Of a stretch of DNA of 64,000 nt, positions 1-64,000 are shown one piece after another. Source of the DNA: Massilibacillus massiliensis (lineage in GTDB: Bacteria; Bacillota; Negativicutes; FLKF01); the NCBI RefSeq assembly GCF_900086705.1, contig NZ_LT575483.1:311166-375165 (forward strand), given 5' to 3'. Position 1 is the stretch's first letter, and every line of letters begins with the position of its first letter. Below the pieces are notes generated by a model. It saw only the letters and a list, made by a program, of their open reading frames with translations. It did not search any database and was not told the DNA's origin. The position numbers and the translations under genes are program-made.

Positions 1-207
1 GCTTGTTTGCTCAATTTTGATTCCCAATGAACGCATACAGCTCACCGTTGACATACAGTCTTGCGCATTTAAAAAATTAGTTATTTTTACCGGTTTATTT
101 CCTAAACTAGAAAACATCACACTTCTATGTGATATGGATTTATCACCAGGAATAAGGATTTCTCCATTCAAACCTTTAACAACATTTATTTTTTTCTTAT
201 CATTCAT
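1..207 (-). CDS. aroA: 3-phosphoshikimate 1-carboxyvinyltransferase (EPSP synthase), N-terminal part
   Basis: Partial gene: only the first 69 codons lie in the window, and the frame stays open to position 1. The enzyme joins PEP to shikimate-3-phosphate in the shikimate pathway. Residues about 15-26 read GEILIPGDKSIS followed by HRSV. This is the family's N-terminal signature, with the Lys-Ser and Arg that bind substrate. The continuation NAQDCMSTVSCMRSLGI matches the usual DTxxTxxALRxLG region. The ATG at 207 has an AGAGGA ribosome site about 5 nt upstream. It is the last gene of the minus-strand run, after the small membrane gene at 361-537. Family assignment is confident; fusion or truncation beyond the window cannot be judged. 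Confidence 0.9.
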   Translation of the reverse strand, partial: MNDKKKINVVKGLNGEILIPGDKSISHRSVMFSSLGNKPVKITNFLNAQDCMSTVSCMRSLGIKIEQTS

Positions 208-360
208 ATTGTATCCTCTTATTTTTCTATAGTATTATTTTCATCATAGTTTTACTAGAGCCTTACATCTAGTCTATAGTAAAATTGGACGATTTATATA
301 ACTCTTCTTTTATATAATACTATACTACTAACAAAATGAAAATTCTAAATAAATAAATTT

Positions 361-537
361 TCACTTATTCAAATCAAACGCTGTTCCTTCAAGCTTATCA
401 ACAATAGATAACTCAGATCTTACATTATGATTTAACATTAAAAATTGTACACCAATCAGTATAAGACAAATAACAATAGAAATTTTCAATAAATATTTTT
501 CACTTTTAATGGGATATAAATTTTTCCTTCTACGCAT
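361..537 (-). CDS. small single-pass membrane protein of unknown function
   Basis: A 58-residue protein I do not recognise. A basic N-terminus (MRRRKNLYPIKSEKY) precedes one hydrophobic helix at about residues 18-36, then a short polar tail rich in acidic residues. This suggests an inner-membrane anchor with its tail outside the cytoplasm. The start at 537 is chosen because AGGAG lies 8 nt upstream; a longer reading to 564 has no ribosome site. It follows the BaiN-type gene by about 50 bp and precedes aroA by about 150 bp. That this frame is a gene is supported by the ribosome site and the clean membrane topology, not by homology. Confidence 0.6.
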   Translation of the reverse strand: MRRRKNLYPIKSEKYLLKISIVICLILIGVQFLMLNHNVRSELSIVDKLEGTAFDLNK

Positions 538-588
538 AGTATCAACTCCTAATCTAAAGTACACATATTATGCGCAGTTGATTGATAT

Positions 589-1830
589 CTAATCATCATT
601 GGCAGCACTTTGTCCCGCGATATATCCAGTAGAAAATGCAGCCTGCAAGTTGAAACCACCCGTATATCCATCTATGTCAATTACTTCTCCAGCGAAATAT
701 AAATTTTCAACTAATTTTGATTCCATTGTCTTAGGATTAATTTCCCTCACATTGACTCCTCCAGTTGTCACAATCGCTTCAGCTATTGGTCTCGTCCTTG
801 TTATCGTTATAGTAAGGCCCATAATCACCTCTATCAGACGAGTTCTTTCTTCTTTCGTAATCTGATGAATCGGTTTATCTGGATCAATATAGGACAAATC
901 TATTACAATATCTATTAATTTTGCTGGCAGCAATTCGCCTAAAGAATTTTTAATTTGTTTACGTGAAAATTTTTCAAAATCTCTTTGTATACGTTTGTCT
1001 AACATTTCTATCGTTAAAGCAGGTTTCAAATTAATGGACAAATTAACTGTTTTGTTCTTCATTAAGTATTGATCTACAACTTTACTTAATGATAATATAA
1101 TCGGACCAGAAACACCAAAATGTGTAAATATCATTTCACCAAAATCTTCACCGATTTTGGTCTCGCCCGAAAACACTGTAACGCGAACATTTCGAAGAGA
1201 TAACCCCTGAAGTTCTTTAATCCATTCCTCTTCTACTTCCAATGGAACTAAAGAGGGCCGAATTTCTACAATCGAATGACCTACTTGCTCTGCTAAACTG
1301 TACCCATCACCAGTTGACCCAGTTCCCGGATAAGAAGCACCTCCCGTAGCTAGAATAACCGCATCAGCAAAATAAATTTTGCCTGCTTGCGTCTTTACAC
1401 TCACTATTTTTTGATTTTCAATATTCATCTGTGCTACAGCTTCTTCTGTTAAAATACTAACGTTTAATCTATGCAAAGCTCTAAGCATCGCTCCAACAAC
1501 ATCCGCAGCCTTATCACTTTCTGGAAAAATTCGACCGCCGCGTTCTATTTTAGTTGGCACACCAAGTTCGTGAAAGAATGCAACAACATCATCATTAGAA
1601 TACTGGTGTATTGCACTATATAAAAATTTCCCATTTCCAGTCATATTTTTAATGATTGTTGGAATATCCGCATTATTGGTTATATTACAACGTCCCTTAC
1701 CTGTAATTAACATTTTTTTCCCGACTCGATTCATTTTTTCCAAAACAGTAACTTGCGCACCTTGCTTAGCTGCATGAATGGCAGCCATTAGACCGGCAGC
1801 ACCGCCACCAATAACAATTATCTTTTTCAT
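589..1830 (-). CDS. BaiN/HI0933-family NAD(P)/FAD-dependent oxidoreductase
   Basis: A 413-residue cytoplasmic flavoprotein. The N-terminus has the Rossmann FAD motif GGGAAG (residues 7-12), an acidic residue ending strand 2 (VLEK), and the family's GKGRCNITN signature near residue 45. The C-terminus has NLYFAGEVIDIDGYTGGFN, the second FAD-contact motif. Characterised relatives include BaiN, a bile-acid reductase, but the physiological substrate of most members, including this one, is unknown. AAAGGA lies 11 nt before the ATG at 1830 and only 2 nt before an upstream in-frame ATG at 1839, so 1830 is preferred. It lies between rluB and a small membrane gene. Confidence 0.85.
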   Translation of the reverse strand: MKKIIVIGGGAAGLMAAIHAAKQGAQVTVLEKMNRVGKKMLITGKGRCNITNNADIPTIIKNMTGNGKFLYSAIHQYSNDDVVAFFHELGVPTKIERGGRIFPESDKAADVVGAMLRALHRLNVSILTEEAVAQMNIENQKIVSVKTQAGKIYFADAVILATGGASYPGTGSTGDGYSLAEQVGHSIVEIRPSLVPLEVEEEWIKELQGLSLRNVRVTVFSGETKIGEDFGEMIFTHFGVSGPIILSLSKVVDQYLMKNKTVNLSINLKPALTIEMLDKRIQRDFEKFSRKQIKNSLGELLPAKLIDIVIDLSYIDPDKPIHQITKEERTRLIEVIMGLTITITRTRPIAEAIVTTGGVNVREINPKTMESKLVENLYFAGEVIDIDGYTGGFNLQAAFSTGYIAGQSAANDD

Positions 1831-1892
1831 CGTATTCATTATCCTTTATCTTCTTATTGCATTAGAACAATTAAATAACCCTGTACAATGGG

Positions 1893-2609
1893 TTATTTAA
1901 TTGTTTTTAAACTTTCAACCTCATCTGCAGAAAGTAGTCTATATTGCCCCCGTCGCACTCCTTCTAAATTTAACGTAGCAAATTTTATGCGTTTTAAATT
2001 TTTCACTGGGTAACCAATCGCTTCACACATACGACGGATTTGGCGATTTTTTCCTTCGTGAATTGTTATTTCTAAAGTAGTTAGATTATAATTCGTATCT
2101 ATATCTATAAGATGGACTTTCGCTGGCGCAGTTATGCCGTCTTCTAATTTAACACCAATTCTTAAAATATCTAATTTGTCTTCTGATGGAATTCCCTGCA
2201 CTTTAACCAAATAAGTTTTATAAATTTTATATTTAGGATGAATGAGATGGTTTGTCAATTCTCCATCATTCGTTAGTAACAGTAGCCCTTCAGTATTATA
2301 ATCCAAACGTCCGACTGGATATACACGTTGATCTACACCTTCTAATAAATCGATCACTGTCTTGCGTCCTCTATCATCTTTTGCACTTGTAATAACACCT
2401 TTAGGTTTATTGAGTAAAATATAAATATTCTGCTGACTAGAAATTAGCTTTCCATCAACATGAATTTTATCTATCTTTACATCAACCTTAGTGCCAAGTT
2501 CCAAAACAACAGTTCCATTGACACTAACCCTTCCTTGCTGAATTAAAATTTCTGCAGCTCTTCTAGACGCGATTCCTGCTTGGCTCATCACTTTTTGCAA
2601 ACGCTCCAA
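1893..2609 (-). CDS. rluB: 23S rRNA pseudouridine synthase, RluB/RsuA family
   Basis: A 238-residue RNA-modifying enzyme that isomerises uridine to pseudouridine in large-subunit rRNA. An S4 RNA-binding domain occupies residues 1-60 (MERLQKVMSQAGIASRR). The catalytic core has the motif GRLDYNTEGLLLLTNDG, with the nucleophilic Asp at residue 103. The conserved KNRQIRRMCEAIGYPV motif follows. Length is normal for RluB-type enzymes. RluB is likelier than RluE or RluF from the LNKPKGVITS and family signatures, but the exact target uridine is inferred. It starts with TTG at 2609, with GGGAG 6 nt upstream. It follows the cysteine-rich reductase gene by about 36 bp. Confidence 0.9.
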   Translation of the reverse strand: MERLQKVMSQAGIASRRAAEILIQQGRVSVNGTVVLELGTKVDVKIDKIHVDGKLISSQQNIYILLNKPKGVITSAKDDRGRKTVIDLLEGVDQRVYPVGRLDYNTEGLLLLTNDGELTNHLIHPKYKIYKTYLVKVQGIPSEDKLDILRIGVKLEDGITAPAKVHLIDIDTNYNLTTLEITIHEGKNRQIRRMCEAIGYPVKNLKRIKFATLNLEGVRRGQYRLLSADEVESLKTIK

Positions 2610-2645
2610 AATGTACTCCCCTTTTTGTTAAATATTAGAATATAA

Positions 2646-3611
2646 CTAATCTGGCATAATATCTTTATATTCTGTTTGTACCTTACACATTTTAACTACT
2701 TTATTATTCTTCATCAACTTATGGCAGCTTCCACAAATCCCTTCGCCACAACACATTGTTGCATTATTGGTTGCCGCCATTGGCAGATTTACGTTACTTT
2801 CATTCATAAGCCTTATAATCGCCGAATGCTGCTCATCCGGTCCTGCACTAACAATTAAATCATGATTCTGCATAAACAATTCTTTTAAAAACTTAAAACC
2901 TTCTTTACGAAGTGAAGTTACTGTATGTATTTCAACTTCACTGTTTACTAGCATTTTTTCTATAAAAATTGTACCAACTTTCCCAGGCGCAAAAATACCT
3001 ATGATCTTATTTTTATTTTTTAAAAGTTTTTCGATAATAGGTAAAGCGGGTGCTTGCCCAACCCCCCCAGCTACCAATAATATCTTACCATTTGTTATAT
3101 TGTCAATCCATGGTTTTCCCAAAATCCCATTACTATAAGGTCCTTTTATCATAATCTCATCTCCTATAGCAGATAAAAAGTGTTCTGACTTGGCTCCAAC
3201 GCCTTCTACAACAACAGTAATTTTATTCTCTACAACTTTCACTACACCAACTGGAAAATAGTAGGAATCCATATCATGAATGCCTCGTAAAAAAACAAAT
3301 GATCCTAATGATTGCAATGCATCAGCCAAGCTTGCTTCTGTTACAAATTCGATTAGATATGTGTTCAATCCTACTTTTACCTTTGATATAATACTACCTT
3401 CATAAGAAAGTCGCACTACTGGTGCTAATTTATTATTCTCCGCTTTTTCTTTCCAATGTTTCTCATACATAATACAGACTCCCGCCCAATTACACTCACA
3501 AACACTACGTCCTTGCAATTTTGAACAAAAGACACAATGGTTGGTAGTTGCCAATAAACACGGACAATATTTTGAATTCAAATCATTACAACGTGCAATC
3601 AACTCTTTCAT
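2646..3611 (-). CDS. cysteine-rich PyrK/FNR-like FAD-NAD reductase with C-terminal [2Fe-2S] motif
   Basis: A 321-residue electron-transfer protein related to dihydroorotate dehydrogenase subunit PyrK and SudB-type ferredoxin-NAD reductases. It has an extra N-terminal domain with eight cysteines in the first 46 residues (C8, C16, C18, C26, C29, C38, C40, C46), probably a metal or Fe-S site. The middle is an FNR-like FAD barrel. The NAD(P) fold follows with LLVAGGVGQAPALP. Near the C-terminus MCCGEGICGSCH plus a later KMC matches the PyrK-type [2Fe-2S] ligands. The ATG at 3611 is used because AGGAGGTG precedes it by 5 nt. It lies 11 nt after the flavoprotein gene, so the two probably form one complex. 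Substrate unknown. Confidence 0.75.
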   Translation of the reverse strand: MKELIARCNDLNSKYCPCLLATTNHCVFCSKLQGRSVCECNWAGVCIMYEKHWKEKAENNKLAPVVRLSYEGSIISKVKVGLNTYLIEFVTEASLADALQSLGSFVFLRGIHDMDSYYFPVGVVKVVENKITVVVEGVGAKSEHFLSAIGDEIMIKGPYSNGILGKPWIDNITNGKILLVAGGVGQAPALPIIEKLLKNKNKIIGIFAPGKVGTIFIEKMLVNSEVEIHTVTSLRKEGFKFLKELFMQNHDLIVSAGPDEQHSAIIRLMNESNVNLPMAATNNATMCCGEGICGSCHKLMKNNKVVKMCKVQTEYKDIMPD

Positions 3612-3622
3612 TATTTCACCTC

Positions 3623-4903
3623 CTAAACTAAGCAAGTATTATAAATATCGGTTAAATTGTTTTCTTTTATCCTCGCTTTAATTTCTAGATCATTCACGGA
3701 ATAGAGTCCACTAACTTGCATTCTTTCAAAATATACAGATCCAGAAAAAGTATACCGCAACTTTAATCCTTCACTTTCTAACATTCTTTCATGTATAAAA
3801 GCAATAAAATCACCAACAGCTACACTTCTAGGCAATTCTAAGTACTTCATATCCAAAGTGCAACGTACTGCATTATTTCCTGCAAGTAAACCTGTAATGA
3901 TGGCCTCTGTGTGACCAACTAATATAGCTGATTTTTCTCCTGCACAAAAAACATTCTCCAAACCATTTACTAACAAACAATTTTCACTAGGTGCAATACC
4001 CAAATATCGAACAGAATTTCCAGCACCACCTGCATATGGATCCTCATAACGCGCTTTTTCTAATCCCTTAATTGTACGTAAATCTTCAAGAGGAAAATAA
4101 GAGGTCATTAGTTTTGCATGCCCAGTATCCAATAAGATAATATTATCTGCAAATTCAGCGAGTGCATATTGACTACAGGCTTTTTTGCCTAATGCACCTG
4201 TTTTTTTAATTTTTTCTGGAACTTTTAAAATCACTACGCCTTCTCTATCTAATTGTTCCCGAACTTCATCAGATAAAGAATCTTTATTTATTTTACAAGA
4301 CCCACTCATAGCGCCCATACTACCATCTGCTTTTTGCCCAAAGAATTCCTGAATACCTGCTTTTTGACAAATACTAATCCTTGGGCCGAAAGATGGACAT
4401 CTCAATATACACATAGCACAACCATTTCCATACGTAAGACAATTCCCCATAGGTCCAGCAGTACCTGTTGCATCAACAAAAGCATCTGCTTCTAATTCAT
4501 TTCCGCCATCTATAATAACTCTCTTTAAATTTCGTGCATATTTAACTACATGATTTACTCTAGCTTTGGTTTTTATACAAACTCCATAAGATCTTAAAAT
4601 ATTTTTTATAATCGGTTCCATCTTAGATACATCATAAAGAGAAGCATGTTTATGTCCTGGGAAATTTATGCATTTATGACGACTGTTTTGATCCATTGCA
4701 ACGAAAAAATCCCCTCCTCCCATAGCAACACTTTCTTCCGCTGCAGTATAGCGTCCATTATTACGAAATATTCCTCCAACCAGTCCGGTCCCTAAAAGCA
4801 TATCCGTGCGTTCTAAAAGAACAACTTCAGCTCCAGCTTTGGCCGCTGATAACGCAGCAGCACAGCCAGACCAGCCTCCGCCGACAACAATAATTTTTGG
4901 CAA
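3623..4903 (-). CDS. FAD-dependent oxidoreductase with cysteine cluster, partner of the PyrK-like reductase
   Basis: A 426-residue flavoprotein. The dinucleotide motif GGGWSG (residues 8-13) and acidic Glu31 define a GR2-type FAD fold. DAFVDATGTAG (about 140-150) and NGLENVFCAGEKSA (second half) are the other FAD contacts. A cysteine cluster C155, C162, C165, C169, C179 (NGCAMCILRCP) could hold an Fe-S centre. The fold resembles GidA/MnmG-like and FAD_oxidored proteins, but tRNA modification is not implied. It starts with TTG at 4903, with GGAGGGA 6 nt upstream. It is separated from spmB by a terminator and is directly followed by the reductase gene. Substrate unknown. Confidence 0.75.
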   Translation of the reverse strand: MPKIIVVGGGWSGCAAALSAAKAGAEVVLLERTDMLLGTGLVGGIFRNNGRYTAAEESVAMGGGDFFVAMDQNSRHKCINFPGHKHASLYDVSKMEPIIKNILRSYGVCIKTKARVNHVVKYARNLKRVIIDGGNELEADAFVDATGTAGPMGNCLTYGNGCAMCILRCPSFGPRISICQKAGIQEFFGQKADGSMGAMSGSCKINKDSLSDEVREQLDREGVVILKVPEKIKKTGALGKKACSQYALAEFADNIILLDTGHAKLMTSYFPLEDLRTIKGLEKARYEDPYAGGAGNSVRYLGIAPSENCLLVNGLENVFCAGEKSAILVGHTEAIITGLLAGNNAVRCTLDMKYLELPRSVAVGDFIAFIHERMLESEGLKLRYTFSGSVYFERMQVSGLYSVNDLEIKARIKENNLTDIYNTCLV

Positions 4904-5035
4904 TGTGCTCCCTCCTTACTTAAATCTCACTACAGTTTATTCAGTTAAACCAAAACTGCTACACCACATAGAAAGAGACATCCTTAAGGAAAGCAGATCT
5001 ATCTAGAAATCACTTTTAAAATTAAACACCGGAGA

Positions 5036-5067
5036 ACATAAAATAAAGCTGATGCCACAGCATCAGC
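5036..5067 (-). terminator. intrinsic terminator after spmB
   Basis: GCTGATGC (5048-5055) pairs perfectly with GCATCAGC (5060-5067) around a CACA loop. On the minus strand the stem runs into TTTATTTTATG. It begins directly after the spmB stop and separates spmAB from the flavoprotein pair. Confidence 0.75.
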
Positions 5068-5607
5068 CTAATAAGAAAAAATTAAATTACATAGATAAAT
5101 AGAAGTGAAGAAACCTACTATATCACCAACTAACCCCACATAAAGGGAATATCGCAATTTTATTATACCAACTGAACCAAAATAAACAGTTAAAATATAA
5201 AAAGTTGTATCTGTACAACCAACAACAACTGAAGCGATTCTACCATATAAGGAGTCTGGTCCAAATCGATTGATTAATTCACTCGCTATTCCTAATGCGC
5301 CAGTGCCAGATAACGGTTTCATAACACCTAGAGGAACTAATTCTTTCGGGATCCCTAACGAATCGAGGATCGGAGATAAATAATGAATACCGACTTGTAA
5401 AGCACCAGAATCTCTAAAAACACTAACGGAAACCATCATGGCAACTAAAAAAGGCATAATCCTAATCGCTGTATAAAAACCTTCACTCGCACCTTCTACA
5501 AAAGTTTCATAAACTTTTACCTTTGCTAACAACCCTCCTAAAAGAATGATGACAACGATCATAGGAATTGCCCATACCGATAATTTTGTACACAGTTCCA
5601 AAATCAT
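5068..5607 (-). CDS. spmB: spore maturation protein B
   Basis: A 179-residue polytopic membrane protein of the nucleoside-recognition (Gate) domain family. With SpmA it is needed for proper dehydration of the spore core in Bacillus and Clostridium. Hydrophobic helices fill the protein, and conserved polar stretches include PLSGTGALGI and VVGCTDTTFYIL. The ATG at 5607 overlaps the spmA stop as ATGA and has GAGGA 8 nt upstream. An in-frame upstream start at 5646 lies inside spmA and is not used. Length fits the family (about 178). The overlap implies translational coupling with SpmA. Confidence 0.92.
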   Translation of the reverse strand: MILELCTKLSVWAIPMIVVIILLGGLLAKVKVYETFVEGASEGFYTAIRIMPFLVAMMVSVSVFRDSGALQVGIHYLSPILDSLGIPKELVPLGVMKPLSGTGALGIASELINRFGPDSLYGRIASVVVGCTDTTFYILTVYFGSVGIIKLRYSLYVGLVGDIVGFFTSIYLCNLIFSY

Positions 5608-6203
5608 GGCCTGTTTCCTCGCATACGATAATAAATCGTTCGACAAAAGAAATCAAAAATTAACACAATAATTGTTGCAAAAAAACTCACCATTATCGTA
5701 ATTCCAACGATCTCTTCAGGATTAGAAGACCCAGCTGCTGATCTTAATGCAATAACAGTAGCTGGTACAATCGTAAAACCAGTTGTACAAATTGCTAAAA
5801 AAGTACACATTGATGGTGTTGCTGCATTTTTTTGATGATTTAATTTTTGCATTTCTTGCATTGCTTTTATTCCTAAAGGTGTAACAGCATTTCCCAAGCC
5901 TAATATATTCGCACTAACTGTCATAACAATAGCTCCCATAGCGGGGTGTTTTTCCGGAATTTCAGGAAAGATACGCCGCATGATAGGGCTTAACAATTTC
6001 GTAATCAGTCTTATAAATCCGGCTTTTTCAGCAATCTTCATCATACCTAACCATAAACACATAACACCGATAAGTTTAAAGGATAAAAGAACTCCATTTT
6101 CTGCAGCAGAAATCATACTTTTTGCAATTATATCAATTGTCCCATTTATTGCAGCATATAGTATGCCTACGAGTAAAAACGATGCCCATATGATATTGAT
6201 CAT
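5604..6203 (-). CDS. spmA: spore maturation protein A
   Basis: A 199-residue membrane protein, partner of SpmB in spore core dehydration. It begins MINIIWASFLLVGILYAA, an immediate membrane helix, and carries the Gate-domain signature SANILGLGNAVTPLGIKAM with the conserved Gly-Asn. The ATG at 6203 lies 6 nt after GAGGTGA; a GTG at 6212 is part of that ribosome site. A terminator separates it from dacF, so spmAB has its own promoter. A weak sigma-E-like pair (TAGTATT at 6246-6252, CATAGATT at 6222-6229, 16 nt apart) lies just upstream. This would match mother-cell expression in B. subtilis but is uncertain. Confidence 0.92.
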   Translation of the reverse strand: MINIIWASFLLVGILYAAINGTIDIIAKSMISAAENGVLLSFKLIGVMCLWLGMMKIAEKAGFIRLITKLLSPIMRRIFPEIPEKHPAMGAIVMTVSANILGLGNAVTPLGIKAMQEMQKLNHQKNAATPSMCTFLAICTTGFTIVPATVIALRSAAGSSNPEEIVGITIMVSFFATIIVLIFDFFCRTIYYRMRGNRP

Positions 6204-6253
6204 CTTACTCACCTCATACCAAATCTATGATAAGAAGTTCATAAAAATACTAA

Positions 6254-6280
6254 AAAAGAACGGTAAAATACCGTTCTTTT
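6254..6280 (-). terminator. terminator between dacF and spmA
   Basis: A 12-bp perfect stem (6254-6265 with 6269-6280) and a 3-nt loop, with A- and T-rich flanks on both sides, so it can work in both directions. On the minus strand it ends dacF transcription before spmA. Confidence 0.85.
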
Positions 6281-6348
6281 CAGACTGTAGATAAAATAAA
6301 TTTATATATCACAATAAGCAATATCGAATACCACTGCATATCGCTCTT

Positions 6349-7500
6349 TTAACGTAATTGATTTTTAAAGTAATCAATTACTTGCATAAAAGATTTATAA
6401 ATCTCTATAAAAAATGATTTGCGATCTATCGTATCATTTGCTATTAAATCCGCAGATTCAATTTCTTGATTATCATATAAAATACGTATTGTACCTAAAC
6501 GTTGCCCTTTCATAATTTCAGCTTCAATCATGTCAGGAGCATCAATCACTGTTGTAAATTTATTTTGTTCATCATCAACCACAGGGATATTAATATCTTT
6601 ATCAAGAGAAAGTGCTACAGAATCTTTTTTACCAGAAAGAACTTTTGATGTTTTTAATATCTCACCTTTCTGAAATAAATTCACAGACTTTACATGTTCA
6701 AAACCATAGTTTAATAATGCAATAGAATCGTTCCACATATACTCACTATCTAGAACAACTGCAATTAGTTGAATACCATTGCGGTTTGCAGCGGAGACCA
6801 AACATCTTCCAGCAGCATCTGTATACCCAGTTTTTACACCATTTCCCCCATCATATAACCACAACATTCTATTCTCATTAAATAATTCTCGTCCAAAATC
6901 ATGTTTCGCCCAAGGAATTATTTTTGTTTTTGTACTAACAATTTGTTCAAACATCGGATTTTTATAACCATATGCGGCAATCTTTGCTAAATCATGTGCT
7001 GTCGAATAATGGTTAGGGTCTGGAAGGCCACTTGAATTTGCAAAATTCGTTTGTGTTGCGCCAATTTCATGTGCTTTTTCTGTCATTAACTTCGCATAAT
7101 TTTCAACCGTTCCAGCCAAATGTTCTGCAACTGCAACTGTAGCATCATTCCCAGAAACAAGCATAATTCCATATAACAAATCCAATAATCTTAATTTTTC
7201 ATCTTTTTCTAACCACAAAGAAGATCCTTCTGTTACAGAAGCTTTTTCACTCGCAGTTACAACTTCGTTTAAATCACTTTTTTCCAGCGCTACAATCAAT
7301 GTCATCATTTTAGTCGTACTTGCTGGATAACGCCTACTTTCCGCATCTTTGGCATAAATAACTTTACCAGTTTTTGCATCCATAACAATTGCAGATTTAG
7401 CAGTTATATTTTCTAAACCGCTCGCAGCCCAGCAATTTGCTGCGCTAAAATTTAAAATAAAAAATGTTATGCATACAATAACATTGAAAAACTTAAACAT
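6349..7500 (-). CDS. dacF: D-alanyl-D-alanine carboxypeptidase (DacF/PBP5-type)
   Basis: A 383-residue low-molecular-weight PBP that removes the terminal D-Ala from peptidoglycan stem peptides outside the membrane. It has a signal peptide (MFKFFNVIVCITFFILNFSA, then ANCWA). The S11 catalytic motifs are STTK (S61-K64), SGN (116-118) and KTG (222-224). A PBP5 C-terminal beta domain follows, then an amphipathic tail (about the last 20 residues) that would anchor it. ATG 7500 is chosen for the signal peptide. The nearest purine-rich ribosome site (AAAGGGG) is 14 nt away, which is long; a TTG at 7527 is the alternative. A consensus sigma-A promoter precedes it, so it is probably made in growing cells. 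Confidence 0.9.
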   Translation of the reverse strand: MFKFFNVIVCITFFILNFSAANCWAASGLENITAKSAIVMDAKTGKVIYAKDAESRRYPASTTKMMTLIVALEKSDLNEVVTASEKASVTEGSSLWLEKDEKLRLLDLLYGIMLVSGNDATVAVAEHLAGTVENYAKLMTEKAHEIGATQTNFANSSGLPDPNHYSTAHDLAKIAAYGYKNPMFEQIVSTKTKIIPWAKHDFGRELFNENRMLWLYDGGNGVKTGYTDAAGRCLVSAANRNGIQLIAVVLDSEYMWNDSIALLNYGFEHVKSVNLFQKGEILKTSKVLSGKKDSVALSLDKDINIPVVDDEQNKFTTVIDAPDMIEAEIMKGQRLGTIRILYDNQEIESADLIANDTIDRKSFFIEIYKSFMQVIDYFKNQLR

Positions 7501-7548
7501 AAAAAAACTATATACCCCTTTCTCCAAACCAAAAACACAACATGAATT

Positions 7549-7577
7549 ATTATATATGAAATTTGTCCTATAGTCAA
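7549..7577 (-). promoter_or_regulatory. sigma-A promoter of dacF
   Basis: On the minus strand, TTGACT (7572-7577), a 17-nt spacer and a perfect TATAAT (7549-7554). Expected transcription start is near 7541, about 40 nt before the dacF ATG. Confidence 0.75.
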
Positions 7578-7604
7578 AGTTTAAAATAGCTTAGAAACGT
7601 TTTA

Positions 7605-7647
7605 TAAATTAAAGTAAAACAAGACTCTTGCAACATCAAAAGTCTTG
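7605..7647 (-). terminator. probable terminator after ytfJ
   Basis: CAAGACT (7620-7626) pairs with AGTCTTG (7641-7647) around a 14-nt loop. On the minus strand the stem is followed by TTTTACTTTAATTT. It lies between the ytfJ stop and the dacF promoter. Confidence 0.6.
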
Positions 7648-7684
7648 TCAAAACCTAAAAATTTTCATGCTCAAAAATCTTTCA

Positions 7685-8101
7685 TTAAGCATCAAAATTA
7701 TTCTTATTTTCATCATTGTTATCTTGTTTATCGCATTCCTTATTTACAACTTTTTGTATAGTCTCTATCGCTTGTGGAAATAAATCTAAAATTCTATCAT
7801 AAAGTGAATTTTCCTCAACACACATAAAACGAATTCCATGTTCTGGTGAACAAACCAAAAAGCCAACTGGTTTTACGCTCACACCTGCCCCACTGCCTCC
7901 ACCAAAACCACGCGATGTATCTTCTTCCTCAAAAGCCTCGCCTCCGCCTGCCGCAAAGCCAAAAGCTACCTTCGATATAGGTATAATAACAGTCCCATCG
8001 GGTGTATTCACAGCTTCTCCAACGATGGTATTTACATCTACCATCTGCCTAATGCTTTCCATTGTCGTTTTCATTAACCCTTCAATTGGCTGTTCACTCA
8101 T
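7685..8101 (-). CDS. ytfJ: GerW/YtfJ family spore protein
   Basis: A 138-residue spore protein of the GerW family; in B. subtilis YtfJ is a forespore protein needed for efficient germination. It starts PIEGLMKTTMESIRQMVDVN and contains the family's glycine-rich core (FAAGGGEAFEEED, then RGFGGGSGAGVSVKPVGFLV). The C-terminus is acidic and Asn-rich. The ATG at 8101 has GGAGG 9 nt upstream. It sits directly after the DUF2953 gene with a 22-bp gap, the same ytfI-ytfJ pairing as in Bacillus, and a terminator follows. Function in this organism is inferred from the family. Confidence 0.92.
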   Translation of the reverse strand: MSEQPIEGLMKTTMESIRQMVDVNTIVGEAVNTPDGTVIIPISKVAFGFAAGGGEAFEEEDTSRGFGGGSGAGVSVKPVGFLVCSPEHGIRFMCVEENSLYDRILDLFPQAIETIQKVVNKECDKQDNNDENKNNFDA

Positions 8102-8123
8102 ATATTATGTTACCTCCATTACA

Positions 8124-8696
8124 CTATAGTAAGCTTCTTAACATATATATAATATTGCCAATACTAAGAGTAAATATACAGCTTACCCGAATTTCTTCCT
8201 GTTGGGTTGTAAACATTGGACAAATTCGACCTTTAGGAATCGTATCGAACGTAATTACTTTGTGTAGATAAGCTAAAAAGGCACCTTTAATAGAAAACAA
8301 TACCCCATATAAAAGTGCTGTTACTGCTGAATTCGAAAAACCAATGCATATCAAATAGTCAAGTTTCTTACAATGAAAATATTTTAAGTTAATTTTAACT
8401 GATTTTTTATTTTTTTTCTTTATGTCGATCATATTTTCTAATATATTATTTTTTTTCTCTTTAATATGGTGTTTTTCATATTTCTTATTTCCAGAAAAAA
8501 CTTCTTTTACTAAATCTTTGTCAACCACATGAAATTCTTTATGATATAGTTTAATATAGTTAAATAATATGATCGATAGCTTGAGCGTATTGTTTTCATC
8601 TATTTTATGATATGTAACATAAAAGTAGAGTTTCCCATAAAAAATAAGTAATATAAACAAAACCATAGTAATACTCACTACTATTAACAAATTCAT
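8124..8696 (-). CDS. ytfI: DUF2953 membrane protein (YtfI-like)
   Basis: A 190-residue protein of the DUF2953 family, found beside ytfJ in many spore formers; its function is unknown. An N-terminal membrane helix (MNLLIVVSITMVLFILLIFY) is followed by a Lys-rich, very AT-rich middle. The C-terminal half has the family pattern DYLICIGFSNSAVTALLYG and ends with a second hydrophobic segment. ATG 8696 is chosen because AGGTG precedes it and it opens directly into the membrane helix. Its pairing with ytfJ suggests forespore expression, but I see no clear sigma-F or sigma-G promoter. Confidence 0.8.
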   Translation of the reverse strand: MNLLIVVSITMVLFILLIFYGKLYFYVTYHKIDENNTLKLSIILFNYIKLYHKEFHVVDKDLVKEVFSGNKKYEKHHIKEKKNNILENMIDIKKKNKKSVKINLKYFHCKKLDYLICIGFSNSAVTALLYGVLFSIKGAFLAYLHKVITFDTIPKGRICPMFTTQQEEIRVSCIFTLSIGNIIYMLRSLL

Positions 8697-8756
8697 ATCG
8701 CACCTAAATATCTCTTGGAATTTTATTACTTTCATCTAGTATTGAGATATTAAGAA

Positions 8757-8785
8757 AAAAATATACAGAGTAATGATTACTCTGT
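8757..8785 (-). terminator. intrinsic terminator after scpB
   Basis: ACAGAGTAA (8765-8773) and TTACTCTGT (8777-8785) form a 9-bp stem with a TGA loop, followed on the minus strand by ATATTTTTTTC. It touches the scpB stop codon. Confidence 0.8.
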
Positions 8786-9297
8786 TAATTTACATCTGGT
8801 AAAGCTGGCAGATCTGCTATATCATCCAAGCCAAAACACTTCAAAAACTCTTCAGTTGTTCCATATAAGATAGGTCTTCCTATCACTTCTTTTCGCCCAA
8901 CTTCTTTAATTAAATTCCGTTCTACCAATCGATTTAAAACACGATCCACCCTAACCCCGCGAATATTTTCAACCTCTTGCTTCGTAATTGGTTGCCTAAA
9001 TGCAATGATTGACAAAGTTTCTAAAGCCGGCGCAGATAATTTGCTCTCTAAAGTTTGTGATAATTTTTCTAATATTGGAGCCAATTGAGGTTTTGTACAT
9101 AATTGATATCCACCAGCTACTTTTATAATCGTTAAACCTCTCTCAGTATGATCCATTTCATTTTTTAACTGACAAATCAATTCTTCAATATTTAACTTAT
9201 CAACGTTCAGAATATCTCCTAAACGAGCTGCTGAAATCGGATCTCCATGTACAAATAATAACGCTTCTATATGACCTTTAAGATTATTATAAAACAT
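8785..9297 (-). CDS. scpB: segregation and condensation protein B
   Basis: A 170-residue winged-helix protein, the KITE subunit of the Smc-ScpAB condensin that compacts and segregates the chromosome. It shows IEALLFVHGDPISAARL near the N-terminus, the wing-region ALETLSIIAFRQPITKQEVE, and RGVRVDRVLNRLVERNLIKE. Both winged-helix halves and the usual length are present. The gene lies 8 bp after scpA. A loose AAAGGA ribosome site is 12 nt before the ATG, so it may be translated by coupling to scpA. Confidence 0.95.
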   Translation of the reverse strand: MFYNNLKGHIEALLFVHGDPISAARLGDILNVDKLNIEELICQLKNEMDHTERGLTIIKVAGGYQLCTKPQLAPILEKLSQTLESKLSAPALETLSIIAFRQPITKQEVENIRGVRVDRVLNRLVERNLIKEVGRKEVIGRPILYGTTEEFLKCFGLDDIADLPALPDVN

Positions 9298-9304
9298 TGC
9301 ACTG

Positions 9305-10018
9305 TCACATCCTTTGCTTAATCATAATTGGCGCAAAAGAATAATTTTGTTCAATGAAAACTCTTTTTAATTTTATCAATTCTAATAAAGCTAAAAAAGT
9401 AACTACCAATTCTGCTTTTGTTCCGGCTCTAGTAAACGCATCGGTAAAAAAGATACTGTGCTTGTTGTTATGTAATAAATACATAATATCCATCATTTTA
9501 TCTTGAATATTAAATTTCTCTCTCGAGACTAATGTCGTAGTATTAGAACTTGCTTCCAATACTGCATGAAATGCATCAACTAACAAACCAATTTCTAATC
9601 CTTCTAAAGGCAAATAATTGGTCAATAAATTAGTTGGTTCCCTAAAAAACATTTTAGACTGATCACTAGCCATTTTATCCAGAACTTCGCAAACTTCTTT
9701 AAATCGGCGATATTCTAATAATCGCTCTACAAGTTCTTGTCTTGGATCCACTTCACTATCTTCTACTTCTGTATCGTTTTTCTTCTGCTTCGGTAATAAA
9801 ATTCTAGATTTAATTTGCAATAAAGTCGCCGCCATAACCAGAAATTCACTTGCTATTTCAATATTAAATTCTTTAAATTGTTCTAAATACTTTAAATACT
9901 GCTCTGTTATTTCTGCTATGGGAATATCATAAATGTTAATCTTATTTTTTTCTATTAGATGCATTAGAAGATCCATAGGACCCTCAAATGTATCTAATTT
10001 AATCTTATATTCAGCCAT
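9305..10018 (-). CDS. scpA: segregation and condensation protein A (kleisin)
   Basis: A 237-residue kleisin that bridges the Smc heads and binds ScpB. The N-terminus has the family signature YKIKLDTFEGPMDLLMHLIE. Next come INIYDIPIAEITEQYLKYL and a SEFLVMAATLLQIKSRILLP segment. The C-terminus has the winged-helix stretch VVTFLALLELIKLKRVFIEQ that contacts Smc. The start at 10018 is 4 bp after trpS with only a weak ribosome site, suggesting coupling to trpS translation. ScpA and ScpB lie in the usual order. Confidence 0.95.
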   Translation of the reverse strand: MAEYKIKLDTFEGPMDLLMHLIEKNKINIYDIPIAEITEQYLKYLEQFKEFNIEIASEFLVMAATLLQIKSRILLPKQKKNDTEVEDSEVDPRQELVERLLEYRRFKEVCEVLDKMASDQSKMFFREPTNLLTNYLPLEGLEIGLLVDAFHAVLEASSNTTTLVSREKFNIQDKMMDIMYLLHNNKHSIFFTDAFTRAGTKAELVVTFLALLELIKLKRVFIEQNYSFAPIMIKQRM

Positions 10019-10021
10019 TTT

Positions 10022-11008
10022 TTAAAGATGCATTGCTTCACGAACCTCTTCCATAGTAACACGCGCAACTGCACGAGCTCGTTCAGCACCATATTCTAAA
10101 ATTTCTTTTACTCTACCAGGATTCGTTTCGTATTCAACTCTACGCGTATGCATGTCTGCCATGGCCGTGACCATTTTTTCAGCAAGCCGCTTTTTGCATT
10201 CAACACAACCAATTTCAGCTTGTCTACACTTCGTATTAATTTCTTCTATTTGGTCTACATTAAATATCTTATGAAATTTGTAAACAACACAAATTTCTGG
10301 ATTTCCACAATCGGTCTTTTTTATACGCTTTGGATCAGTTACCATTAAACGAATGCGTGCTTTTAATTCATCCGGACTTGCAGCAAATGGGATATCATTT
10401 CCATAAGATTTACTCATTTTTCTCCCATCAATACCAGGTAATAAAGAGGATTTACTCAATTGTGCTTGCGGTTCTGGAAACACGGGTTTATATAAATTGT
10501 TAAACCTTCTCACAATTTCTCGCGATAATTCCAAATGAGGAATTTGATCTTCACCAACCGGAACATATTCTGCTTTATAAAGAATAATATCAGCTGTCAT
10601 CAACTCTGGATACCCTAAAAATCCGTAAGTATTTATGTCTTTCCCCTGTCCATCCAACTGCTGAATTTTATCTTTATAGGTTGGGACACGCTCCAGCCAA
10701 GACAACGGGGTCATCATCGAAAGCAATAAATGTAACTCCGCATGTTCTTTTACCTTGGACTGGACAAAAATTATATTCTTTTCCGGATCTAACCCAGCAC
10801 TCAACCAATCAATCGCCATGTTATGTATATTTTCTGGTATTTTACTCGTATCTTCGTAAGCTGAGGTTAGTGCATGTAAATCAACAATAGAAAAAAAACA
10901 TTCATATTCATGCTGCAACTTAACCCAATTTTCTAACGCTCCTAAATAATTTCCCAAATGGAATTTTCCTGATGGCTGCATGCCACTAAAAATACGCCCC
11001 TTGCTCAT
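10022..11008 (-). CDS. trpS: tryptophan-tRNA ligase
   Basis: A 328-residue class I aminoacyl-tRNA synthetase that charges tRNA-Trp with tryptophan. The HIGH-equivalent motif is PSGKFHLGNYLG (12-23) and the KMSKS loop is GRKMSKS (195-201). VGEDQIPHLELSREI is the conserved Trp/Tyr-AMP pocket region. A CxxC-containing stretch near 245-260 (CGNPEICVV, then CRQAEIGCVECKK) is typical of clostridial TrpRS. ATG 11008 has AGGAGAG 6 nt upstream. I found no T-box leader: the upstream gap to the M50 gene is only 12 bp. Confidence 0.96.
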   Translation of the reverse strand: MSKGRIFSGMQPSGKFHLGNYLGALENWVKLQHEYECFFSIVDLHALTSAYEDTSKIPENIHNMAIDWLSAGLDPEKNIIFVQSKVKEHAELHLLLSMMTPLSWLERVPTYKDKIQQLDGQGKDINTYGFLGYPELMTADIILYKAEYVPVGEDQIPHLELSREIVRRFNNLYKPVFPEPQAQLSKSSLLPGIDGRKMSKSYGNDIPFAASPDELKARIRLMVTDPKRIKKTDCGNPEICVVYKFHKIFNVDQIEEINTKCRQAEIGCVECKKRLAEKMVTAMADMHTRRVEYETNPGRVKEILEYGAERARAVARVTMEEVREAMHL

Positions 11009-11020
11009 AAAAATCTCTCC

Positions 11021-11635
11021 TTAAAAAATCAATGTCACAATAATTCTCATCATGTCAAGTATAAATCCAATGATGGGTCCTATAATAAAACTAACTACAT
11101 TTAGCATAATTAATCCCATTAAGATCAATGTACCATATTGACTATAACTTTCATATTGATATGCTAATCTGCCAGGTAAATAATTCATTAACACTTTTGA
11201 ACCATCCAATGGCGGAATTGGCAACATATTAAACACTGCAAACATTACATTATAACTACAAATATAATTTAATGTCGTTATCAGCCATGCCTCCCTAATG
11301 CCCATTTTGATCATAACGACTAATACGATCATAGAAACAAATCCTGTAATTAGATTAATCCCAGGGCCTGCCAATGATACCAGCATCATACCTTGCCGCC
11401 AGTTTTTAAAATTGCGCGCATTCACCGAAACTGGCTTTGCCCAGCCAAATTGCACTAACCAAAGCATAATCAATCCAAATGGATCAAGATGTGCAATTGG
11501 ATTCAATGTCAATCTACCTTCAAAACGAGGTGTTGGATCTCCCAATGCTACAGCCACTCTTGCATGCGCGTATTCATGTACTGTCAATGCAATCAATAAC
11601 GCAGGAATACGAAAAATCATATTTTCATCAAACAC
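11021..11635 (-). CDS. site-2-protease-like M50 membrane metallopeptidase
   Basis: A 204-residue polytopic membrane protein of the YwhC/Rip-type M50 family. The zinc motif HEYAH is at residues 20-24 inside a membrane helix, and the third ligand lies in NMLPIPPLDGSKVL. GDPTPRFEGRLTLNPIAHLD is the typical family stretch. It is a short form without a PDZ domain, whose substrates are generally unknown. GTG 11635 is chosen because GGAGG lies 11 nt upstream; a TTG at 11656 lies before that ribosome site. It leads the trpS-scpAB run. Confidence 0.85.
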   Translation of the reverse strand: MFDENMIFRIPALLIALTVHEYAHARVAVALGDPTPRFEGRLTLNPIAHLDPFGLIMLWLVQFGWAKPVSVNARNFKNWRQGMMLVSLAGPGINLITGFVSMIVLVVMIKMGIREAWLITTLNYICSYNVMFAVFNMLPIPPLDGSKVLMNYLPGRLAYQYESYSQYGTLILMGLIMLNVVSFIIGPIIGFILDMMRIIVTLIF

Positions 11636-11752
11636 GAATTTACCAACCTCCAACAAAATTTTAATGCTCTATAAATCCGCATCATTTTATTATACCTAAA
11701 ATAACACGAAAAGTGAAATATAGCCAAACAAAATATGCAACTTACCTAATTT

Positions 11753-11986
11753 CTATTCTAAAGATTCGTCTTGTATTGATGATTCACAAACATATGTAAA
11801 TCTTTTCACAAAAGCTCCATCCTTCTTTATTCTTTCATTAAACATGACAGCTGGTCTTACCCAATATCCATATCTACCATATAAGGCTTGATAAACAACC
11901 AACTCTTCCTCTGTCTCGCTATGCTTTGCAATACATAAAACTTTGTATAAATTGCCTTTATAATGTTTATAAATTCCTAACTCCAT
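11753..11986 (-). CDS. DUF1653 domain protein
   Basis: A 77-residue protein matching the DUF1653 family. It shows YKHYKGNLYKVLCIAKHSET, ELVVYQALYGRYGYWVRP and MFNERIKKDGAFVKRF, in the order expected for that domain. Its function is unknown; the fold is a small beta barrel. The ATG at 11986 lies 5 nt after AAAGGA; an adjacent ATG at 11989 is too close. Longer upstream reading is unsupported. It stands alone between the spoVAEA terminator and the M50 gene. Confidence 0.85.
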   Translation of the reverse strand: MELGIYKHYKGNLYKVLCIAKHSETEEELVVYQALYGRYGYWVRPAVMFNERIKKDGAFVKRFTYVCESSIQDESLE

Positions 11987-12065
11987 CATAATCCTTTCTG
12001 AAAATAAAAGATACGTATATTTTAACAAATAACATGATAGATATCTACGCTTTTCTCTTTTAACG

Positions 12066-12099
12066 AAAAAAATCTGTGAAGTATATAACATATCACAGA
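12066..12099 (-). terminator. terminator of the spoVA operon
   Basis: TCTGTGA (12073-12079) pairs with TCACAGA (12093-12099), and the minus strand continues with seven T residues. It lies 10 bp after the spoVAEA stop. Confidence 0.8.
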
Positions 12100-12108
12100 C
12101 TTTTTACG

Positions 12109-12702
12109 TTAAATCTTATCGTATTCAATTCCGTTACGTTTTAATATTTCTTCAATTGCACGTCTAGTCACAGGAGCTCCGCAACAAATATCATCTTTTC
12201 TTCTCATCTTTCCAATATCTCCAATTCCAATTACGACTGGAATATCAAGTTCATTAATCACATCCACAGTATCACCTTTAATGATTGTATCATCCTCAAA
12301 AAAAGCACTATGTCTTTCCTCACCTTTTTTATCAATCGGCACATGAACCATACTACCTTCCTTCGATATGCATACATCGACCTCAGCCCCATAGTTATCT
12401 GTTGTATTAGAAGCTACAGCAATCGCTCCGAGTACTTCGATATCAGGATGATTTGCAACATATTCCATTGCCAATTCGCCTTCTCCCTTTTCAGGTTCTC
12501 CTTTGTCATCAAACATAACAAGTACAGGATCTTTTGGCACAGTCTTTAAAAGATCTACAATCTTTTTACCGCTAATAGGAGTTGGATTACCAGCAGATGC
12601 CGATAAACAACGTAAATCCAAATCATATGCAAGTTTTTCAATGACTTTCTGCGCAACACGATCGCCATCAGTAATTAATATTACTCTAACTTTTTTCGTC
12701 AT
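12109..12702 (-). CDS. spoVAEA: stage V sporulation protein AEA
   Basis: A 197-residue soluble protein of the SpoVAEA family, encoded with the SpoVA channel that moves dipicolinic acid into the spore and out at germination. It shows VRVILITDGDRVAQKVIEKL, the ASAGNPTPISGKK motif, PVLVMFDDKGEPEKGEGE and PVVIGIGDIGKMRRKDD. These match the B. subtilis protein along its length. The ATG at 12702 has GAGGTGA upstream. It is last in spoVAC-AD-AEB-AEA, about 110 bp after spoVAEB, and a terminator follows. Its molecular role is not established. Confidence 0.88.
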   Translation of the reverse strand: MTKKVRVILITDGDRVAQKVIEKLAYDLDLRCLSASAGNPTPISGKKIVDLLKTVPKDPVLVMFDDKGEPEKGEGELAMEYVANHPDIEVLGAIAVASNTTDNYGAEVDVCISKEGSMVHVPIDKKGEERHSAFFEDDTIIKGDTVDVINELDIPVVIGIGDIGKMRRKDDICCGAPVTRRAIEEILKRNGIEYDKI

Positions 12703-12813
12703 GTTTCACCTCATATTTTAGAATATAAATAAAAAACTATAGTTCAGGTGAAGTTAGTTTTCCAAATAGATTCTGTTCTACTGACAAACTTTAAAAGATT
12801 GTACGACCTCAAA

Positions 12814-13167
12814 TCATCCTTTAGGATTAAATATAACCGCCATAAAAAAACCAAAAACAATGGCAGCCATAATTCCAGCCGCTGTTGCTGTTAGTGCGCC
12901 ATTAAAGACACCTAGAAAGCCGTATTTATCAACAGCTTCTATTGTTCCTACAGCAAGTGAATTACCAAACCCCGTTAAAGGAACTGTTGCACCGGCGCCA
13001 CCTAACTCGACTAGAGGTTGATACCAACCTAGACCGCCTAAAATAGCTCCCACGACAACAAATAAAACAAGTACATGAGCCGGAGTTAAATTTGTTAAAT
13101 CCATTAATAATTGTCCGATGATACAAATAACCCCGCCAACTAAAAAAGCCATAATATATTCTTGCAC
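12814..13167 (-). CDS. spoVAEB: stage V sporulation protein AEB
   Basis: A 117-residue membrane protein of the SpoVAC/SpoVAEB family, part of the spore dipicolinate channel in the inner membrane. It is nearly all hydrophobic, with GGVICIIGQLLMDLTNLTPA and the family's VPLTGFGNSLAVGTIEAV. It resembles spoVAC two genes upstream, so the two are paralogues. GTG 13167 is supported by AGGAGG 8 nt upstream. It lies 12 bp after spoVAD. Confidence 0.93.
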   Translation of the reverse strand: MQEYIMAFLVGGVICIIGQLLMDLTNLTPAHVLVLFVVVGAILGGLGWYQPLVELGGAGATVPLTGFGNSLAVGTIEAVDKYGFLGVFNGALTATAAGIMAAIVFGFFMAVIFNPKG

Positions 13168-13179
13168 TTAAAATGCCTC

Positions 13180-14184
13180 CTATACCTCAATTGCCAATGC
13201 ATGTGCTATACATGGAATTGACTCTTTTTGCTGATAAGATGTAGGACTATGCAGGCTTCCCGTACCAACTAATAATATTTTGCAATAGTTTTTTTTACAC
13301 AGCATTTGATAAATATATCCGCAAAATACGACTGCAGAGCTTGCACAGCCACTTGCACCAGCATGTGCATCTTGCTCTTCTCGATAAATAATACATCCAC
13401 AGTCTTCGTAGTTTTTAGATAAATCAAATCCTTTTTCTGCACATAGATTGATCACAATTTCCTTGCCTATATCGCCCAAATCACCTGTAAAAATCATATC
13501 ATAGTATTCCGGACTTCGACCTGTATCATTAAAATGTGTAATTAAAGTATCTACAGCAGCTGGTGCCATGGCAGGTCCTAACGAGTTGGGATCTTTTATA
13601 CCCATATCTACAATTTTCCCCACTGTTGCATAAGTAAGTTTCGGTCCGTTGCCTTTTGAAGATAAAATTGCTGCACCTGCACCTGTTACAGTCCACTGAG
13701 CAACTGGTGGCCGTTGTACACCTAATTCTGTTGGAAAGCGGTATTGCCGTTCTGCCGCATCATGATGACTGGAAGCCGCCCCCGCTAAAACATCCGCAAA
13801 ATTTCCATCTATCATGATACCACCAAGTAACATACTTTCTACCATAGTAGAACATGCACCATATAAACCTAAGAAAGGTCTTGCTAACGTTCGCATTGCA
13901 AAATGTGTGCTCATCAACTGATTTAACAAATCGCCAGCTAAAATAAATTCTATATTTTCTACAGAAATATTAATTTTTTCACTTGCTTGCTTGATTACTT
14001 GTTCTAACATATAAGATTCGCATTGTTCCCAACTATCCAGACTATTAATGTTATCTTTCATAATAATATCAAAATAGTTTCCCTGTAATCCTTGGCCTTC
14101 CATCGGTCCACCAATATTTGCTGTACTAATAATTATTGGTTGGTTTACAAAAACAATGCTTTGCTTGCCGCATCTTTTATTCAA
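13180..14184 (-). CDS. spoVAD: stage V sporulation protein AD
   Basis: A 334-residue soluble protein with a thiolase/ketoacyl-synthase-like fold. In B. subtilis SpoVAD binds dipicolinic acid for uptake by the SpoVA channel. Signature stretches include GLYGACSTMVESMLLGG, QWTVTGAGAAILSSKG and DMIFTGDLGDIGKEIV. TTG 14184 is chosen because AGAGGGG lies 6 nt upstream; reading back to 14202 would place the start before the ribosome site. It lies 22 bp after spoVAC. Confidence 0.95.
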   Translation of the reverse strand: MNKRCGKQSIVFVNQPIIISTANIGGPMEGQGLQGNYFDIIMKDNINSLDSWEQCESYMLEQVIKQASEKINISVENIEFILAGDLLNQLMSTHFAMRTLARPFLGLYGACSTMVESMLLGGIMIDGNFADVLAGAASSHHDAAERQYRFPTELGVQRPPVAQWTVTGAGAAILSSKGNGPKLTYATVGKIVDMGIKDPNSLGPAMAPAAVDTLITHFNDTGRSPEYYDMIFTGDLGDIGKEIVINLCAEKGFDLSKNYEDCGCIIYREEQDAHAGASGCASSAVVFCGYIYQMLCKKNYCKILLVGTGSLHSPTSYQQKESIPCIAHALAIEV

Positions 14185-14206
14185 AAAAAACCCCTCTTTC
14201 AAAAGA

Positions 14207-14668
14207 TTAATAAAAGACTCTAAACCAATGAATTATCCCTACAATAAAAGCAGTAACAAGACTATAGACAATAACAGGTCCTGCTATGACAAACATTTTT
14301 GCTCCAATACCAAATACAAAACCTTCTCTTTTAAATTCCATTGCACATGCAACGATAGAATTTGCAAAGCCAGTAATTGGTACAACGGAACCGGCACCAG
14401 CTCGTTTGCCTATTTCGTCATATATTCCTAACCCAGTTAAAAATGCTCCTAAAAATACCATTACGATAGATGTAGAAGCTGTTGCATCCTTTTGACTTAA
14501 TTCTATAGATACAAAATAATGCTGGATGAATTGCCCAATTACACATATAATTCCTCCAACAAAAAATGCCCATAACAAGTTTTTAAATATTGGCGGTTTA
14601 GGAATTATTTTATTTACTCTATCTTGATATTGTTTTTTTCTTGTTTCTTCCATTTGCTTTTTTTGCAA
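14207..14668 (-). CDS. spoVAC: stage V sporulation protein AC
   Basis: A 153-residue membrane protein of the SpoVA dipicolinate channel; B. subtilis SpoVAC behaves as a mechanosensitive channel. A charged cytoplasmic N-terminus (about 30 residues) precedes several helices, with GGIICVIGQFIQHYF and VVPITGFANSIVACAMEFK. The preferred start is TTG at 14668, with AAGGAAG 6 nt upstream; the first ATG (14653) is 21 nt from that site. It is first in the spoVA run and follows the dodecin terminator, so its promoter should lie in 14669-14700. I could not pick out a convincing sigma-G box there. Confidence 0.94.
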   Translation of the reverse strand: MQKKQMEETRKKQYQDRVNKIIPKPPIFKNLLWAFFVGGIICVIGQFIQHYFVSIELSQKDATASTSIVMVFLGAFLTGLGIYDEIGKRAGAGSVVPITGFANSIVACAMEFKREGFVFGIGAKMFVIAGPVIVYSLVTAFIVGIIHWFRVFY

Positions 14669-14700
14669 AGAAATCTTCCTTCCTCTGATTACTGATACGT

Positions 14701-14730
14701 AGAAAAGAGCACCAATTGGTACTCTTTTCT
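14701..14730 (-). terminator. terminator after the dodecin gene
   Basis: A 30-bp near-perfect palindrome, with AGAAAAGAG and CTCTTTTCT as outer arms and a single C/A mismatch pair. It lies just past the dodecin stop, and its arms end in a T-run on either strand. Confidence 0.65.
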
Positions 14731-14736
14731 TAATTC

Positions 14737-14937
14737 TTAATGTTTCACCTTAAATGCTAATTTTACATCAGCACGATATTCCGCTATATGTCCATCATGA
14801 ATATTTGCCGTAAAATTTGTTACCTCAACTCCTAAGATATTGTCAATCGTCTTAGATGCTTCACTAACTGCATTATCAACGGCATCTGTCCAATTATGTT
14901 GAGAACTACCAACCAATTCAATTACTTTTACAACCAC
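14737..14937 (-). CDS. dodecin-family flavin-binding protein
   Basis: A 66-residue dodecin. These proteins assemble as dodecamers that store flavins. It reads VVKVIELVGSSQHNWTDAV, with the flavin-stacking Trp in HNW, then the helix NAVSEASKTIDNILGVEV and the strands DGHIAEYRADVKLAFKV. GTG 14937 is chosen because GGAGGG lies 8 nt upstream and the family starts there. It stands between two terminators as its own unit, upstream of spoVAC and downstream of sigF. The ligand is inferred. Confidence 0.9.
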   Translation of the reverse strand: MVVKVIELVGSSQHNWTDAVDNAVSEASKTIDNILGVEVTNFTANIHDGHIAEYRADVKLAFKVKH

Positions 14938-15020
14938 GATATTTACCCTCCATTTAATAAACTTCAATTCTTATTCTTTACATAATAAATTTTTCTATTC
15001 ACACAGATATTGCTTTTAAA

Positions 15021-15051
15021 ACAAAAAAAAATAGATCTTCTAAAGATCTAT
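15021..15051 (-). terminator. terminator of the spoIIA operon
   Basis: ATAGATCTT (15031-15039) pairs with AAGATCTAT (15043-15051) and is followed on the minus strand by nine T residues. The 5' arm of the RNA stem contains the sigF stop codon. Confidence 0.85.
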
Positions 15052-15776
15052 AAAAACATCCTTATTCGTTTTAACGCTTGTTTCTCAATCCTAGATACTT
15101 GGACTTGAGATAACCCAATTAATTTAGCAATTTCTGCTTGCGTCTTGTCTTTATAAAAACGAAGTATAATCACATTACGTTCTCTCTCAGGTAAATTTTT
15201 CAAAACTTCCTGCAATGCTATTTTTTCCAAGTTGTTATTTTCATTTTCTAAACTATCATTTGATTTGATTTGATCTAAAAGTAATAGTTGATCACCACGA
15301 TCGTTAATCGTCGGTTCATAAAGTGAAACAATCGGTTGCACTGCTTCCAACGCAGCAACGATTTCTTGAGGTGCCAAATCTATTTTATCGGCAATTTCAA
15401 GAATCGTTGGATCTCGCCCTAAAATACCTTGTAGCCCTTCTTGCGTTTTATGTACTTTATAGGCAATATCTTTTAACGGTCTACTTACTTTTATTGGGTT
15501 GTCATCACGCATAAATCGTCTTATTTCTCCGATAATCATAGGAACCGCATAGGTTGAAAATTTCACATTGAAATTTTTATCAAATCGATCAATGGCTTTA
15601 ATTAATCCAATACATCCTATTTGAAATAGATCATCCCATTCATAACCACGGTTAAGAAATCGATGTACAATACTGCGCACTAAATTTATATTTTCTTTTA
15701 AGATATATTCTTTTGCTGTGGGATCCCCCTCTTGGGCCTTTGTAATAAATATACTTAGTTCCTCATCATCTAACAT
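15048..15776 (-). CDS. sigF: RNA polymerase sporulation sigma factor SigF
   Basis: A 242-residue sigma-70 family factor that directs early forespore transcription after septation. Region 2 is visible (YEWDDLFQIGCIGLIKAIDR, then NVKFSTYAVPMIIGEIRRF). Region 3 follows (SRPLKDIAYKVHKTQEGL) and region 4 ends with the helix-turn-helix TQAEIAKLIGLSQVQVSRIE. The spoIIAA-spoIIAB-sigF order confirms sigma-F rather than sigma-G. It lies 10 bp after spoIIAB. Activity is held by SpoIIAB and released by SpoIIAA. Confidence 0.96.
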   Translation of the reverse strand: MLDDEELSIFITKAQEGDPTAKEYILKENINLVRSIVHRFLNRGYEWDDLFQIGCIGLIKAIDRFDKNFNVKFSTYAVPMIIGEIRRFMRDDNPIKVSRPLKDIAYKVHKTQEGLQGILGRDPTILEIADKIDLAPQEIVAALEAVQPIVSLYEPTINDRGDQLLLLDQIKSNDSLENENNNLEKIALQEVLKNLPERERNVIILRFYKDKTQAEIAKLIGLSQVQVSRIEKQALKRIRMFL

Positions 15777-15786
15777 AATACACCAC

Positions 15787-16218
15787 CTAATGTATATCTT
15801 GATTTGATATATTTTTTATCATTTTAACAGTGGTGCCTTTGCCTATTTCTGATTTTATATCTAATGAATCCATGAAAGATTCCATAAAAGCAAAACCGAG
15901 CCCCATTCTTTCAGGATCGCTAGAATAAGAAGGTTTTCTTGCTTCTTTTATATCTGCAATACCTTTTCCGTAATCTCGAATAATGAATTCCATTCTATCC
16001 GCATATAAATTCATAATCAAATCAATAATCTCTTCCTTTTTTTCATAGGCATGAATTACTGAATTAGAAACAGCTTCCGATATCGCAACTTTTATTTCCT
16101 CAATTTCTGGTAATGTAAGATTTGCTTGTGAAGCAAAGGCTGCTGCTGCGACTCTTGTTAACCCAATATTTTCACCTAAACTTTGTAATGATATTTTTAT
16201 TTGATTTTTTATTTGCAT
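15787..16218 (-). CDS. spoIIAB: anti-sigma-F factor and kinase SpoIIAB
   Basis: A 143-residue GHKL-fold serine kinase that binds sigma-F and phosphorylates SpoIIAA. It shows the N-box EIKVAISEAVSNSVIHAY, the G1 box RDYGKGI and the G2 stretch ERMGLGFAFMESFMD. The start MQIKNQIKISLQSLGENIGL at 16218 aligns with the family and has GGGAGG upstream. A reading back to 16263 would overlap spoIIAA and is rejected. It lies 10 bp after spoIIAA. Confidence 0.96.
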   Translation of the reverse strand: MQIKNQIKISLQSLGENIGLTRVAAAAFASQANLTLPEIEEIKVAISEAVSNSVIHAYEKKEEIIDLIMNLYADRMEFIIRDYGKGIADIKEARKPSYSSDPERMGLGFAFMESFMDSLDIKSEIGKGTTVKMIKNISNQDIH

Positions 16219-16228
16219 GATACCCTCC

Positions 16229-16564
16229 CTATAAACATGAAACTGCTTCAAATTCATCATCATAAACTTTTAGTATTTTTAAAACCCCTGACAACTCTAA
16301 AATTTTTCTTACTGAATCACAAACTCCAATTAAGCATATATTCCCCTTCACATGCATAACTTTCTTATAGCGTCCCAAGATAACCCCAATCCCAGAACTA
16401 TCAATAAAAGCCACCTCTTTTAAGTCAATTACTACATCTTTAATTCCCATGGTATGTAAATATTCATCCACGATTTGACGGAATTTTTCAGCCCCATACA
16501 TATCAAATTCTCCTATTACTCTTACTATAAGTATACCTTTTGTTATCGTTGCTGTTACTTCCAT
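16229..16564 (-). CDS. spoIIAA: anti-sigma-F factor antagonist SpoIIAA
   Basis: A 111-residue STAS-domain protein that, when unphosphorylated, pulls SpoIIAB off sigma-F in the forespore. The phosphorylation site lies in VAFIDSSGIGVILGRYK; Ser56 aligns with Ser58 of the B. subtilis protein. It is first in the spoIIA operon. Upstream lies a near-consensus sigma-H promoter (16610-16638), immediately after the xerD terminator, so the operon is insulated and switched separately. Confidence 0.96.
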   Translation of the reverse strand: MEVTATITKGILIVRVIGEFDMYGAEKFRQIVDEYLHTMGIKDVVIDLKEVAFIDSSGIGVILGRYKKVMHVKGNICLIGVCDSVRKILELSGVLKILKVYDDEFEAVSCL

Positions 16565-16609
16565 TCTGCTCCCCCTTATAAAACATAAATGTAAAATAAT
16601 TACTTATCA

Positions 16610-16638
16610 TTATTCTATAAAAGGTATTTTTTTCCTGC
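16610..16638 (-). promoter_or_regulatory. sigma-H-type promoter of the spoIIA operon
   Basis: On the minus strand GCAGGAAAA (16630-16638) fits the sigma-H -35 consensus RnAGGAwWW. After an 11-nt spacer, ATAGAATAA (16610-16618) fits the -10 consensus RnnGAATww. The -10 is about 46 nt before the spoIIAA ATG. In B. subtilis spoIIA is transcribed by sigma-H with Spo0A. I see no convincing Spo0A box next to it. Confidence 0.65.
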
Positions 16639-16650
16639 ATGAAAACATGA

Positions 16651-16684
16651 AAAATAGGATTGATTATGATACAATCCTATTTTT
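16651..16684 (-). terminator. terminator after xerD
   Basis: A 12-bp perfect stem (AAAATAGGATTG at 16651-16662 with CAATCCTATTTT at 16672-16683) and a 9-nt loop, usable on both strands. It separates xerD from the spoIIA promoter. Confidence 0.85.
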
Positions 16685-16713
16685 GTAGTGATATTATTTT
16701 AAACTACGCATAT

Positions 16714-17601
16714 CTATGCTCGAGGATGTGCTCTATCATATACCTCTTTTAAGGGATTTTTAGTCACTTGTGTATAAATTTGCGTTGTGGAAATATCTGC
16801 ATGACCAAGCATTTCTTGTACCGAACGTAAATCTGCTCCATTTTCCAATAAATGTGTCGCAAAAGAATGTCGAAGTGTATGCGGAGTTATTTCTTTTATA
16901 ATTTTTGCCTGACCGGCATACTTTTTTATAATTTTCCAAAAACCTTGCCGAGTTAAACGATTTCCATGATGATTAAGAAAAAGTGCTGGTTCTTCATATG
17001 TACGTACAATTTTCGAACGCCCTTTATTTATATATTCGTGAACACTTTTTACCGCAATTGAGCCAAGCGGTACAATACGTTCTTTTGATCCTTTACCATA
17101 GCATTTAACATATCCCATATCCAAATTAATGTCAGAAATATTTAAAGCAACAATTTCTGATACACGAATTCCTGTGGCGTATAACACTTCCAACATTGCC
17201 TTATCTCTAAGTCCAACAGACAGTCTCACATTCGGCTGCTTTAGCAACTCCTCTACCTCGGAGATCGAAAGTATTTTGGGTAATCGCTTCTCTAATTTTG
17301 GTGTTTCTATTTTTTCTGCTGGATCATTCTCTAAATAGTTTTCTTTTACTAAATATTGGTAAAAAGCTTTTAAAGCAGCTATATTACGTGATATAGTGGA
17401 AACCGCCTTGCCTTGCAATTTTAAATTATTTAAATAATCTATAATGGTTGTTCTGCTAGAATCTTGGATATTTTCAAATTTTCCATTTTCTAAATATCTT
17501 TGAAATTGCCTCAAATCTCGTCCATAAGATTCCAATGTATTTTTAGCTAAACCACGATCAACTGCCAAATAATTAATAAATTGATCAACATAACCTTCCA
17601 T
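16714..17601 (-). CDS. xerD: tyrosine recombinase XerD
   Basis: A 295-residue site-specific recombinase that, with XerC, resolves chromosome dimers at dif. A SAM-like core-binding domain spans about residues 1-85. The catalytic domain carries R146 (ATGIRVSEIV), K170 (GKGSKER), H241 and R244 (HTLRHSFATHLL), H267 (LGHADISTT) and Y276. ATG 17601 lies 8 nt after AAAGGA; an ATG at 17610 overlaps that site. The nudF-spoIIM-yqzK-xerD-spoIIA neighbourhood matches B. subtilis and supports XerD over XerC. Confidence 0.93.
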   Translation of the reverse strand: MEGYVDQFINYLAVDRGLAKNTLESYGRDLRQFQRYLENGKFENIQDSSRTTIIDYLNNLKLQGKAVSTISRNIAALKAFYQYLVKENYLENDPAEKIETPKLEKRLPKILSISEVEELLKQPNVRLSVGLRDKAMLEVLYATGIRVSEIVALNISDINLDMGYVKCYGKGSKERIVPLGSIAVKSVHEYINKGRSKIVRTYEEPALFLNHHGNRLTRQGFWKIIKKYAGQAKIIKEITPHTLRHSFATHLLENGADLRSVQEMLGHADISTTQIYTQVTKNPLKEVYDRAHPRA

Positions 17602-17709
17602 GTTTACCATCCTTTACCGGCTTATCAATTTCATACTTCTACCTTATTTAATATTTAATTATACATAATGTAATTAATTCCACATAAAAACGTAATTCCC
17701 TGTCTAGTA

Positions 17710-17720
17710 TTGTCGAAAAA
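17710..17720. promoter_or_regulatory. candidate Spo0A box upstream of xerD
   Basis: TTGTCGAAAAA on the plus strand matches the Spo0A box consensus TTTGTCRAAAA except at its first base. It lies in the 140-bp gap between the yqzK-like gene and xerD, about 110 bp before xerD. No promoter next to it was identified, so function is uncertain. Confidence 0.4.
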
Positions 17721-17741
17721 TTCAATTTTTTATTTGATTAT

Positions 17742-17930
17742 TTATAACCTTTCGACGCGTAGTGGCTCTTGATAATTATCAAAATGTATTTTATTCTCAT
17801 AAGGATTAATAAATAGTAATTGACTAATTAATTTAGGTAAAACATAAAATAAAATAATCGCTAACAAAAAAGTTACACAAATAAATTTAATCATTTTTTT
17901 CAACTTTTTTTGATGGAAAATGACTAGCAT
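17742..17930 (-). CDS. small membrane protein, YqzK/DUF4227-like by position
   Basis: A 62-residue protein. A Lys-rich N-terminus (HQKKLKKMIKF) precedes one long membrane helix (about residues 17-38), then a short tail ending NYQEPLRVERL. The tail resembles the Y-x-x-P-x-G-x-A-V-K-V end of DUF4227/YqzK proteins, and the position between spoIIM and xerD is the same as B. subtilis yqzK. ATG 17930 has GAGGGTGA about 5 nt upstream. Its function is unknown in any organism I know of. The assignment rests mainly on synteny. Confidence 0.6.
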   Translation of the reverse strand: MLVIFHQKKLKKMIKFICVTFLLAIILFYVLPKLISQLLFINPYENKIHFDNYQEPLRVERL

Positions 17931-17996
17931 TCTTATCACCCTCACTAACGATAAATAATAAGATAAATATGCATCCTATGTTTATTTATTGATATT

Positions 17997-18623
17997 CTAG
18001 AATAAACTTGCTACAAATTTCATAAATACAGGGGATACATATACTTCGAGCAATGTGCTAATCAACATGCCTAAAGATAATATAACGCAAACAATACTAT
18101 AATTAATCGAATTTGCTAATAATTTAGAATTGATTTGTTTCTTCTTATTAATAATCTGCATAGAAAAATTAATTGAAAAAATACTAATTAAAATAAGTAT
18201 CGGAATCGCTAAAAAATTATGTGGTAATATAGCAACGAGCGCAAACAACAATCCTTTAAATACAAACTCATTCACCAAGATTCCCACAGTAAATCCAATA
18301 ATAAATCCTCGCGTGAAAACAATAAACAAAATAAATGGAATTCCAATTATAGTAAATCCTAAAATCCAAATAACGAGAACAAATTTTAAATTATTTCCCA
18401 AAACTGTTAAAAACAAATCAAGACTATATTCTGTATGCGCTGCAATATCTTGAAAAAAAATATTTAGATATCCTGCTAGCTCGCTTTTTTGGCCCTCTGG
18501 TAGAATTTTTATTGCCATTGCTCCAAATACAACACCAATACTAAAAATTAATATTACGAAAAAAAACTTTACAATATTATTTTTTATGTATTCTTTTAAC
18601 CCTTGCCGAAAATATGCCAGCAT
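17997..18623 (-). CDS. spoIIM: stage II sporulation protein M
   Basis: A 208-residue polytopic membrane protein of the SpoIIDMP complex, which drives septal thinning and forespore engulfment from the mother cell. It shows FFFVILIFSIGVVFGAMAI, NNLKFVLVIWILGFTIIGIP and VAILPHNFLAIPILILISIF, typical of DUF95/SpoIIM. ATG 18623 opens MLAYFRQGLKEYIKNN. Its ribosome site GGAGG is also the 3' arm of a terminator-like hairpin (18631-18670). Upstream in-frame starts back to 18665 lie inside that hairpin. It follows nudF. Confidence 0.92.
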   Translation of the reverse strand: MLAYFRQGLKEYIKNNIVKFFFVILIFSIGVVFGAMAIKILPEGQKSELAGYLNIFFQDIAAHTEYSLDLFLTVLGNNLKFVLVIWILGFTIIGIPFILFIVFTRGFIIGFTVGILVNEFVFKGLLFALVAILPHNFLAIPILILISIFSINFSMQIINKKKQINSKLLANSINYSIVCVILSLGMLISTLLEVYVSPVFMKFVASLF

Positions 18624-18670
18624 AAAAAATCCTCCCTGCATTATAACCTTGTTAACTCTATGCAAGGAGG
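18624..18670 (-). promoter_or_regulatory. terminator-like hairpin containing the spoIIM ribosome-binding site
   Basis: On the minus strand CCTCCTTGCAT (18660-18670) can pair over 11 bp, with one G-U, to ATGCAGGGAGG (18631-18641). A run of six T residues follows and ends at the spoIIM ATG. The stem starts 7 nt after the nudF stop. It could terminate nudF transcription, hide the spoIIM GGAGG, or do both. Confidence 0.65.
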
Positions 18671-18677
18671 TTTTTAA

Positions 18678-19226
18678 TTATACCATTTTGTCCTTTCTAT
18701 TTAACGTCATCAAAATCGCAACTAAACTTTTAGCATCGTAGATTTGTTCTTCCTGAATCATTTTCTTTATTTCTTCTACTTCATATTTTTCAACATGCAG
18801 AAACTCATCTTCATCTAAACATTGCTCGCCTTCTATTAATCCTTCTGCAACATAAAGATGAATTACTTCATTCGAAAATGCCATCGTAGTTCCAATTGTC
18901 GTTAACTTTTTAATTGTTTTTGGGGTATATCCAGTCTCTTCTTTTAATTCGCGAAGCGCACACTTATCAGGATCTTCACCTTTATCTAATTTTCCTGCCG
19001 GAATTTCTAACGTAATTTTTCCTACAGGGTACCGAAATTGTTTTACCATAACGATTCTTCCATCTTCCAAAATAGGCACAACAGCAACTGCGCCTGGATG
19101 TTGGATCCACTCTCGAACTGCCTCTTTTCCATTTGGTAATAACACTGTATCTTTACGAACTTTTAATAATTGCCCATCAAAAACATGTTCTTTGCTAATC
19201 AACGTTTCTTCTAAATCTTTACTCAT
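18678..19226 (-). CDS. nudF: ADP-ribose pyrophosphatase (Nudix hydrolase NudF)
   Basis: A 182-residue Nudix hydrolase that probably splits ADP-ribose into AMP and ribose-5-phosphate. The full Nudix box is at residues 78-100, with G78, E84, R92, E93, E96, E97 and G99 in place. VKQFRYPVGKITLEIPAG just before it is the ADP-ribose-type signature. ATG 19226 has GGAGG 10 nt upstream. It precedes spoIIM as in B. subtilis. The exact substrate is inferred from the family. Confidence 0.9.
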   Translation of the reverse strand: MSKDLEETLISKEHVFDGQLLKVRKDTVLLPNGKEAVREWIQHPGAVAVVPILEDGRIVMVKQFRYPVGKITLEIPAGKLDKGEDPDKCALRELKEETGYTPKTIKKLTTIGTTMAFSNEVIHLYVAEGLIEGEQCLDEDEFLHVEKYEVEEIKKMIQEEQIYDAKSLVAILMTLNRKDKMV

Positions 19227-19326
19227 AAAACGATTTCCTCCAATATACATACTAAAAATGCAATAAAATTTAAATTAATTTTAGTTTATCATATTTATAT
19301 AAAATAATCCTATTGCAGCAAAAATA

Positions 19327-19355
19327 AAAATCCCGTCAAAAGATGACGGGATTTT
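19327..19355 (-). terminator. terminator of spo0A
   Basis: A 12-bp perfect stem (AAAATCCCGTCA at 19327-19338 with TGACGGGATTTT at 19344-19355) and a 5-nt loop, T-rich after it on the minus strand. It lies 3 bp past the spo0A stop. Confidence 0.9.
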
Positions 19356-19358
19356 ATT

Positions 19359-20129
19359 CTAAGCACGCATTTCCATTCTAAGTTTATCTGCAATCATTGC
19401 CATAAATTCTGAATTTGTAGGCTTACCTTTTTCTAATTTTATTGTATAACCAAATATTTTATTGATCATATCCATATTACCTCTTCCCCAAGCAACCTCA
19501 ATCGCATGACGGATCGCTCTTTCTACTCTACTTGGTGTTGTAGAATATTTTTCAGCAATTAATGGATACAACACTTTCGTTACAGCACCTAAAAGATCAA
19601 CTTCATTTACGATCATCATAATTGCATCCCGTAAGTACTGATATCCTTTTATATGTGCCGGAATACCTATTTCTCTAATAATGTTCGTAACTTCAATATC
19701 AATTGGATGTGCTTTAATCGCCTGAGCAACTAATGGACGTTGCTCTGTAATAGTTCCTGCTAATTGTCTAATTCGACTTAATAAAACTTCCATATTGAAT
19801 GGTTTTAAAACGTAATAATCAGCACCCAACTCAACGACTCTCTGTGTAATACTTTCTTGTCCAAAAGCTGTCAACATAATAATTTTAGGTCGTTTCAATG
19901 GTGAAACATTGATATGTTCCAACACACCAATTCCATCAAGATGAGGCATGATAATATCTAAAATTATAACATCAGGCTCCTCATTCTCAATAATCTCCAA
20001 AATTTCTTCACCATTGTAGGCTACTCCCACTACCTCAATATCTGGTTGTTCAGAAAGATACTCTTGAATAATCCCCACAAATTCCCGATTGTCATCTGCT
20101 ACAGCAACACGAATTTTTTCTTTTATCAC
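19359..20129 (-). CDS. spo0A: sporulation master regulator Spo0A
   Basis: A 256-residue response regulator that, when phosphorylated, starts sporulation. The receiver domain has D12-D13, the phospho-acceptor D58 ([13 protein letters not shown]), T87 and K109 (VLKPFN). The DNA-binding domain has [20 protein letters not shown], the strongly conserved Spo0A recognition region. The start is GTG at 20129, with GAGAGGA upstream. Upstream lies a sigma-H-type promoter with a Spo0A box over its -10. Its place after spoIVB and recN is the usual one in spore formers. Confidence 0.97.
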
Positions 20130-20168
20130 TCAATATCCTCTCCTTGTGCTTTATAAGAACATATTTAT

Positions 20169-20197
20169 TCATTCGACAGTTATTGGTTAATTCCTTC
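20169..20197 (-). promoter_or_regulatory. sigma-H-type spo0A promoter with overlapping Spo0A box
   Basis: On the minus strand GAAGGAATT (20189-20197) matches the sigma-H -35, followed by an 11-nt spacer and GTCGAATGA (20169-20177), which fits the -10 apart from one flanking base. The Spo0A box core TGTCGAA (20172-20178) overlaps the -10. This predicts sigma-H control and autoregulation about 40 nt upstream of the GTG start. Confidence 0.65.
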
Positions 20198-20386
20198 CTT
20201 ACATGTAAAAAAAAACCAAAATAATTATTTATTAAATAAAATAAAATCATAAAACTAGTACTTTTTACCTTTTGCACTAATTTTACGATTTTATTTATAG
20301 ATTTATTTATCAAAATCCATACTAAGAAATATCTTTTTATGACACTTAAATCATTTGTAAATTTTGCTCATAGTTCGATTACAAGA

Positions 20387-21733
20387 TCACACATACACTT
20401 GTATTAAACTACCAAATAATTGCTGTTCCGATCTTACATCTTTTTTAGGAATAATTCCGCCTTCCATCAACATCCAATCCATAAAACATCCATATCCTTT
20501 TGTAGGATCATGTACAAATACATGCGTGATCGCTCCGACGAGTTTTCCGTTTTGTATAATCGGGCTACCACTCATTCCTTGCACAATGCCTCCTGTCCTA
20601 GCAAGGAGTCGCTCATCTGTTACTTTGACGATCAAACCTTTTCCCTCAGGATAATTTTGCATATTAATTTTTTCTATCTCAAGTGAAAATCGTTCAATCG
20701 TCTGTCCATCTACAACTGTTAACATCTCTGCATAACCAGGCTCAATTTGATTCATTGAAGCGACTTCGATAGGCTCGGAATAAATTGCATCTATTTTTTC
20801 TAAATCAATTTTTCCATATATACCAAATGGCGTATTTTTTTCGATATTTCCAATGAGTTGATCTTCTTCAATAAAAGTTCCTATTTTTTCACCAGGATGT
20901 CCATTCTTTCCTGACTGAATGCCTGAAACATTGGCAGGAACAATTTTTCCATCTTCACAAGGAATTGGCTGATTTGTATCACTATCTGTAATGACATGGC
21001 CTAATGCTCCATACACGGCAGTTTTAGGCTCAAAATACGTTAAAGTTCCTACACCGACCGCACTGTCTCGCACAAATAAACCAATTCTATATCGTTTTGT
21101 TTCCGAACATAAAATTGGCTTTATTTGAACATAAATAGTTTCTTCATTTCTTTTTAATAAAATATTCACGTCTTTTTGATCATTGCCGCAATTGTTTATG
21201 ATTTCAGCAACTTCAATATCGCGACTTATTTTTTTATCATTAATTTGTAGAATGCGATCCCCTACACGAATACCTGCTTTCTTAGCAGGATTCTTCGTAT
21301 CGCCGTTTGTATCAACAACAGGTGAGCTTCCAACCACAAGAACACCTTCCGATTTTAGTATAACACCGATAGATTGTCCTCCAGCTACCACTTTTATTGG
21401 TGAAACAATGTTCACTGCGATTTCTTTTACTGGAATGATTCCGAACAACTTAAAGTCCACAATTGCCTGTCCGTGTTTTAGAGGCTCTAAAAATACAGGT
21501 TTTGAAAAAAAATTTTCTGTAGCAATTGGTTTTAAATGTAATGTGTTCTCCAAATTTTCATGAACATTTATTGTTAATGGATATTGAACTTCCCAAAAAG
21601 CTATCTCATCCTCAAAAATTGTCATATAGTTCGGCAAGGCATAAATATTTCGAAACTGTGGAGACATTGTAAAAGCGACGATTAAAATTGCGAGTACAAA
21701 TCCAATAAAAGGACGCCACTTCATTTTTAACAT
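20387..21733 (-). CDS. spoIVB: SpoIVB serine peptidase
   Basis: A 448-residue S55 protease secreted from the forespore to trigger sigma-K activation. A short N-terminus leads into a membrane anchor (FIGFVLAILIVAFTMSP). A PDZ domain lies at about 110-205 (PAKKAGIRVGDRILQINDKK). The C-terminal protease domain has GALGHVITDSDT with the catalytic His, and GIVQGMSGSPIIQNGKLVG with the active Ser. The ATG at 21733 has GGTGGGGTGA upstream. The 257-bp gap to spo0A holds the spo0A promoter and otherwise nothing I can identify. Confidence 0.95.
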   Translation of the reverse strand: MLKMKWRPFIGFVLAILIVAFTMSPQFRNIYALPNYMTIFEDEIAFWEVQYPLTINVHENLENTLHLKPIATENFFSKPVFLEPLKHGQAIVDFKLFGIIPVKEIAVNIVSPIKVVAGGQSIGVILKSEGVLVVGSSPVVDTNGDTKNPAKKAGIRVGDRILQINDKKISRDIEVAEIINNCGNDQKDVNILLKRNEETIYVQIKPILCSETKRYRIGLFVRDSAVGVGTLTYFEPKTAVYGALGHVITDSDTNQPIPCEDGKIVPANVSGIQSGKNGHPGEKIGTFIEEDQLIGNIEKNTPFGIYGKIDLEKIDAIYSEPIEVASMNQIEPGYAEMLTVVDGQTIERFSLEIEKINMQNYPEGKGLIVKVTDERLLARTGGIVQGMSGSPIIQNGKLVGAITHVFVHDPTKGYGCFMDWMLMEGGIIPKKDVRSEQQLFGSLIQVYV

Positions 21734-21858
21734 ATTTTCACCCCACCTTATTCATTTATTAATTTGCGCTAAATTTATAAATTCCCGAATAAAGTGCGGA
21801 TTATTCTAGCAAAACAGTGGGTTTTTTACATGGTAATTGAAAATCAAACAATATACAG

Positions 21859-21894
21859 CAAGGCACATGTTTTTTAAACATGTGCCTTGTTTTT
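21859..21894 (+). terminator. strong hairpin at the recN stop with its T-run on the plus strand
   Basis: A 14-bp perfect stem (21859-21872 with 21876-21889) closes on a TTT loop that includes part of the recN stop codon. The T-run follows only in the plus direction (TTTTT from 21890). On the minus strand the stem runs into CTGTATATTG, with no T-run. It would stop antisense transcription into recN better than it would stop recN. Confidence 0.6.
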
Positions 21895-23586
21895 CCAATT
21901 TTCTTTTTTCATAATTCCATTGTTAAACATTTCCAAAGCATTATTCAATGAAGCAGAAGTAATATTAGCTCCCGATGCCATGCGTGCAAGCTCATTGATC
22001 TGTTCTTCCTTATTCAATCGTTTTATAATGGTCCTGGTCTTTCCTTCTTGAACCTGCTTATCAATATACATATGACAATCCGCCATACAAGCAATCTGTG
22101 CCAAATGTGTTATACAAATGACTTGTTTATGCACAGCTACCATTGCAATACGCTCCGCTACCATTTGCGCTGTTTTACCGCCAATACCAGTATCAATTTC
22201 ATCAAAAATCATCACACCAATTTTATCTTTTTTAGCACATACCGCTTTTATCGCTAATGCAATCCGCGATAATTCCCCTCCAGATGCGACTTTTTGCATG
22301 GCTTTCGGTTCTTCACCAGCATTGGCAGAAAATAATATTGCAATATTGTTTTCACCATTTTGATTCAATTGCTCGATTTGATTAACACGTATAACAAATT
22401 GTGCATTCTGCATTCCTAATTCACTTAAATGCCCTTGTACTTCTATAGCTAATTTTTCCGAGGATTTCTTTCGTAAAATAGTTATTTCATTCGCAAGCCG
22501 AATTAGTTTATCTTTTAAAGTATCTACTTCTTTCTTTAGCTCTGCTATATTTTGATCATAATTTTCAATGTCAAGTAATTCTGTTTTTGCTTTATTATAA
22601 TAAAGCAAAATATCCTCGATCGTCGCTCCGTATTTTTTACGTAATTTATAAATCACGTCCATGCGTTCTTGCATTTTGCTCAGACGTTCTGGAGTATAAT
22701 CTAAACATTCTCCATATTCTCTTATTTCATAGCTGCATTCTTCCAGTTGGCAGAGTGCATCCGTTACGATTGTAAGTGCATTTTGAATACGTACATCATA
22801 CCGGCTGATCGTTTCTACACTTTTTTTTACTTCAGCCAAAGCTGGAAGAATTGCTCCATGGCCTTTTTCACCTTGTTCTAATAAAACATACGAACGTTTT
22901 ACTAAATTTGATATTTTCTCTGCACTAGATAATAATTTAATTTCTGCTTCTAACGCAACATCTTCATTTTCTTTTAAACTTGCTGCAGCAATTTCATCCG
23001 TTTGCCACTTAAGCATATCGATACGCTGTACATATTCTCGAGAATCATTTTCCTTTTTCAGTAAATCATTTACTTTATTTTTCCATTCAAAAAACAGTTG
23101 CTGATAGACAAGTAATCGATCTAATATTTCGGAGTCATAATTATCAATCAATGCAAATTGATTTTCCATTTTTAAAAGCGCCTGATTTTCATGTTGCCCA
23201 TGTATATCTACCAACTTTTCCCCCAAAGCTTTTAAAATACTTAGTGTAACATGACAATGATTTACACATATCACATTTCTTCCATTTTTAGAAATCTGTC
23301 TGCTAATAATCAAAGTATCCCCATCATCAACAATGTTGTTTTTCATTAAGAAATCATGAATCTCACTGTGACTGGCTATATCAAAAATTGCTTCAACTCT
23401 CATCCAATCACTACCACTGCGAACATGGTCGCTTGAAGTACGATAGCCTAAAATAACACCTACAGATCCAATTAAGATTGATTTTCCTGCACCAGTTTCC
23501 CCAGTCAAAATATTTAGTCCTGTAGTAAAATCAATACTTATATATTCAATTAAAGCAAAATTCCACACAGCTAAAGTTTTCAACAT
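21874..23586 (-). CDS. recN: DNA repair protein RecN
   Basis: A 570-residue SMC-like ATPase that acts early at DNA double-strand breaks. Walker A is GETGAGKS (29-36). Long coiled-coil arms fill about 150-390. The C-terminal ATPase half has the signature KVASGGELSRIALAIKAV and Walker B with VMIFDEIDTGIGG, followed by VICITHLAQIACMADCH. Full length for the family. It follows argR by 17 bp in the common argR-recN pairing, then spoIVB. Confidence 0.96.
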   Translation of the reverse strand: MLKTLAVWNFALIEYISIDFTTGLNILTGETGAGKSILIGSVGVILGYRTSSDHVRSGSDWMRVEAIFDIASHSEIHDFLMKNNIVDDGDTLIISRQISKNGRNVICVNHCHVTLSILKALGEKLVDIHGQHENQALLKMENQFALIDNYDSEILDRLLVYQQLFFEWKNKVNDLLKKENDSREYVQRIDMLKWQTDEIAAASLKENEDVALEAEIKLLSSAEKISNLVKRSYVLLEQGEKGHGAILPALAEVKKSVETISRYDVRIQNALTIVTDALCQLEECSYEIREYGECLDYTPERLSKMQERMDVIYKLRKKYGATIEDILLYYNKAKTELLDIENYDQNIAELKKEVDTLKDKLIRLANEITILRKKSSEKLAIEVQGHLSELGMQNAQFVIRVNQIEQLNQNGENNIAILFSANAGEEPKAMQKVASGGELSRIALAIKAVCAKKDKIGVMIFDEIDTGIGGKTAQMVAERIAMVAVHKQVICITHLAQIACMADCHMYIDKQVQEGKTRTIIKRLNKEEQINELARMASGANITSASLNNALEMFNNGIMKKENWKNKAHV

Positions 23587-23603
23587 ATTTTTCTTCTCCT
23601 AAA

Positions 23604-24056
23604 TTAATTACTTAGTAATTCAAGTTTTCGCAGAATTTGAGGTGCAGCTTCAATCGGTTTAACCACGACCAGGATATTATCATCTCCAGCTACAGTTCCG
23701 ATGATTTCAGGCCATTTTGCATAATCCAAAGTAGATGCCACTGCATTTGCAGTTCCAGGCAAAGTTTTAATTACAATAATATTTTCACTATAATTTAGTC
23801 CAACTACGGAATCTTGAAACATTCTTGCCATTCTATTTTTAGAAAAAACAATATTTTTTTCAAGTGGATAGGCATAACGATAGCGTCCGTCTCCCGTTGG
23901 TATTTTTATTAACATCAGCTCTTTTATATCTCTTGATACAGTTGCTTGGGTAACTTCAATATTTTGCTTCCGTAAAGCCTCAGCAAGCTCTTCTTGCGTT
24001 TCAATTACAGTGTTTTCAATAATTTCCTTTATTCGCGCATGACGTATCGCTTTCAC
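23604..24056 (-). CDS. argR: arginine repressor ArgR
   Basis: A 150-residue transcription factor that senses arginine and controls its synthesis and breakdown. The N-terminal winged helix has ETQEELAEALRKQNIEVTQA then TVSRDIKELMLIKIPTGDGR. The C-terminal oligomerisation and arginine-binding domain has TLPGTANAVASTLDYAKWPE and TVAGDDNILVVVK. The start is GTG 24056, with AGGAG 8 nt upstream. It lies between the MnmM-like gene and recN. No ARG-box target can be confirmed in the window. Confidence 0.95.
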   Translation of the reverse strand: MKAIRHARIKEIIENTVIETQEELAEALRKQNIEVTQATVSRDIKELMLIKIPTGDGRYRYAYPLEKNIVFSKNRMARMFQDSVVGLNYSENIIVIKTLPGTANAVASTLDYAKWPEIIGTVAGDDNILVVVKPIEAAPQILRKLELLSN

Positions 24057-24060
24057 TCAA

Positions 24061-24627
24061 TCAACTCCTAACTTTTTCAATCAAATATAGTACAGGTGAT
24101 GTTTCCAAATGATTTACCATCGAATAACAACTAACCGTAAAGTTTCTCATTGGTAAATTCATTAGTAGATTTGCCAATTGCTGATGTTCTATACAACCAG
24201 CCTGATGTCCTCTATATGCAGTTATAGAGATAATACCGTTTATATTCAACAATGCCATCGTTTTTTCCAATGCAGAAATCGTTGTTTTAGCATCTGTTGT
24301 AAGTGTGTGATCTCCTCCCGGCAAATATCCCAAATTAAACATTACAATATCAATGGGTTCTTCTACATATTGATTCACTTGATCATGACTTGCTAAAATC
24401 AACCGCACTTTCTTCAACAAACCTTGTTCTTGTAGTTTCTGCTTTGTTACATCTAAAGCATGTTGCTGAATATCAAATGCATAGATTTCAGCAGTTGCAG
24501 GAGAATGTTCAGCTAAAAAAAGAGTATCATTACCGTTGCCCGCAGTCGCATCTAAAATTCGCTGTGAATGTTTTATTTTTTGGATTAATAAATGATGTGC
24601 TGCACTAACTACATTTATAGTTTGCAT
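24061..24627 (-). CDS. mnmM: MnmM/YtqB-type SAM methyltransferase (predicted tRNA wobble uridine)
   Basis: A 188-residue class I methyltransferase of the PF06962 family. It shows ILDATAGNGNDTLFLAEHSP as the SAM motif, EIYAFDIQQHALD, and the family signature DIVMFNLGYLPGGDHTLTT. These match B. subtilis YtqB, described as MnmM, which methylates 5-aminomethyl-2-thiouridine in tRNA. MnmA, the matching thiolase, is elsewhere in this window. The ATG at 24627 lies 2 bp after nadK; argR follows after 4 bp. The family match is strong; substrate is by analogy. Confidence 0.82.
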   Translation of the reverse strand: MQTINVVSAAHHLLIQKIKHSQRILDATAGNGNDTLFLAEHSPATAEIYAFDIQQHALDVTKQKLQEQGLLKKVRLILASHDQVNQYVEEPIDIVMFNLGYLPGGDHTLTTDAKTTISALEKTMALLNINGIISITAYRGHQAGCIEHQQLANLLMNLPMRNFTVSCYSMVNHLETSPVLYLIEKVRS

Positions 24628-24629
24628 TC

Positions 24630-25481
24630 CTAATTACCTTTCCATAACTTCGTTCGCATTGTATGATAGTAATTTTTATCTTCAAATTTAATAATCTTTG
24701 CAACCAGCGGCGACTTTCTGACAACCACTTCATCTCCAGGCAATAAATGATAGCTATCTTGTCCATCAAAAGTAAGTACAATATCAGTATGAGATGCATC
24801 AATATTAATCCGAACTTCTTCATTTTGAGATATAATCATCGGTCTCGCGTTCAATGTATGTGGACAAATGGGCGTTACCAATAGCAATTTTAAACTAGGA
24901 TTAATAATCGGGCCACCAGCAGATAATGAATAGCCTGTAGAACCGGTTGATGTAGATACAATAAGACCATCCGCTTGATAGTTTGCTACCAAATAATCAT
25001 CAATGCTTAAACCTAATGTAAGCATTCTTGCAAACCCACTCTTTGTAACAACAATATCATTGATCGCCGAACCAACGTAAGTCATTGCATCCTCTCTCTT
25101 AATAATAGCTGCAATCATTAAACGTTCTTCAATACGGTAATCATTTTTTAAAATTTTATCTAATTTATTCTCTAATTCCGTAAGTTCAATGTCCGCCAAA
25201 AATCCAAGCCTGCCTATATTAATTCCACAAACAGGAATATTCCTATCGGCCACTTTACGACATGCATTTAACAAGGTTCCATCTCCGCCAATTGTCAAAC
25301 CTATACTAATTTTTTCATCAAGTAAATTTTCCGTCCCCAGCTCTGGATACCCTAATTCATCCGCAGCTTTTTGAGGTAATAATAATTTTACTTTTTTAGT
25401 TGCATAAAATTCAACAATTCGCTTTAGAACTAAATCAGCATCTTCTTTATGTATATTTGGGAAAACACCTATTGTAAACAA
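24630..25481 (-). CDS. nadK: NAD kinase
   Basis: A 283-residue enzyme that phosphorylates NAD to NADP. The GGDGT motif is at 65-69 (LTIGGDGTLLNA). NIGRLGFLADIE, NDIVVTKSGFARML and SYHLLPGDEVVVRKSP follow, with the substrate stretch VSTSTGSTGYSLSAGGPI. The start is TTG 25481, with GGAGGG 8 nt upstream; no ATG fits. It lies in the common tlyA-nadK-(mnmM)-argR-recN cluster, about 20 bp after tlyA. Confidence 0.95.
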   Translation of the reverse strand: MFTIGVFPNIHKEDADLVLKRIVEFYATKKVKLLLPQKAADELGYPELGTENLLDEKISIGLTIGGDGTLLNACRKVADRNIPVCGINIGRLGFLADIELTELENKLDKILKNDYRIEERLMIAAIIKREDAMTYVGSAINDIVVTKSGFARMLTLGLSIDDYLVANYQADGLIVSTSTGSTGYSLSAGGPIINPSLKLLLVTPICPHTLNARPMIISQNEEVRINIDASHTDIVLTFDGQDSYHLLPGDEVVVRKSPLVAKIIKFEDKNYYHTMRTKLWKGN

Positions 25482-25502
25482 AATTATTTCCCTCCGATCC
25501 TC

Positions 25503-26309
25503 TTATTTTAAACGATTATGTGCCTCATTGACAATAGCAGCAATCTCTGTCTCATTTACACATGCTTCATCAGGTTTCTCCAAAAACAAATGTAATAAAT
25601 ATTCAATATTTCCCTCAGGTCCTTTTACCGGTGAATATGTTAAATTTACTGGCAAGAGAGCATTGGCATTGCAAAAATCAATAATTTTATGAATCACTTC
25701 TTCATGAATTTCAGGCTCACGCACCACGCCTTTTTTGCCTACTTTATCTTTTCCGGCTTCAAATTGAGGTTTTATTAAAGCCACAATCTGCCCATTTGGC
25801 AACAAAAGATCCTTTACCGCAGGCAAAACTTTCTCTAGAGAAATAAAAGCGACATCAATAGAAGCAAAATTCAACTTTTCTGCCAAATCGTCCGGCGTAA
25901 CATTTCTTATATTCGTACGTTCCATATTGATCACGCGCGCGTCTGTCCGAAGAGACCATGCAAGTTGTCCATACCCAACGTCTATTGCATAGACCTTTTT
26001 CGCGCCATTTTTTAAAGAACAATCTGTAAAACCGCCTGTCGATGCACCTATGTCAGCAACGATTTGATCTTTTAAATTAATAGCAAATTCTTCGATTGCT
26101 TTCGCTAACTTTAATCCACCTCGACTCACATACCCAATACTATCGCCAGTCACTTTTATATCAGCCGTATCTTTTACCAGAGTACCTGCCTTGTCAACTT
26201 TTTGTCCATCCACATAAACAAGTCCCGCCATAATCGACGATTTCGCTCGCTCCCGACTTGTTACCAAATTTTTTTCAACAAGCAGCACATCTAATCGTTC
26301 TTTTCCCAT
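25503..26309 (-). CDS. tlyA: TlyA-family rRNA 2'-O-methyltransferase
   Basis: A 268-residue protein with an N-terminal S4 domain (RLDVLLVEKNLVTSRERAKS) and a FtsJ-like SAM domain. TlyA enzymes methylate 2'-OH groups of cytidines in rRNA. It shows VSRGGLKLAKAIE with a catalytic Lys, VADIGASTGGFTDCSL as the SAM motif, and VALIKPQFEAGKDKVGKKGV. ATG 26309 gives the family length. The frame stays open another 38 codons to 26423 but this extension has no family match. It follows dxs by about 125 bp. Confidence 0.92.
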   Translation of the reverse strand: MGKERLDVLLVEKNLVTSRERAKSSIMAGLVYVDGQKVDKAGTLVKDTADIKVTGDSIGYVSRGGLKLAKAIEEFAINLKDQIVADIGASTGGFTDCSLKNGAKKVYAIDVGYGQLAWSLRTDARVINMERTNIRNVTPDDLAEKLNFASIDVAFISLEKVLPAVKDLLLPNGQIVALIKPQFEAGKDKVGKKGVVREPEIHEEVIHKIIDFCNANALLPVNLTYSPVKGPEGNIEYLLHLFLEKPDEACVNETEIAAIVNEAHNRLK

Positions 26310-26433
26310 ATTTTTCACCACACCCCAGCTAACTACTTTAACGATCAAACAGTATTTCCCCACTGTTTGTCCTTTTTCAATTTTACAGTTAAGCCCACTT
26401 ATTTTTATTTTTAAATTCGGCATAAATTACAAT

Positions 26434-28311
26434 CTATTGACGAATAAAATCACTGACCCTTTTCGCCACTGTTTCCCCACTTAAAGTGTATTTATCCAAT
26501 AATGTTTTTCTGGTTCCTTGCTCAATAAATTTATCAGGAAAGCCAAGCCTTAAAACTTTTACTTGATTTACTCCATAGTCATTCAGATACTCTAACACGG
26601 CCGAGCCGAATCCACCAGCTAGTACGTGATCTTCAACAGTAACAATATAGCGAGTACGATTCGCAAGTTCCTTTAACATTTCAACATCAAGAGGTTTAAT
26701 AAATCTTGCATTTACAACCCCAGCATCGATTCCGACATAGCTTAAATATTCACTTGCCTGTTTAGCCACCTCTACCATCGCACCAACTGCAAAAAACACA
26801 ACATCATTGCCAGCTTTTATTTCTTCTGCTTTTCCGATTGGCAATGTAGTGAATTCCATATCCAGCTTAACACCAGTCCCACTGCCGCGTGGATATCGCA
26901 GTGCGACTGGCGCATTCAATTGAAACGCTGTGTACAGCATATGTTGCAGCTCATTTTCATCTTTAGGTGCCATAATTGTAATATTAGGCATGTGCCTTAA
27001 AAAACTATAGTCAAATAAACCATGATGTGTCGGTCCATCTTCACCGACAATACCCGCTCGATCCAAGCTAAAAACAACAGGCAATTTTTGCAAGCAAACA
27101 TCGTGAATAATTTGATCATACGCACGTTGAGCAAACGTTGAATACAGTGCGACAATTGGTTTTTTCCCTTGACTGGCCAGTCCTGCTGCAACAGTAACCG
27201 CATGCTGTTCTGCAATGCCAACATCCAAAAATCGGTCTGGAAAACAGTCGTAAAAATGTTTCAGCCCTGTTCCAGAAGGCATTGCCGCAGTAATTGCTAC
27301 AATATCGTCATCTTTTTCAGCAAGCGAAACTAAAGTCTTGCTGAAAATAGAAGTATAAGAAGGAATACAATTTGTAGACTTTTTAATCTCTCCAGTTTCT
27401 GCACAAAATGGACCCACCCCATGAAACTTATCCGGCTCAGTCTCCGCTGGGAAATAACCTTTTCCTTTCTTTGTTAATGTATGTATTAAAATTGGACCTT
27501 TCATTGTTTTCGCTTTTTCTAAAACATCGGTTAAAAGTTCAATATTATGCCCATCAATTGGTCCAACATACGTGAAACCAAGCTCTTCAAACACACCACC
27601 TTGTACCAATAGATACCTCAAGCTATCCTTTATATGCTCTACTGCTTTAGCGACACTACCGCCAATTGTGGGTATGCGTTTTAATAAAAATTCCAGATCA
27701 TGCTTAACTTTATTGTAAGTCGGAGCTGTACGCATTTTTGATAAATATTCTGATAAAGCACCGACATTTTTATCAATTGACATTTCATTATCATTTAAGA
27801 TAACAATCAAATGCTTTCCTAAATCACCTGCATTATTTAATGCCTCAAAGGCCTCTCCACCAGTCATAGATCCATCGCCGATCACTGCAATCACATAGTG
27901 ATTTTTATGATCTAAGTCACGCGCAATTGCCATTCCCAAGGCAGCAGAAATAGAGGTGCTAGAATGCCCAACCCCAAAGCTATCATATACACTTTCACTA
28001 CGTTTGGGAAATCCAGTTATTCCATCGGTTTGCCTTAAAGTAGCAAATCGTTCTCGTCTTCCCGTTAAAATTTTATGTCCATATGCCTGATGTCCAACGT
28101 CCCAAACAATTTTATCATTCGGACAATGGAAAACATTATGCAAGGCAACCGTCAATTCGACAGTCCCTAGATTAGGCGCTAAATGTCCCCCATTTTTTGC
28201 TACAGTATGAATAATAAGCTCGCGGATTTCTCCTGCGAGCTTATTAAGCTGTGCCAAAGAAAGATTTTTTAACTGTAACGGGCTATCTATTGAACTTAAT
28301 ATAGTACTCAA
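26434..28311 (-). CDS. dxs: 1-deoxy-D-xylulose-5-phosphate synthase
   Basis: A 625-residue thiamine-diphosphate enzyme that condenses pyruvate and glyceraldehyde-3-phosphate, the first step of the MEP isoprenoid route. The TPP motif is GDGSMTGGEAFEALNNAGDL. Catalytic residues lie in GIAEQHAVTVAAGLASQG and GEDGPTHHGLFDYSF. It opens with LQLKNLSLAQLNKLAGEIR. The start is TTG 28311, with AAGGAAG 10 nt upstream. It lies downstream of ispA, so precursor and prenyl-chain synthesis share a cluster with tlyA and nadK. Confidence 0.95.
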   Translation of the reverse strand: MSTILSSIDSPLQLKNLSLAQLNKLAGEIRELIIHTVAKNGGHLAPNLGTVELTVALHNVFHCPNDKIVWDVGHQAYGHKILTGRRERFATLRQTDGITGFPKRSESVYDSFGVGHSSTSISAALGMAIARDLDHKNHYVIAVIGDGSMTGGEAFEALNNAGDLGKHLIVILNDNEMSIDKNVGALSEYLSKMRTAPTYNKVKHDLEFLLKRIPTIGGSVAKAVEHIKDSLRYLLVQGGVFEELGFTYVGPIDGHNIELLTDVLEKAKTMKGPILIHTLTKKGKGYFPAETEPDKFHGVGPFCAETGEIKKSTNCIPSYTSIFSKTLVSLAEKDDDIVAITAAMPSGTGLKHFYDCFPDRFLDVGIAEQHAVTVAAGLASQGKKPIVALYSTFAQRAYDQIIHDVCLQKLPVVFSLDRAGIVGEDGPTHHGLFDYSFLRHMPNITIMAPKDENELQHMLYTAFQLNAPVALRYPRGSGTGVKLDMEFTTLPIGKAEEIKAGNDVVFFAVGAMVEVAKQASEYLSYVGIDAGVVNARFIKPLDVEMLKELANRTRYIVTVEDHVLAGGFGSAVLEYLNDYGVNQVKVLRLGFPDKFIEQGTRKTLLDKYTLSGETVAKRVSDFIRQ

Positions 28312-28409
28312 AATTAAGTCACTTCCTTATATAACTCTGTATATGTAAAACATGCGCTTTCAAAAACAAACCAGAGTAAATTTTCAAATCATGTTTTCTG
28401 AATATTATA

Positions 28410-28874
28410 TCATAGGATTGATCTTAAAAGCATTATTTTACAAAAAACATACGCTACAAAAAATCCAATCACAGCTCCCGCCATCACTTCAATCGGCGTA
28501 TGCCCTAATAATTCCTTCAAGCTAATATTGTTTTCAGTACTCAACTGCTTGAAAATTTGGTTAATCGCTTTTGCATGCTTTCCTGCAGCTTGTCTTACAC
28601 CGGTTGCATCATACATTACAATTCCAGCAAAAATCACTGAAATCGCAAAAGCTGTGGAGTCAATGCCTTCTACAAAAGCAACTGCTGTACTTAAACTAAC
28701 AACAAGCGCTGAATGAGAACTTGGCATCCCACCCGCACCAAACATTCTTTCAATGCTGAATTCCTTTAACATATAATAATAAATGACAGTTTTTAAAATT
28801 TGTGCTACTATCCACGCCATTACAGCCGACATTAAAACAATATTTTTCGTAACTGACAAAAATGAAATTTCCAA
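28410..28874 (-). CDS. divergent PAP2-family membrane protein (DUF212/YuiD-like)
   Basis: A 154-residue integral membrane protein of the divergent PAP2 (DUF212) family. It shows GAGGMPSSHSALVVSLSTAV and VMYDATGVRQAAGKHAKAIN, with the SSH and H-A-K acid-phosphatase-like residues, and LLGHTPIEVMAGAVIGFFVA. A lipid or prenyl phosphatase role is plausible beside ispA but unproven. TTG 28874 is preferred because GAGG lies 8 nt upstream; GTG 28883 overlaps that site. It lies between ispA and dxs. Confidence 0.82.
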   Translation of the reverse strand: MEISFLSVTKNIVLMSAVMAWIVAQILKTVIYYYMLKEFSIERMFGAGGMPSSHSALVVSLSTAVAFVEGIDSTAFAISVIFAGIVMYDATGVRQAAGKHAKAINQIFKQLSTENNISLKELLGHTPIEVMAGAVIGFFVAYVFCKIMLLRSIL

Positions 28875-28884
28875 TGATGCCACC

Positions 28885-29766
28885 TCAGCAATCGCGCGCT
28901 ATCAGATACTGTACAACTTCTCTTAAGAAAGCTGCTTCCTCACCAAAAATATCTAATGCTTGTAATGCTTCGTTCACTGCATTTGCAGCCATTTCTTGTG
29001 CCCTTTCCAATGAATATAGAGACACATACGTTGATTTATGATTTCTTTCATCACTGCCAACAGGTTTACCGATCTTTTCTTCTGCTCCAACTACATCTAA
29101 AATATCGTCTGTGATTTGAAATGCTAATCCGAAATTTTCTGCATACTGCGTAAGAGCAGCAAGTTGCCGCTCTGTAGCATCAGCTAATATAGCCCCAGCA
29201 CGAATCGCAGTTTTAAACAAAGCACCTGTTTTTGCTTGATGCATTAATCTCAACACATCCGCAGGAATTTTCTTATTTTCAGATAATAGATCAAGTGCCT
29301 GTCCGCCGACCATTCCATCCGGGCCGGCAGCTTGACTTATTTCACTAATCACTTTTATCAAATTAACTGCATCTACATTTTTCTGATTCGCTATTACTTC
29401 AAAGGCCTTTGTGAGCAATGCATCGCCAGCTAAAATTGCCATTGCCTCACCATAAATCTTATGGTTTGTAAGCTTTCCACGCCGATAATCATCGTTATCC
29501 ATTGCCGGTAGGTCATCATGGATCAAAGAATATGTATGAATCATTTCTAATGCACAGGCAACCTTTAAATATTGATTTCCGTCTTTGCCTATCGCTTCTG
29601 CTGCAGCCAACAGAAGAATGGGTCTTAACCTTTTTCCTCCGGCAGTTATACTATATCGCATAGATTCATAAAGAATAGACGTTATAGGTTCTTCTGTGAG
29701 ATGAAAAATTTCGTCAAGCTCTGCTTCTATCAATTTCATCTTTTCATTACAATATTTTTTTAGCAT
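28885..29766 (-). CDS. ispA: polyprenyl synthetase (farnesyl diphosphate synthase-like)
   Basis: A 293-residue all-helical prenyltransferase that builds geranyl and farnesyl diphosphate from C5 units. The first Asp-rich motif is LIHDDLPAMDNDDYRRG and the second is AFQITDDILDVVG. GGKRLRPILLLAAAE is the substrate-binding region. MVGGQALDLLSE matches the short-chain bacterial FPPS group. ATG 29766 follows xseB by 3 bp, the standard xseA-xseB-ispA order. Product chain length is inferred. Confidence 0.94.
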   Translation of the reverse strand: MLKKYCNEKMKLIEAELDEIFHLTEEPITSILYESMRYSITAGGKRLRPILLLAAAEAIGKDGNQYLKVACALEMIHTYSLIHDDLPAMDNDDYRRGKLTNHKIYGEAMAILAGDALLTKAFEVIANQKNVDAVNLIKVISEISQAAGPDGMVGGQALDLLSENKKIPADVLRLMHQAKTGALFKTAIRAGAILADATERQLAALTQYAENFGLAFQITDDILDVVGAEEKIGKPVGSDERNHKSTYVSLYSLERAQEMAANAVNEALQALDIFGEEAAFLREVVQYLIARDC

Positions 29767-29769
29767 CTC

Positions 29770-30015
29770 TTATTCCTCCCCTATGTCTAAAACTGTTTCT
29801 TGAATTTTTCCCTTCGTCTCTTTTAACAATTTATCAATTGCATTTTCTGTACTCTCTAACTGTTCCATACAGGCTTTCGATAACAGAACACCTTCAGAAT
29901 ACTTTTTCAATAAATTTTCTAAGCTGCAATCTCCGCCTTCTAATTCTTTCACAATATTCTCCAGTTTTTCTAAACCTTCTTCAAAAGAAACTTTTTTGCT
30001 TGATACACGTGCCAT
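29770..30015 (-). CDS. xseB: exodeoxyribonuclease VII small subunit
   Basis: An 81-residue helical protein that binds the XseA large subunit. It shows SFEEGLEKLENIVKELEGGD, CSLENLLKKYSEGVLLSKAC and a C-terminal helix ending KLLKETKGKIQ, the family pattern. ATG 30015 begins 1 nt after the xseA stop (TAAaATG) and AGGAG lies 12 nt upstream inside xseA, so translation is probably coupled. An in-frame reading to 30051 would overlap xseA. Confidence 0.93.
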   Translation of the reverse strand: MARVSSKKVSFEEGLEKLENIVKELEGGDCSLENLLKKYSEGVLLSKACMEQLESTENAIDKLLKETKGKIQETVLDIGEE

Positions 30016-30016
30016 T

Positions 30017-31222
30017 TTATGCTTGAACTCCTTTCTCGATATTTTCAACAATCGATTTTATCTGTCCATCACTTACAGTAACCTCAATACGTTCACCAAT
30101 TTTCACTTCTTTAACGCTTTTTAATATCTTCCCCTTTTTCTCTACAACACTATACCCACGCGCTACTAAAGAAAGAGGATTCAAAATATGCAACTTTTCT
30201 AATATAATACGAATCTCATGATTCTTCTCTGTCAAAACAGATTTTTTTAAATACTCGAGTTTTTCAACCATTTGATCTAACTGTTGTTTCTTTGCATCCA
30301 ACATTAAGTGAGGATTCATCAAAGCTTTATTTTTTAGACATCCGTTTAATTGACTTCGTTTATCCCGTATAGTGGCAGATACCCTATTCCGTAATCTTTC
30401 CTGCAAATTTTGTATATATTTTGACAGCTCTCCTGCATCTGGAACCATTAATTCTGCTGCTTGAGAAGGCGTTGCAGCCCTAACGTCACTGACAAAATCA
30501 GACAAAGTAAAATCTGTTTCATGGCCAATTGCAGATACAACGGGAATTTGAGTGGAATAAATAGCACGGACGACTCGTTCATCATTAAATGACCATAAAT
30601 CTTCCATAGAACCACCACCGCGAGCCAGCACAATTACATCTACAGGATACTTTGTGTTAAATACACCTAATGCTTGTACAATTTGCTCAGCAGACCCTTC
30701 CCCTTGCACTTGTACGGGATAAACCCTTAAACTAACATTGGGATTCCGCCTTTTGGAAACCGTGTAGATATCACGTAAAACAGATCCAGTTGCCGAGGTA
30801 ATTACACCAATGGTTTTAGGGAATACAGGTAATTCTTGTTTATGTATTGTGTCAAATAGGCCTTCCTTTGTTAATTTTTCCTTTAATTGCTCAAAAGCCA
30901 AACTTAGCTCGCCAATTCCTTCTGGGAATAAATTCATTATATAAAGTTGATATTGTCCATCACGCTCAAAAATACTGATGTATCCATTTGCAACAACCTT
31001 CATTCCATTCACAGGTGTAAACTTCAAATATTGTGCTTTACTTTTGAACATAACTACTTTTATACTTGCTGCAGCATCTTTTAAAGTAAAATAACAATGG
31101 CCAGACGAATGACATTTAAAATTTGATATTTCCCCACGTAAAAAGATGTTACTTAAAATCGGATCATGATCTATGGTATTTTTCATATATTTTGTAATTT
31201 CACTTACACTATAAATATTCAA
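30017..31222 (-). CDS. xseA: exodeoxyribonuclease VII large subunit
   Basis: A 401-residue nuclease subunit that degrades single-stranded DNA with XseB. An OB-fold N-terminus (FLRGEISNFKCHSSGHCYFT) is followed by the catalytic domain with GVITSATGSVLRDI, DVIVLARGGGSMEDLWSFND and VVSAIGHETDFTLSDFVSDV. A coiled-coil region and KGKILKSVKEVKIGERIEV close it. TTG 31222 is used because AGAGGGG lies 5 nt upstream and the protein then starts MNIYSVSEIT, as in relatives. A terminator-like hairpin precedes it. Confidence 0.94.
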   Translation of the reverse strand: MNIYSVSEITKYMKNTIDHDPILSNIFLRGEISNFKCHSSGHCYFTLKDAAASIKVVMFKSKAQYLKFTPVNGMKVVANGYISIFERDGQYQLYIMNLFPEGIGELSLAFEQLKEKLTKEGLFDTIHKQELPVFPKTIGVITSATGSVLRDIYTVSKRRNPNVSLRVYPVQVQGEGSAEQIVQALGVFNTKYPVDVIVLARGGGSMEDLWSFNDERVVRAIYSTQIPVVSAIGHETDFTLSDFVSDVRAATPSQAAELMVPDAGELSKYIQNLQERLRNRVSATIRDKRSQLNGCLKNKALMNPHLMLDAKKQQLDQMVEKLEYLKKSVLTEKNHEIRIILEKLHILNPLSLVARGYSVVEKKGKILKSVKEVKIGERIEVTVSDGQIKSIVENIEKGVQA

Positions 31223-31251
31223 AACTACCCCTCTATCCAAAAATTTATCAT

Positions 31252-31277
31252 AATAAAAAAACCAGACCAACGTCCGG
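31252..31277 (-). terminator. terminator or attenuator upstream of xseA
   Basis: On the minus strand CCGGAC (31272-31277), a GTTG loop and GTCTGG (31262-31267) form a short GC-rich stem followed by TTTTTTTATTATG. It lies about 85 nt past the nusB stop and 30 nt before the xseA start. Confidence 0.75.
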
Positions 31278-31294
31278 TAGATACGACTTATTTA

Positions 31295-31333
31295 GATAGC
31301 AGTATAGTTTCACTACTTAACTATGCTGCTATC
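31295..31333 (-). repeat. long inverted repeat between nusB and xseA
   Basis: GATAGCAGTATAGTT (31295-31309) pairs over 15 bp, with one G-T, to AACTATGCTGCTATC (31319-31333) around a 9-nt loop. No T-run follows on either strand. It precedes the xseA terminator hairpin by 17 nt, so the two form a tandem in the leader. Confidence 0.65.
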
Positions 31334-31362
31334 ACTTATATACAACTAAACTATAACGTAAA

Positions 31363-31767
31363 CTAGTATTTTTTTATCATAGCGCCTAAAATACCATTTA
31401 CAAATTTAGCTGAAGCATCCGTCCCAAATGTTTTCGCTAACTCTACAGCTTCATTAATAATAATATTCGGTGTTAACTTTTCATCGCCAAAATACAACTC
31501 ATAAACAGCCATTCTCGTAATATTACGATCCACGCTTGGCATACGTTCTACTTTCCACTCAGCCGAATTTTTTGAGATCATCTGATCTATTTCTTCTAAA
31601 TGCTCTCGTGTTCCACTTACAATGCATCCCGCATAAGATCTAGCACTATCACTCAAAATCTTACTTTCACTCAGCACAGCTTGCAGCGCATCCTCATTAT
31701 CAATTTTGTTAAAATCCAATTGAAATAGTGCTTGCAAAGCGACTTCCCTAGCTCTTCTACGACTCAT
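31363..31767 (-). CDS. nusB: transcription antitermination factor NusB
   Basis: A 134-residue all-helical protein that binds boxA RNA with NusE/S10 to keep rRNA transcription processive. It opens MSRRRAREVALQALFQLDF and has VERMPSVDRNITRMAVYELY, NIIINEAVELAKTFGTDASA and KFVNGILGAM, all family landmarks. ATG 31767 has GGAAGG 6 nt upstream. It follows the asp23-amaP-DUF2273 genes, the standard neighbourhood in Firmicutes. Confidence 0.96.
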   Translation of the reverse strand: MSRRRAREVALQALFQLDFNKIDNEDALQAVLSESKILSDSARSYAGCIVSGTREHLEEIDQMISKNSAEWKVERMPSVDRNITRMAVYELYFGDEKLTPNIIINEAVELAKTFGTDASAKFVNGILGAMIKKY

Positions 31768-31877
31768 AAAATACCTTCCTCTTCCTAACACTTCGATTGA
31801 TCATGAAGCTTTGTCAACATCATATGATATCACATCTTACTAAATTATGTAACTTTAATCAATTCTTTCGTCAACGA

Positions 31878-32108
31878 TCAACGTTTAAACCCTGATGGAA
31901 TTATTTTCTCTACAATATCCATTAAATCATCTTTATCATCTACTCGCTTACCTACAAAAAGACCAATCAAACCGCAAATCATAATAAATACTGTTTTAAA
32001 AAAGCCAAAAAGTAAAATTGATATACCTATCATACTTCCTAAAATCGTACCAACAAGTTTACCCCGATGATTCTGCCACACTGCCTCCAGAAATGCCTTA
32101 ACATCCAT
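31878..32108 (-). CDS. DUF2273 small membrane protein
   Basis: A 76-residue protein of the DUF2273 family. After a short N-terminus (AVWQNHRGKLVGTILGSMIG) two membrane helices fill residues 18-55. A charged tail DKDDLMDIVEKI follows. Family members sit with amaP and asp23 and are thought to belong to the same envelope-stress complex; no biochemical role is known. ATG 32108 has GAGGTGA upstream. It lies about 25 bp after amaP. Confidence 0.88.
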   Translation of the reverse strand: MDVKAFLEAVWQNHRGKLVGTILGSMIGISILLFGFFKTVFIMICGLIGLFVGKRVDDKDDLMDIVEKIIPSGFKR

Positions 32109-32133
32109 CTTTTCACCTCTTCATCAAAACCAG

Positions 32134-32706
32134 TTAAACTACACGTTGCTTTTGGATCCCTGCATTTGATATGTCTTCAACTAATACATCTATCTCGTCC
32201 ACTTCAATTCCAATCGTGGTCTTTATCTTTTCCTTTACCATTTGTTGAATCTGATCAGAAATCCGTATAACATCACTTTCCGGACTAACAACAATTTTGC
32301 TCTCAATTCTAACATTTGTATTTTCTAATTGATTCTGTTGTCTTCTTTCAACAATGATGTAAATTTTCACATTCCGTATGCCGTTAATACTGCGTATTAC
32401 CTTCTCTACTAAATTTTTAATTGCGATAACGGCAATGCGAACATCACCAATTGCCGTATGAATAATAACTGCTTCATCATTCTGCGATGCTCGACTTCGA
32501 GTTAGGCTGACTTTTAGTAATCTCAAACTCATAAGTAAAAAAATTACGGCTATTCCACCAGTTTCCCAACGCGAAATGACAAACATAAAGTTTGTCCATA
32601 TAAACTCTTCAGAAAAAAACTGCAGAGTCAAAACAATTATACCCAACGTTAAAACTGTTATTGCAAGTGTATACAACGCTAAAATAATACGATCAATTAT
32701 CTGCAT
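32134..32706 (-). CDS. amaP: alkaline shock response membrane anchor protein AmaP
   Basis: A 190-residue protein with two N-terminal membrane helices (about 8-30 and 48-68). The cytoplasmic domain is related to Asp23, with AIGDVRIAVIAIKNLVEKVI and KIYIIVERRQQNQLE. AmaP anchors Asp23 to the membrane in Staphylococcus. The gene follows asp23 by 16 bp and precedes a DUF2273 gene. ATG 32706 has GGAAGTGA upstream. Confidence 0.88.
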   Translation of the reverse strand: MQIIDRIILALYTLAITVLTLGIIVLTLQFFSEEFIWTNFMFVISRWETGGIAVIFLLMSLRLLKVSLTRSRASQNDEAVIIHTAIGDVRIAVIAIKNLVEKVIRSINGIRNVKIYIIVERRQQNQLENTNVRIESKIVVSPESDVIRISDQIQQMVKEKIKTTIGIEVDEIDVLVEDISNAGIQKQRVV

Positions 32707-32722
32707 ATAGATTCGTCACTTC

Positions 32723-33109
32723 CTAACGCACTCTTACTTCATCATCTTTATTCGTATCATGGAATCCCACGCCTTGCACATGCACATTTACTTCAACAAC
32801 ATTTAACCCCGTCATACTTTCAATAGAACGTTTCACATTTTCTTGGACAGTCAAAGCCACATCTGGAATACGCACGCCATAATCAACAATAATATACAAA
32901 TCTACCGCTGCTTCACGTTCACCAACTTCTACCTTTACACCTTTTGCGAGGTTTTTCTTACCTAAAATTTCAGCAATACCTCCAACAAGGCCTCCACTCA
33001 TTGCTGCAATTCCTTCAACTTCAGTTGCTGCAAGACCAGCAATAATACTTACGACTTCATCGGCAATACGAATAGAACCAACGCTGCTATTTTCAACTTT
33101 GTTGTCCAT
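32723..33109 (-). CDS. Asp23/Gls24 family envelope stress protein
   Basis: A 128-residue protein of the Asp23 family (YqhY-like). It starts GSIRIADEVVSIIAGLAATE and has VEGIAAMSGGLVGGIAEILG, VDLYIIVDYGVRIPDVALTV and VVEVNVHVQGVGF. Members bind the membrane through AmaP; YqhY in Bacillus is linked to fatty-acid synthesis control. It leads the asp23-amaP-DUF2273-nusB unit behind a likely sigma-A promoter. ATG 33109 has GGAGG upstream. Confidence 0.92.
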   Translation of the reverse strand: MDNKVENSSVGSIRIADEVVSIIAGLAATEVEGIAAMSGGLVGGIAEILGKKNLAKGVKVEVGEREAAVDLYIIVDYGVRIPDVALTVQENVKRSIESMTGLNVVEVNVHVQGVGFHDTNKDDEVRVR

Positions 33110-33162
33110 GATTAAACCTCCAATAACTCATAATACATATAAAATTCTAAAGCTATATCTAA

Positions 33163-33191
33163 ATTATAACAAACAACTAAAAATTATACAA
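33163..33191 (-). promoter_or_regulatory. sigma-A promoter of asp23-amaP-DUF2273-nusB
   Basis: On the minus strand TTGTAT (33186-33191), a 17-nt spacer and TATAAT (33163-33168) extended by an upstream TG (TGTTATAAT). It lies between spoIIIAH and asp23, about 55 nt before the asp23 ATG, separating growth-phase genes from the sporulation operon. Confidence 0.6.
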
Positions 33192-33207
33192 ACAAAATAC
33201 ATATATA

Positions 33208-33723
33208 TTAAGGTTTCGCACTGATTGTAATATCTTCTTGTTTAACACTCGTCATTCGACAAATTACATCAGCAACTTGGATTACTTCCTCTTTGGTTAA
33301 TGTATTTGCTTTTACGATTGCATTCGCTGAATTCTCACGTAAAAAAACCAATGCATCTGCAAAGCCTTTTGCTTTTATGAGATTTTCTACTTCTGTTTCA
33401 CGTTGTTTTTCTTGTACCATTTTTAGCACACTTTCTTGTGCACTATGCCGTTCTTCTTCTGAAGTTGCATTTTTAATTGTCTCACGAAGCATATCCGAAT
33501 GTTCACTACGTATTTTATCACGTTCTAAACGATACTCCGTAAAAAAATCTATTTTCGCCTGTGTTTCTGGTTCAAAGACCTTAACCACTTGCATTGCATT
33601 TGATTTATCCGCTTTTACTTCTTCTGCGTATCCTCTCCATATCATACTACTTATCAGCATCACCAAAAATAGCAAAAAACATACTACCATCATTTTTTTT
33701 AATGACTTTACAACAATAAGCAT
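33208..33723 (-). CDS. spoIIIAH: stage III sporulation protein AH
   Basis: A 171-residue mother-cell protein with an N-terminal signal anchor (about residues 8-30) and an extracytoplasmic YscJ/FliF-like domain. SpoIIIAH binds SpoIIQ across the intermembrane space to form the feeding-tube channel. Visible stretches are KIDFFTEYRLERDKIRSEHS, SVLKMVQEKQRETEVENLIK and a C-terminal RMTSVKQEDITISA. ATG 33723 has GAGGTG 6 nt upstream. Last gene of the operon. Confidence 0.92.
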   Translation of the reverse strand: MLIVVKSLKKMMVVCFLLFLVMLISSMIWRGYAEEVKADKSNAMQVVKVFEPETQAKIDFFTEYRLERDKIRSEHSDMLRETIKNATSEEERHSAQESVLKMVQEKQRETEVENLIKAKGFADALVFLRENSANAIVKANTLTKEEVIQVADVICRMTSVKQEDITISAKP

Positions 33724-33733
33724 TCATCACACC

Positions 33734-34339
33734 TCATTTTCGTTGTGGTAAAACAGTAATCTTATAACTGGAAATACCTAAACTGGTTTCCACCGCTTTC
33801 GTTAAATTTGCTTTTACAATGGAGTCTGCAGCACCATCAGCAATCACTAATACCCCTTTTATTGTAGGATTAATTTCTCGTAACACAACTGGCTTATCAA
33901 CACCATTTTCTTTATTTACTAAAATTTGTTGATTTTCTTTTATTTCAGTAGTTGTTCTGACACCACCTGATGTATCTTTTTCCTGCACCGTCTTCGTTTC
34001 TTTTACGATATTCTTTTCATGTTCCTGCCTTGCACTTCCTTCTAATGTAATACTAACTGCTACATTACCTGCACCTTTTGTTCTTGATAGAAGTTGCGTA
34101 AGCTTATATTCTAAATTTTTTTCATAAGAATTTTTATTATTTGTATCCATCTCGACATTCACATCATTTTTTGCCTCCGAATTAGGTAGGGTTTTAGAGG
34201 ATAGCATATTTCCATCAAAAATACTACCAAAAATTAAAAGTACAATCCCAATAACGCCTAACCAAACTACTCTTGTATTTAGTCCATGATTCTGTAAAAA
34301 GAACTGCATATTTTTAATTTTTTCTTGTAATTGTTTCAT
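33734..34339 (-). CDS. spoIIIAG: stage III sporulation protein AG
   Basis: A 201-residue protein. One membrane helix (about 20-40) leads to an extracytoplasmic domain that in B. subtilis forms a large ring of the SpoIIIA-SpoIIQ channel. VAVSITLEGSARQEHEKNIV and VVLREINPTIKGVLVIADG match the family, then VKANLTKAVETSLGISSYK. ATG 34339 overlaps the spoIIIAF stop (TGATG), with AGGAG 8 nt upstream, so the two are coupled. Confidence 0.93.
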   Translation of the reverse strand: MKQLQEKIKNMQFFLQNHGLNTRVVWLGVIGIVLLIFGSIFDGNMLSSKTLPNSEAKNDVNVEMDTNNKNSYEKNLEYKLTQLLSRTKGAGNVAVSITLEGSARQEHEKNIVKETKTVQEKDTSGGVRTTTEIKENQQILVNKENGVDKPVVLREINPTIKGVLVIADGAADSIVKANLTKAVETSLGISSYKITVLPQRK

Positions 34340-34941
34340 CAATTTATCTCCTCATTCCAAAATCTCAATTCAATTTCTTTTGGTTGAAGTTGATACATTT
34401 CACACAACGTACGTAAAATCATATTTTTTAGATCCGTCTTTAATTCCATTTGCGGTTCATTTTTTTTTACTTTTAAATCTACTTTTGAGACAATAGATGC
34501 ATCCGATTGCTCTTTAGGTTTGACAAAAACAATCATATGCTGTATTTGTTTATTTTTTTCTTCTTCCGAACTTGGTTTAAGGTTTATCTCTACTTTTGCA
34601 GCTGCAACATCCCGCAAAGATTCAACTGTAACTCTTACTTGATTTTCCAGTTCATTTTTGTAAATTTTATAAACAACTGCATCTTTTTTTTCCTTCGTAT
34701 CTGCTAAATTTATATTTGCCTGATCAACAATTTGTTTACCAAAAACAGGGACTGATTGTATTTGAAAACCTTTTTCAAAAAAATCTATCATAGGATTTAA
34801 AATAGCTACCATAATTAATAATCCAACAACAACTCTTATAAAACTCTTCATTGTATTACTTGGTAAAATTAATTCTAAAAATGCTGCAAATAAGACTAGC
34901 ATCATTAAGCTCTTTACCCAGTTTGTTATCATTTCCAACAT
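34339..34941 (-). CDS. spoIIIAF: stage III sporulation protein AF
   Basis: A 200-residue protein with two N-terminal membrane helices (WVKSLMMLVLFAAFLELILP, then SFIRVVVGLLIMVAILNPMI). A cytoplasmic or intermembrane C-terminal domain follows, with MQHMIVFVKPKEQ-like and LCEMYQLQPKEIEL stretches. Family function: channel component of the SpoIIIA secretion-like complex. It lies 18 bp after spoIIIAE. ATG 34941 has a GGTGGTG site. Confidence 0.9.
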   Translation of the reverse strand: MLEMITNWVKSLMMLVLFAAFLELILPSNTMKSFIRVVVGLLIMVAILNPMIDFFEKGFQIQSVPVFGKQIVDQANINLADTKEKKDAVVYKIYKNELENQVRVTVESLRDVAAAKVEINLKPSSEEEKNKQIQHMIVFVKPKEQSDASIVSKVDLKVKKNEPQMELKTDLKNMILRTLCEMYQLQPKEIELRFWNEEIN

Positions 34942-34959
34942 AAAAACACCACCAGTTTA

Positions 34960-36129
34960 TCACCTTAACATCAAAGCCACACTACCAGCACCAACAATCA
35001 TCGTAATCGTCAAAAAAAACATTAATATAACCGTCAATAAAGCTCCAACAACCAACAATAAATGATCTCCCATTGAAGTTAAACATTTCGCTAATTTGTA
35101 ATCCCCGATTGGTTCTATTAATGCACCTGTCATTTTCATAATAAAAGCAAGTGAAAGAATTTTTATCATTGGCAATAAACAAATTGTTCCAATTGCAATA
35201 ACCCCAAAAATACCAATCGAATTTTTAAGCAGTAAAGATGCTCCCATAACAAGCTCCACAGTATCTGCAAATACTTTTCCGACAACGGGGATAAATGTAG
35301 CTGTAGCAAATTTCGCTGTACGAAGCGCAACACCATCAGCAATGCTTCCAGCAACCCCTTGAATTGTAATTACACCAATAAAAATCATCATGACAAAGCC
35401 TAAAACAATCATACCCGACTGCCTAAAAATATTGGTCAAATGATTTAATTGATATTTCTCCGTTAAATAATTTACACAAGTTAGTGCTGCGCTGATTAAT
35501 AAAAAAGGTAAGACCAAATTTTTTACAATTAAACTCACTACACTGACCAACAGTAACATTAAGGGGCTAAATAATGCCGCAGTCGTAAGCGATCCCATTC
35601 CAGCTAGTAAAGTAATCAGCAATGGCAACAAGGCTTCCATAAATGAAACCATATGATCAATTGCATTTGATGCAATTTTTAATACATTATAAAAAGCATT
35701 TAAAGCAATCACAGATAAAAATGAAAAACATACACTATAAGTCAATACTGCAATATTAGATTTTTCAAATGCATTTTGTAAATTTTGCAGCATAGCACTT
35801 AAAACTGCTAAAAACAATAAATTACCGATCAAATGCATATTGAGAAACATTTCTGAAAATATCTTTTTTAACACAATCTGTAGTACTTCTTGAAAATCAA
35901 AATGTAATCCCTTCCGAATCAAGTCTTGGATTGTTGTCAAATTCAGTAAAGGAATATCTTCCTCAAGTTCTTTATTAGCTTCAACAACAAATTGATTGAT
36001 TTGTTCCACAGATAAATCTTGAAAAACCTGTCCAATAATAAATTCTGTATCTGCGTTCTTATTTTCATTTGCATTTACATCTGCAGTAAAATACATACAC
36101 AAACAAAATATGATCAAAAATTTTTTCAT
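34960..36129 (-). CDS. spoIIIAE: stage III sporulation protein AE
   Basis: A 389-residue polytopic membrane protein, the largest membrane core subunit of the SpoIIIA channel. It starts with a cleavable-looking signal (MKKFLIIFCLCMYFTADVNA). About eight helices follow, including SMGDHLLLVVGALLTVILMF and the conserved KFATATFIPVVGKVFADTVE. ATG 36129 has AAGGTGA upstream. It follows spoIIIAD by 9 bp. Assignment rests on this family match and operon position. Confidence 0.94.
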   Translation of the reverse strand: MKKFLIIFCLCMYFTADVNANENKNADTEFIIGQVFQDLSVEQINQFVVEANKELEEDIPLLNLTTIQDLIRKGLHFDFQEVLQIVLKKIFSEMFLNMHLIGNLLFLAVLSAMLQNLQNAFEKSNIAVLTYSVCFSFLSVIALNAFYNVLKIASNAIDHMVSFMEALLPLLITLLAGMGSLTTAALFSPLMLLLVSVVSLIVKNLVLPFLLISAALTCVNYLTEKYQLNHLTNIFRQSGMIVLGFVMMIFIGVITIQGVAGSIADGVALRTAKFATATFIPVVGKVFADTVELVMGASLLLKNSIGIFGVIAIGTICLLPMIKILSLAFIMKMTGALIEPIGDYKLAKCLTSMGDHLLLVVGALLTVILMFFLTITMIVGAGSVALMLR

Positions 36130-36138
36130 TTCATCACC

Positions 36139-36525
36139 TTACGGCAGCAATTTGACGATTGTGTTAATTACCAACGCGATGATTGGTATTGCCATTACCA
36201 TTACCATTACTTTACCCGCAAATTCAATTTTTCCAGCAATCGCTCCTTCTCCAGCATCTCTACATACTTGCGCCCCGAACTCCGTGATATAAGCAATCCC
36301 GATAATTTTTAACAAGGTATTTAAATACAACATGCTAATATTCGCTTTCTCTGCTAAATCATAAAACAATTGTAATATAACATGGAGCTTGTTTAATATA
36401 AGTAAAAATATAATAACTGTTACGGCCAGACTTAGTTGAATTGCAAACTCCGGGCGATCTTTTTTTAAGATTAAAGCTAGCATTGTAACAACAAATCCAA
36501 CCCCAACAATCTTAATGATTTCCAT
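36139..36525 (-). CDS. spoIIIAD: stage III sporulation protein AD
   Basis: A 128-residue membrane protein of the SpoIIIAC/AD family, a small subunit of the SpoIIIA channel. It reads MEIIKIVGVGFVVTMLALIL, KKDRPEFAIQLSLAVTVI and NTLLKIIGIAYITEFGAQVC then RDAGEGAIAGKIEFAGKVMV, the conserved family core. ATG 36525 is preferred because GAGGTGG lies just upstream; a reading back to 36555 overlaps spoIIIAC. Confidence 0.94.
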   Translation of the reverse strand: MEIIKIVGVGFVVTMLALILKKDRPEFAIQLSLAVTVIIFLLILNKLHVILQLFYDLAEKANISMLYLNTLLKIIGIAYITEFGAQVCRDAGEGAIAGKIEFAGKVMVMVMAIPIIALVINTIVKLLP

Positions 36526-36535
36526 AGTCCACCTC

Positions 36536-36733
36536 TTATTGAAGTTTAAATACATCCTGGACTGTATAAAATAGCTTACCTAATAACTGGACTACCCATA
36601 ACAAAACCAAAGTAAAGCCTGCTAATGTGCACAAATGTGCCATGTCTTCTTTCCCAGCTTGTTTTAATGCTGTATGAAAAACCGAAATTAAAATTCCAAC
36701 ACCAGCAATTTTAAATAATAGATCCAGCCCCAT
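36536..36733 (-). CDS. spoIIIAC: stage III sporulation protein AC
   Basis: A 65-residue two-helix membrane protein, the smallest subunit of the channel. LLFKIAGVGILISVFHTALK then QAGKEDMAHLCTLAGFTLVL is the standard SpoIIIAC sequence. ATG 36733 has AGGAGGTGG upstream. It lies between spoIIIAB and spoIIIAD. Confidence 0.95.
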   Translation of the reverse strand: MGLDLLFKIAGVGILISVFHTALKQAGKEDMAHLCTLAGFTLVLLWVVQLLGKLFYTVQDVFKLQ

Positions 36734-36767
36734 GGCTCCACCTCCTTAGAGAGAAACTCTCTCTTTT

Positions 36768-37289
36768 CTATAATAATAAAAGTACGATCATCAAGCTTCC
36801 ACATACACCTAGATACCGATACATTTTACTGTTTTTATCCCTGAGTATTGCAGCTTCATTCTCCAATATTTCTAATCTCTTTTGAATCATCGCTAAATAT
36901 TTTTGCTGCTCCTCACGATCCATTTTCCCAAGATGACAACCAAAAAGCATTAATACCTCACAATCTTCTTTCGTTAAAGACAACTTATTTTTATACATTT
37001 CTAAACTTTTTCGAATTGCTTCTTGCGGGGACATTAAATAATCTTCCTTTAATAAGGTTGCCGTTGTAGTAAAGAAATTAGCAACTTCTTGATTCACACC
37101 AATTGTACAATTCATCAAACCATCACTAAGCGGCATAGCAGTATAATTCATATATGATTTTAACGCTACAATACAGCTCAAAACTTGTCGTAAATGATTT
37201 GGCCGTTTTGTATAACGCTGCGCCATTGAAAAGCCAAGATAACTTCCCGCAAAAATAACAAAAATACTACCAATTAACTTCAGCAGCAT
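36768..37289 (-). CDS. spoIIIAB: stage III sporulation protein AB
   Basis: A 173-residue protein with hydrophobic ends and a charged helical middle; it resembles GspF-type platform proteins. LLKLIGSIFVIFAGSYLGFS and RYTKRPNHLRQVLSCIVALK are at the N-terminus, and MYRYLGVCGSLMIVLLLL at the C-terminus. It overlaps the end of spoIIIAA by 10 nt, so the two are translated together. ATG 37289 has GAGGAG upstream. Confidence 0.93.
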   Translation of the reverse strand: MLLKLIGSIFVIFAGSYLGFSMAQRYTKRPNHLRQVLSCIVALKSYMNYTAMPLSDGLMNCTIGVNQEVANFFTTTATLLKEDYLMSPQEAIRKSLEMYKNKLSLTKEDCEVLMLFGCHLGKMDREEQQKYLAMIQKRLEILENEAAILRDKNSKMYRYLGVCGSLMIVLLLL

Positions 37290-38284
37290 AAAAACTCCTC
37301 TTTTTCGTTTGTTTTTGAAAATAAATGATGCGTTTTTTTCACATCAATAATTTCCTGTACAGAGCCTATCTTAGGCTGATTTGTCAATACAATATATCGC
37401 TCAAAATATTTTTCTTCTATTAGTTGCTTGACATATGGACGATTTTTCACATCTTCTAAATTCTTTCCATGTACACTCGTAATAACAGAAACACCTGCAT
37501 GCAAAGCTTCATTTAGTGCAATCACATCCTCTTCTCTGCCAAGTTCGTCTGTAACAATTACATCCGGTGCCATAGATCGAATGAGCATAAGAATTCCAGT
37601 CGCTTTGGGGCATCCATCCAAAACATCCACGCAATAACCTATATCTAATGTAGGAATTCCATTTTTACAAGCCGTAATTTCTGAACGCTCATCCACGACA
37701 CCAACTTGTACACCACTAAAATTCATTTCCATCCTACTGAAAGACCTCACAATATCGCGTAATAAGGTCGTTTTGCCACAGCGTGGTGGTGCAATAATTA
37801 AAGTACTAAAAATATGCTGGTTTCGATCAATCAAAAAACGCATGATATCCTTTGCACAATTTTTTACTTCTCTAGAAATACGTATATTTATAGAACTTAT
37901 ATTCTTAATCGCCTTCAATTTTCCATCATTTAAAATGGCCTGTCCCGCCAATCCAACTCTATGACCGCCTTCTAATGTAATATAACCCATTCTCAATTCC
38001 TGTTCCAGCGCATAGAAAGAATTTTTCGTCATCGCTTGTATGGTGTTAGAAATATCATTTTTATTACAAATATAACCTGTTTTTAAATCGCCGTTTACAA
38101 CACCGTCATCCTGAATTGTATACATACGATCAGGTAAAACAAGCAGAAAAGGCTGATTTACACGAAGTCTTATCTCAATCACTTGATTCATAAGCAAAAA
38201 ATCGACTTGTTTCAATAAATGAATCATATGAAGTGGCAAATATGGATAAATATCATTTCTTATTTTCTCAATTGTATTTACCAT
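37280..38284 (-). CDS. spoIIIAA: stage III sporulation protein AA (ATPase)
   Basis: A 334-residue AAA-type ATPase related to secretion ATPases, thought to power the SpoIIIA complex. Walker A is APPRCGKT (165-172), with Ala in place of the usual first Gly. Walker B is DVIVTDELG, and VGVVDERSEITAC lies between. GGHRVGLAGQAI is the conserved N-domain stretch. ATG 38284 has AGGTGG upstream. First gene of the operon, preceded by the terminator of the zinc-ribbon gene. I could not find a good sigma-E promoter. Confidence 0.95.
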   Translation of the reverse strand: MVNTIEKIRNDIYPYLPLHMIHLLKQVDFLLMNQVIEIRLRVNQPFLLVLPDRMYTIQDDGVVNGDLKTGYICNKNDISNTIQAMTKNSFYALEQELRMGYITLEGGHRVGLAGQAILNDGKLKAIKNISSINIRISREVKNCAKDIMRFLIDRNQHIFSTLIIAPPRCGKTTLLRDIVRSFSRMEMNFSGVQVGVVDERSEITACKNGIPTLDIGYCVDVLDGCPKATGILMLIRSMAPDVIVTDELGREEDVIALNEALHAGVSVITSVHGKNLEDVKNRPYVKQLIEEKYFERYIVLTNQPKIGSVQEIIDVKKTHHLFSKTNEKEEFLCC

Positions 38285-38342
38285 AACATTCCACCTTTCT
38301 TTACATAGATATGGCAGAACACAGAATTTTAGTACAAAAAAA

Positions 38343-38383
38343 TAGGATATATTTAATAAAATTTCTTTATTAAATATATCCTA
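38343..38383 (-). terminator. long AT-rich terminator before spoIIIAA
   Basis: An 18-bp perfect stem (38343-38360 with 38366-38383) around a 5-nt loop, followed on the minus strand by seven T residues. It ends the unit containing the zinc-ribbon gene, so spoIIIA needs its own promoter in the 58 bp that remain. Confidence 0.8.
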
Positions 38384-38409
38384 ATCATATTATATATTCG
38401 AAATACTTA

Positions 38410-38862
38410 TTACAATCCCGGATTATCAGAATAAGTATACGAAGAATTATATGCACCATCTCGATCTATCTCATACACACAGTCACCATCTGTAATATTA
38501 TCGTAAACTACACTTCCACAATGAGGACAGGTAACCTCTACCTCATCTTTCGTATCCAAAATATCTGATTCAAAAGAAACTTCCTCATGACAAACAGGAC
38601 ATTGCATCTCTACAAAATCGTCCGCATATCTCGTAGAATCCTCATAAAAATCTTCTTCTAAATCATTTAAATCTTCATCCAATGTTTCTACATAAGTTTC
38701 TAAATCATGATGCAAACTATGAATATCTTGTACGTCATCTGCCATGTCCTCTAAGACATCAATAATATTTAAAATAACCTTACCTTCTGGTGTCTGTTCA
38801 TTTACATTTAAACCCTTCGTTAATCCATGTAAATATGCAACTCGTTCTTTTACATTTGTCAT
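38410..38862 (-). CDS. CD1247-like acidic coiled-coil zinc-ribbon protein
   Basis: A 150-residue protein of unknown role. An N-terminal helical part (MTNVKERVAYLHGLTKGLNV) is followed by a very acidic predicted coiled coil (VETLDEDLNDLEEDFYED). A zinc ribbon follows, with CPVC and CPHC pairs about 30 residues apart. A short tail rich in Ser, Tyr and Asn ends it. The N-terminal part matches proteins named after C. difficile CD1247. ATG 38862 has GGAGG 8 nt upstream. It lies between efp and spoIIIA with terminators on both sides, so it is its own unit. Confidence 0.75.
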   Translation of the reverse strand: MTNVKERVAYLHGLTKGLNVNEQTPEGKVILNIIDVLEDMADDVQDIHSLHHDLETYVETLDEDLNDLEEDFYEDSTRYADDFVEMQCPVCHEEVSFESDILDTKDEVEVTCPHCGSVVYDNITDGDCVYEIDRDGAYNSSYTYSDNPGL

Positions 38863-38946
38863 AATAGTATCAACCTCCATTACATTCACTTTAGGAAACT
38901 ATAGCTATTATGCCCATAACATAAAGTTGCTTATGCCTATAAAAAC

Positions 38947-38976
38947 AAAAATCCGATGTTTTTTCATCGGATTTTT
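38947..38976 (-). terminator. terminator of efp
   Basis: A 12-bp perfect stem (38947-38958 with 38965-38976) and a 6-T loop, T-rich downstream on the minus strand. It lies 9 bp past the efp stop. Confidence 0.88.
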
Positions 38977-38985
38977 ATCATTTTA

Positions 38986-39543
38986 TTAAGCTCGTTCAAT
39001 ATAATTTCCAGTGCGTGTATCAATTCGTAAAATATCCCCTTGATTAATAAATAATGGCACACGTACAGAATACCCGGTTTCAAGTTTTGCCATTTTAGTG
39101 GCACCTGTTGCTGTATCACCACGGACACTTGGGTCACACTCAGCTACTTCTAAATCTACAGAATTAGGCAGATCAACACCAATGATTGTTCCTTTAAAAG
39201 TTAAAAGATTAATATCCATATTTTCTTTCAAGAATTTTAAAGCATCACCAAGCTGCTCTTTTGTAAGCTCAGTTTGCTCATATGTTTCATTATCCATAAA
39301 TGTATACATACCATCATTTTCATATAAGAACTGCATCGCACGATTTTCAACATGTGCTTTCGGCAATTTTTCGTTTGGATTAAAAGTACGTTCAATTACT
39401 GCGCCCGTTTTCACATTTTTTATTTTTGTTCTAACAAATGCAGCCCCTTTACCTGGTTTCACGTGCTGGAAATCAACAATCTGCCATACTCCATTATCAA
39501 TTTCAAGCGTTAACCCGGTTCTAAAATCACTACTAGATATCAT
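38986..39543 (-). CDS. efp: elongation factor P
   Basis: A 185-residue translation factor that relieves ribosome stalling at polyproline. The KOW domain carries the loop Lys32 ([14 protein letters not shown]), the position that is modified in many bacteria. OB domains follow, with [20 protein letters not shown] and the C-terminal [23 protein letters not shown] 39543 has GGAGG 8 nt upstream. It comes last in aroQ-M24 peptidase-efp, the usual Firmicute order. Confidence 0.97.
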
Positions 39544-39573
39544 TCTTACGTCCTCCATTTATTCCCATTTATT

Positions 39574-40644
39574 TCAAGGGTTTATTTCTATTAACTGCTT
39601 ACTACTACTAGTCAATACATCACAACCAGCACTTGTAACCACAACAGTATCTTCAATTCTCACGCCACCAAATTCAGGAATGTAGATTCCAGGCTCAACG
39701 GTAACGATCATATTTTCTTCTAGTTGATCAGATGAACTAGAAGGTGACAATCTTGGAAGCTCATGAATCGCGAGCCCTACACCATGGCCTAATCCATGTC
39801 CAAAAAATTTACCATAACCTGCTTCCATAATAAAACGTCTAACAATCGTATCAACTTCTTTACCGGATTTACCAGCTTTAACAGACTTCACACCTAGTAA
39901 CTGAGACTCCAGCACAATACGGTAAATTTCACGTTGCCGGTTATTCGCTTTACCAACACAAACCGTACGCGTAATATCAGAATGATATCCTTCGTATACA
40001 GCACCAAAATCCATCGTGACAAGCTCACCTTCAGCAAGTATTTTATCTGTCGCCAAACCATGTGGCAAGCTTCCTCTATGCCCAGAAGCTACGATTGTAT
40101 CAAACGCAGGTTTTGAAGAACCTAATTTACGCATGCGCATTTCCAGCTCAGCTGCAATCATAATTTCACTTACACCTGGTTTAATTATTGTTACAATATA
40201 GTCAAAAGCAGCATCACTAATCGCTACAGCTTTTTTTACTTTTTTTATCTCAACACTATCTTTGATGCTTCGGAGTTGATCTAATCCAACAGCTTTTAAT
40301 TTAATATTTTTTAAATGTTGTTTTAAGATTGAAAATTCATTATAAGTAACTGAATCCCCCTCAAAGCCAACCCGTGTGATACTTTCATGCGCAATTTCTT
40401 CAGAAACTTGTGCTAAAATACTTTTCTTATGTTCAACAATTTCAAATAAGACAGCCTCTTTCACAGCTTGCTCAACATAACGAAAATCTGTAATTAATTT
40501 AGCACTTGCCCTGGTAACAATAACAATTCCAGAAGTTCCAGAAAAACCACTAAAATAACTTATATTTTCGAATTTGTGAATGATAACCGCATCTAATTCT
40601 TGTTTTTCTAAAAAACGTCTTAATTGAGCTAAACGAGCTTCCAT
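39574..40644 (-). CDS. M24-family aminopeptidase (Xaa-Pro peptidase-like)
   Basis: A 356-residue metallopeptidase with the pita-bread fold, which removes N-terminal residues before proline. Metal ligands are in TMDFGAVYEGYHSDITRTV (two Asp), GHGLGHGVGLAIHELPRL (His), VTVEPGIYIPEFGGV (Glu) and IEDTVVV (Glu). The creatinase-like N-domain spans about 1-130. Its place just before efp matches B. subtilis yqhT. ATG 40644 has GGAGGCG upstream. Exact substrate preference is inferred. Confidence 0.93.
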   Translation of the reverse strand: MEARLAQLRRFLEKQELDAVIIHKFENISYFSGFSGTSGIVIVTRASAKLITDFRYVEQAVKEAVLFEIVEHKKSILAQVSEEIAHESITRVGFEGDSVTYNEFSILKQHLKNIKLKAVGLDQLRSIKDSVEIKKVKKAVAISDAAFDYIVTIIKPGVSEIMIAAELEMRMRKLGSSKPAFDTIVASGHRGSLPHGLATDKILAEGELVTMDFGAVYEGYHSDITRTVCVGKANNRQREIYRIVLESQLLGVKSVKAGKSGKEVDTIVRRFIMEAGYGKFFGHGLGHGVGLAIHELPRLSPSSSSDQLEENMIVTVEPGIYIPEFGGVRIEDTVVVTSAGCDVLTSSSKQLIEINP

Positions 40645-40656
40645 TTGCTCGCCTCC

Positions 40657-41091
40657 CTATTGTAATTTATGAATAACAACTTGCAATGCAGCAAAATAAC
40701 TATCAGCACCAAAACCACATATTTGCCCAACTACAACCGGTGCAATAACAGAATTATGCCTAAATTTCTCACGTTTATGAATATTAGACAAATGAACTTC
40801 TATTACAGGCACGTGAATTGCAGCAATTGCATCGCGAATTGCTATACTATAATGCGTAAACGCGGCTGCGTTTAAAATAATAAAATCATATTTATCATTC
40901 GCTGCCTGAATTGCATCGATAAGTATCCCTTCATGATTCGTCTGCATAGCCTCTAAAGCCACCCCGGCTTTTTTTGCTTCTTCCATTAGCATTTGATCGA
41001 TGTCCGCAAGGGTTGTTGAACCATAAATTTCCGGCTCACGCAATCCTAACAAGTTAAGATTTGGCCCATGTAATACTAAAACTTTATTCAA
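40657..41091 (-). CDS. aroQ: type II 3-dehydroquinate dehydratase
   Basis: A 144-residue enzyme that dehydrates 3-dehydroquinate in the shikimate pathway. It shows [17 protein letters not shown] (with the catalytic Arg) and [11 protein letters not shown], then [19 protein letters not shown] and [19 protein letters not shown] with the conserved His. Tyr23 is the likely base. TTG 41091 gives the family start; GTG 41100 is an alternative. The predicted transcription start near 41138 makes a GTG at 41136 unlikely. Confidence 0.9.
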
Positions 41092-41145
41092 AATACTCAC
41101 AGCCTTAATCCAAAATATGCTTTTATATTTTACCACAAAATGCGC

Positions 41146-41175
41146 ATTATGCCTAGAAAATATTTAAAAGGTCAA
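41146..41175 (-). promoter_or_regulatory. sigma-A promoter of aroQ-M24 peptidase-efp
   Basis: On the minus strand TTGACC (41170-41175), an 18-nt spacer and CATAAT (41146-41151). Transcription would start near 41138, just past the penicillin-binding-protein gene. Confidence 0.6.
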
Positions 41176-41180
41176 ATAGA

Positions 41181-42824
41181 TTACAAGATTTTTTCTATAA
41201 TTTCTTTAAAGATTGGAGCCGCAACATCTCCGCCCGACATCCCATCTTCAACAAAAATAGCAACAACATATTTGGGTTCCTCTATTGGCGAAAAACCAAC
41301 ATACCATGCATGATTAATCCCTTTTCCATCCGTTCCTTTTCTTCCCGTTTCTGCAGAACCAGTTTTCCCTGCCGATCCTCCATTTTCAATCCAAGCGGCT
41401 TGTCCTGTTCCGTATTGATTAACTGCAATCATCATTTTTTTAATTTTTTCAGCAGTTTCTAAAGAAAATATACGTTTTGCTTCCTTTTTGTCACGCATAT
41501 TTATTTTTTCGCCATTTTCATCGATTATAGCGCTTACTAAAACCGGATTTACTTTTATTCCATAGTTCACAATCGTTGATACAAATGCCGCCATTTGTAT
41601 TGGGGTCACTTCACATTCGCCTTGTCCAATGGATAAATTTGCCAACTCTCCCCGATAAATATTATCCTGTGCTGGTAAATTCCCCTGCATTTCATTATAA
41701 AAACTTAAACTCGTTCTTTCCCCGAAACCAATCTTTTCTGCAAAATTCACCAAGTTTTTCATTCCCATACGCAGGCCAACTTCAATTAATACCGGATTAC
41801 TAGAATAAGCAATAGCATCTTGAAACGTTATTTTTCTAGTTCCACTTTTATAATCCCATCGTCTAAATTTTGTACCGTCAACATCAATAAACCCTTTATC
41901 AATAAAAGATTCGTTCAATGAAACCAAGTTTTGCTCTAGTGCAGCAGCCGCTACAACCAATTTAAATACTGATCCCGGTGGATATGCACTAATTGCTCTA
42001 TTTAACAATGCTCCGTTTTCACCGTTTAAATACTGCTCTAAATGTGTAGCATCAAAATTAGGTCTTGACACCATCGCTAAAACATCTCCAGTTTTTGGTT
42101 CCATAACAATAACTGCACCTTTTGTTGCATATTTATCAAAAGCCTGTTCTACGCTTCTTTGTATTGCATTATCCATAGTTAAAATTAAATCAAATTTTTC
42201 ATCTCGTTTTTCTAAATTGAATTTTCTATAACTGAGTCCCGGAATTAAATTACTTCTTGCATCAATTACAGCTGCCAAGTACTCTTTACTGCCAAACCTT
42301 AATTTTTCATCATACATCGCTTCTAAGCCACTCATACCTCGATTGTCTATTAAATTACAATAGCCAATGACATGACTTGCCACATCACTATAACGATTCG
42401 TAGATTCATTCACTAATACACCATGAATTTCCTTACTTTTAATTGCAAGCGCTGCTTTCTTTGGCACATTCTCCGCAAATTTTATCGGCTTCACAGCCTT
42501 ATCCAGACTGGCATATACGTTTGATTCCGGAATACCGCTATACTTTGCCAAGGCAGCGATCGAATCATACTTATCTTTTAATTGGCTGGGAAATATTGTA
42601 ACATCGTAGTGTTTATTTCGATTCGTCATGGCATTTAGATTACGATCAAAGATTTCTCCTCGTTCATGTCGAAGTTCAACTTCCTGAACTCTGCTAAATA
42701 ACCCCGATATCGCCAAATCTTTGCCCATAATGATTTGCAAATAAAACAATCGTATAAAAATTACAACACCCAAAACAGAGAACATAAGCAATATATAGTA
42801 AATCCGCTTTACTGAAAAAGCCAT
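41181..42824 (-). CDS. class B penicillin-binding protein (transpeptidase)
   Basis: A 547-residue membrane-anchored transpeptidase that cross-links peptidoglycan. One N-terminal helix (about 8-30) is followed by a dimerisation domain and the transpeptidase motifs SVFK (285-288), SSN (341-343) and KTG (487-489). It resembles FtsI/PbpA/SpoVD types but lacks the C-terminal PASTA repeats, so it could serve division, elongation or spore cortex synthesis. ATG 42824 has GAGGTG upstream and lies in the arm of a hairpin. It follows the DUF4911 gene. Confidence 0.88.
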   Translation of the reverse strand: MAFSVKRIYYILLMFSVLGVVIFIRLFYLQIIMGKDLAISGLFSRVQEVELRHERGEIFDRNLNAMTNRNKHYDVTIFPSQLKDKYDSIAALAKYSGIPESNVYASLDKAVKPIKFAENVPKKAALAIKSKEIHGVLVNESTNRYSDVASHVIGYCNLIDNRGMSGLEAMYDEKLRFGSKEYLAAVIDARSNLIPGLSYRKFNLEKRDEKFDLILTMDNAIQRSVEQAFDKYATKGAVIVMEPKTGDVLAMVSRPNFDATHLEQYLNGENGALLNRAISAYPPGSVFKLVVAAAALEQNLVSLNESFIDKGFIDVDGTKFRRWDYKSGTRKITFQDAIAYSSNPVLIEVGLRMGMKNLVNFAEKIGFGERTSLSFYNEMQGNLPAQDNIYRGELANLSIGQGECEVTPIQMAAFVSTIVNYGIKVNPVLVSAIIDENGEKINMRDKKEAKRIFSLETAEKIKKMMIAVNQYGTGQAAWIENGGSAGKTGSAETGRKGTDGKGINHAWYVGFSPIEEPKYVVAIFVEDGMSGGDVAAPIFKEIIEKIL

Positions 42825-42851
42825 ACCATTCACCTCACGTAAATAGTATGG
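42821..42851 (-). promoter_or_regulatory. hairpin enclosing the start of the penicillin-binding-protein gene
   Basis: On the minus strand CCATACTATT (42842-42851) can pair over 10 bp, with one G-U, to AATGGTATGG (42821-42830), which contains the ATG. The 11-nt loop holds the GAGGTG ribosome site. It may tune translation. Confidence 0.45.
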
Positions 42852-42877
42852 CTCAATTAAGTTGATTTTAATAAATT

Positions 42878-43087
42878 TTACACATCGATATATTCAATAT
42901 ATTCTAACTGTAAATGATTCACAATTTCTCTAACCTCATCATAAGTATCAGGTGTAGTTCTGACAACGACGATTCCGTCCTTTTTATTTAATGTACTTAC
43001 AATTCCTAAGTATTCATACCCTTCCATAATACGATTAAAAAAATTTATGTCTTTAGGATTGATCTTTATTTTGACTAGCTCTTTCAT
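42878..43087 (-). CDS. DUF4911 protein
   Basis: A 69-residue protein matching the DUF4911 family. It shows LVKIKINPKDINFFNRIMEG, YEYLGIVSTLNKKDGIVVVR and a C-terminal helix EVREIVNHLQLEYIEYI. It looks like a small ACT-like or ferredoxin-like alpha/beta fold. Function unknown. ATG 43087 has GGAAGGAA upstream and overlaps the end of the U32 gene by 35 nt, so it is probably cotranslated with it. The penicillin-binding-protein gene follows. Confidence 0.8.
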   Translation of the reverse strand: MKELVKIKINPKDINFFNRIMEGYEYLGIVSTLNKKDGIVVVRTTPDTYDEVREIVNHLQLEYIEYIDV

Positions 43088-44306
43088 AGTTTTCCTTCCG
43101 TCTCAACATCGAATATGGTTCTACAGGTTGTTGCATTGCAATCTTAATAATCTGCTGTGCATGTGGTGCTACTTCAATTGGGTTGTTTTCTTCGTCCAAC
43201 ATCGCTTCAATATTTTGCATAAATGTATTTCCTGTTGGCTGAACAATCTCAATTTCTTGACCACGTTTCATATTGTTTCTTTGTTCAATCGTAGCATATT
43301 TTGTTTTTTCATCATAGCTCAGCACTAAGCCAATGAAATCACTTGTTTGAATATAAGATGAAGAACCGTAAATTTGATCTTTATCTGTCGGACGATGAAA
43401 ATAGAAACCGGTGGTATACTCTCGATGCGATACCTTTTGTAATTCATCTAACCATTCTTCTTTCATAACAAACTTGTCTCGATCTTCGAAATAACTATCA
43501 ATGGCCTGTCGATATGCTTTAACAACGCTAGAAGCATAGTGTACACTTTTCATGCGACCTTCAATTTTAAGGCTATCTACACCACTTTCAATAACTTTGT
43601 CGATATAGGGCAATAAACACATATCTTTCGAATTAAAAATGTAAGTTCCCCGTTCATCTTCCAAAACTGGAAAGTACTCACCCGGTCTTTTTTCTTCCAT
43701 CAGACTATATTTCCAACGACAAGACTGCGCACAACTACCGCGATTTGCATCCCGTCCTGTAAAATAATTGCTCATCAAACAACGTCCAGAATAAGAAATA
43801 CACATTGCACCATGAACGAACATTTCTAATTCCACGTCACATTTTTTTCGAATTTCCTCAATCTCAGTTAAAGATAATTCCCGTGCCAAAACCACGCGAG
43901 AAGCGCCCATGTTTTTCCAAGAACGAACAGATGCCCAATTCGTATTATTGGCTTGCGTACTAATATGGATATGTAATTTGGGTGCTACTTCACGAGCAAT
44001 TGTAAACACACCTAAATCTGCAACTAAAATAGCATCCACTTCAATAGATTCCAGATACCGCAAATAATCAGGCAATTTTTCTAAGTCACTATTATGTGGA
44101 TATATATTTACTGTTACATAGACTTTTTTATTTAATTTATGGGCAAACTCTACCCCTTCCTTTAATTCTTCATTGGTAAAATTGCCTCCAAATGCGCGTA
44201 GACCGAAAGCCTTACCACCTAGGAATACTGCATCGGCGCCATAAATAAATGACATCTTCAATTTTTCCAAATTTCCTGCCGGAGCCAACAATTCAGGTTT
44301 TTTCAA
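43053..44306 (-). CDS. U32-family protein, predicted tRNA uridine hydroxylation factor (TrhP-like)
   Basis: A 417-residue U32-family protein. It starts KKPELLAPAGNLEKLKMSFI and carries the signature ELEMFVHGAMCISYSGRCLM then GRDANRGSCAQSCRWKYSL, with the family's conserved cysteines. In B. subtilis the neighbours of yrrM (yrrN, yrrO) are TrhP proteins that help make 5-hydroxyuridine in tRNA; here one gene serves. TTG 44306 has GGAGG 7 nt upstream. It overlaps the yrrM-like gene by 14 nt. The protease label of this family is historical. Confidence 0.85.
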   Translation of the reverse strand: MKKPELLAPAGNLEKLKMSFIYGADAVFLGGKAFGLRAFGGNFTNEELKEGVEFAHKLNKKVYVTVNIYPHNSDLEKLPDYLRYLESIEVDAILVADLGVFTIAREVAPKLHIHISTQANNTNWASVRSWKNMGASRVVLARELSLTEIEEIRKKCDVELEMFVHGAMCISYSGRCLMSNYFTGRDANRGSCAQSCRWKYSLMEEKRPGEYFPVLEDERGTYIFNSKDMCLLPYIDKVIESGVDSLKIEGRMKSVHYASSVVKAYRQAIDSYFEDRDKFVMKEEWLDELQKVSHREYTTGFYFHRPTDKDQIYGSSSYIQTSDFIGLVLSYDEKTKYATIEQRNNMKRGQEIEIVQPTGNTFMQNIEAMLDEENNPIEVAPHAQQIIKIAMQQPVEPYSMLRRKENYERASQNKDQS

Positions 44307-44901
44307 TATTTTTCCTCCTACAATAAGAAACAGCAAGACCATCACCATTTTCATAAATTTCCGTATCAAATCTAGCATGATTCGTTACTATTTCAATATA
44401 TTCTCTCAGTCTATTCACAATTGTTTTATACCGTCTAGGTGGTTTTTCTTGACTTCTTACATAACCACGAAACAAAACATTATCAGCGATAATTACGGCC
44501 TCATCAGATAGCATGGGCAATACTTTATAAAGATAATTTACGTATTGCCCCTTTGCCGCATCAATAAAAACCAGATCATAATAATCTTCCAATGTATCCA
44601 AAACTTTCGCAGCATCACCAATTATAATTTCAATCTGATTTGCATAAGTCGATTCTTCAATGAAGGATTGTGCAATTTCCGCCCTATCTTTACTTAACTC
44701 TATTGTCGTAAGTCTAACGTCGTCAGCACTATTTTGCGCAATCAATAATGCTGAATATCCAATTGCTGTACCTATTTCCAGTACTCTATGCGGTTTTTTA
44801 TCCGTAATAATTTTTGTTAAAATGTTCTTTCCCTTTGCATTAATGATAGGAACATGATACTGCTCAGCATAAAGTTCCATTTTGGTCAATAATCGTTCCA
44901 T
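44293..44901 (-). CDS. trmR: SAM O-methyltransferase, TrmR/YrrM-like
   Basis: A 202-residue class I methyltransferase. The SAM motif is RVLEIGTAIGYSALLIAQN, with LTTIELSKDRAEIAQSFIEE and DLVFIDAAKGQYVNYLYKVL following. IIADNVLFRGYVR is the typical metal-binding O-methyltransferase stretch. B. subtilis YrrM (TrmR) methylates 5-hydroxyuridine to 5-methoxyuridine in tRNA, and the mltG-yrrM-U32 order here is the same. The ATG at 44901 abuts the mltG stop. Substrate by synteny. Confidence 0.85.
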   Translation of the reverse strand: MERLLTKMELYAEQYHVPIINAKGKNILTKIITDKKPHRVLEIGTAIGYSALLIAQNSADDVRLTTIELSKDRAEIAQSFIEESTYANQIEIIIGDAAKVLDTLEDYYDLVFIDAAKGQYVNYLYKVLPMLSDEAVIIADNVLFRGYVRSQEKPPRRYKTIVNRLREYIEIVTNHARFDTEIYENGDGLAVSYCRRKNIEKT

Positions 44902-45939
44902 TTATTCTATCCTATCTATTGCATTTAAATGTTCTTCATATGTTTTACTAAAATGATGCTTTCCATTCTTGTCAGCGACAAAATATAAATAATCGGTTGG
45001 CTCTGAATAAAGAACTGCCTTAATTGACGCAAGCCCCGGATTTGCAATTGGGCCAGGAGGCAAACCTCTATGTTGATAAGAATTATAGGGCGATTCAATT
45101 TTTGTATCTTGCACGGTAAGCTCTGGCTTAGGATACCCTAGTATATACTGAATCGTTGCACAAGATTGTAATGGCATAAAAGCACGCAAACGATTCATAA
45201 ATACTTGCGCAATAATAGGCCGATCACTATCAATCTGCGCCTCTTTTTCTACTAACGAAGCAAGAATAATCACTTCACGAATACTAAGTCCCATCTGCTC
45301 TGCACGACTGCGCATCTCCGGCGTAAATTGACCATCGAAATGCTTAGACATCATATTTAGTATATCATTTGCCGTTTGTCCCTCTGCAACCTGATAGGTA
45401 TCAGGAAACAAAAACCCCTCTGCACGATATTTGCTGTCAACATGATTCGTCATATATTCATAAGGTGCATACTCTTTTGCAAGTGTTTCGAAATCACTCG
45501 TTTTCACAATACCTTTTTCTTCTAATAATTTTGCAATTTGTGTGACTGTATACCCTTCTGGAATGGTGATATTAAACGCTGATGTTTTTCCTTTTGCTAA
45601 GATATCAATAATCTGCCCATAAGACATCTTTTTATTAAATGCATAATCACCTGCTTTTAAGCTATTATCCAAGCCATGGATTTTGGCCATGATCCTAAAC
45701 CCTAATACACTATCCGTAACACCTTTTTCATATAAAATACTTGCTATTTTTTCCGCATCCATGCCCGGCTTAATTCTTACATACACATCTACATCTGCTG
45801 TTTGGCTTTGATTCATATTCCTAGCTGGCGAATTTTGCATATGCAAAACGCCATATCCAAAACTTAATAATATAAAAGCGAGCACGCAGCTAGCGATCAT
45901 CCATTTTGATAATTGCTTGTCTTTTTTTATTTCAATCAT
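44902..45939 (-). CDS. mltG: endolytic transglycosylase MltG
   Basis: A 345-residue membrane-anchored YceG/MltG enzyme that cuts nascent glycan strands. One helix (about 15-35) precedes a LysM-like domain with VDVYVRIKPGMDAEKIASIL. The YceG core has IREVIILASLVEKEAQIDSD, with the catalytic Glu in VEKE, then QVFMNRLRAFMPLQSCATIQ and SPYNSYQHRGLPPGPIANPG. ATG 45939 has AAGGG 9 nt upstream. It leads the mltG-yrrM-U32-DUF4911 run. Confidence 0.94.
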   Translation of the reverse strand: MIEIKKDKQLSKWMIASCVLAFILLSFGYGVLHMQNSPARNMNQSQTADVDVYVRIKPGMDAEKIASILYEKGVTDSVLGFRIMAKIHGLDNSLKAGDYAFNKKMSYGQIIDILAKGKTSAFNITIPEGYTVTQIAKLLEEKGIVKTSDFETLAKEYAPYEYMTNHVDSKYRAEGFLFPDTYQVAEGQTANDILNMMSKHFDGQFTPEMRSRAEQMGLSIREVIILASLVEKEAQIDSDRPIIAQVFMNRLRAFMPLQSCATIQYILGYPKPELTVQDTKIESPYNSYQHRGLPPGPIANPGLASIKAVLYSEPTDYLYFVADKNGKHHFSKTYEEHLNAIDRIE

Positions 45940-46077
45940 GCATTTCATCCCTTCTAATCCGCTATATATTCATACAACGCCATTAGTATATTATACACAA
46001 TATGACATAAAAAATGAAGTATAGAAAATTTTATAGTAAATTATACAAAAACTTACACTATAATTGGATTGCAAAAT

Positions 46078-46110
46078 AAAGCCCCCTTTCATAAAACGAA
46101 AGGGGGCTTT
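46078..46110 (-). terminator. strong terminator after the DUF1292 gene
   Basis: A 13-bp perfect GC-rich stem (46078-46090 with 46098-46110) around a 7-nt loop. It lies 18 bp past the DUF1292 gene and before mltG. Confidence 0.88.
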
Positions 46111-46128
46111 AAAAACCTCAGTATAAAA

Positions 46129-46449
46129 TTATTCAGCTTCTTCTTCTTCCATTAAAGCATCATATGCTTTTTGGACAGCTTCATATTCTTCATCTGTTGG
46201 CTCAATATATTCTTCTTCGCCGGCTTCATTTTTAACGATCTTAGCGATGAAAGCATCTTCATCCCCACATCCACAATCGCAGCCTTCGTCTTCACATTCA
46301 TCAGATATAGCAACTAAAAGTGCAAATTTTTCATCACCAACAGGGATAATTAATTCTTCACGATAATAAAATTCATTACCTTCCTCATCAGTCATAACAA
46401 CTACTAATTCTTCGTTTTCATCCATCATATCTTTTTCTTTATCTGTCAT
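46129..46449 (-). CDS. DUF1292 acidic protein (YrzB-like)
   Basis: A 106-residue very acidic protein of the DUF1292 family. It shows ELVVVMTDEEGNEFYYREEL, YEAVQKAYDALMEEEEAE and a Cys-rich insertion (CEDEGCDCGCGDED) absent from many relatives, which may bind a metal. Function unknown. ATG 46449 has GAGGTGA upstream. It belongs to the ireB-ruvX-DUF1292 group, as in B. subtilis yrzL-yrrK-yrzB. Confidence 0.88.
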   Translation of the reverse strand: MTDKEKDMMDENEELVVVMTDEEGNEFYYREELIIPVGDEKFALLVAISDECEDEGCDCGCGDEDAFIAKIVKNEAGEEEYIEPTDEEYEAVQKAYDALMEEEEAE

Positions 46450-46505
46450 TCGGTTCACCTCATCGTTTATTTTAGACTCTAACTATGCTACAACGCTATC
46501 AATAG

Positions 46506-46532
46506 ACTATACTAGAAGATCTTAACTGTCAA
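46506..46532 (-). promoter_or_regulatory. weak sigma-A-like promoter before the DUF1292 gene
   Basis: On the minus strand a perfect TTGACA (46527-46532) overlaps the ruvX stop. TATAGT (46506-46511) follows after only 15 nt, shorter than usual, so activity is uncertain. Confidence 0.35.
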
Positions 46533-46942
46533 GCTCTACTATCCAGGTATCCTTGCAAGATAAATACCGCTGCCATTTTATCTATGACTTTTTTCCTTTT
46601 TGCTCGACTTACATCTGCAGCAATCAAAGATTTTGTAGCAGCTACCGTTGATAGACGTTCGTCCCAAAAGATAATTTCCGTCCCAGGAATTAACGCTCGA
46701 ACTTCATCACCAAAAACCTGTACCAACTCTCCTCTAGGGCCAATCGTACCATTCATATTCTTGGGCAGTCCAATCAATAATCTATTGGTCTCATATTGTT
46801 GCATCAGCTCTTTTAATCTATTTAAATCTTTCTCTAATGATGTTCTTCGAATCGTCTCAACGCCTTGGGCAGTGAACATTAACGCATCACTTACCGCAAT
46901 TCCAATTGTCCTGTCCCCAACATCAAGTCCTAGTATCCGCAT
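46529..46942 (-). CDS. ruvX: RuvX/YqgF Holliday-junction resolvase-like protein
   Basis: A 137-residue RNase H-fold nuclease (YqgF family) linked to 16S rRNA processing and Holliday-junction cutting. It shows [20 protein letters not shown], with the catalytic Asp. [31 protein letters not shown] with the catalytic Glu-Arg, and [16 protein letters not shown] follow. ATG 46942 has GGAGGG upstream. It lies 23 bp after ireB. Confidence 0.94.
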
Positions 46943-46965
46943 TTTCCCTCCAGAATATACAATAC

Positions 46966-47223
46966 CTATTTTTGTTCTTTAATATAAGCTTGTATCAATT
47001 CTTCTAATAATTCATCTCTTTCTAACTTACGTATCATACCTCTAGCATTATTATAGCTAGTCACATAGGCAGGATCTCCTGAAAGCAGATAACCAACAAG
47101 TTGATTAATGGGATTATAACCTTTTTCCTGCATTGCTTTGCATACTTCTTTTATTATGAGCGCAGCTTCGTTTGTCTCATCCGCACCAACCTTAAACATC
47201 ATAGTTTCTTCCATATTTGCCAT
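46966..47223 (-). CDS. ireB: IreB family regulatory phosphoprotein
   Basis: An 85-residue protein of the IreB (DUF965) family. It reads [32 protein letters not shown] and [20 protein letters not shown]. In Enterococcus IreB is phosphorylated on N-terminal threonines by the PASTA kinase IreK and controls cephalosporin tolerance; Thr7 here is in the same place as one of those. ATG 47223 has GAGGGGG 9 nt upstream. It lies upstream of ruvX behind a sigma-A promoter. Confidence 0.92.
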
Positions 47224-47259
47224 CTTGAGCATCCCCCTCTCGTATATTATCTACCACCT

Positions 47260-47288
47260 TGTATATTCTATTCTGCCTAAACTGCCAA
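47260..47288 (-). promoter_or_regulatory. sigma-A promoter of ireB-ruvX
   Basis: On the minus strand TTGGCA (47283-47288), a 17-nt spacer and TATACA (47260-47265). It lies between the alaS hairpin and the ireB start. Confidence 0.5.
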
Positions 47289-47317
47289 TCTCCTTTCTAA
47301 AATCCTAATTTAAATAC

Positions 47318-47352
47318 GATAGGGCAAATAATAATTTATTATCCGCCCTATC
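47318..47352 (-). terminator. probable terminator after alaS
   Basis: GATAGGGC (47318-47325) pairs with GCCCTATC (47345-47352), and the inner AT-rich part can extend the stem. The following T-run (GTATTTAAATT) is weak. It lies 12 bp past the alaS stop. Confidence 0.5.
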
Positions 47353-47363
47353 AATCAATGCAA

Positions 47364-49979
47364 TTATTTGATTTGATCTTTTATTGCAACTTTTGCTGCT
47401 TCTAATGCCGCTACTAATTTTTCTGGGGATTTTCCGCCGGCTTGCGCCATATCCGGACGTCCGCCGCCACCGCCGCCAGCAACTTTTGCTGCTGCTTTGA
47501 CAATATTTCCAGCATGAACACCCTTTGCGACCGCTTCTTTGCTGACTTTTGCGACAAAGTTCACTTTATCACCGACTACAGCACCTAAAATAACCGCACC
47601 ATGCTGCAATTTTTCTGCTGTTGCATCCGCAATTTTTCTGATTTCATCCATATCTTTTGCATGAATTTCACAAACAATTACTGGAATTTCATTTATAGTT
47701 TCAGCACAATCCTGCAATTTTTGTGCATCCGCTTTTACTTTGATTGTACTCATTTCATTTAAGCTTTGCTCTAAACATTTTACATTAGCTAAAACACTAT
47801 CTAGTCGAGTAACAACTTCTTCTGGGCGAACCTTTAACATATTTGCTGCTCCATGAAGTTTCTCTAATTGTGAATTCACCATTTGCAGTGCTACAGCACC
47901 TGTCACTGCTTCAATGCGCCTTACGCCAGAAGCAACGCCTGACTCACTCACAATTTTAAGTAAACCGATCATTGCAACATTTTCCACATGCGTTCCACCA
48001 CAAAGTTCCTTACTATAATCACCGACCGAGACAACTCTTACACGATCGCCATACTTTTCACCAAATAAAGCCATTGCTCCCATAGCTTTTGCTTCTTCTT
48101 GGCTTGTTTCAAAAATATCAACTTTTGTTCCGCTTAGAATAACATCACTTACGAGTTTTTCCACCTCTTGAAGTTGTTTTTCTGTAACAGCCTCAAAATG
48201 TGAAAAATCAAAGCGCAAACGTTCCGGACTTACTGAAGAACCAGCTTGATTGACATGTTCTCCAAGCACTTTTTTTAACGCAGCCTGCAATAAATGCGTT
48301 GCTGTATGATTGCGTGCTGTTGCCCGTTTTGCCGCATGATCGATTTGGATTGCAATGGTATCATCGACTTTTAAGACACCTTCATCTACATAGCCAATAT
48401 GATAAATTGTACCATTTGGTAATTTTTTTGCATTCGTTATAGATACTTTACCAAACTCAGTTACAAATTTTCCACTATCACCAATTTGTCCACCACCTTC
48501 AGCATAAAAAGGTGTCACATCCAAAATGATTCCTGCTTCTTCACCATCATGAATGCTGTCGACCATTTTTCCATCTTTCCAAATGCAAACAATCTTTGCT
48601 TGCTTGGCTTTTTCATCTCTCGTCAATTTCTCTGTATCCAAATCTCGTAAATCAGGAATTGCAACACGTTGATTTTCCTGTCGTGCAGCTCTCGCCCGAT
48701 CCCGCTGTTCTTTCATTGCTACATCAAATGCTTCTTTATCTAAATCAATATGGTGTTCTTCCAAAATTTCAGCGGTTAATTCCCAAGGGAATCCAAAAGT
48801 ATCATACAGTTTAAAAGCTGCTTCACCGTCTAAAACTTTTTTTCCACTCGCTTTTAGTTCATCAATATGTTTACTTAATAAATCAATCCCTTGTGCGAGT
48901 GTTGTATGAAAACGTTCTTCCTCTAGATGAATTACTTTCTTTATGTACGCTTGCTTTTCTATAAGCTCTGGAAATACATTACCAAAAATTTCAATAACGG
49001 AAGCAACTGCTCCTGTCAAGAAACTCTCTTCTATTCCTAACAAACGGCCATGACGAATTGCACGACGAATGATCCTTCTAAGTACATAACCACGTCCTTC
49101 GTTCGAAGGTAAAATACCATCTAAGATCATAATTGTCATACTTCTCGCATGATCTGCTATAACTTTTAGAGAAATGTCATTCTTTTCACTCGTTCCATAA
49201 GCTACATTAGAAACTTTACTTGCATACGAGATGATTGGAAATAACAAATCTGTCTCGAAATTAGATCTTTTATTCTGTAATACCGATGCAAGACGTTCTA
49301 AACCAGCACCTGTATCAATATTTTTCTTTGCAAGCGGTGTATAATTTCCCGCTTCATCACGATCATATTGTGTAAATACTAAATTCCAAATTTCAAGAAA
49401 ACGATCACAGTCACAACCTACTGCACAGTCTGCACTGCCACAACCACGTTCTTCACCCAAATCAATATAAATTTCAGAGCATGGTCCACATGGGCCCGGT
49501 CCTATCTCCCAAAAATTATCCTCTAATTTTACGACATGATTCGGATCTACGCCGACTTCCTCAGTCCAAATTTTTAAAGCTTCTTCGTCATCTGGATAGA
49601 TCGTCACCCACAATTTATCTTTTGGCATTTCTAGTTCTACAGTTAAAAATTCCCAGGCCCATTGAATTGCATCTTTTTTAAAATAATCTCCGAACGAAAA
49701 ATTACCCAGCATTTCAAAAAAAGTCTGATGTCTAGCCGTTCTGCCTACATTTTCAATATCACCTGTTCTAACGCATTTCTGACTCGTTGTGATGCGTTCA
49801 CAAGGTGGTTTCATTTTTCCTGTAAAGAAAGGTTTAAAAGGTGCCATGCCTGCGCCAATCATTAATAAAGTAGGATCGTTCTCAGGAATTAGCGATGCAC
49901 TTGGCAATCTTAAATGCCCCTTATTCTTAAAAAACTGCAAATATTTTTCACGCAGTTGGTTTCCACTCAAAAATTTCAA
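47364..49979 (-). CDS. alaS: alanine-tRNA ligase
   Basis: An 871-residue class II synthetase that charges tRNA-Ala and edits misacylated Ser and Gly. The N-terminal catalytic domain shows QLREKYLQFFKNKGHLRLPS, RITTSQKCVRTGDIENVGRT and DNFWEIGPGPCGPCSEIYID. The editing domain has HTATHLLQAALKKVL and CGGTHVENVA with the metal ligands. A DHHA1 tail has GGGGGGRPDMAQAGG. The start is TTG 49979, with GGAGG 9 nt upstream. I searched its 277-bp leader for a T-box and saw none. Confidence 0.96.
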   Translation of the reverse strand: MKFLSGNQLREKYLQFFKNKGHLRLPSASLIPENDPTLLMIGAGMAPFKPFFTGKMKPPCERITTSQKCVRTGDIENVGRTARHQTFFEMLGNFSFGDYFKKDAIQWAWEFLTVELEMPKDKLWVTIYPDDEEALKIWTEEVGVDPNHVVKLEDNFWEIGPGPCGPCSEIYIDLGEERGCGSADCAVGCDCDRFLEIWNLVFTQYDRDEAGNYTPLAKKNIDTGAGLERLASVLQNKRSNFETDLLFPIISYASKVSNVAYGTSEKNDISLKVIADHARSMTIMILDGILPSNEGRGYVLRRIIRRAIRHGRLLGIEESFLTGAVASVIEIFGNVFPELIEKQAYIKKVIHLEEERFHTTLAQGIDLLSKHIDELKASGKKVLDGEAAFKLYDTFGFPWELTAEILEEHHIDLDKEAFDVAMKEQRDRARAARQENQRVAIPDLRDLDTEKLTRDEKAKQAKIVCIWKDGKMVDSIHDGEEAGIILDVTPFYAEGGGQIGDSGKFVTEFGKVSITNAKKLPNGTIYHIGYVDEGVLKVDDTIAIQIDHAAKRATARNHTATHLLQAALKKVLGEHVNQAGSSVSPERLRFDFSHFEAVTEKQLQEVEKLVSDVILSGTKVDIFETSQEEAKAMGAMALFGEKYGDRVRVVSVGDYSKELCGGTHVENVAMIGLLKIVSESGVASGVRRIEAVTGAVALQMVNSQLEKLHGAANMLKVRPEEVVTRLDSVLANVKCLEQSLNEMSTIKVKADAQKLQDCAETINEIPVIVCEIHAKDMDEIRKIADATAEKLQHGAVILGAVVGDKVNFVAKVSKEAVAKGVHAGNIVKAAAKVAGGGGGGRPDMAQAGGKSPEKLVAALEAAKVAIKDQIK

Positions 49980-50098
49980 AACAATCTACCTCCACTACAT
50001 TTAGGGAATTATTCAAAATATTATACAAAATTTATTGTTTAAAGTCAATTCAAGTACTATTTTTCAACATCACATCAATAAATTGACCATCGTTATAT

Positions 50099-50107
50099 AT
50101 AATAGCA
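50099..50107 (-). promoter_or_regulatory. extended -10 promoter candidate for alaS
   Basis: On the minus strand TGCTATTAT is an extended -10 element. A TTGAAC lies 20 nt before the TATTAT, further than usual. It is about 120 nt upstream of alaS. The rest of 49980-50256 holds one terminator (50165-50192) and nothing else recognisable. Confidence 0.35.
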
Positions 50108-50164
50108 TATTTTTCCGAAGTTTAGTTCAATTACCTTAAATATTTCCTAAATAAACATCATAAG

Positions 50165-50192
50165 AAAAAAGACCTCTTACACGTAGAGGTCT
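50165..50192 (-). terminator. terminator before alaS
   Basis: AGACCTCT (50170-50177) pairs with AGAGGTCT (50185-50192) around a 7-nt loop, followed on the minus strand by six T residues. It ends the unit of two small genes. Confidence 0.85.
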
Positions 50193-50256
50193 CCAGCAAG
50201 TAGACAAACTTCGTTATTTCTAAGTTACCAATACAAACCTACAGAATCCGTTTCAC

Positions 50257-50478
50257 TTAGAGGTCTCTTGATTTATCATAAGGATTTGAAATTCGCCGTA
50301 AATGAGATTTGTAGCGCTTCCTTTTTGGTTCTGTTTCTTGTTCATCGTCCTCAAAAAATGTAGTATTTTTTAACTCATTTAACTTTGGACAATTGCGAAC
50401 AATTTCTTCCCAATTTTTCGCAATCGCTACACCAGCAATACCGCCAACAATCACACCTTTGAAAAAATTACCATTCAT
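50257..50478 (-). CDS. small protein with glycine-rich N-terminus (unknown)
   Basis: A 73-residue protein I do not recognise. MNGNFFKGVIVGGIAGVAIA at the N-terminus looks like a glycine-zipper membrane helix similar to YtxH-type proteins. A charged, Lys/Arg-rich tail follows (EPKRKRYKSHLRR). ATG 50478 has AGGAG 7 nt upstream. It begins 13 bp after the zinc-ribbon gene and ends before a terminator, so the pair form one unit between mnmA and alaS. Real coding is supported by the ribosome site and operon spacing. Confidence 0.65.
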   Translation of the reverse strand: MNGNFFKGVIVGGIAGVAIAKNWEEIVRNCPKLNELKNTTFFEDDEQETEPKRKRYKSHLRRISNPYDKSRDL

Positions 50479-50491
50479 AAAGACACTCCTA

Positions 50492-50695
50492 TCAACTCGT
50501 TTTTTGTATTTCTTTGATAGCAGAATTACATTCTTGACCAATGACATATTGACTTAATGTGCCATCATCTTGCAAATTATAGATGCTAAGTTTATCATTT
50601 TTTTGAACAAATTCTAGACAACATTCCTTGCAATAATATTGACCTATTCCAATTTTGCCGATGCTGCGTTCGCCACAAACAGGACAAACAAGCAT
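50492..50695 (-). CDS. small zinc-ribbon protein (unknown)
   Basis: A 67-residue protein starting MLVCPVCGERSIGKIGIGQY and then YCKECCLEFV, a CxxC...CxxC zinc ribbon in the first 27 residues. The rest is SIYNLQDDGTLSQYVIG and a short helix. The function is unknown; such ribbons bind nucleic acid or act as metal modules. ATG 50695 has GAGGTGA 6 nt upstream. It lies about 180 bp after mnmA, a gap in which I see nothing else, and 13 bp before the next small gene. Confidence 0.72.
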   Translation of the reverse strand: MLVCPVCGERSIGKIGIGQYYCKECCLEFVQKNDKLSIYNLQDDGTLSQYVIGQECNSAIKEIQKTS

Positions 50696-50878
50696 AACCT
50701 TCACCTCACATATGAAAATCGATGAAATTTGTAGAAGGTTTGTCATTCACTATGGAACAATACGCAAAACAACAGTATATAGGTTCATTTTTATGAACTT
50801 GTCCATCGTACATGATAAATCTTCAACGTATCTGTTACTATTATTGCCAATAAAAACGAATTTATTGCATCTCTATTT

Positions 50879-51979
50879 TTATTTTTTATGAACAGCTCTA
50901 ATGATACTGCCTCCACCGACAACAACATCACCATCATAAAACACAACAGATTGTCCTGGTGTAATCGCCCTCTGCATTTCATTAAATGTAACTTTGACGA
51001 CGCCATCTGCAAGCGGTGTGATCAGAGCATCGCCTTCTTTCGCACCGTAACGAATTTTTGCTGAAACTTTTAAAGGTTCTTGCAGTGTATCAATCGTAAT
51101 CCAGTTTAAATCTGTTGCAATTAATTCTTTTGCGAAAACATCTTCATTACTACCGACAATTACCTGATTTTTCTTCATATCAAGTCCCACTACATAGAGT
51201 GGATTTTTAGCCGCGATCCCCAATCCCTTTCGCTGCCCAATTGTATATAATGGGACGCCTTTATGCTTTCCAATTACTTTTCCAGACAAGTCGACAATAT
51301 TCCCTGGTGTTAATGCCCGCGGAACTTTATCTTCAAGATAAGCTTTATAATCATCATTTGGAACAAAACAAATTTCTTGACTATCAGGCTTATTTGCTAC
51401 AGACAAATTAAATTCGGCAGCCATTTTGCGCGTTTCCACTTTACTGTAGTTTCCTAAAGGCATCATAAAATGATGCAATGTTTTTTGGTTCAAATGATAC
51501 AATGCATAAGACTGATCTTTTGTATCGTCTGTTCCTTTACGTAACACATACCGCCCTGTATTTTTATCTTGTTCAATTCTTGCATAATGCCCAGTAGCTA
51601 CAAATTCAGCTCCTAATTCTAAGGAACGTTGCAACAACCCTTCAAATTTAACATATCGATTGCAGGCAATACAAGGATTTGGCGTCCGTCCCTGTGCATA
51701 TTCATCAACAAAATAATCAATAACAGTCGTCTGAAACATATCTCTAAAATTCATTACATAGTGTGGAATACCGATCGTATCCGCTACTCGGCGCGCATCA
51801 TCTACAGCAGAAAGAGAACAACAGCCTCGATCAGCTTCAGCATCAAAATCACGGCTATCATCACTTAATCTCATCGTGACACCTATTACGTCATAGCCTT
51901 CACGTACAAGAAGGGCGGCAGTTAAAGAACTGTCCACCCCTCCGCTCATGGCTACAACCACCTTGGGCTTAGCACACAT
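50879..51979 (-). CDS. mnmA: tRNA-uridine 2-sulfurtransferase MnmA
   Basis: A 366-residue enzyme that thiolates U34 of tRNA-Lys, -Glu and -Gln. The PP-loop is AMSGGVDSSLTAALLV. The catalytic cysteines lie in RTPNPCIACNRYVKFEGLL and SQEICFVPNDDYKAYL. Also GHYARIEQDKNTGRYVLRKG and GQRKGLGIAAKNPLYVVG. It follows nifU by 18 bp, so sulfur from NifS is available in the same operon. ATG 51979 has a weak AAGGA site. Confidence 0.95.
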   Translation of the reverse strand: MCAKPKVVVAMSGGVDSSLTAALLVREGYDVIGVTMRLSDDSRDFDAEADRGCCSLSAVDDARRVADTIGIPHYVMNFRDMFQTTVIDYFVDEYAQGRTPNPCIACNRYVKFEGLLQRSLELGAEFVATGHYARIEQDKNTGRYVLRKGTDDTKDQSYALYHLNQKTLHHFMMPLGNYSKVETRKMAAEFNLSVANKPDSQEICFVPNDDYKAYLEDKVPRALTPGNIVDLSGKVIGKHKGVPLYTIGQRKGLGIAAKNPLYVVGLDMKKNQVIVGSNEDVFAKELIATDLNWITIDTLQEPLKVSAKIRYGAKEGDALITPLADGVVKVTFNEMQRAITPGQSVVFYDGDVVVGGGSIIRAVHKK

Positions 51980-51997
51980 TAAATAATCACAATCCTT

Positions 51998-52381
51998 CTA
52001 TTTTTTTTGTTTACTGATATAATCCTTAATCGCTTCATGCATCGCATCAGCGGCTAAATTAGAACAATGCATTTTTACAGGAGGTAAACCGCCTAATGCT
52101 TCTGCGACCGCTTGATTTGTTATCTCCAAAGCGTCTTCTAATGTTTTTCCCATTACCATTTCAGTTACCATACTGCTTGTTGCAATCGCAGCACCGCAGC
52201 CAAATGTTTTAAACTTTACATCTTTTATAATATTATCTTCTACTTTTAAAAAGATTTTCATAATATCGCCGCATTTTGCATTCCCTACTTCACCGACACC
52301 ATTGGCATCAACGATTTCACCCACATTCCGTGGATTCGTAAAATGATCCATAACTTTTTCTGTATAATCACTTGTAGACAT
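51998..52381 (-). CDS. nifU: Fe-S cluster assembly scaffold NifU/IscU
   Basis: A 127-residue scaffold on which [2Fe-2S] clusters are built before transfer. Ligands are in GNAKCGD, TFGCGAAIATSSM and VKMHCSNLAADAMHEAI, giving three conserved cysteines and an Asp. The N-terminus is YTEKVMDHFTNPRNVGEI, the standard start. It is the short IscU-like form without the NifU C-terminal domain. It lies 24 bp after nifS. Confidence 0.95.
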   Translation of the reverse strand: MSTSDYTEKVMDHFTNPRNVGEIVDANGVGEVGNAKCGDIMKIFLKVEDNIIKDVKFKTFGCGAAIATSSMVTEMVMGKTLEDALEITNQAVAEALGGLPPVKMHCSNLAADAMHEAIKDYISKQKK

Positions 52382-52405
52382 TATTATAACACCTCTTAAA
52401 TTAAA

Positions 52406-53614
52406 TTATTTCTTATAACATGTTTTACACGGTTTTGCCATAACACCTGTAGAATTCTCAGCAGATAGCGGAGACATACTACGTAAACGTGCAATGATCT
52501 GCGGTAAAACTTCTAATGTATACGCGATATCTTCCTCTGTATTATCACGACCTAAGCTAATGCGAAGAGAACCATGTGCGATCTCATGCGTCAGCCCCAT
52601 CGCAAGTAAAACATGGGACGGATCAAGCGAACCAGATGTACATGCTGAACCACTTGAAGCAGCAATTCCTTTAATATCTAAATTTAACAACAATGATTCA
52701 CCCTCAATGTAGCGGAAACTAAAATTCACATTTCCGGGCAAACGTTTTGTTGGATGTCCGTTGAGTTTTATATCCGGAATTCTTTCTTGAATACCTTGGA
52801 TCAATTTATCCCGAAGTTTAAGAAGATGTGTATTATTTTCGACAAAATCTTGTTTTGCTATCTTTGCTGCCATGCCAAGGCCAACAATCGCTGGTACATT
52901 TTCTGTCCCTGCACGCATATTGCGTTCTTGTGCCCCACCTAATTGCATAGGCTGAATTCTTACCCCACGTCGAATGTAAATTGCACCAATCCCCTTTGGA
53001 CCATAAAATTTATGACCAGATAAGGACAATAAGTCAATATGCATCTCTTGTACATCAATTTCAACATTCGCTACCGCTTGCACAGCATCTGTATGAAAAT
53101 AAATGCCATGTTCTTTTGCAATTGCTCCAATTTCCTTGATCGGTTCAATTGTACCAACTTCATTATTTGCAAACATAACACTAATTAAAATGGTTTTATC
53201 TGTAATTGCAGCTTTTAGATCCTCAATGCGCACCATTCCATCTTCATCCACAGGTAAATAAGTCACTTCAAAATCTTGTTTTTCTAACCATTGGCAAGTA
53301 TGCAAAACTGCATGATGTTCAATCTGCGTCGTAATAATATGATTGCCCTTATTTTTATTTGCAAAAGCAACTCCCTTTAAAGCAAAATTATCACTTTCAC
53401 TTCCGCCGCTTGTAAAAAATATCTCATTCTCATTCGCATGAATTAACGCTGCAATATTTTCCCGCGCATCTCTTACTTCTTTACGGACTTCACGTCCAAA
53501 AGAGTGTACGCTCGAAGGATTGCCAAACTTCGTTGTCATATATTCAAGCATTGCACTCGCTATTGTTTTATCTGTTGGAGTCGTTGCTGAATGGTCAAAA
53601 TAAATACGTCTCAT
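52406..53614 (-). CDS. nifS: cysteine desulfurase NifS/IscS
   Basis: A 402-residue PLP enzyme that takes sulfur from cysteine for Fe-S clusters and tRNA thiolation. The N-terminus is RRIYFDHSATTPTD. PLP binds Lys in SLSGHKFYGPKGIG, and the persulfide Cys lies in ASSGSACTSGSLDPSHVLL. The C-terminus adds an extra CKTC motif (residues near 396-399) after the usual end. It follows iscR by 18 bp and precedes nifU. Confidence 0.96.
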   Translation of the reverse strand: MRRIYFDHSATTPTDKTIASAMLEYMTTKFGNPSSVHSFGREVRKEVRDARENIAALIHANENEIFFTSGGSESDNFALKGVAFANKNKGNHIITTQIEHHAVLHTCQWLEKQDFEVTYLPVDEDGMVRIEDLKAAITDKTILISVMFANNEVGTIEPIKEIGAIAKEHGIYFHTDAVQAVANVEIDVQEMHIDLLSLSGHKFYGPKGIGAIYIRRGVRIQPMQLGGAQERNMRAGTENVPAIVGLGMAAKIAKQDFVENNTHLLKLRDKLIQGIQERIPDIKLNGHPTKRLPGNVNFSFRYIEGESLLLNLDIKGIAASSGSACTSGSLDPSHVLLAMGLTHEIAHGSLRISLGRDNTEEDIAYTLEVLPQIIARLRSMSPLSAENSTGVMAKPCKTCYKK

Positions 53615-53632
53615 AATAAATAGGTCATCTCC

Positions 53633-54055
53633 TTATTTTTTCTCATCACGACATAAATCAGCCAATGAAATAGAATCTAATACACTATTAATACTATCAC
53701 AAACCTTTGCCCAGACACCTCTGGTTACACAAGCACCAGCTTTTTCACAATAACTGTTCTCTTTTGCATCGGTCAATAAACAATCTACCAAAGCAATCGG
53801 GCCTTCCATCGTTGTGATAATATCGCCTACTGTAATACACGCAGGATCCTTGGACAATATATAGCCACCCTGCGCTCCACGAACGCTTGTCACATAACCA
53901 GCATTTCGCAGCGTGCAAATCAACTGCTCTAAATAATGCTCAGATATCCCTTGATTCGCGGCAATCGTTTTTAGCGATATAGGACCTTCTCCATAATGTA
54001 AAGCTAACTCATACATTGCAGCAACCCCATATCGTCCTTTTGTAGATAATTTCAC
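53633..54055 (-). CDS. iscR: Rrf2-family regulator IscR
   Basis: A 140-residue Rrf2 transcription factor that senses Fe-S status and controls its own operon. The winged helix has MKLSTKGRYGVAAMYELALH and VRGAQGGYILSKDP. Three cysteines for a [2Fe-2S] cluster lie in DCLLTDAKENSYCEKAGACV. The start is GTG 54055, with GAGAGG upstream. Just upstream is a strong promoter with an operator-like palindrome (54088-54115), predicting autoregulation. Confidence 0.93.
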   Translation of the reverse strand: MKLSTKGRYGVAAMYELALHYGEGPISLKTIAANQGISEHYLEQLICTLRNAGYVTSVRGAQGGYILSKDPACITVGDIITTMEGPIALVDCLLTDAKENSYCEKAGACVTRGVWAKVCDSINSVLDSISLADLCRDEKK

Positions 54056-54087
54056 AAAAACCTCTCCTAATATTCGGCATTTTTATT

Positions 54088-54115
54088 CCCGACTAAAACA
54101 ATCGGTTTTGTCTGG
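54088..54115. promoter_or_regulatory. operator-like imperfect palindrome upstream of iscR
   Basis: CCnGACnAAA (54088-54097) mirrors TTTnGTCnGG (54106-54115) across 8 nt. It covers the likely transcription start (about 54113), as expected for a repressor site. IscR is the obvious candidate binder. Confidence 0.5.
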
Positions 54116-54119
54116 TTTT

Positions 54120-54148
54120 AATATAACAAAAATTTGCGTCATTGTCAA
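54120..54148 (-). promoter_or_regulatory. sigma-A promoter of iscR-nifS-nifU-mnmA
   Basis: On the minus strand a perfect TTGACA (54143-54148), a 17-nt spacer and TATATT (54120-54125). It is the best sigma-A promoter in the window and drives the Fe-S and tRNA-thiolation genes. Confidence 0.8.
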
Positions 54149-54235
54149 AGATATTTTTTATCATTATAGTTTATTAAAATAAATAAAGTCTATACAAGAA
54201 AGCTTTTACAAAAATCTCTATATAAATGCAAAATC

Positions 54236-55561
54236 TTAGTATTTTTTTCCCCAATGCTGTTTTAATCTAGCCCTAATCGCTTTTTCTGTACCATTTTCTG
54301 TTGGTGAATAATAAGTTGCTCCATCTAATTCATCCGGCAAATAATGCTGTACAATAAAGTGATTCTCATAGTTATGTGGATAAAGATAGGTTTCCCCATG
54401 CCCTAATTTAGCCGCACCTTTATAATGCGCATCACGAAGATGTAGAGGAATTTGTCCACAATTTTTATTTTTGACGTCTGAGATAGCAGCATCAATTGCC
54501 AGATAAGCGGCATTGCTCTTCGGTGCTGAAGCTACATAGGTAACAGCTTGTGCAAGAGGAATTCGCGCCTCTGGCATGCCAAGAAATTGAACAGACTGGA
54601 CTGCTGCCATAGCGATAACTAACGCTTGTGGATCAGCATTCCCAACATCTTCAGCTGCACAAATTGCAATACGTCTTGCAATAAAATTAAGATTTTCGCC
54701 CGCAACAAGCATCCGCGCAAGATAGTGGAGTGCGGCATCGGGATCACTGCCTCTCATGCTCTTAATAAACGCTGAGATTGTATCATAGTGATTATCCCCA
54801 GTTTTATCATAAGTTTGTAATTTTTCACCGATAATTTCACGAAGAATTTCGTTTGTTATTTGTCCCCCTGATGACAGCAACATACTAGCTTGTTCCAGAA
54901 TATTTAACGCTACTCGTGCATCACCGTTCCCTACTGCGGCAATCTTTTCAAACATCTCATCACTGCAAGTAATGTCAAATAACCCTAATCCACGTTCTCG
55001 ATCAGATAAAGCTTGTTTCAATATTGCTACAATATCTCTGTTGCTTAAAAGCTGCAAGCGAACAATCCGAACTCTCGATAATAAAGGTAAATTCACTTCA
55101 AAATAAGGATTTTCTGTTGTTGCACCAATAAGAATAATTCTGCCATCTTCCACATAGGGTAAAAGCACATCTTGTTGACTCTTATTAAACCGATGAATTT
55201 CATCAATAAAAACAATCGTGCGTTTCTGATAAAATTGCAAGCGTTCTTTTGCCGCATCCACAATCTTACGAATATCTGCAATTCCCGCAGAAACAGCATT
55301 TAGTTTTTCAAAATGACTATTTGTCATTGCTGCAATCATATGCGCAAGTGTGGTTTTCCCTGTGCCTGGTGGTCCAAAGATAATCATAGAGGAAATATGA
55401 TCACTTTCAATCATTTTACGCAAAAATTTCGAATTACCAATCATTTCTTCATGACCGATAAATTCCTCAAAAGTTCTTGGCCGCATCCGAACTGCCAACG
55501 GTTGACTACTTGTATGAACCTCTGCATTTGAATAAGAAAATAAATTCATATCGTCTTTCAT
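54236..55561 (-). CDS. rarA: replication-associated recombination protein A (AAA+ ATPase)
   Basis: A 441-residue clamp-loader-like ATPase of the RarA/MgsA/WRNIP1 family, active at stalled replication forks. Walker A is FGPPGTGKTTLAHMIA and Walker B is RTIVFIDEIHRFNKSQ. The sensor region is GATTENPYFEVNLPLLSRV. A helical tetramerisation domain closes it (DPDAALHYLARMLVAGENLN). ATG 55561 has GGGAG 9 nt upstream. It lies 1 nt after dut, so the two are cotranslated. Confidence 0.94.
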   Translation of the reverse strand: MKDDMNLFSYSNAEVHTSSQPLAVRMRPRTFEEFIGHEEMIGNSKFLRKMIESDHISSMIIFGPPGTGKTTLAHMIAAMTNSHFEKLNAVSAGIADIRKIVDAAKERLQFYQKRTIVFIDEIHRFNKSQQDVLLPYVEDGRIILIGATTENPYFEVNLPLLSRVRIVRLQLLSNRDIVAILKQALSDRERGLGLFDITCSDEMFEKIAAVGNGDARVALNILEQASMLLSSGGQITNEILREIIGEKLQTYDKTGDNHYDTISAFIKSMRGSDPDAALHYLARMLVAGENLNFIARRIAICAAEDVGNADPQALVIAMAAVQSVQFLGMPEARIPLAQAVTYVASAPKSNAAYLAIDAAISDVKNKNCGQIPLHLRDAHYKGAAKLGHGETYLYPHNYENHFIVQHYLPDELDGATYYSPTENGTEKAIRARLKQHWGKKY

Positions 55562-55562
55562 T

Positions 55563-56018
55563 CTATTTTTCTCCCGTCGATCCCATCCCGCCCTGACGAA
55601 TTGCGCTTTCATGCACACAATCATCATCGGTTGTTAAATATTTATAAAATACACCTTGCGCAATACGCATACCTTTCTCTATCATAACGTCCTCTTCATT
55701 ATGATTAAAAACTGCAAGCATAATATGCCCCTCATTGTCTACATTATTATAATAATCAGCATCGATAATCCCCTGACTATTGATCAACGTTACCATGTTT
55801 TTTATAGAAAACCCGGAGCGAATATGTATGCCTAAATATTCATCCTTTTGCATATAGGCTTTTAATCCAGTTGGAATTAAACTTACCTTTTGGGCTTTTA
55901 AAACTGTTTTTTCTCCTGCCTCTATATCATAGCCTGCACTGGCAATCGTTTTACGCTTAGGTAGCTGTATATCTCGTGCCATGTAACTGCGAATCACTTC
56001 AAAGCCTCTTACTGCCAT
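55563..56018 (-). CDS. dut: dUTP diphosphatase
   Basis: A 151-residue trimeric dUTPase that hydrolyses dUTP to dUMP. Motif 1 is TIASAGYDIEAGEKT, motif 2 IHIRSGFSIKNMVTL, motif 3 SQGIIDADYYNNVDNEG and motif 4 KGMRIAQGVF. The C-terminal motif is GGMGSTGEK. The motifs are in order although several residues differ from the commonest forms. ATG 56018 has GAGGAGA upstream. It stands before rarA. Confidence 0.92.
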   Translation of the reverse strand: MAVRGFEVIRSYMARDIQLPKRKTIASAGYDIEAGEKTVLKAQKVSLIPTGLKAYMQKDEYLGIHIRSGFSIKNMVTLINSQGIIDADYYNNVDNEGHIMLAVFNHNEEDVMIEKGMRIAQGVFYKYLTTDDDCVHESAIRQGGMGSTGEK

Positions 56019-56060
56019 TTCTCTATCTCCTCATAAATCATACTCATAATTCTATTATAT

Positions 56061-56094
56061 AAAAAAGAGTCAAGTAACATCGTACTCGACTCTT
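56061..56094 (-). terminator. terminator of hfq
   Basis: AAGAGTC (56065-56071) and GACTCTT (56088-56094), plus an inner AGTA/TACT pair, form a stem with one mismatch. The minus strand continues as TTTTTTATATAATAG. It follows the hfq stop. Confidence 0.8.
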
Positions 56095-56104
56095 CTTACT
56101 TACG

Positions 56105-56359
56105 TTAAGCTTTTGACTCTTCCTTTTTTTCACCATTCAAACCATTGTTAAGCGGCTTAAATGGGGTAATTGTTGAAATTGCATGTTTATATACAAGCTG
56201 CTGCTTGCCATCATTTTCAATAATAACAGTAAAATTGTCAAATCCTTTTACCGCTCCACGAAGCTGAAAACCATTTACGAGATATATAATAACTGCTGCA
56301 TTTTCTTTTCGTACTTGATTTAAAAAACTATCTTGCAAATTTATTACTTTCATTGGCAT
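56105..56359 (-). CDS. hfq: RNA chaperone Hfq
   Basis: An 84-residue Sm-like protein that forms a ring and pairs small RNAs with mRNAs. Sm1 is [20 protein letters not shown], then [17 protein letters not shown]. Sm2 is [16 protein letters not shown] 17-residue charged tail follows ([13 protein letters not shown]), short compared with gamma-proteobacteria. ATG 56359 has AGGAGG 8 nt upstream. It follows miaA as in many bacteria. Confidence 0.96.
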
Positions 56360-56413
56360 AGCGAAAACCTCCTGCATAATGCATTATAAGTATTTTACTT
56401 TCTTTGCTATATT

Positions 56414-57358
56414 CTACTTAATTGAATATTTTCCTGCAATATCAATGTAAACATTTTCCATGACATCTTCTAGACATACTTGCTCAACATCATACCAATG
56501 TATATATGGCATTTTTTTAAACCACGTCAATTGCCTTTTTGCAAAATGCCGCGTAGCCTTTTTTATATGATCTACAGCAAACGCAAGAGAAACTTCTCCT
56601 TGCAAATAAGCAATAATTTCTTTATATCCAATCCCTTTCATCGCCTGACAATCCGCAGCAACTCCCTGTTGCAGCAACATTTCTACTTCCTTAACTAATC
56701 CTGCATCTATCATGAGGTCGACACGTTGGTTTATGCGTTCATATAGTCTGCTGCGCTCCATTGTCAAACCAATCACATATGCATCATAGGCAAGCTCGCC
56801 CTCTGCATTTTTATTTTGAGAAATATGCTCTCCACCAAAATGATATACTTCCAAAGCTCGAATCACCCGACGAAAATCATTCACATGTAATCGCTTCGCC
56901 GATTCCGGGTCTACTTTTTGAAGCATTGCATGTACATATTCTTTGCCATGTAATTTTGCAAGCTCTTCTAAATTTAAACGATACGCCTCATCACTAGGAG
57001 TTTCATTAAATCGATAATCTTCAATTAAAGATTTTATATATAAACCAGTACCGCCAGCTAAAATAGGAACTTTATGCTCTCGATTGATTTCATAAATCTT
57101 TCGACTTGCAACTTCTCTAAACTGCGTCACATTAAACTCTTCATTCGGTGTTAAAATATCAATTAAATGATGCGTTATCCCTGCTTGCTCTTCCATCGTC
57201 GGTTTTGCTGTCCCAATATTAAAACCACGATAAACCAGCATGGAATCCCCCGAAATAATTTCAGTATTAAGCTTTTTTGCCAATTGGATACTAAGATTGG
57301 TCTTGCCGACCGCTGTAGGACCAAGAATAACAATTAATTTTTCTTTATGATTTACTCG
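56414..57358 (-). CDS. miaA: tRNA dimethylallyltransferase MiaA
   Basis: A 314-residue enzyme that adds dimethylallyl to A37 of tRNAs reading UNN codons. The P-loop is VILGPTAVGKTNLSIQLA. SGDSMLVYRGFNIGTAKP and HHLIDILTP follow, with GLYIKSLIEDYRF and ATRHFAKRQLTWFKK. ATG 57358 has GGAG upstream and overlaps the methyltransferase end by 14 nt. With MiaB at the window edge it makes ms2i6A. Confidence 0.95.
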   Translation of the reverse strand, partial: RVNHKEKLIVILGPTAVGKTNLSIQLAKKLNTEIISGDSMLVYRGFNIGTAKPTMEEQAGITHHLIDILTPNEEFNVTQFREVASRKIYEINREHKVPILAGGTGLYIKSLIEDYRFNETPSDEAYRLNLEELAKLHGKEYVHAMLQKVDPESAKRLHVNDFRRVIRALEVYHFGGEHISQNKNAEGELAYDAYVIGLTMERSRLYERINQRVDLMIDAGLVKEVEMLLQQGVAADCQAMKGIGYKEIIAYLQGEVSLAFAVDHIKKATRHFAKRQLTWFKKMPYIHWYDVEQVCLEDVMENVYIDIAGKYSIK

Positions 57359-58133
57359 CATCGATAACTCCATAATTTACACTACTGTATTTGCCACCAA
57401 AAATAGTTTCTATCTGCAATCTTTCAAATTCACTACTATGATTCGTTTCTTTAACCACAACACATTTTTTCGCGACCCGTCTCGCCTCAGTTAGAGATTC
57501 TAATGACACTGCACGATGGTCCGCTAAACAACGCATCGGCTGTAAATTTACACTCTCATGAATTGGTCTGCGAAACATCGGATCTATGTAAACGACATCG
57601 AAACTATTTTTCGGCAGTTGTAAAAGATACATATTATAATCCTCCTGCACAACTTCAATCCGTCTTAATGCATTTTGAAGTTCAGGCTCGTTTGTCTGAT
57701 ACTGTTTTAATCCCAGCTTAGCAATCAACGCCAAAATCGGCGATACTTCCAGACCAACAATTCTTCCTTTTTCACCAGCTATATAGCTTGCAACAATCGA
57801 ATCAGCGGCTAACCCCAGCGTACAGTCGAGTACGGACATTCCTTCCTGTAACCCCATAGCTTGCACCATGTTGTCTATTTTTCCCATTCGTAAATTTTTA
57901 ATACGCAATTGTGCCATATTAAGATGAAAAAACAATTCCCCTTCTAAGGTATGTACAACCAACCCTCGTTTACTTACGACAAGAATAGTCTCTACCTTAC
58001 ACGATTTACGTAATGTTGCAATAGAAAAATTTTCACGCGACACAAATACAGCATGCAGGGTCTTTGCAACCTCTTGCGCTTTTACAACTTGCTCTAGTGT
58101 TGTTTTTTGTCCTGTAGTCACAATTATATCCAT
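57345..58133 (-). CDS. class I SAM methyltransferase (RsmJ-like) between mutL and miaA
   Basis: A 262-residue protein. The C-terminal two thirds is a Rossmann SAM domain with SVLDCTLGLAADSIVASYIA, IVGLEVSPILALIAKLGLK and SFDVVYIDPMFRRPIHESV, closest in style to RsmJ-like rRNA methyltransferases. The N-terminal 60 residues have the form TTGQKTTLEQVVKAQEVAK, resembling a separate nucleotide-related module. ATG 58133 has GAGGG 4 nt upstream. An upstream ATG at 58148 overlaps the mutL stop. Target unknown. Confidence 0.75.
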   Translation of the reverse strand: MDIIVTTGQKTTLEQVVKAQEVAKTLHAVFVSRENFSIATLRKSCKVETILVVSKRGLVVHTLEGELFFHLNMAQLRIKNLRMGKIDNMVQAMGLQEGMSVLDCTLGLAADSIVASYIAGEKGRIVGLEVSPILALIAKLGLKQYQTNEPELQNALRRIEVVQEDYNMYLLQLPKNSFDVVYIDPMFRRPIHESVNLQPMRCLADHRAVSLESLTEARRVAKKCVVVKETNHSSEFERLQIETIFGGKYSSVNYGVIDASKS

Positions 58134-58147
58134 CATTCCCTCAATCA

Positions 58148-59977
58148 TTAAGTCCGCTTAAACATTTTTGCCAATTCGCCACTCTCGAATTTTATAATTG
58201 ACGGTCTTCCATGCGGACAAGTATATGGTAAGGTTGTATTTGTTAATTCATCTAACAAAATTTGCATTTGCCTAATATTCAAAAGATCGCCGGCTTTAAT
58301 GGCTGCGCGACAAGCAGTAATTGCTAAACAAGCATGCCGTATTTCTTGCGACGTGGGCTGATGTAAGTTTTGAAGTGCCTCTAATATCTCACGAATTACA
58401 GCCTCCGCCTCACCAATCGGAATATCTGCCGGTATCTCTTTTAGACGCATTGTCATTGGACCACTTGCTTCCATCGAAAATCCTAATTGGTGAAATAAGT
58501 CTTGATGGTTTAAAATCAATCCACATTCTTTATCATCAAAATCCAGAAATAAATGCACCAATAGTTGCTGAGATGGGATTTCTTCTGTCATTTTCGCAAA
58601 ACGATCATATAAAATCCGTTCATGCGCCGCATGCTGGTCAACAATGTACAATCCTTTACCATCGCTGGCAATAATATAGCATCGATCAACTTGTCCCATT
58701 GGCATTAATACGCCTTCATAAACAAGCGTGGATTCACCCCTTGATTCCTGCTCGTGCACATATTCGGCTGGAGTCTCTTGCATTCTTTCTGTCGGTACTT
58801 CTGAAAAACGCACCTCATTTTGCCGAATTGCTTGTGCTTCAGCAAAAGACACTGTATGCTCCGATGGAGTAATTGGCGATGGCATTGGAACATATTGTTG
58901 ATGCAGATTTTCTTGCACGGGAAAACGAATCGGCGCATAATGCCTTTCTATATTTTGAACCGGTGCAGCAATCGAGTCCAGTTGGTCATGATTACGAATT
59001 GCATCTAAAACCGTTTTATATACCGCTTTAAAAATTCTGCCTTCATCTTCAAACTTAAGTTCACTTTTTTGCGGATGTACATTAACATCAATCGTATTTT
59101 GCGGCACTTGAATATTCATAACAACCAGTGGATATCCTGATTTCGGCAACAAAGAATGATAGGCATTATCAATGGCTTTCGCAATACTACGACTGCCTAT
59201 AATTCGTCCATTTACAATAAAAGTTTGCCATTGACGATTACTGCGAATGATATTCGGCTTAGATAAAAAACCTTGAATTGAAATTCCTTCGTCCACGAAT
59301 GCAAGCGGCAACAATCCATCACTTACTTTTGTTCCATAAATATTTTTCAACGTATCAAACAAATTACCATTTCCAGGTGTTGACAATACTAATTTATTAT
59401 TATTGATAAATTTAAAAGCAATCTCTGGATTTGAAATAGAAAGTTTTAAAATAATTTCATGAATATGTGAGCCTTCCGAATTTGGCGTTTTTAAGAATTT
59501 CTTTCGTGCAGGCGTATTGAAAAATAAATCCTCAACTTTGACAGTCGTGCCAATATTTCCACCAGCCTCACGTGTCTCCGACATTTTCCCACCATGAATT
59601 TCAACTAGTGTTGCGAACTCACTTTCTTTTAACCGCGTTAGCAGGCTAAATTTAGATACCGAAGCAATCGTTGGCAACGCTTCACCACGGAATCCCAATG
59701 TATGAATTGTTGTCAAATCACCCGCGTTTTTTATTTTACTCGTTGCATGCCGAAGGACTGCCAGTTGGGCATCTTCATGACTCATCCCATCACCATTATC
59801 CGTGACGCGCATAAAACTTATACCACCGGACATAATTTCAACTTCAATTTTTGTGCTGCCAGCATCAATCGCATTTTCAATTAATTCTTTAACCACAGCA
59901 GACGGCCTTTCAACAACTTCGCCGGCAGCAATCTTATTCGCGGTTGTTTCATCTAACACACGGATCATAGTGCTCAT
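58148..59977 (-). CDS. mutL: DNA mismatch repair protein MutL
   Basis: A 609-residue GHKL ATPase that links mismatch recognition to strand cutting. The N-terminal domain has VVKELIENAIDAGSTKIEVE, DNGDGMSHEDAQLAVLRHAT and TLGFRGEALPTIASVSKF. The C-terminal endonuclease domain has DQHAAHERILYD (447-458), ITACRAAIKAGD and YTCPHGRPSIIK. In DQHA(X)2E(X)4E the last Glu is Asp458. A flexible linker lies between about 335 and 410. ATG 59977 overlaps mutS by ATGA. Confidence 0.95.
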   Translation of the reverse strand: MSTMIRVLDETTANKIAAGEVVERPSAVVKELIENAIDAGSTKIEVEIMSGGISFMRVTDNGDGMSHEDAQLAVLRHATSKIKNAGDLTTIHTLGFRGEALPTIASVSKFSLLTRLKESEFATLVEIHGGKMSETREAGGNIGTTVKVEDLFFNTPARKKFLKTPNSEGSHIHEIILKLSISNPEIAFKFINNNKLVLSTPGNGNLFDTLKNIYGTKVSDGLLPLAFVDEGISIQGFLSKPNIIRSNRQWQTFIVNGRIIGSRSIAKAIDNAYHSLLPKSGYPLVVMNIQVPQNTIDVNVHPQKSELKFEDEGRIFKAVYKTVLDAIRNHDQLDSIAAPVQNIERHYAPIRFPVQENLHQQYVPMPSPITPSEHTVSFAEAQAIRQNEVRFSEVPTERMQETPAEYVHEQESRGESTLVYEGVLMPMGQVDRCYIIASDGKGLYIVDQHAAHERILYDRFAKMTEEIPSQQLLVHLFLDFDDKECGLILNHQDLFHQLGFSMEASGPMTMRLKEIPADIPIGEAEAVIREILEALQNLHQPTSQEIRHACLAITACRAAIKAGDLLNIRQMQILLDELTNTTLPYTCPHGRPSIIKFESGELAKMFKRT

Positions 59978-62640
59978 AATTTACCAGCCTCTCCTTTCGC
60001 TTGATTTTGCAATTGATATAAAATATTCATTGCCTCTAGCGGTGTCATGCTCATAAGATCTAAGGTCAAAATTTGTTCACTTAATCCAGAAGCAAATAAA
60101 GATGACATTCCTTCATCTTTTTGCTTACTTTTATAATTTTCCTCTTTGCCGATTTGTTTTTCTTCCTGCTTTATTTCTATTTTTTGCTCAATTGTCTCGA
60201 TTTGCGTTGCAGCAATATGAGTTGCTGTAACATGTTGATTTTCTAGTTCTGTTAAAATCTTTTTTGCACGTTCAGTTACAATTTTGGGCAGACCAGCTAA
60301 TTTCGCAACATGAATCCCGTAACTTTTATCCGCTCCACCAGCAACAATTCTACGCAAAAAAACAACTTCACTCCCGCGTTCCTTGACAGCAACACAATAA
60401 TTTTTAATCCCTTCAGCGTAATCCTCTAAATCGGTCAATTCATGATAATGTGTTGCAAATAAGGTTTTCGCACCAATTTTATCATGCACATGCTCAATCA
60501 CCGCACGTGCAATGCTCATTCCATCAAATGTGCTTGTTCCGCGTCCGATTTCATCGAGAATAATTAAACTGCGCTTTGTCGCAAATTTTAAAATCTGCGC
60601 AACCTCATTCATCTCAACCATAAAAGTACTTTGACCACTCACTAAATCATCGCTTGCACCAATACGTGTAAATATACGATCGACAGGGCTAATTGTTGCC
60701 TCACGCACAGGAATAAAACTGCCGACTTGTGCCATTAAAGTCAACAACGCCACTTGCCGCATATAGGTAGACTTACCAGCCATATTAGGACCCGTAATTA
60801 CCATAACTTCACTATCCATATGATTTAATTCTGTATCATTTGGGACAAACATTTCTCGATTTAAAATTCGCTCCACTAAAGGATGACGTCCGTCTTTTAT
60901 GATGATTTCACCCTGCGTAGAAATTGTCGGTTTTGTATAATTATAACGACTTGCCGCCTCACTTAAACTAAGCAATGTGTCCACAATCGCCACTTGATGC
61001 GCTGTTTGCTGAATGCTACTGATCTTCGTTTTAATTTGATCACGAATTTGAATAAACAGTTGATATTCTAAACCAACTATTTTCTCCTGCGCGCCCAAAA
61101 TTTTTGTTTCAAACTCTTTTAGATCCGGTGTAATGTATCGCTCAGCATTTGCAAGCGTTTGTTTACGAATATAATAATCTGGAACTGCACTTGTATTTGA
61201 ATGCGTAACTTCAATATAATAACCAAACACCTTGTTGTAACCGATTTTCAACGATTTAATTCCCGTTGATTCTTTTTCTTTTTGCTCCATGTCTTGCAAC
61301 ATCTTACGGCTATCTTTTGCAATGATACGCAGCTCATCCAGATCTTTATCATAACCTTCTTTGATGATGCCCCCATCCCGCAAAGAAATGCCGGGTGTAT
61401 CAACAATCGCACGATCCAATAAATCAACAGTTTCTTGATAAGTATATATTTTTTGATACGCAGATTTTAATAAGCTTGTTTTGCTATGTACAAGCTCATT
61501 TTTAATTTTTGGCAAACTAGCTAAAGATAGTTTTAATGATACCAAATCACGTGCATTTGCCGTTCCTACTTCAATACGTGTAATTAATCTTTCAAAATCA
61601 TAAATTTCTTTTAACTCTTCCCTTAAATTCTCACGCATACTAAAATCATCGACAAGTTCAGCAATTGTCTCTTGACGTTCTTTAATTTTTGCAATATTAA
61701 GCAACGGGTATTCCAGCCATTTTTTTAATAATCGACTCCCCATTGCCGTATGTGTAAAATCCAGTACGCCTAATAAAGTATCTTTCTTACCGCCATCACG
61801 CAGATTTCGTGTAATTTCTAAATTACGTAATGTATAAGTATCGATAATCAAGTTTTCACTTTCATCTAAATATGTAAGTTGATTCAGATGTGTTAGATCT
61901 GTCTTTATTGTTTGATGTAAATATTCTAATAAAGTACCTACCGCTTGCTTTGCTATCATTACATTCGGCTGTTCGTCAACTTTAAAATGCTCGTCTAAGA
62001 AATTCTCTGCTGCCGCAGCAGGCTCATGAATTTCAGTAAAACTACAATTGCCTAAACGAAGATTTACAAATTCTTTTAACTCTGCTTGATAAGCAAATTG
62101 CCCCACAATCATAATTTCCGGTGGCATTAAACGATATAATTGGTCAAATAAATTTTGTTTGCCACTCTTCGCTTCATAGAGACCATAAAAACACTCACCT
62201 GTTGAAACATCCGATCCTGCCAAAACAATTTGTGCACCATCTTGATAAATAAGCGCAATATACTGATTTGTTGCGTCAGTCAATACAGATTCTGAAAGCA
62301 CAGTCCCAGGCGTAATAATTTTAATCACTTCACGTTTGACTAAACCTTTACTTGACTTTACATCTCCAGTTTGCTCGCAGATGGCAACTTTGTACCCTTT
62401 ATGGATCAACTTTATAATGTAAGTTTCGGCCGCATGATAGGGAATCCCGCACATTGGAATACGCGCTGGCTGCCCCGCATCACGCCCAGTTAGTGTTATT
62501 TCTAATTCGCGAGATGCCAATTCAGCATCTTCAAAAAACATTTCATAAAAATCGCCTAGCCTAAAAAATAAAATTTCATTAGGATGGCGACGCTTAATTT
62601 CTTTATATTGCTCGATCATTGGAGTATGTGTTATCGCCAT
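59974..62640 (-). CDS. mutS: DNA mismatch repair protein MutS
   Basis: An 888-residue mismatch sensor. Domain I carries FFRLGDFYEMFFEDAE with the Phe-x-Glu that stacks on mismatches. Domains II-IV follow. The ATPase has Walker A VITGPNMAGKSTYMRQ and LVSGQSTFMVEMNEVAQIL, then ILDEIGRGTSTFDGMSIA and ATHYHELTDLEDYAEG. A charged repeat-like tail (EQKIEIKQEEKQIGKEEN) links to the C-terminal helices. ATG 62640 has AAGGAGAG upstream. It is coupled to mutL. Confidence 0.97.
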   Translation of the reverse strand: MAITHTPMIEQYKEIKRRHPNEILFFRLGDFYEMFFEDAELASRELEITLTGRDAGQPARIPMCGIPYHAAETYIIKLIHKGYKVAICEQTGDVKSSKGLVKREVIKIITPGTVLSESVLTDATNQYIALIYQDGAQIVLAGSDVSTGECFYGLYEAKSGKQNLFDQLYRLMPPEIMIVGQFAYQAELKEFVNLRLGNCSFTEIHEPAAAAENFLDEHFKVDEQPNVMIAKQAVGTLLEYLHQTIKTDLTHLNQLTYLDESENLIIDTYTLRNLEITRNLRDGGKKDTLLGVLDFTHTAMGSRLLKKWLEYPLLNIAKIKERQETIAELVDDFSMRENLREELKEIYDFERLITRIEVGTANARDLVSLKLSLASLPKIKNELVHSKTSLLKSAYQKIYTYQETVDLLDRAIVDTPGISLRDGGIIKEGYDKDLDELRIIAKDSRKMLQDMEQKEKESTGIKSLKIGYNKVFGYYIEVTHSNTSAVPDYYIRKQTLANAERYITPDLKEFETKILGAQEKIVGLEYQLFIQIRDQIKTKISSIQQTAHQVAIVDTLLSLSEAASRYNYTKPTISTQGEIIIKDGRHPLVERILNREMFVPNDTELNHMDSEVMVITGPNMAGKSTYMRQVALLTLMAQVGSFIPVREATISPVDRIFTRIGASDDLVSGQSTFMVEMNEVAQILKFATKRSLIILDEIGRGTSTFDGMSIARAVIEHVHDKIGAKTLFATHYHELTDLEDYAEGIKNYCVAVKERGSEVVFLRRIVAGGADKSYGIHVAKLAGLPKIVTERAKKILTELENQHVTATHIAATQIETIEQKIEIKQEEKQIGKEENYKSKQKDEGMSSLFASGLSEQILTLDLMSMTPLEAMNILYQLQNQAKGEAGKL

Positions 62641-62663
62641 GTTTTCTCTCCTTCAGCTGATTG

Positions 62664-64000
62664 CTATTTTACAAGCGTTCCTTTTAATACCCAAGTTTGC
62701 GCATGTATGATTTTAATTTTTAATAATTGTCCGACTTCCTCTGTTCCTTCTTTTTTCCAAAGAACAATTTTATTTGTTCTCGTCCGACCAGAAAGAACTG
62801 CATCATCGGTACGACTCACGCCTTCAACCATAACTTCCAAGACTTGTCCTTCATGCTGCTGATTGATTTCTAAACTAATCTGGTTTTGAACTTCCATTAG
62901 CTGCTGTAAACGGGTTTTTTTTACTTCTGTAGGTACTTGTGCCTCCATTGTAGCAGCCGGTGTACCAGACCGTTTAGAATATAAAAAAGTATATGCAACA
63001 TCATAACGAATTTCTTTCAGAAATTCTAAAGTCTCTTCAAAATCCTCGTTGGTTTCCCCGGGAAAACCAACGATTAAATCCGTACTTATACTTGCATTCG
63101 GCACATTTGCACGAATTTTTTTCACAAGCTCGCGATAATATGAAATTGTATATCCACGGTTCATTGCTTTTAAAATTTTATCACTTCCATATTGCACTGG
63201 CAAATGAAAATGCTCACAAATATGCTTACTATTTTTAATGACTTCAATTGCTTTATCGCTTAAATCGCGAGGATGGCTTGTCATATAGCGCACTCTTTCA
63301 ATTCCAGGAACTTGGTCTGCCGCTGCTAACAAATCTGCAAAATCTACTTCCTGGCTATCTTTCCCATAAGAATTTACATTTTGCCCTAGTAGAGTGATTT
63401 CTTTAAATCCTTCACTTACAACTTTCTCTATTTCCTTTATAATATCACGTAATGGTCTACTGCGCTCTCTGCCACGGACATAAGGAACAATACAATACGT
63501 ACAGAAATTATTACAGCCATACATAATTGGAACCCACGTCGAAATGCTTCCATTGCGTTCTGTTGGAACTTCACTCGGCATTTCCTGATCTCCATTTGAC
63601 ATTGAAATAACCTTGCCGTTTGAAGTTTCTACTTCTTCAATTACCCTTGCCAACTCATGGACTTGGTTTGTCCCCATGACAAAATCCACATGCGGTGCTT
63701 TTTTAAATATCGCTTCGCTATCCTTTTGTGCCATACAACCCGCAATCCCAATGATTAGATCCGAATTCTCCGTTTTCAACCGTTTTAAATCACCAATTTT
63801 GCCATATATTTTATTCTCAGCACTCTCACGAACACAACAAGTATTCAAAAAGATCAAATCTGCTTCTTCCATAATTTCCGTTTTTTCATACCCCATGGCC
63901 TTTAACTGCCCGGCCAAGCGTTCAGAATCATTTGCATTCATTTGACATCCGTAGGTAATGGAAAAGAAGGTTTTCTTTTTCCCTGTTTGTTTTTCAAACG
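62664..64000 (-). CDS. miaB: tRNA-2-methylthio-N6-dimethylallyladenosine synthase, N-terminus beyond window
   Basis: Partial: the frame remains open to position 64000, so the very start is missing. This radical SAM enzyme adds methylthio to i6A37. The N-terminal Fe-S cysteines are in ITYGCQMNANDSERL, FLNTCCVRESAENKIYG and IGIAGCMAQ. The radical SAM motif is CNNFCTYC in MYGCNNFCTYCIVPYVRGRE. A C-terminal TRAM domain (VLEVMVEGVSRTDDAVLSGR) follows. It precedes mutS, and MiaA downstream supplies its substrate. An internal ATG at 63941 is not the start. Confidence 0.95.
   Translation of the reverse strand, partial: FEKQTGKKKTFFSITYGCQMNANDSERLAGQLKAMGYEKTEIMEEADLIFLNTCCVRESAENKIYGKIGDLKRLKTENSDLIIGIAGCMAQKDSEAIFKKAPHVDFVMGTNQVHELARVIEEVETSNGKVISMSNGDQEMPSEVPTERNGSISTWVPIMYGCNNFCTYCIVPYVRGRERSRPLRDIIKEIEKVVSEGFKEITLLGQNVNSYGKDSQEVDFADLLAAADQVPGIERVRYMTSHPRDLSDKAIEVIKNSKHICEHFHLPVQYGSDKILKAMNRGYTISYYRELVKKIRANVPNASISTDLIVGFPGETNEDFEETLEFLKEIRYDVAYTFLYSKRSGTPAATMEAQVPTEVKKTRLQQLMEVQNQISLEINQQHEGQVLEVMVEGVSRTDDAVLSGRTRTNKIVLWKKEGTEEVGQLLKIKIIHAQTWVLKGTLVK

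Follow-up and report, generated by a model that had tools for sequence, protein, structure and literature searches.

The spoIIM locus of Massilibacillus massiliensis

The window analyzed here is a stretch of 64,000 nucleotides from M. massiliensis, and the features described below all lie on its minus strand. Open reading frames and family searches give the gene order spoIVB, spo0A, a NUDIX gene (nudF), spoIIM, a small ORF, xerD and spoIIAA-spoIIAB-sigF, in which the names of the last three genes were assigned by eye, without a family search. spoIIM (17997..18623, with its ATG at 18623-18621) encodes a stage II sporulation protein M of 208 amino acids, which scores 158.3 bits against TIGR02831 (cut-off 100.2) and also matches PF01944. 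The gene directly upstream (18678..19229, alternative start at 19250) encodes a NUDIX hydrolase, as indicated by a PF00293 domain in its product (E 1.4e-19). A search of the same product against NCBIfam returned no match over cut-off, and the label nudF is the name given to this NUDIX gene in the original prediction. The gene ends with a TAA codon at 18680-18678, leaving a gap of 54 nt between the end of nudF at 18678 and the start of spoIIM at 18623.

A stable hairpin covers the spoIIM ribosome-binding site

The gap between the two genes contains the hairpin that had been predicted there: an 11-bp stem following the nudF stop codon, with the spoIIM Shine-Dalgarno (SD) sequence in its 3' arm and a T run leading to the ATG. 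From sequence and folding, the 5' arm is CCTCCTTGCAT (18670-18660) and the 3' arm is ATGCAGGGAGG (18641-18631), the latter holding the SD sequence GGGAGG (18636-18631). One of the 11 pairs is a G-U pair and the loop spans 18 nt. The 3' arm is followed by an A and six T (18630-18624), which form the spacer between SD and start codon and possibly the U tract of a terminator. The RNA from 18624 to 18670 folds with -17.9 kcal/mol (z -4.06), a stability that none of 200 dinucleotide shuffles equaled, and the opposite strand folds less well (101 nt, -15.8, z -1.59). A covariance-model search of positions 17900-19400 against Rfam found nothing at the hairpin and two sub-threshold matches at 19320-19374.

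In a transcript reading through from nudF, opening the region from the SD to the AUG of spoIIM is computed to cost 16.9 kcal/mol, compared to a mean of 5.8 kcal/mol when the upstream sequence is dinucleotide-shuffled (z 6.7). The value for a predicted short RNA starting within the hairpin is 4.7 kcal/mol. A separate comparison of opening energies in long and short RNAs that had no shuffle control is biased by length and was not counted as evidence. At the level of modeled folds, these values agree with the architecture originally proposed, in which read-through RNA would hide the SD and RNA starting inside the hairpin would not. Under slightly different settings, the opening energy of spoIIM ranked highest among 60 gene starts in the window, which were called by a crude rule such that some are miscalled; 7 of the 60, miscalled starts among them, reached p<=0.05 against shuffled upstream sequence. 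The second-highest opening energy (18.5, p 0.005) belongs to a start called at 42824 (about 42764-42824, minus strand), where the arms are GCCATAC and GTATGGC.

In its local appearance the element also resembles an intrinsic terminator of nudF, having a stem of 11 pairs that is flanked 5' by a run of A and followed by A and TTTTTT, and a position directly after the gene. On this alternative reading, polymerase would stop in the T run, the 3' arm would merely happen to be the SD of the next gene, and masking of that SD would be a by-product. The loop of 18 nt is unlike that of an intrinsic terminator, and a simple terminator scan, which accepts loops of 3-8 nt only, misses it for that reason.

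A sigma-E-type promoter overlaps the hairpin

To place the hairpin in an evolutionary context we examined leaders from other Negativicutes, in a comparison set containing no other genome from the genus, family or order of the window. SpoIIM matches were found in 56 of 380 genomes of the class, and the 110 nt before spoIIM were read in 50 loci, leaving out 5 weak matches (G187, G189, G229, G373 and G374) as well as G094. A sigma-E-type promoter of the form GGTATAAA-N13-GCATACATT precedes spoIIM, as best match, in 48 of the 50. Two loci were excluded from folding, leaving a set of 48: G095, with no convincing promoter, and G303 (locus L094), which carries about 60 nt of extra sequence between promoter and SD compared with other genomes of family f25. 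The spacing is 13 nt in 46 of the 48 leaders and 12 nt in two, and the -10 element begins 35-52 nt before the spoIIM start codon. The script used always returns a best match, and agreement across the 48 ranges from 5 to 8 of 8 positions for the -35 element and from 6 to 12 of 12 for the extended -10, being weakest in G288, G289, G292, G294 and G318.

The corresponding sequence in the window, GGTATAAT-N13-GCATAGAGT at 18684-18655, scores 22.2 bits with a matrix built on 24 other genera (the window and its nearest relative were excluded), and the next best place on either strand of the 64 kb scores 12.7. The -35 element GGTATAAT (18677..18684) covers the nudF stop codon. It is followed by a 13-nt spacer (18664..18676) containing the anti-SD sequence CCTCCTT, and by the -10 element GCATAGAGT (18655..18663), in which CATAGAGT deviates from the class consensus CATACATT. 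The 5' arm of the hairpin thus consists of the end of the spacer and the beginning of the -10 element, and shuffling the spacer weakens the pairing at spoIIM (p 0.002). The promoter has features of sigma-E promoters, namely ATA in the -35 element, a CATA-type -10 and fixed spacing; ATA is described as a mark of the sigma-E -35 element in the sections available of a published account (PMC3789822). Judging from the distance to the -10 element (5-7 nt after it), transcription would start at 18648..18650. Since this predicted start falls in the hairpin loop, the short RNA would lack the 5' arm; in its predicted fold the SD is unpaired and the AUG lies partly within a weak stem (-5.0 kcal/mol). The original prediction would have been undermined if the only spoIIM start site lay far upstream, and the sequence instead places a candidate promoter at the hairpin itself, with a predicted start.

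The loop also contains TATAAT, which we rejected as a promoter element as it is not conserved, the nearest relative (G089) having TTAATGAT there. Upstream of the -35 element lies a GGACA box (18689..18693), which we take to resemble the SpoIIID consensus, and GGACA occurs at most 16 nt upstream of the -35 element in 33 of the 48 Negativicutes spoIIM leaders (relatives among L082-L131). The B. subtilis spoIIM gene, by contrast, is placed outside SpoIIID control in the part of the source available (PMC517825). Elsewhere in the window, the spoIIIAA leader (38240-38284, minus strand) carries CATATCTATGTAAAGAAAGG, a block also present in front of spoIIIAA in many of the fetched Negativicutes loci.

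Promoter-to-start pairing recurs in relatives with different letters

The original prediction looked to conservation of the stem in relatives, and two of these retain it. The nearest relative (G089, 85% SpoIIM identity) and a member of another family (G081) keep both stem and T run; across these two and the window 95.6% of 45 cells are paired, two cells being unpaired. In most other relatives the individual letters of the stem are not retained: those of the arm differ, and pairing between promoter region and start region recurs with other letters. For example, the spacer is linked to the AUG and codons 2-5 by as many as 14 pairs in nine f25 genomes (91.3% of cells paired), and in G083, G088 and G290 the -10 element itself joins a pairing over the start codon. 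Compensatory changes, the proposed sign of such conservation, were looked for and did not emerge. In the three sequences with the window-type stem, three pairs vary on one side and none of 15 on both, and among the nine f25 sequences both partners differ in 1 of 14 pairs, a result that does not surpass that of shuffles. The stems of different families do not descend from a single homologous stem, so that the usual counting of covariation is not decisive here.

These comparisons also weigh on the terminator alternative. In its favor, the T run persists in the two relatives whose stem is closest to that of the window, and the leaders with five T (G000, the genome of the window, G089, G081 and, outside the class, L198) all have a significant hairpin. 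At least five T between SD and start codon are, however, found in 3 of 48 Negativicutes leaders and in 1 of 69 others, whereas excess pairing is widespread, and several lineages have the 3' arm over the AUG and early codons without any T run. The coincidence of the 3' arm with the SD of the next gene is likewise unlike an intrinsic terminator. We therefore regard a primary role as a nudF terminator as rather unlikely. Because the T run is restricted to 4 of 117 leaders, the shared role is more likely a translation lock than a terminator, and in the window lineage the T run perhaps gives the stem a second function, the termination of some nudF transcripts.

Excess pairing is a property of spoIIM leaders as a group

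Given that the letters of the arms change between families, we assessed pairing by comparison with shuffled and swapped sequences rather than by alignment. In addition to the 48 Negativicutes leaders, a second set was drawn from a search of the phylum in which 308 of 398 genomes match; the 69 loci used, from other classes, comprise 29 that were fetched in addition to that of the window and a further 40 taken from among the matches listed, in most cases one from each family. Of these, the 52 with a promoter score of at least 9.5 entered the upstream-swap, upstream-frame, sense/antisense and helix tests. The measure of accessibility was widened from the SD alone to the AUG and early codons after SD-only folds had been inspected, and the second set was chosen before its leaders were seen, but these were read by eye before testing.

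For accessibility of the SD alone, against shuffled spacers, the signal of the loci taken together was weak, with p<=0.05 in 6 of 48 (KS p 0.10). With the energy of pairing between pre-start and post-start sequence, shuffling the spacer gave p<=0.05 in 19 of 48 spoIIM loci vs 0 of 57 neighboring genes (p 4.7e-5 for genera vs neighboring genes). When opening energy was compared to that obtained with the 60 nt upstream shuffled, 23 of 48 loci and 16 of 28 genera were significant, as were 3 of 57 neighboring genes (p 5.9e-8). The same test identified 25 of 69 loci in the phylum set; when the start was held fixed, the count was 26 of 69, compared to 7 of 84 for other genes (p 1.5e-4). Taken singly, 25 of the 48 Negativicutes loci and 44 of the 69 other loci are not significant against shuffled upstream sequence, and the layout is accordingly found in many, not all, spore-forming relatives and is not universal.

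Exchanging upstream pieces between loci led to a similar result. In 28 Negativicutes genera and 52 of the 69 phylum loci, spoIIM starts combined with their own upstreams averaged 11.94 kcal/mol vs 8.67 kcal/mol with permuted ones, a mean not reached in any of 20000 permutations, nor when these were confined to GC strata; individually, 3 of 28 Negativicutes and 19 of 52 phylum pieces ranked in the top 5%. A count of Watson-Crick helices that run for 10 or more pairs without a break, which uses no energy model, found them in 8 of 80 loci with their own upstream vs 0.5% of swapped combinations, and 0 of 10000 GC-stratified swaps reached the own mean. Swapping between families by pair number gave 13.9 vs 8.9 (Wilcoxon 5e-5 over 18 families), with a median at or below 0.05 in only 4 of the 18; the window's own upstream ranks at 0.149.

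It could be argued that a C-rich spacer and a G-rich SD simply pair by chance, as SD sequences are G-rich and many loci lack a hairpin. The shuffles, however, preserve composition, the GC-stratified swaps never reach the own mean in either test, and other genes show little under the same tests. Chance pairing is therefore unlikely as an explanation for the group, though possible for single loci, and overall we give it very little credence.

The signal was also compared with that at other sporulation genes, spoIID, spoIVA and spoIIIAA, which we presume to be sigma-E-controlled as in B. subtilis. In the same 28 genomes, spoIIM was significant in 16 of 28 loci, spoIID in 4 of 20, spoIVA in 3 of 23 and spoIIIAA in 0 of 7, the denominators being the control loci that passed filters (20 of 27, 23 of 26 and 7 of 28, respectively); spoIIIAA and spoIVA are weak controls, as most spoIIIAA starts were miscalled and many spoIVA loci had no clear promoter. 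The spoIID leaders (L260-L286) show a mild excess of the same pairing (mean z 0.92), so that the promoter-lock design may not necessarily be confined to spoIIM.

A further alternative is that the inverted repeat acts at the level of DNA, as an operator for a sporulation regulator, and not as RNA structure. A GGACA box adjoins the promoter in 33 of 48 leaders, and GerR represses spoIIM in B. subtilis according to the accessible part of one study (PMC517825). Antisense folding also departs from shuffles, in 28 of 80 loci at p<=0.05, which is expected because Watson-Crick pairs are shared by both strands. Sense folding departs more, in 36 of 80 loci and with a mean z of -1.90 vs -1.53 (p 0.0045), and this moderately favors RNA over a DNA operator. 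Moreover, the arms have no common letters between families and grip either SD or AUG, unlike the sites of one regulator. A DNA operator consequently appears highly improbable to us.

Upstream genes and read-through

The promoter of spoIIM is often found close behind the stop codon of the preceding gene: in 37 of 50 loci, a frame that stays open for 80 codons or more terminates 48-97 nt short of the spoIIM start codon, a few of these being overlapping frames. The upstream gene differs among relatives, its stop lying 48 to 476 nt from spoIIM. Where it is not nudF it looks like TIGR00375, judging from a single locus that was searched (E 1.3e-76, which falls short of the curated cut-off). Such a TIGR00375-like gene lies between nudF and spoIIM in many Negativicutes (L084-L131) and is absent from the window (18678-18700, minus strand) and from G089, in both of which nudF directly adjoins the promoter.

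Among the phylum loci, the lock was seen in 19 of 35 with an upstream frame ending no more than 100 nt away and in 3 of 17 without one (p 0.002), with genes taken as open frames of at least 70 codons that are not verified genes, and with about 500 nt of upstream sequence spanned in 40 of the 69 loci. Within Negativicutes the corresponding proportions, 20 of 39 and 3 of 9, do not differ significantly (p 0.18). The more frequent occurrence of the lock behind a near upstream frame fits a role against read-through.

The proximity of nudF raises the alternative of translational coupling, in which ribosomes finishing nudF would open the stem and allow some SpoIIM to be made. With only 7 nt between the nudF stop and the 5' arm, the arm could conceivably be within reach of a ribosome terminating there. 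The stop and the ATG are, however, 54 nt apart in the window, and in relatives both the upstream gene and the distance of its stop differ. We consider such coupling highly improbable.

Relation to known systems

The closest precedent is provided by the late genes of phage T4, and the spoIIM element is predicted to work like them without being a member of that group. In the case of I-TevI, early and middle RNAs hide the ribosome-binding site and the RNA from the late promoter lacks the hiding arm; other genes with such hairpins include e and soc, according to the portions available of the source (PMC2988022). The computed features of spoIIM that parallel this arrangement are a stable stem hiding the ribosome-binding site on upstream transcripts only (16.9 vs 5.8 kcal/mol) and a promoter at the hairpin, from which a short RNA without the arm and with an unpaired SD is predicted. 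Unlike the T4 genes, spoIIM is a cellular sporulation gene with a bacterial sigma-E-type promoter instead of a phage late promoter; its arm is formed by the promoter's own spacer and -10 element; and both the letters of the arm and its target, SD or AUG, change between families.

Another comparison is with icaR of Staphylococcus aureus, where a C-rich anti-RBS motif in the 3'UTR pairs with the ribosome-binding site and inhibits initiation (PMC7821165, available sections). Both systems have a C-rich anti-RBS sequence in the mRNA; the arm of icaR belongs to the mRNA's own 3'UTR, whereas that of spoIIM comes from the upstream promoter region, which the productive mRNA would not include. In B. subtilis, spoIIM is a mother-cell gene activated by sigma-E and later repressed by GerR, and in the text available no RNA element is mentioned in its regulation (PMC517825). 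Activation by sigma-E would be alike in the window, judging by the type of promoter. A search of openly licensed papers, which is weak evidence of absence, found no printed account of such a spoIIM element.

A promoter that may double as a translation lock

Taken together, these observations lead us to consider it probable that the spoIIM promoter doubles as a lock, in the style of the T4 late genes, that keeps read-through mRNA from making SpoIIM. The DNA between the -35 and -10 elements is complementary to the spoIIM ribosome-binding site. Polymerase running on from nudF would copy the promoter into RNA, and the arm would fold onto the SD and block initiation of SpoIIM. In the mother cell, sigma-E polymerase would, by homology, start at the promoter, giving an RNA with its 5' end in the loop, without the arm and with a free SD. 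The benefit may be that SpoIIM, an engulfment protein, is kept out of growing cells.

We extend this reading to the phylum more tentatively, with the balance of our judgment slightly against it: a recurrent design in which selection keeps the spacer (or the -10 element) complementary to the gene's own start region, with the letters and the SD or AUG target rewired by family, so that only mother-cell polymerase makes translatable spoIIM mRNA despite the position of the gene within transcripts of other genes. If this is true, the promoter spacer would bear a second, RNA-level message deciding which spoIIM transcripts are translatable. It would also supply a rule by which to look for further cases among sporulation or phage genes with promoters inside operons, and would explain how the gene for a late, cell-type-specific membrane protein stays silent right behind a co-directional gene in many genomes.
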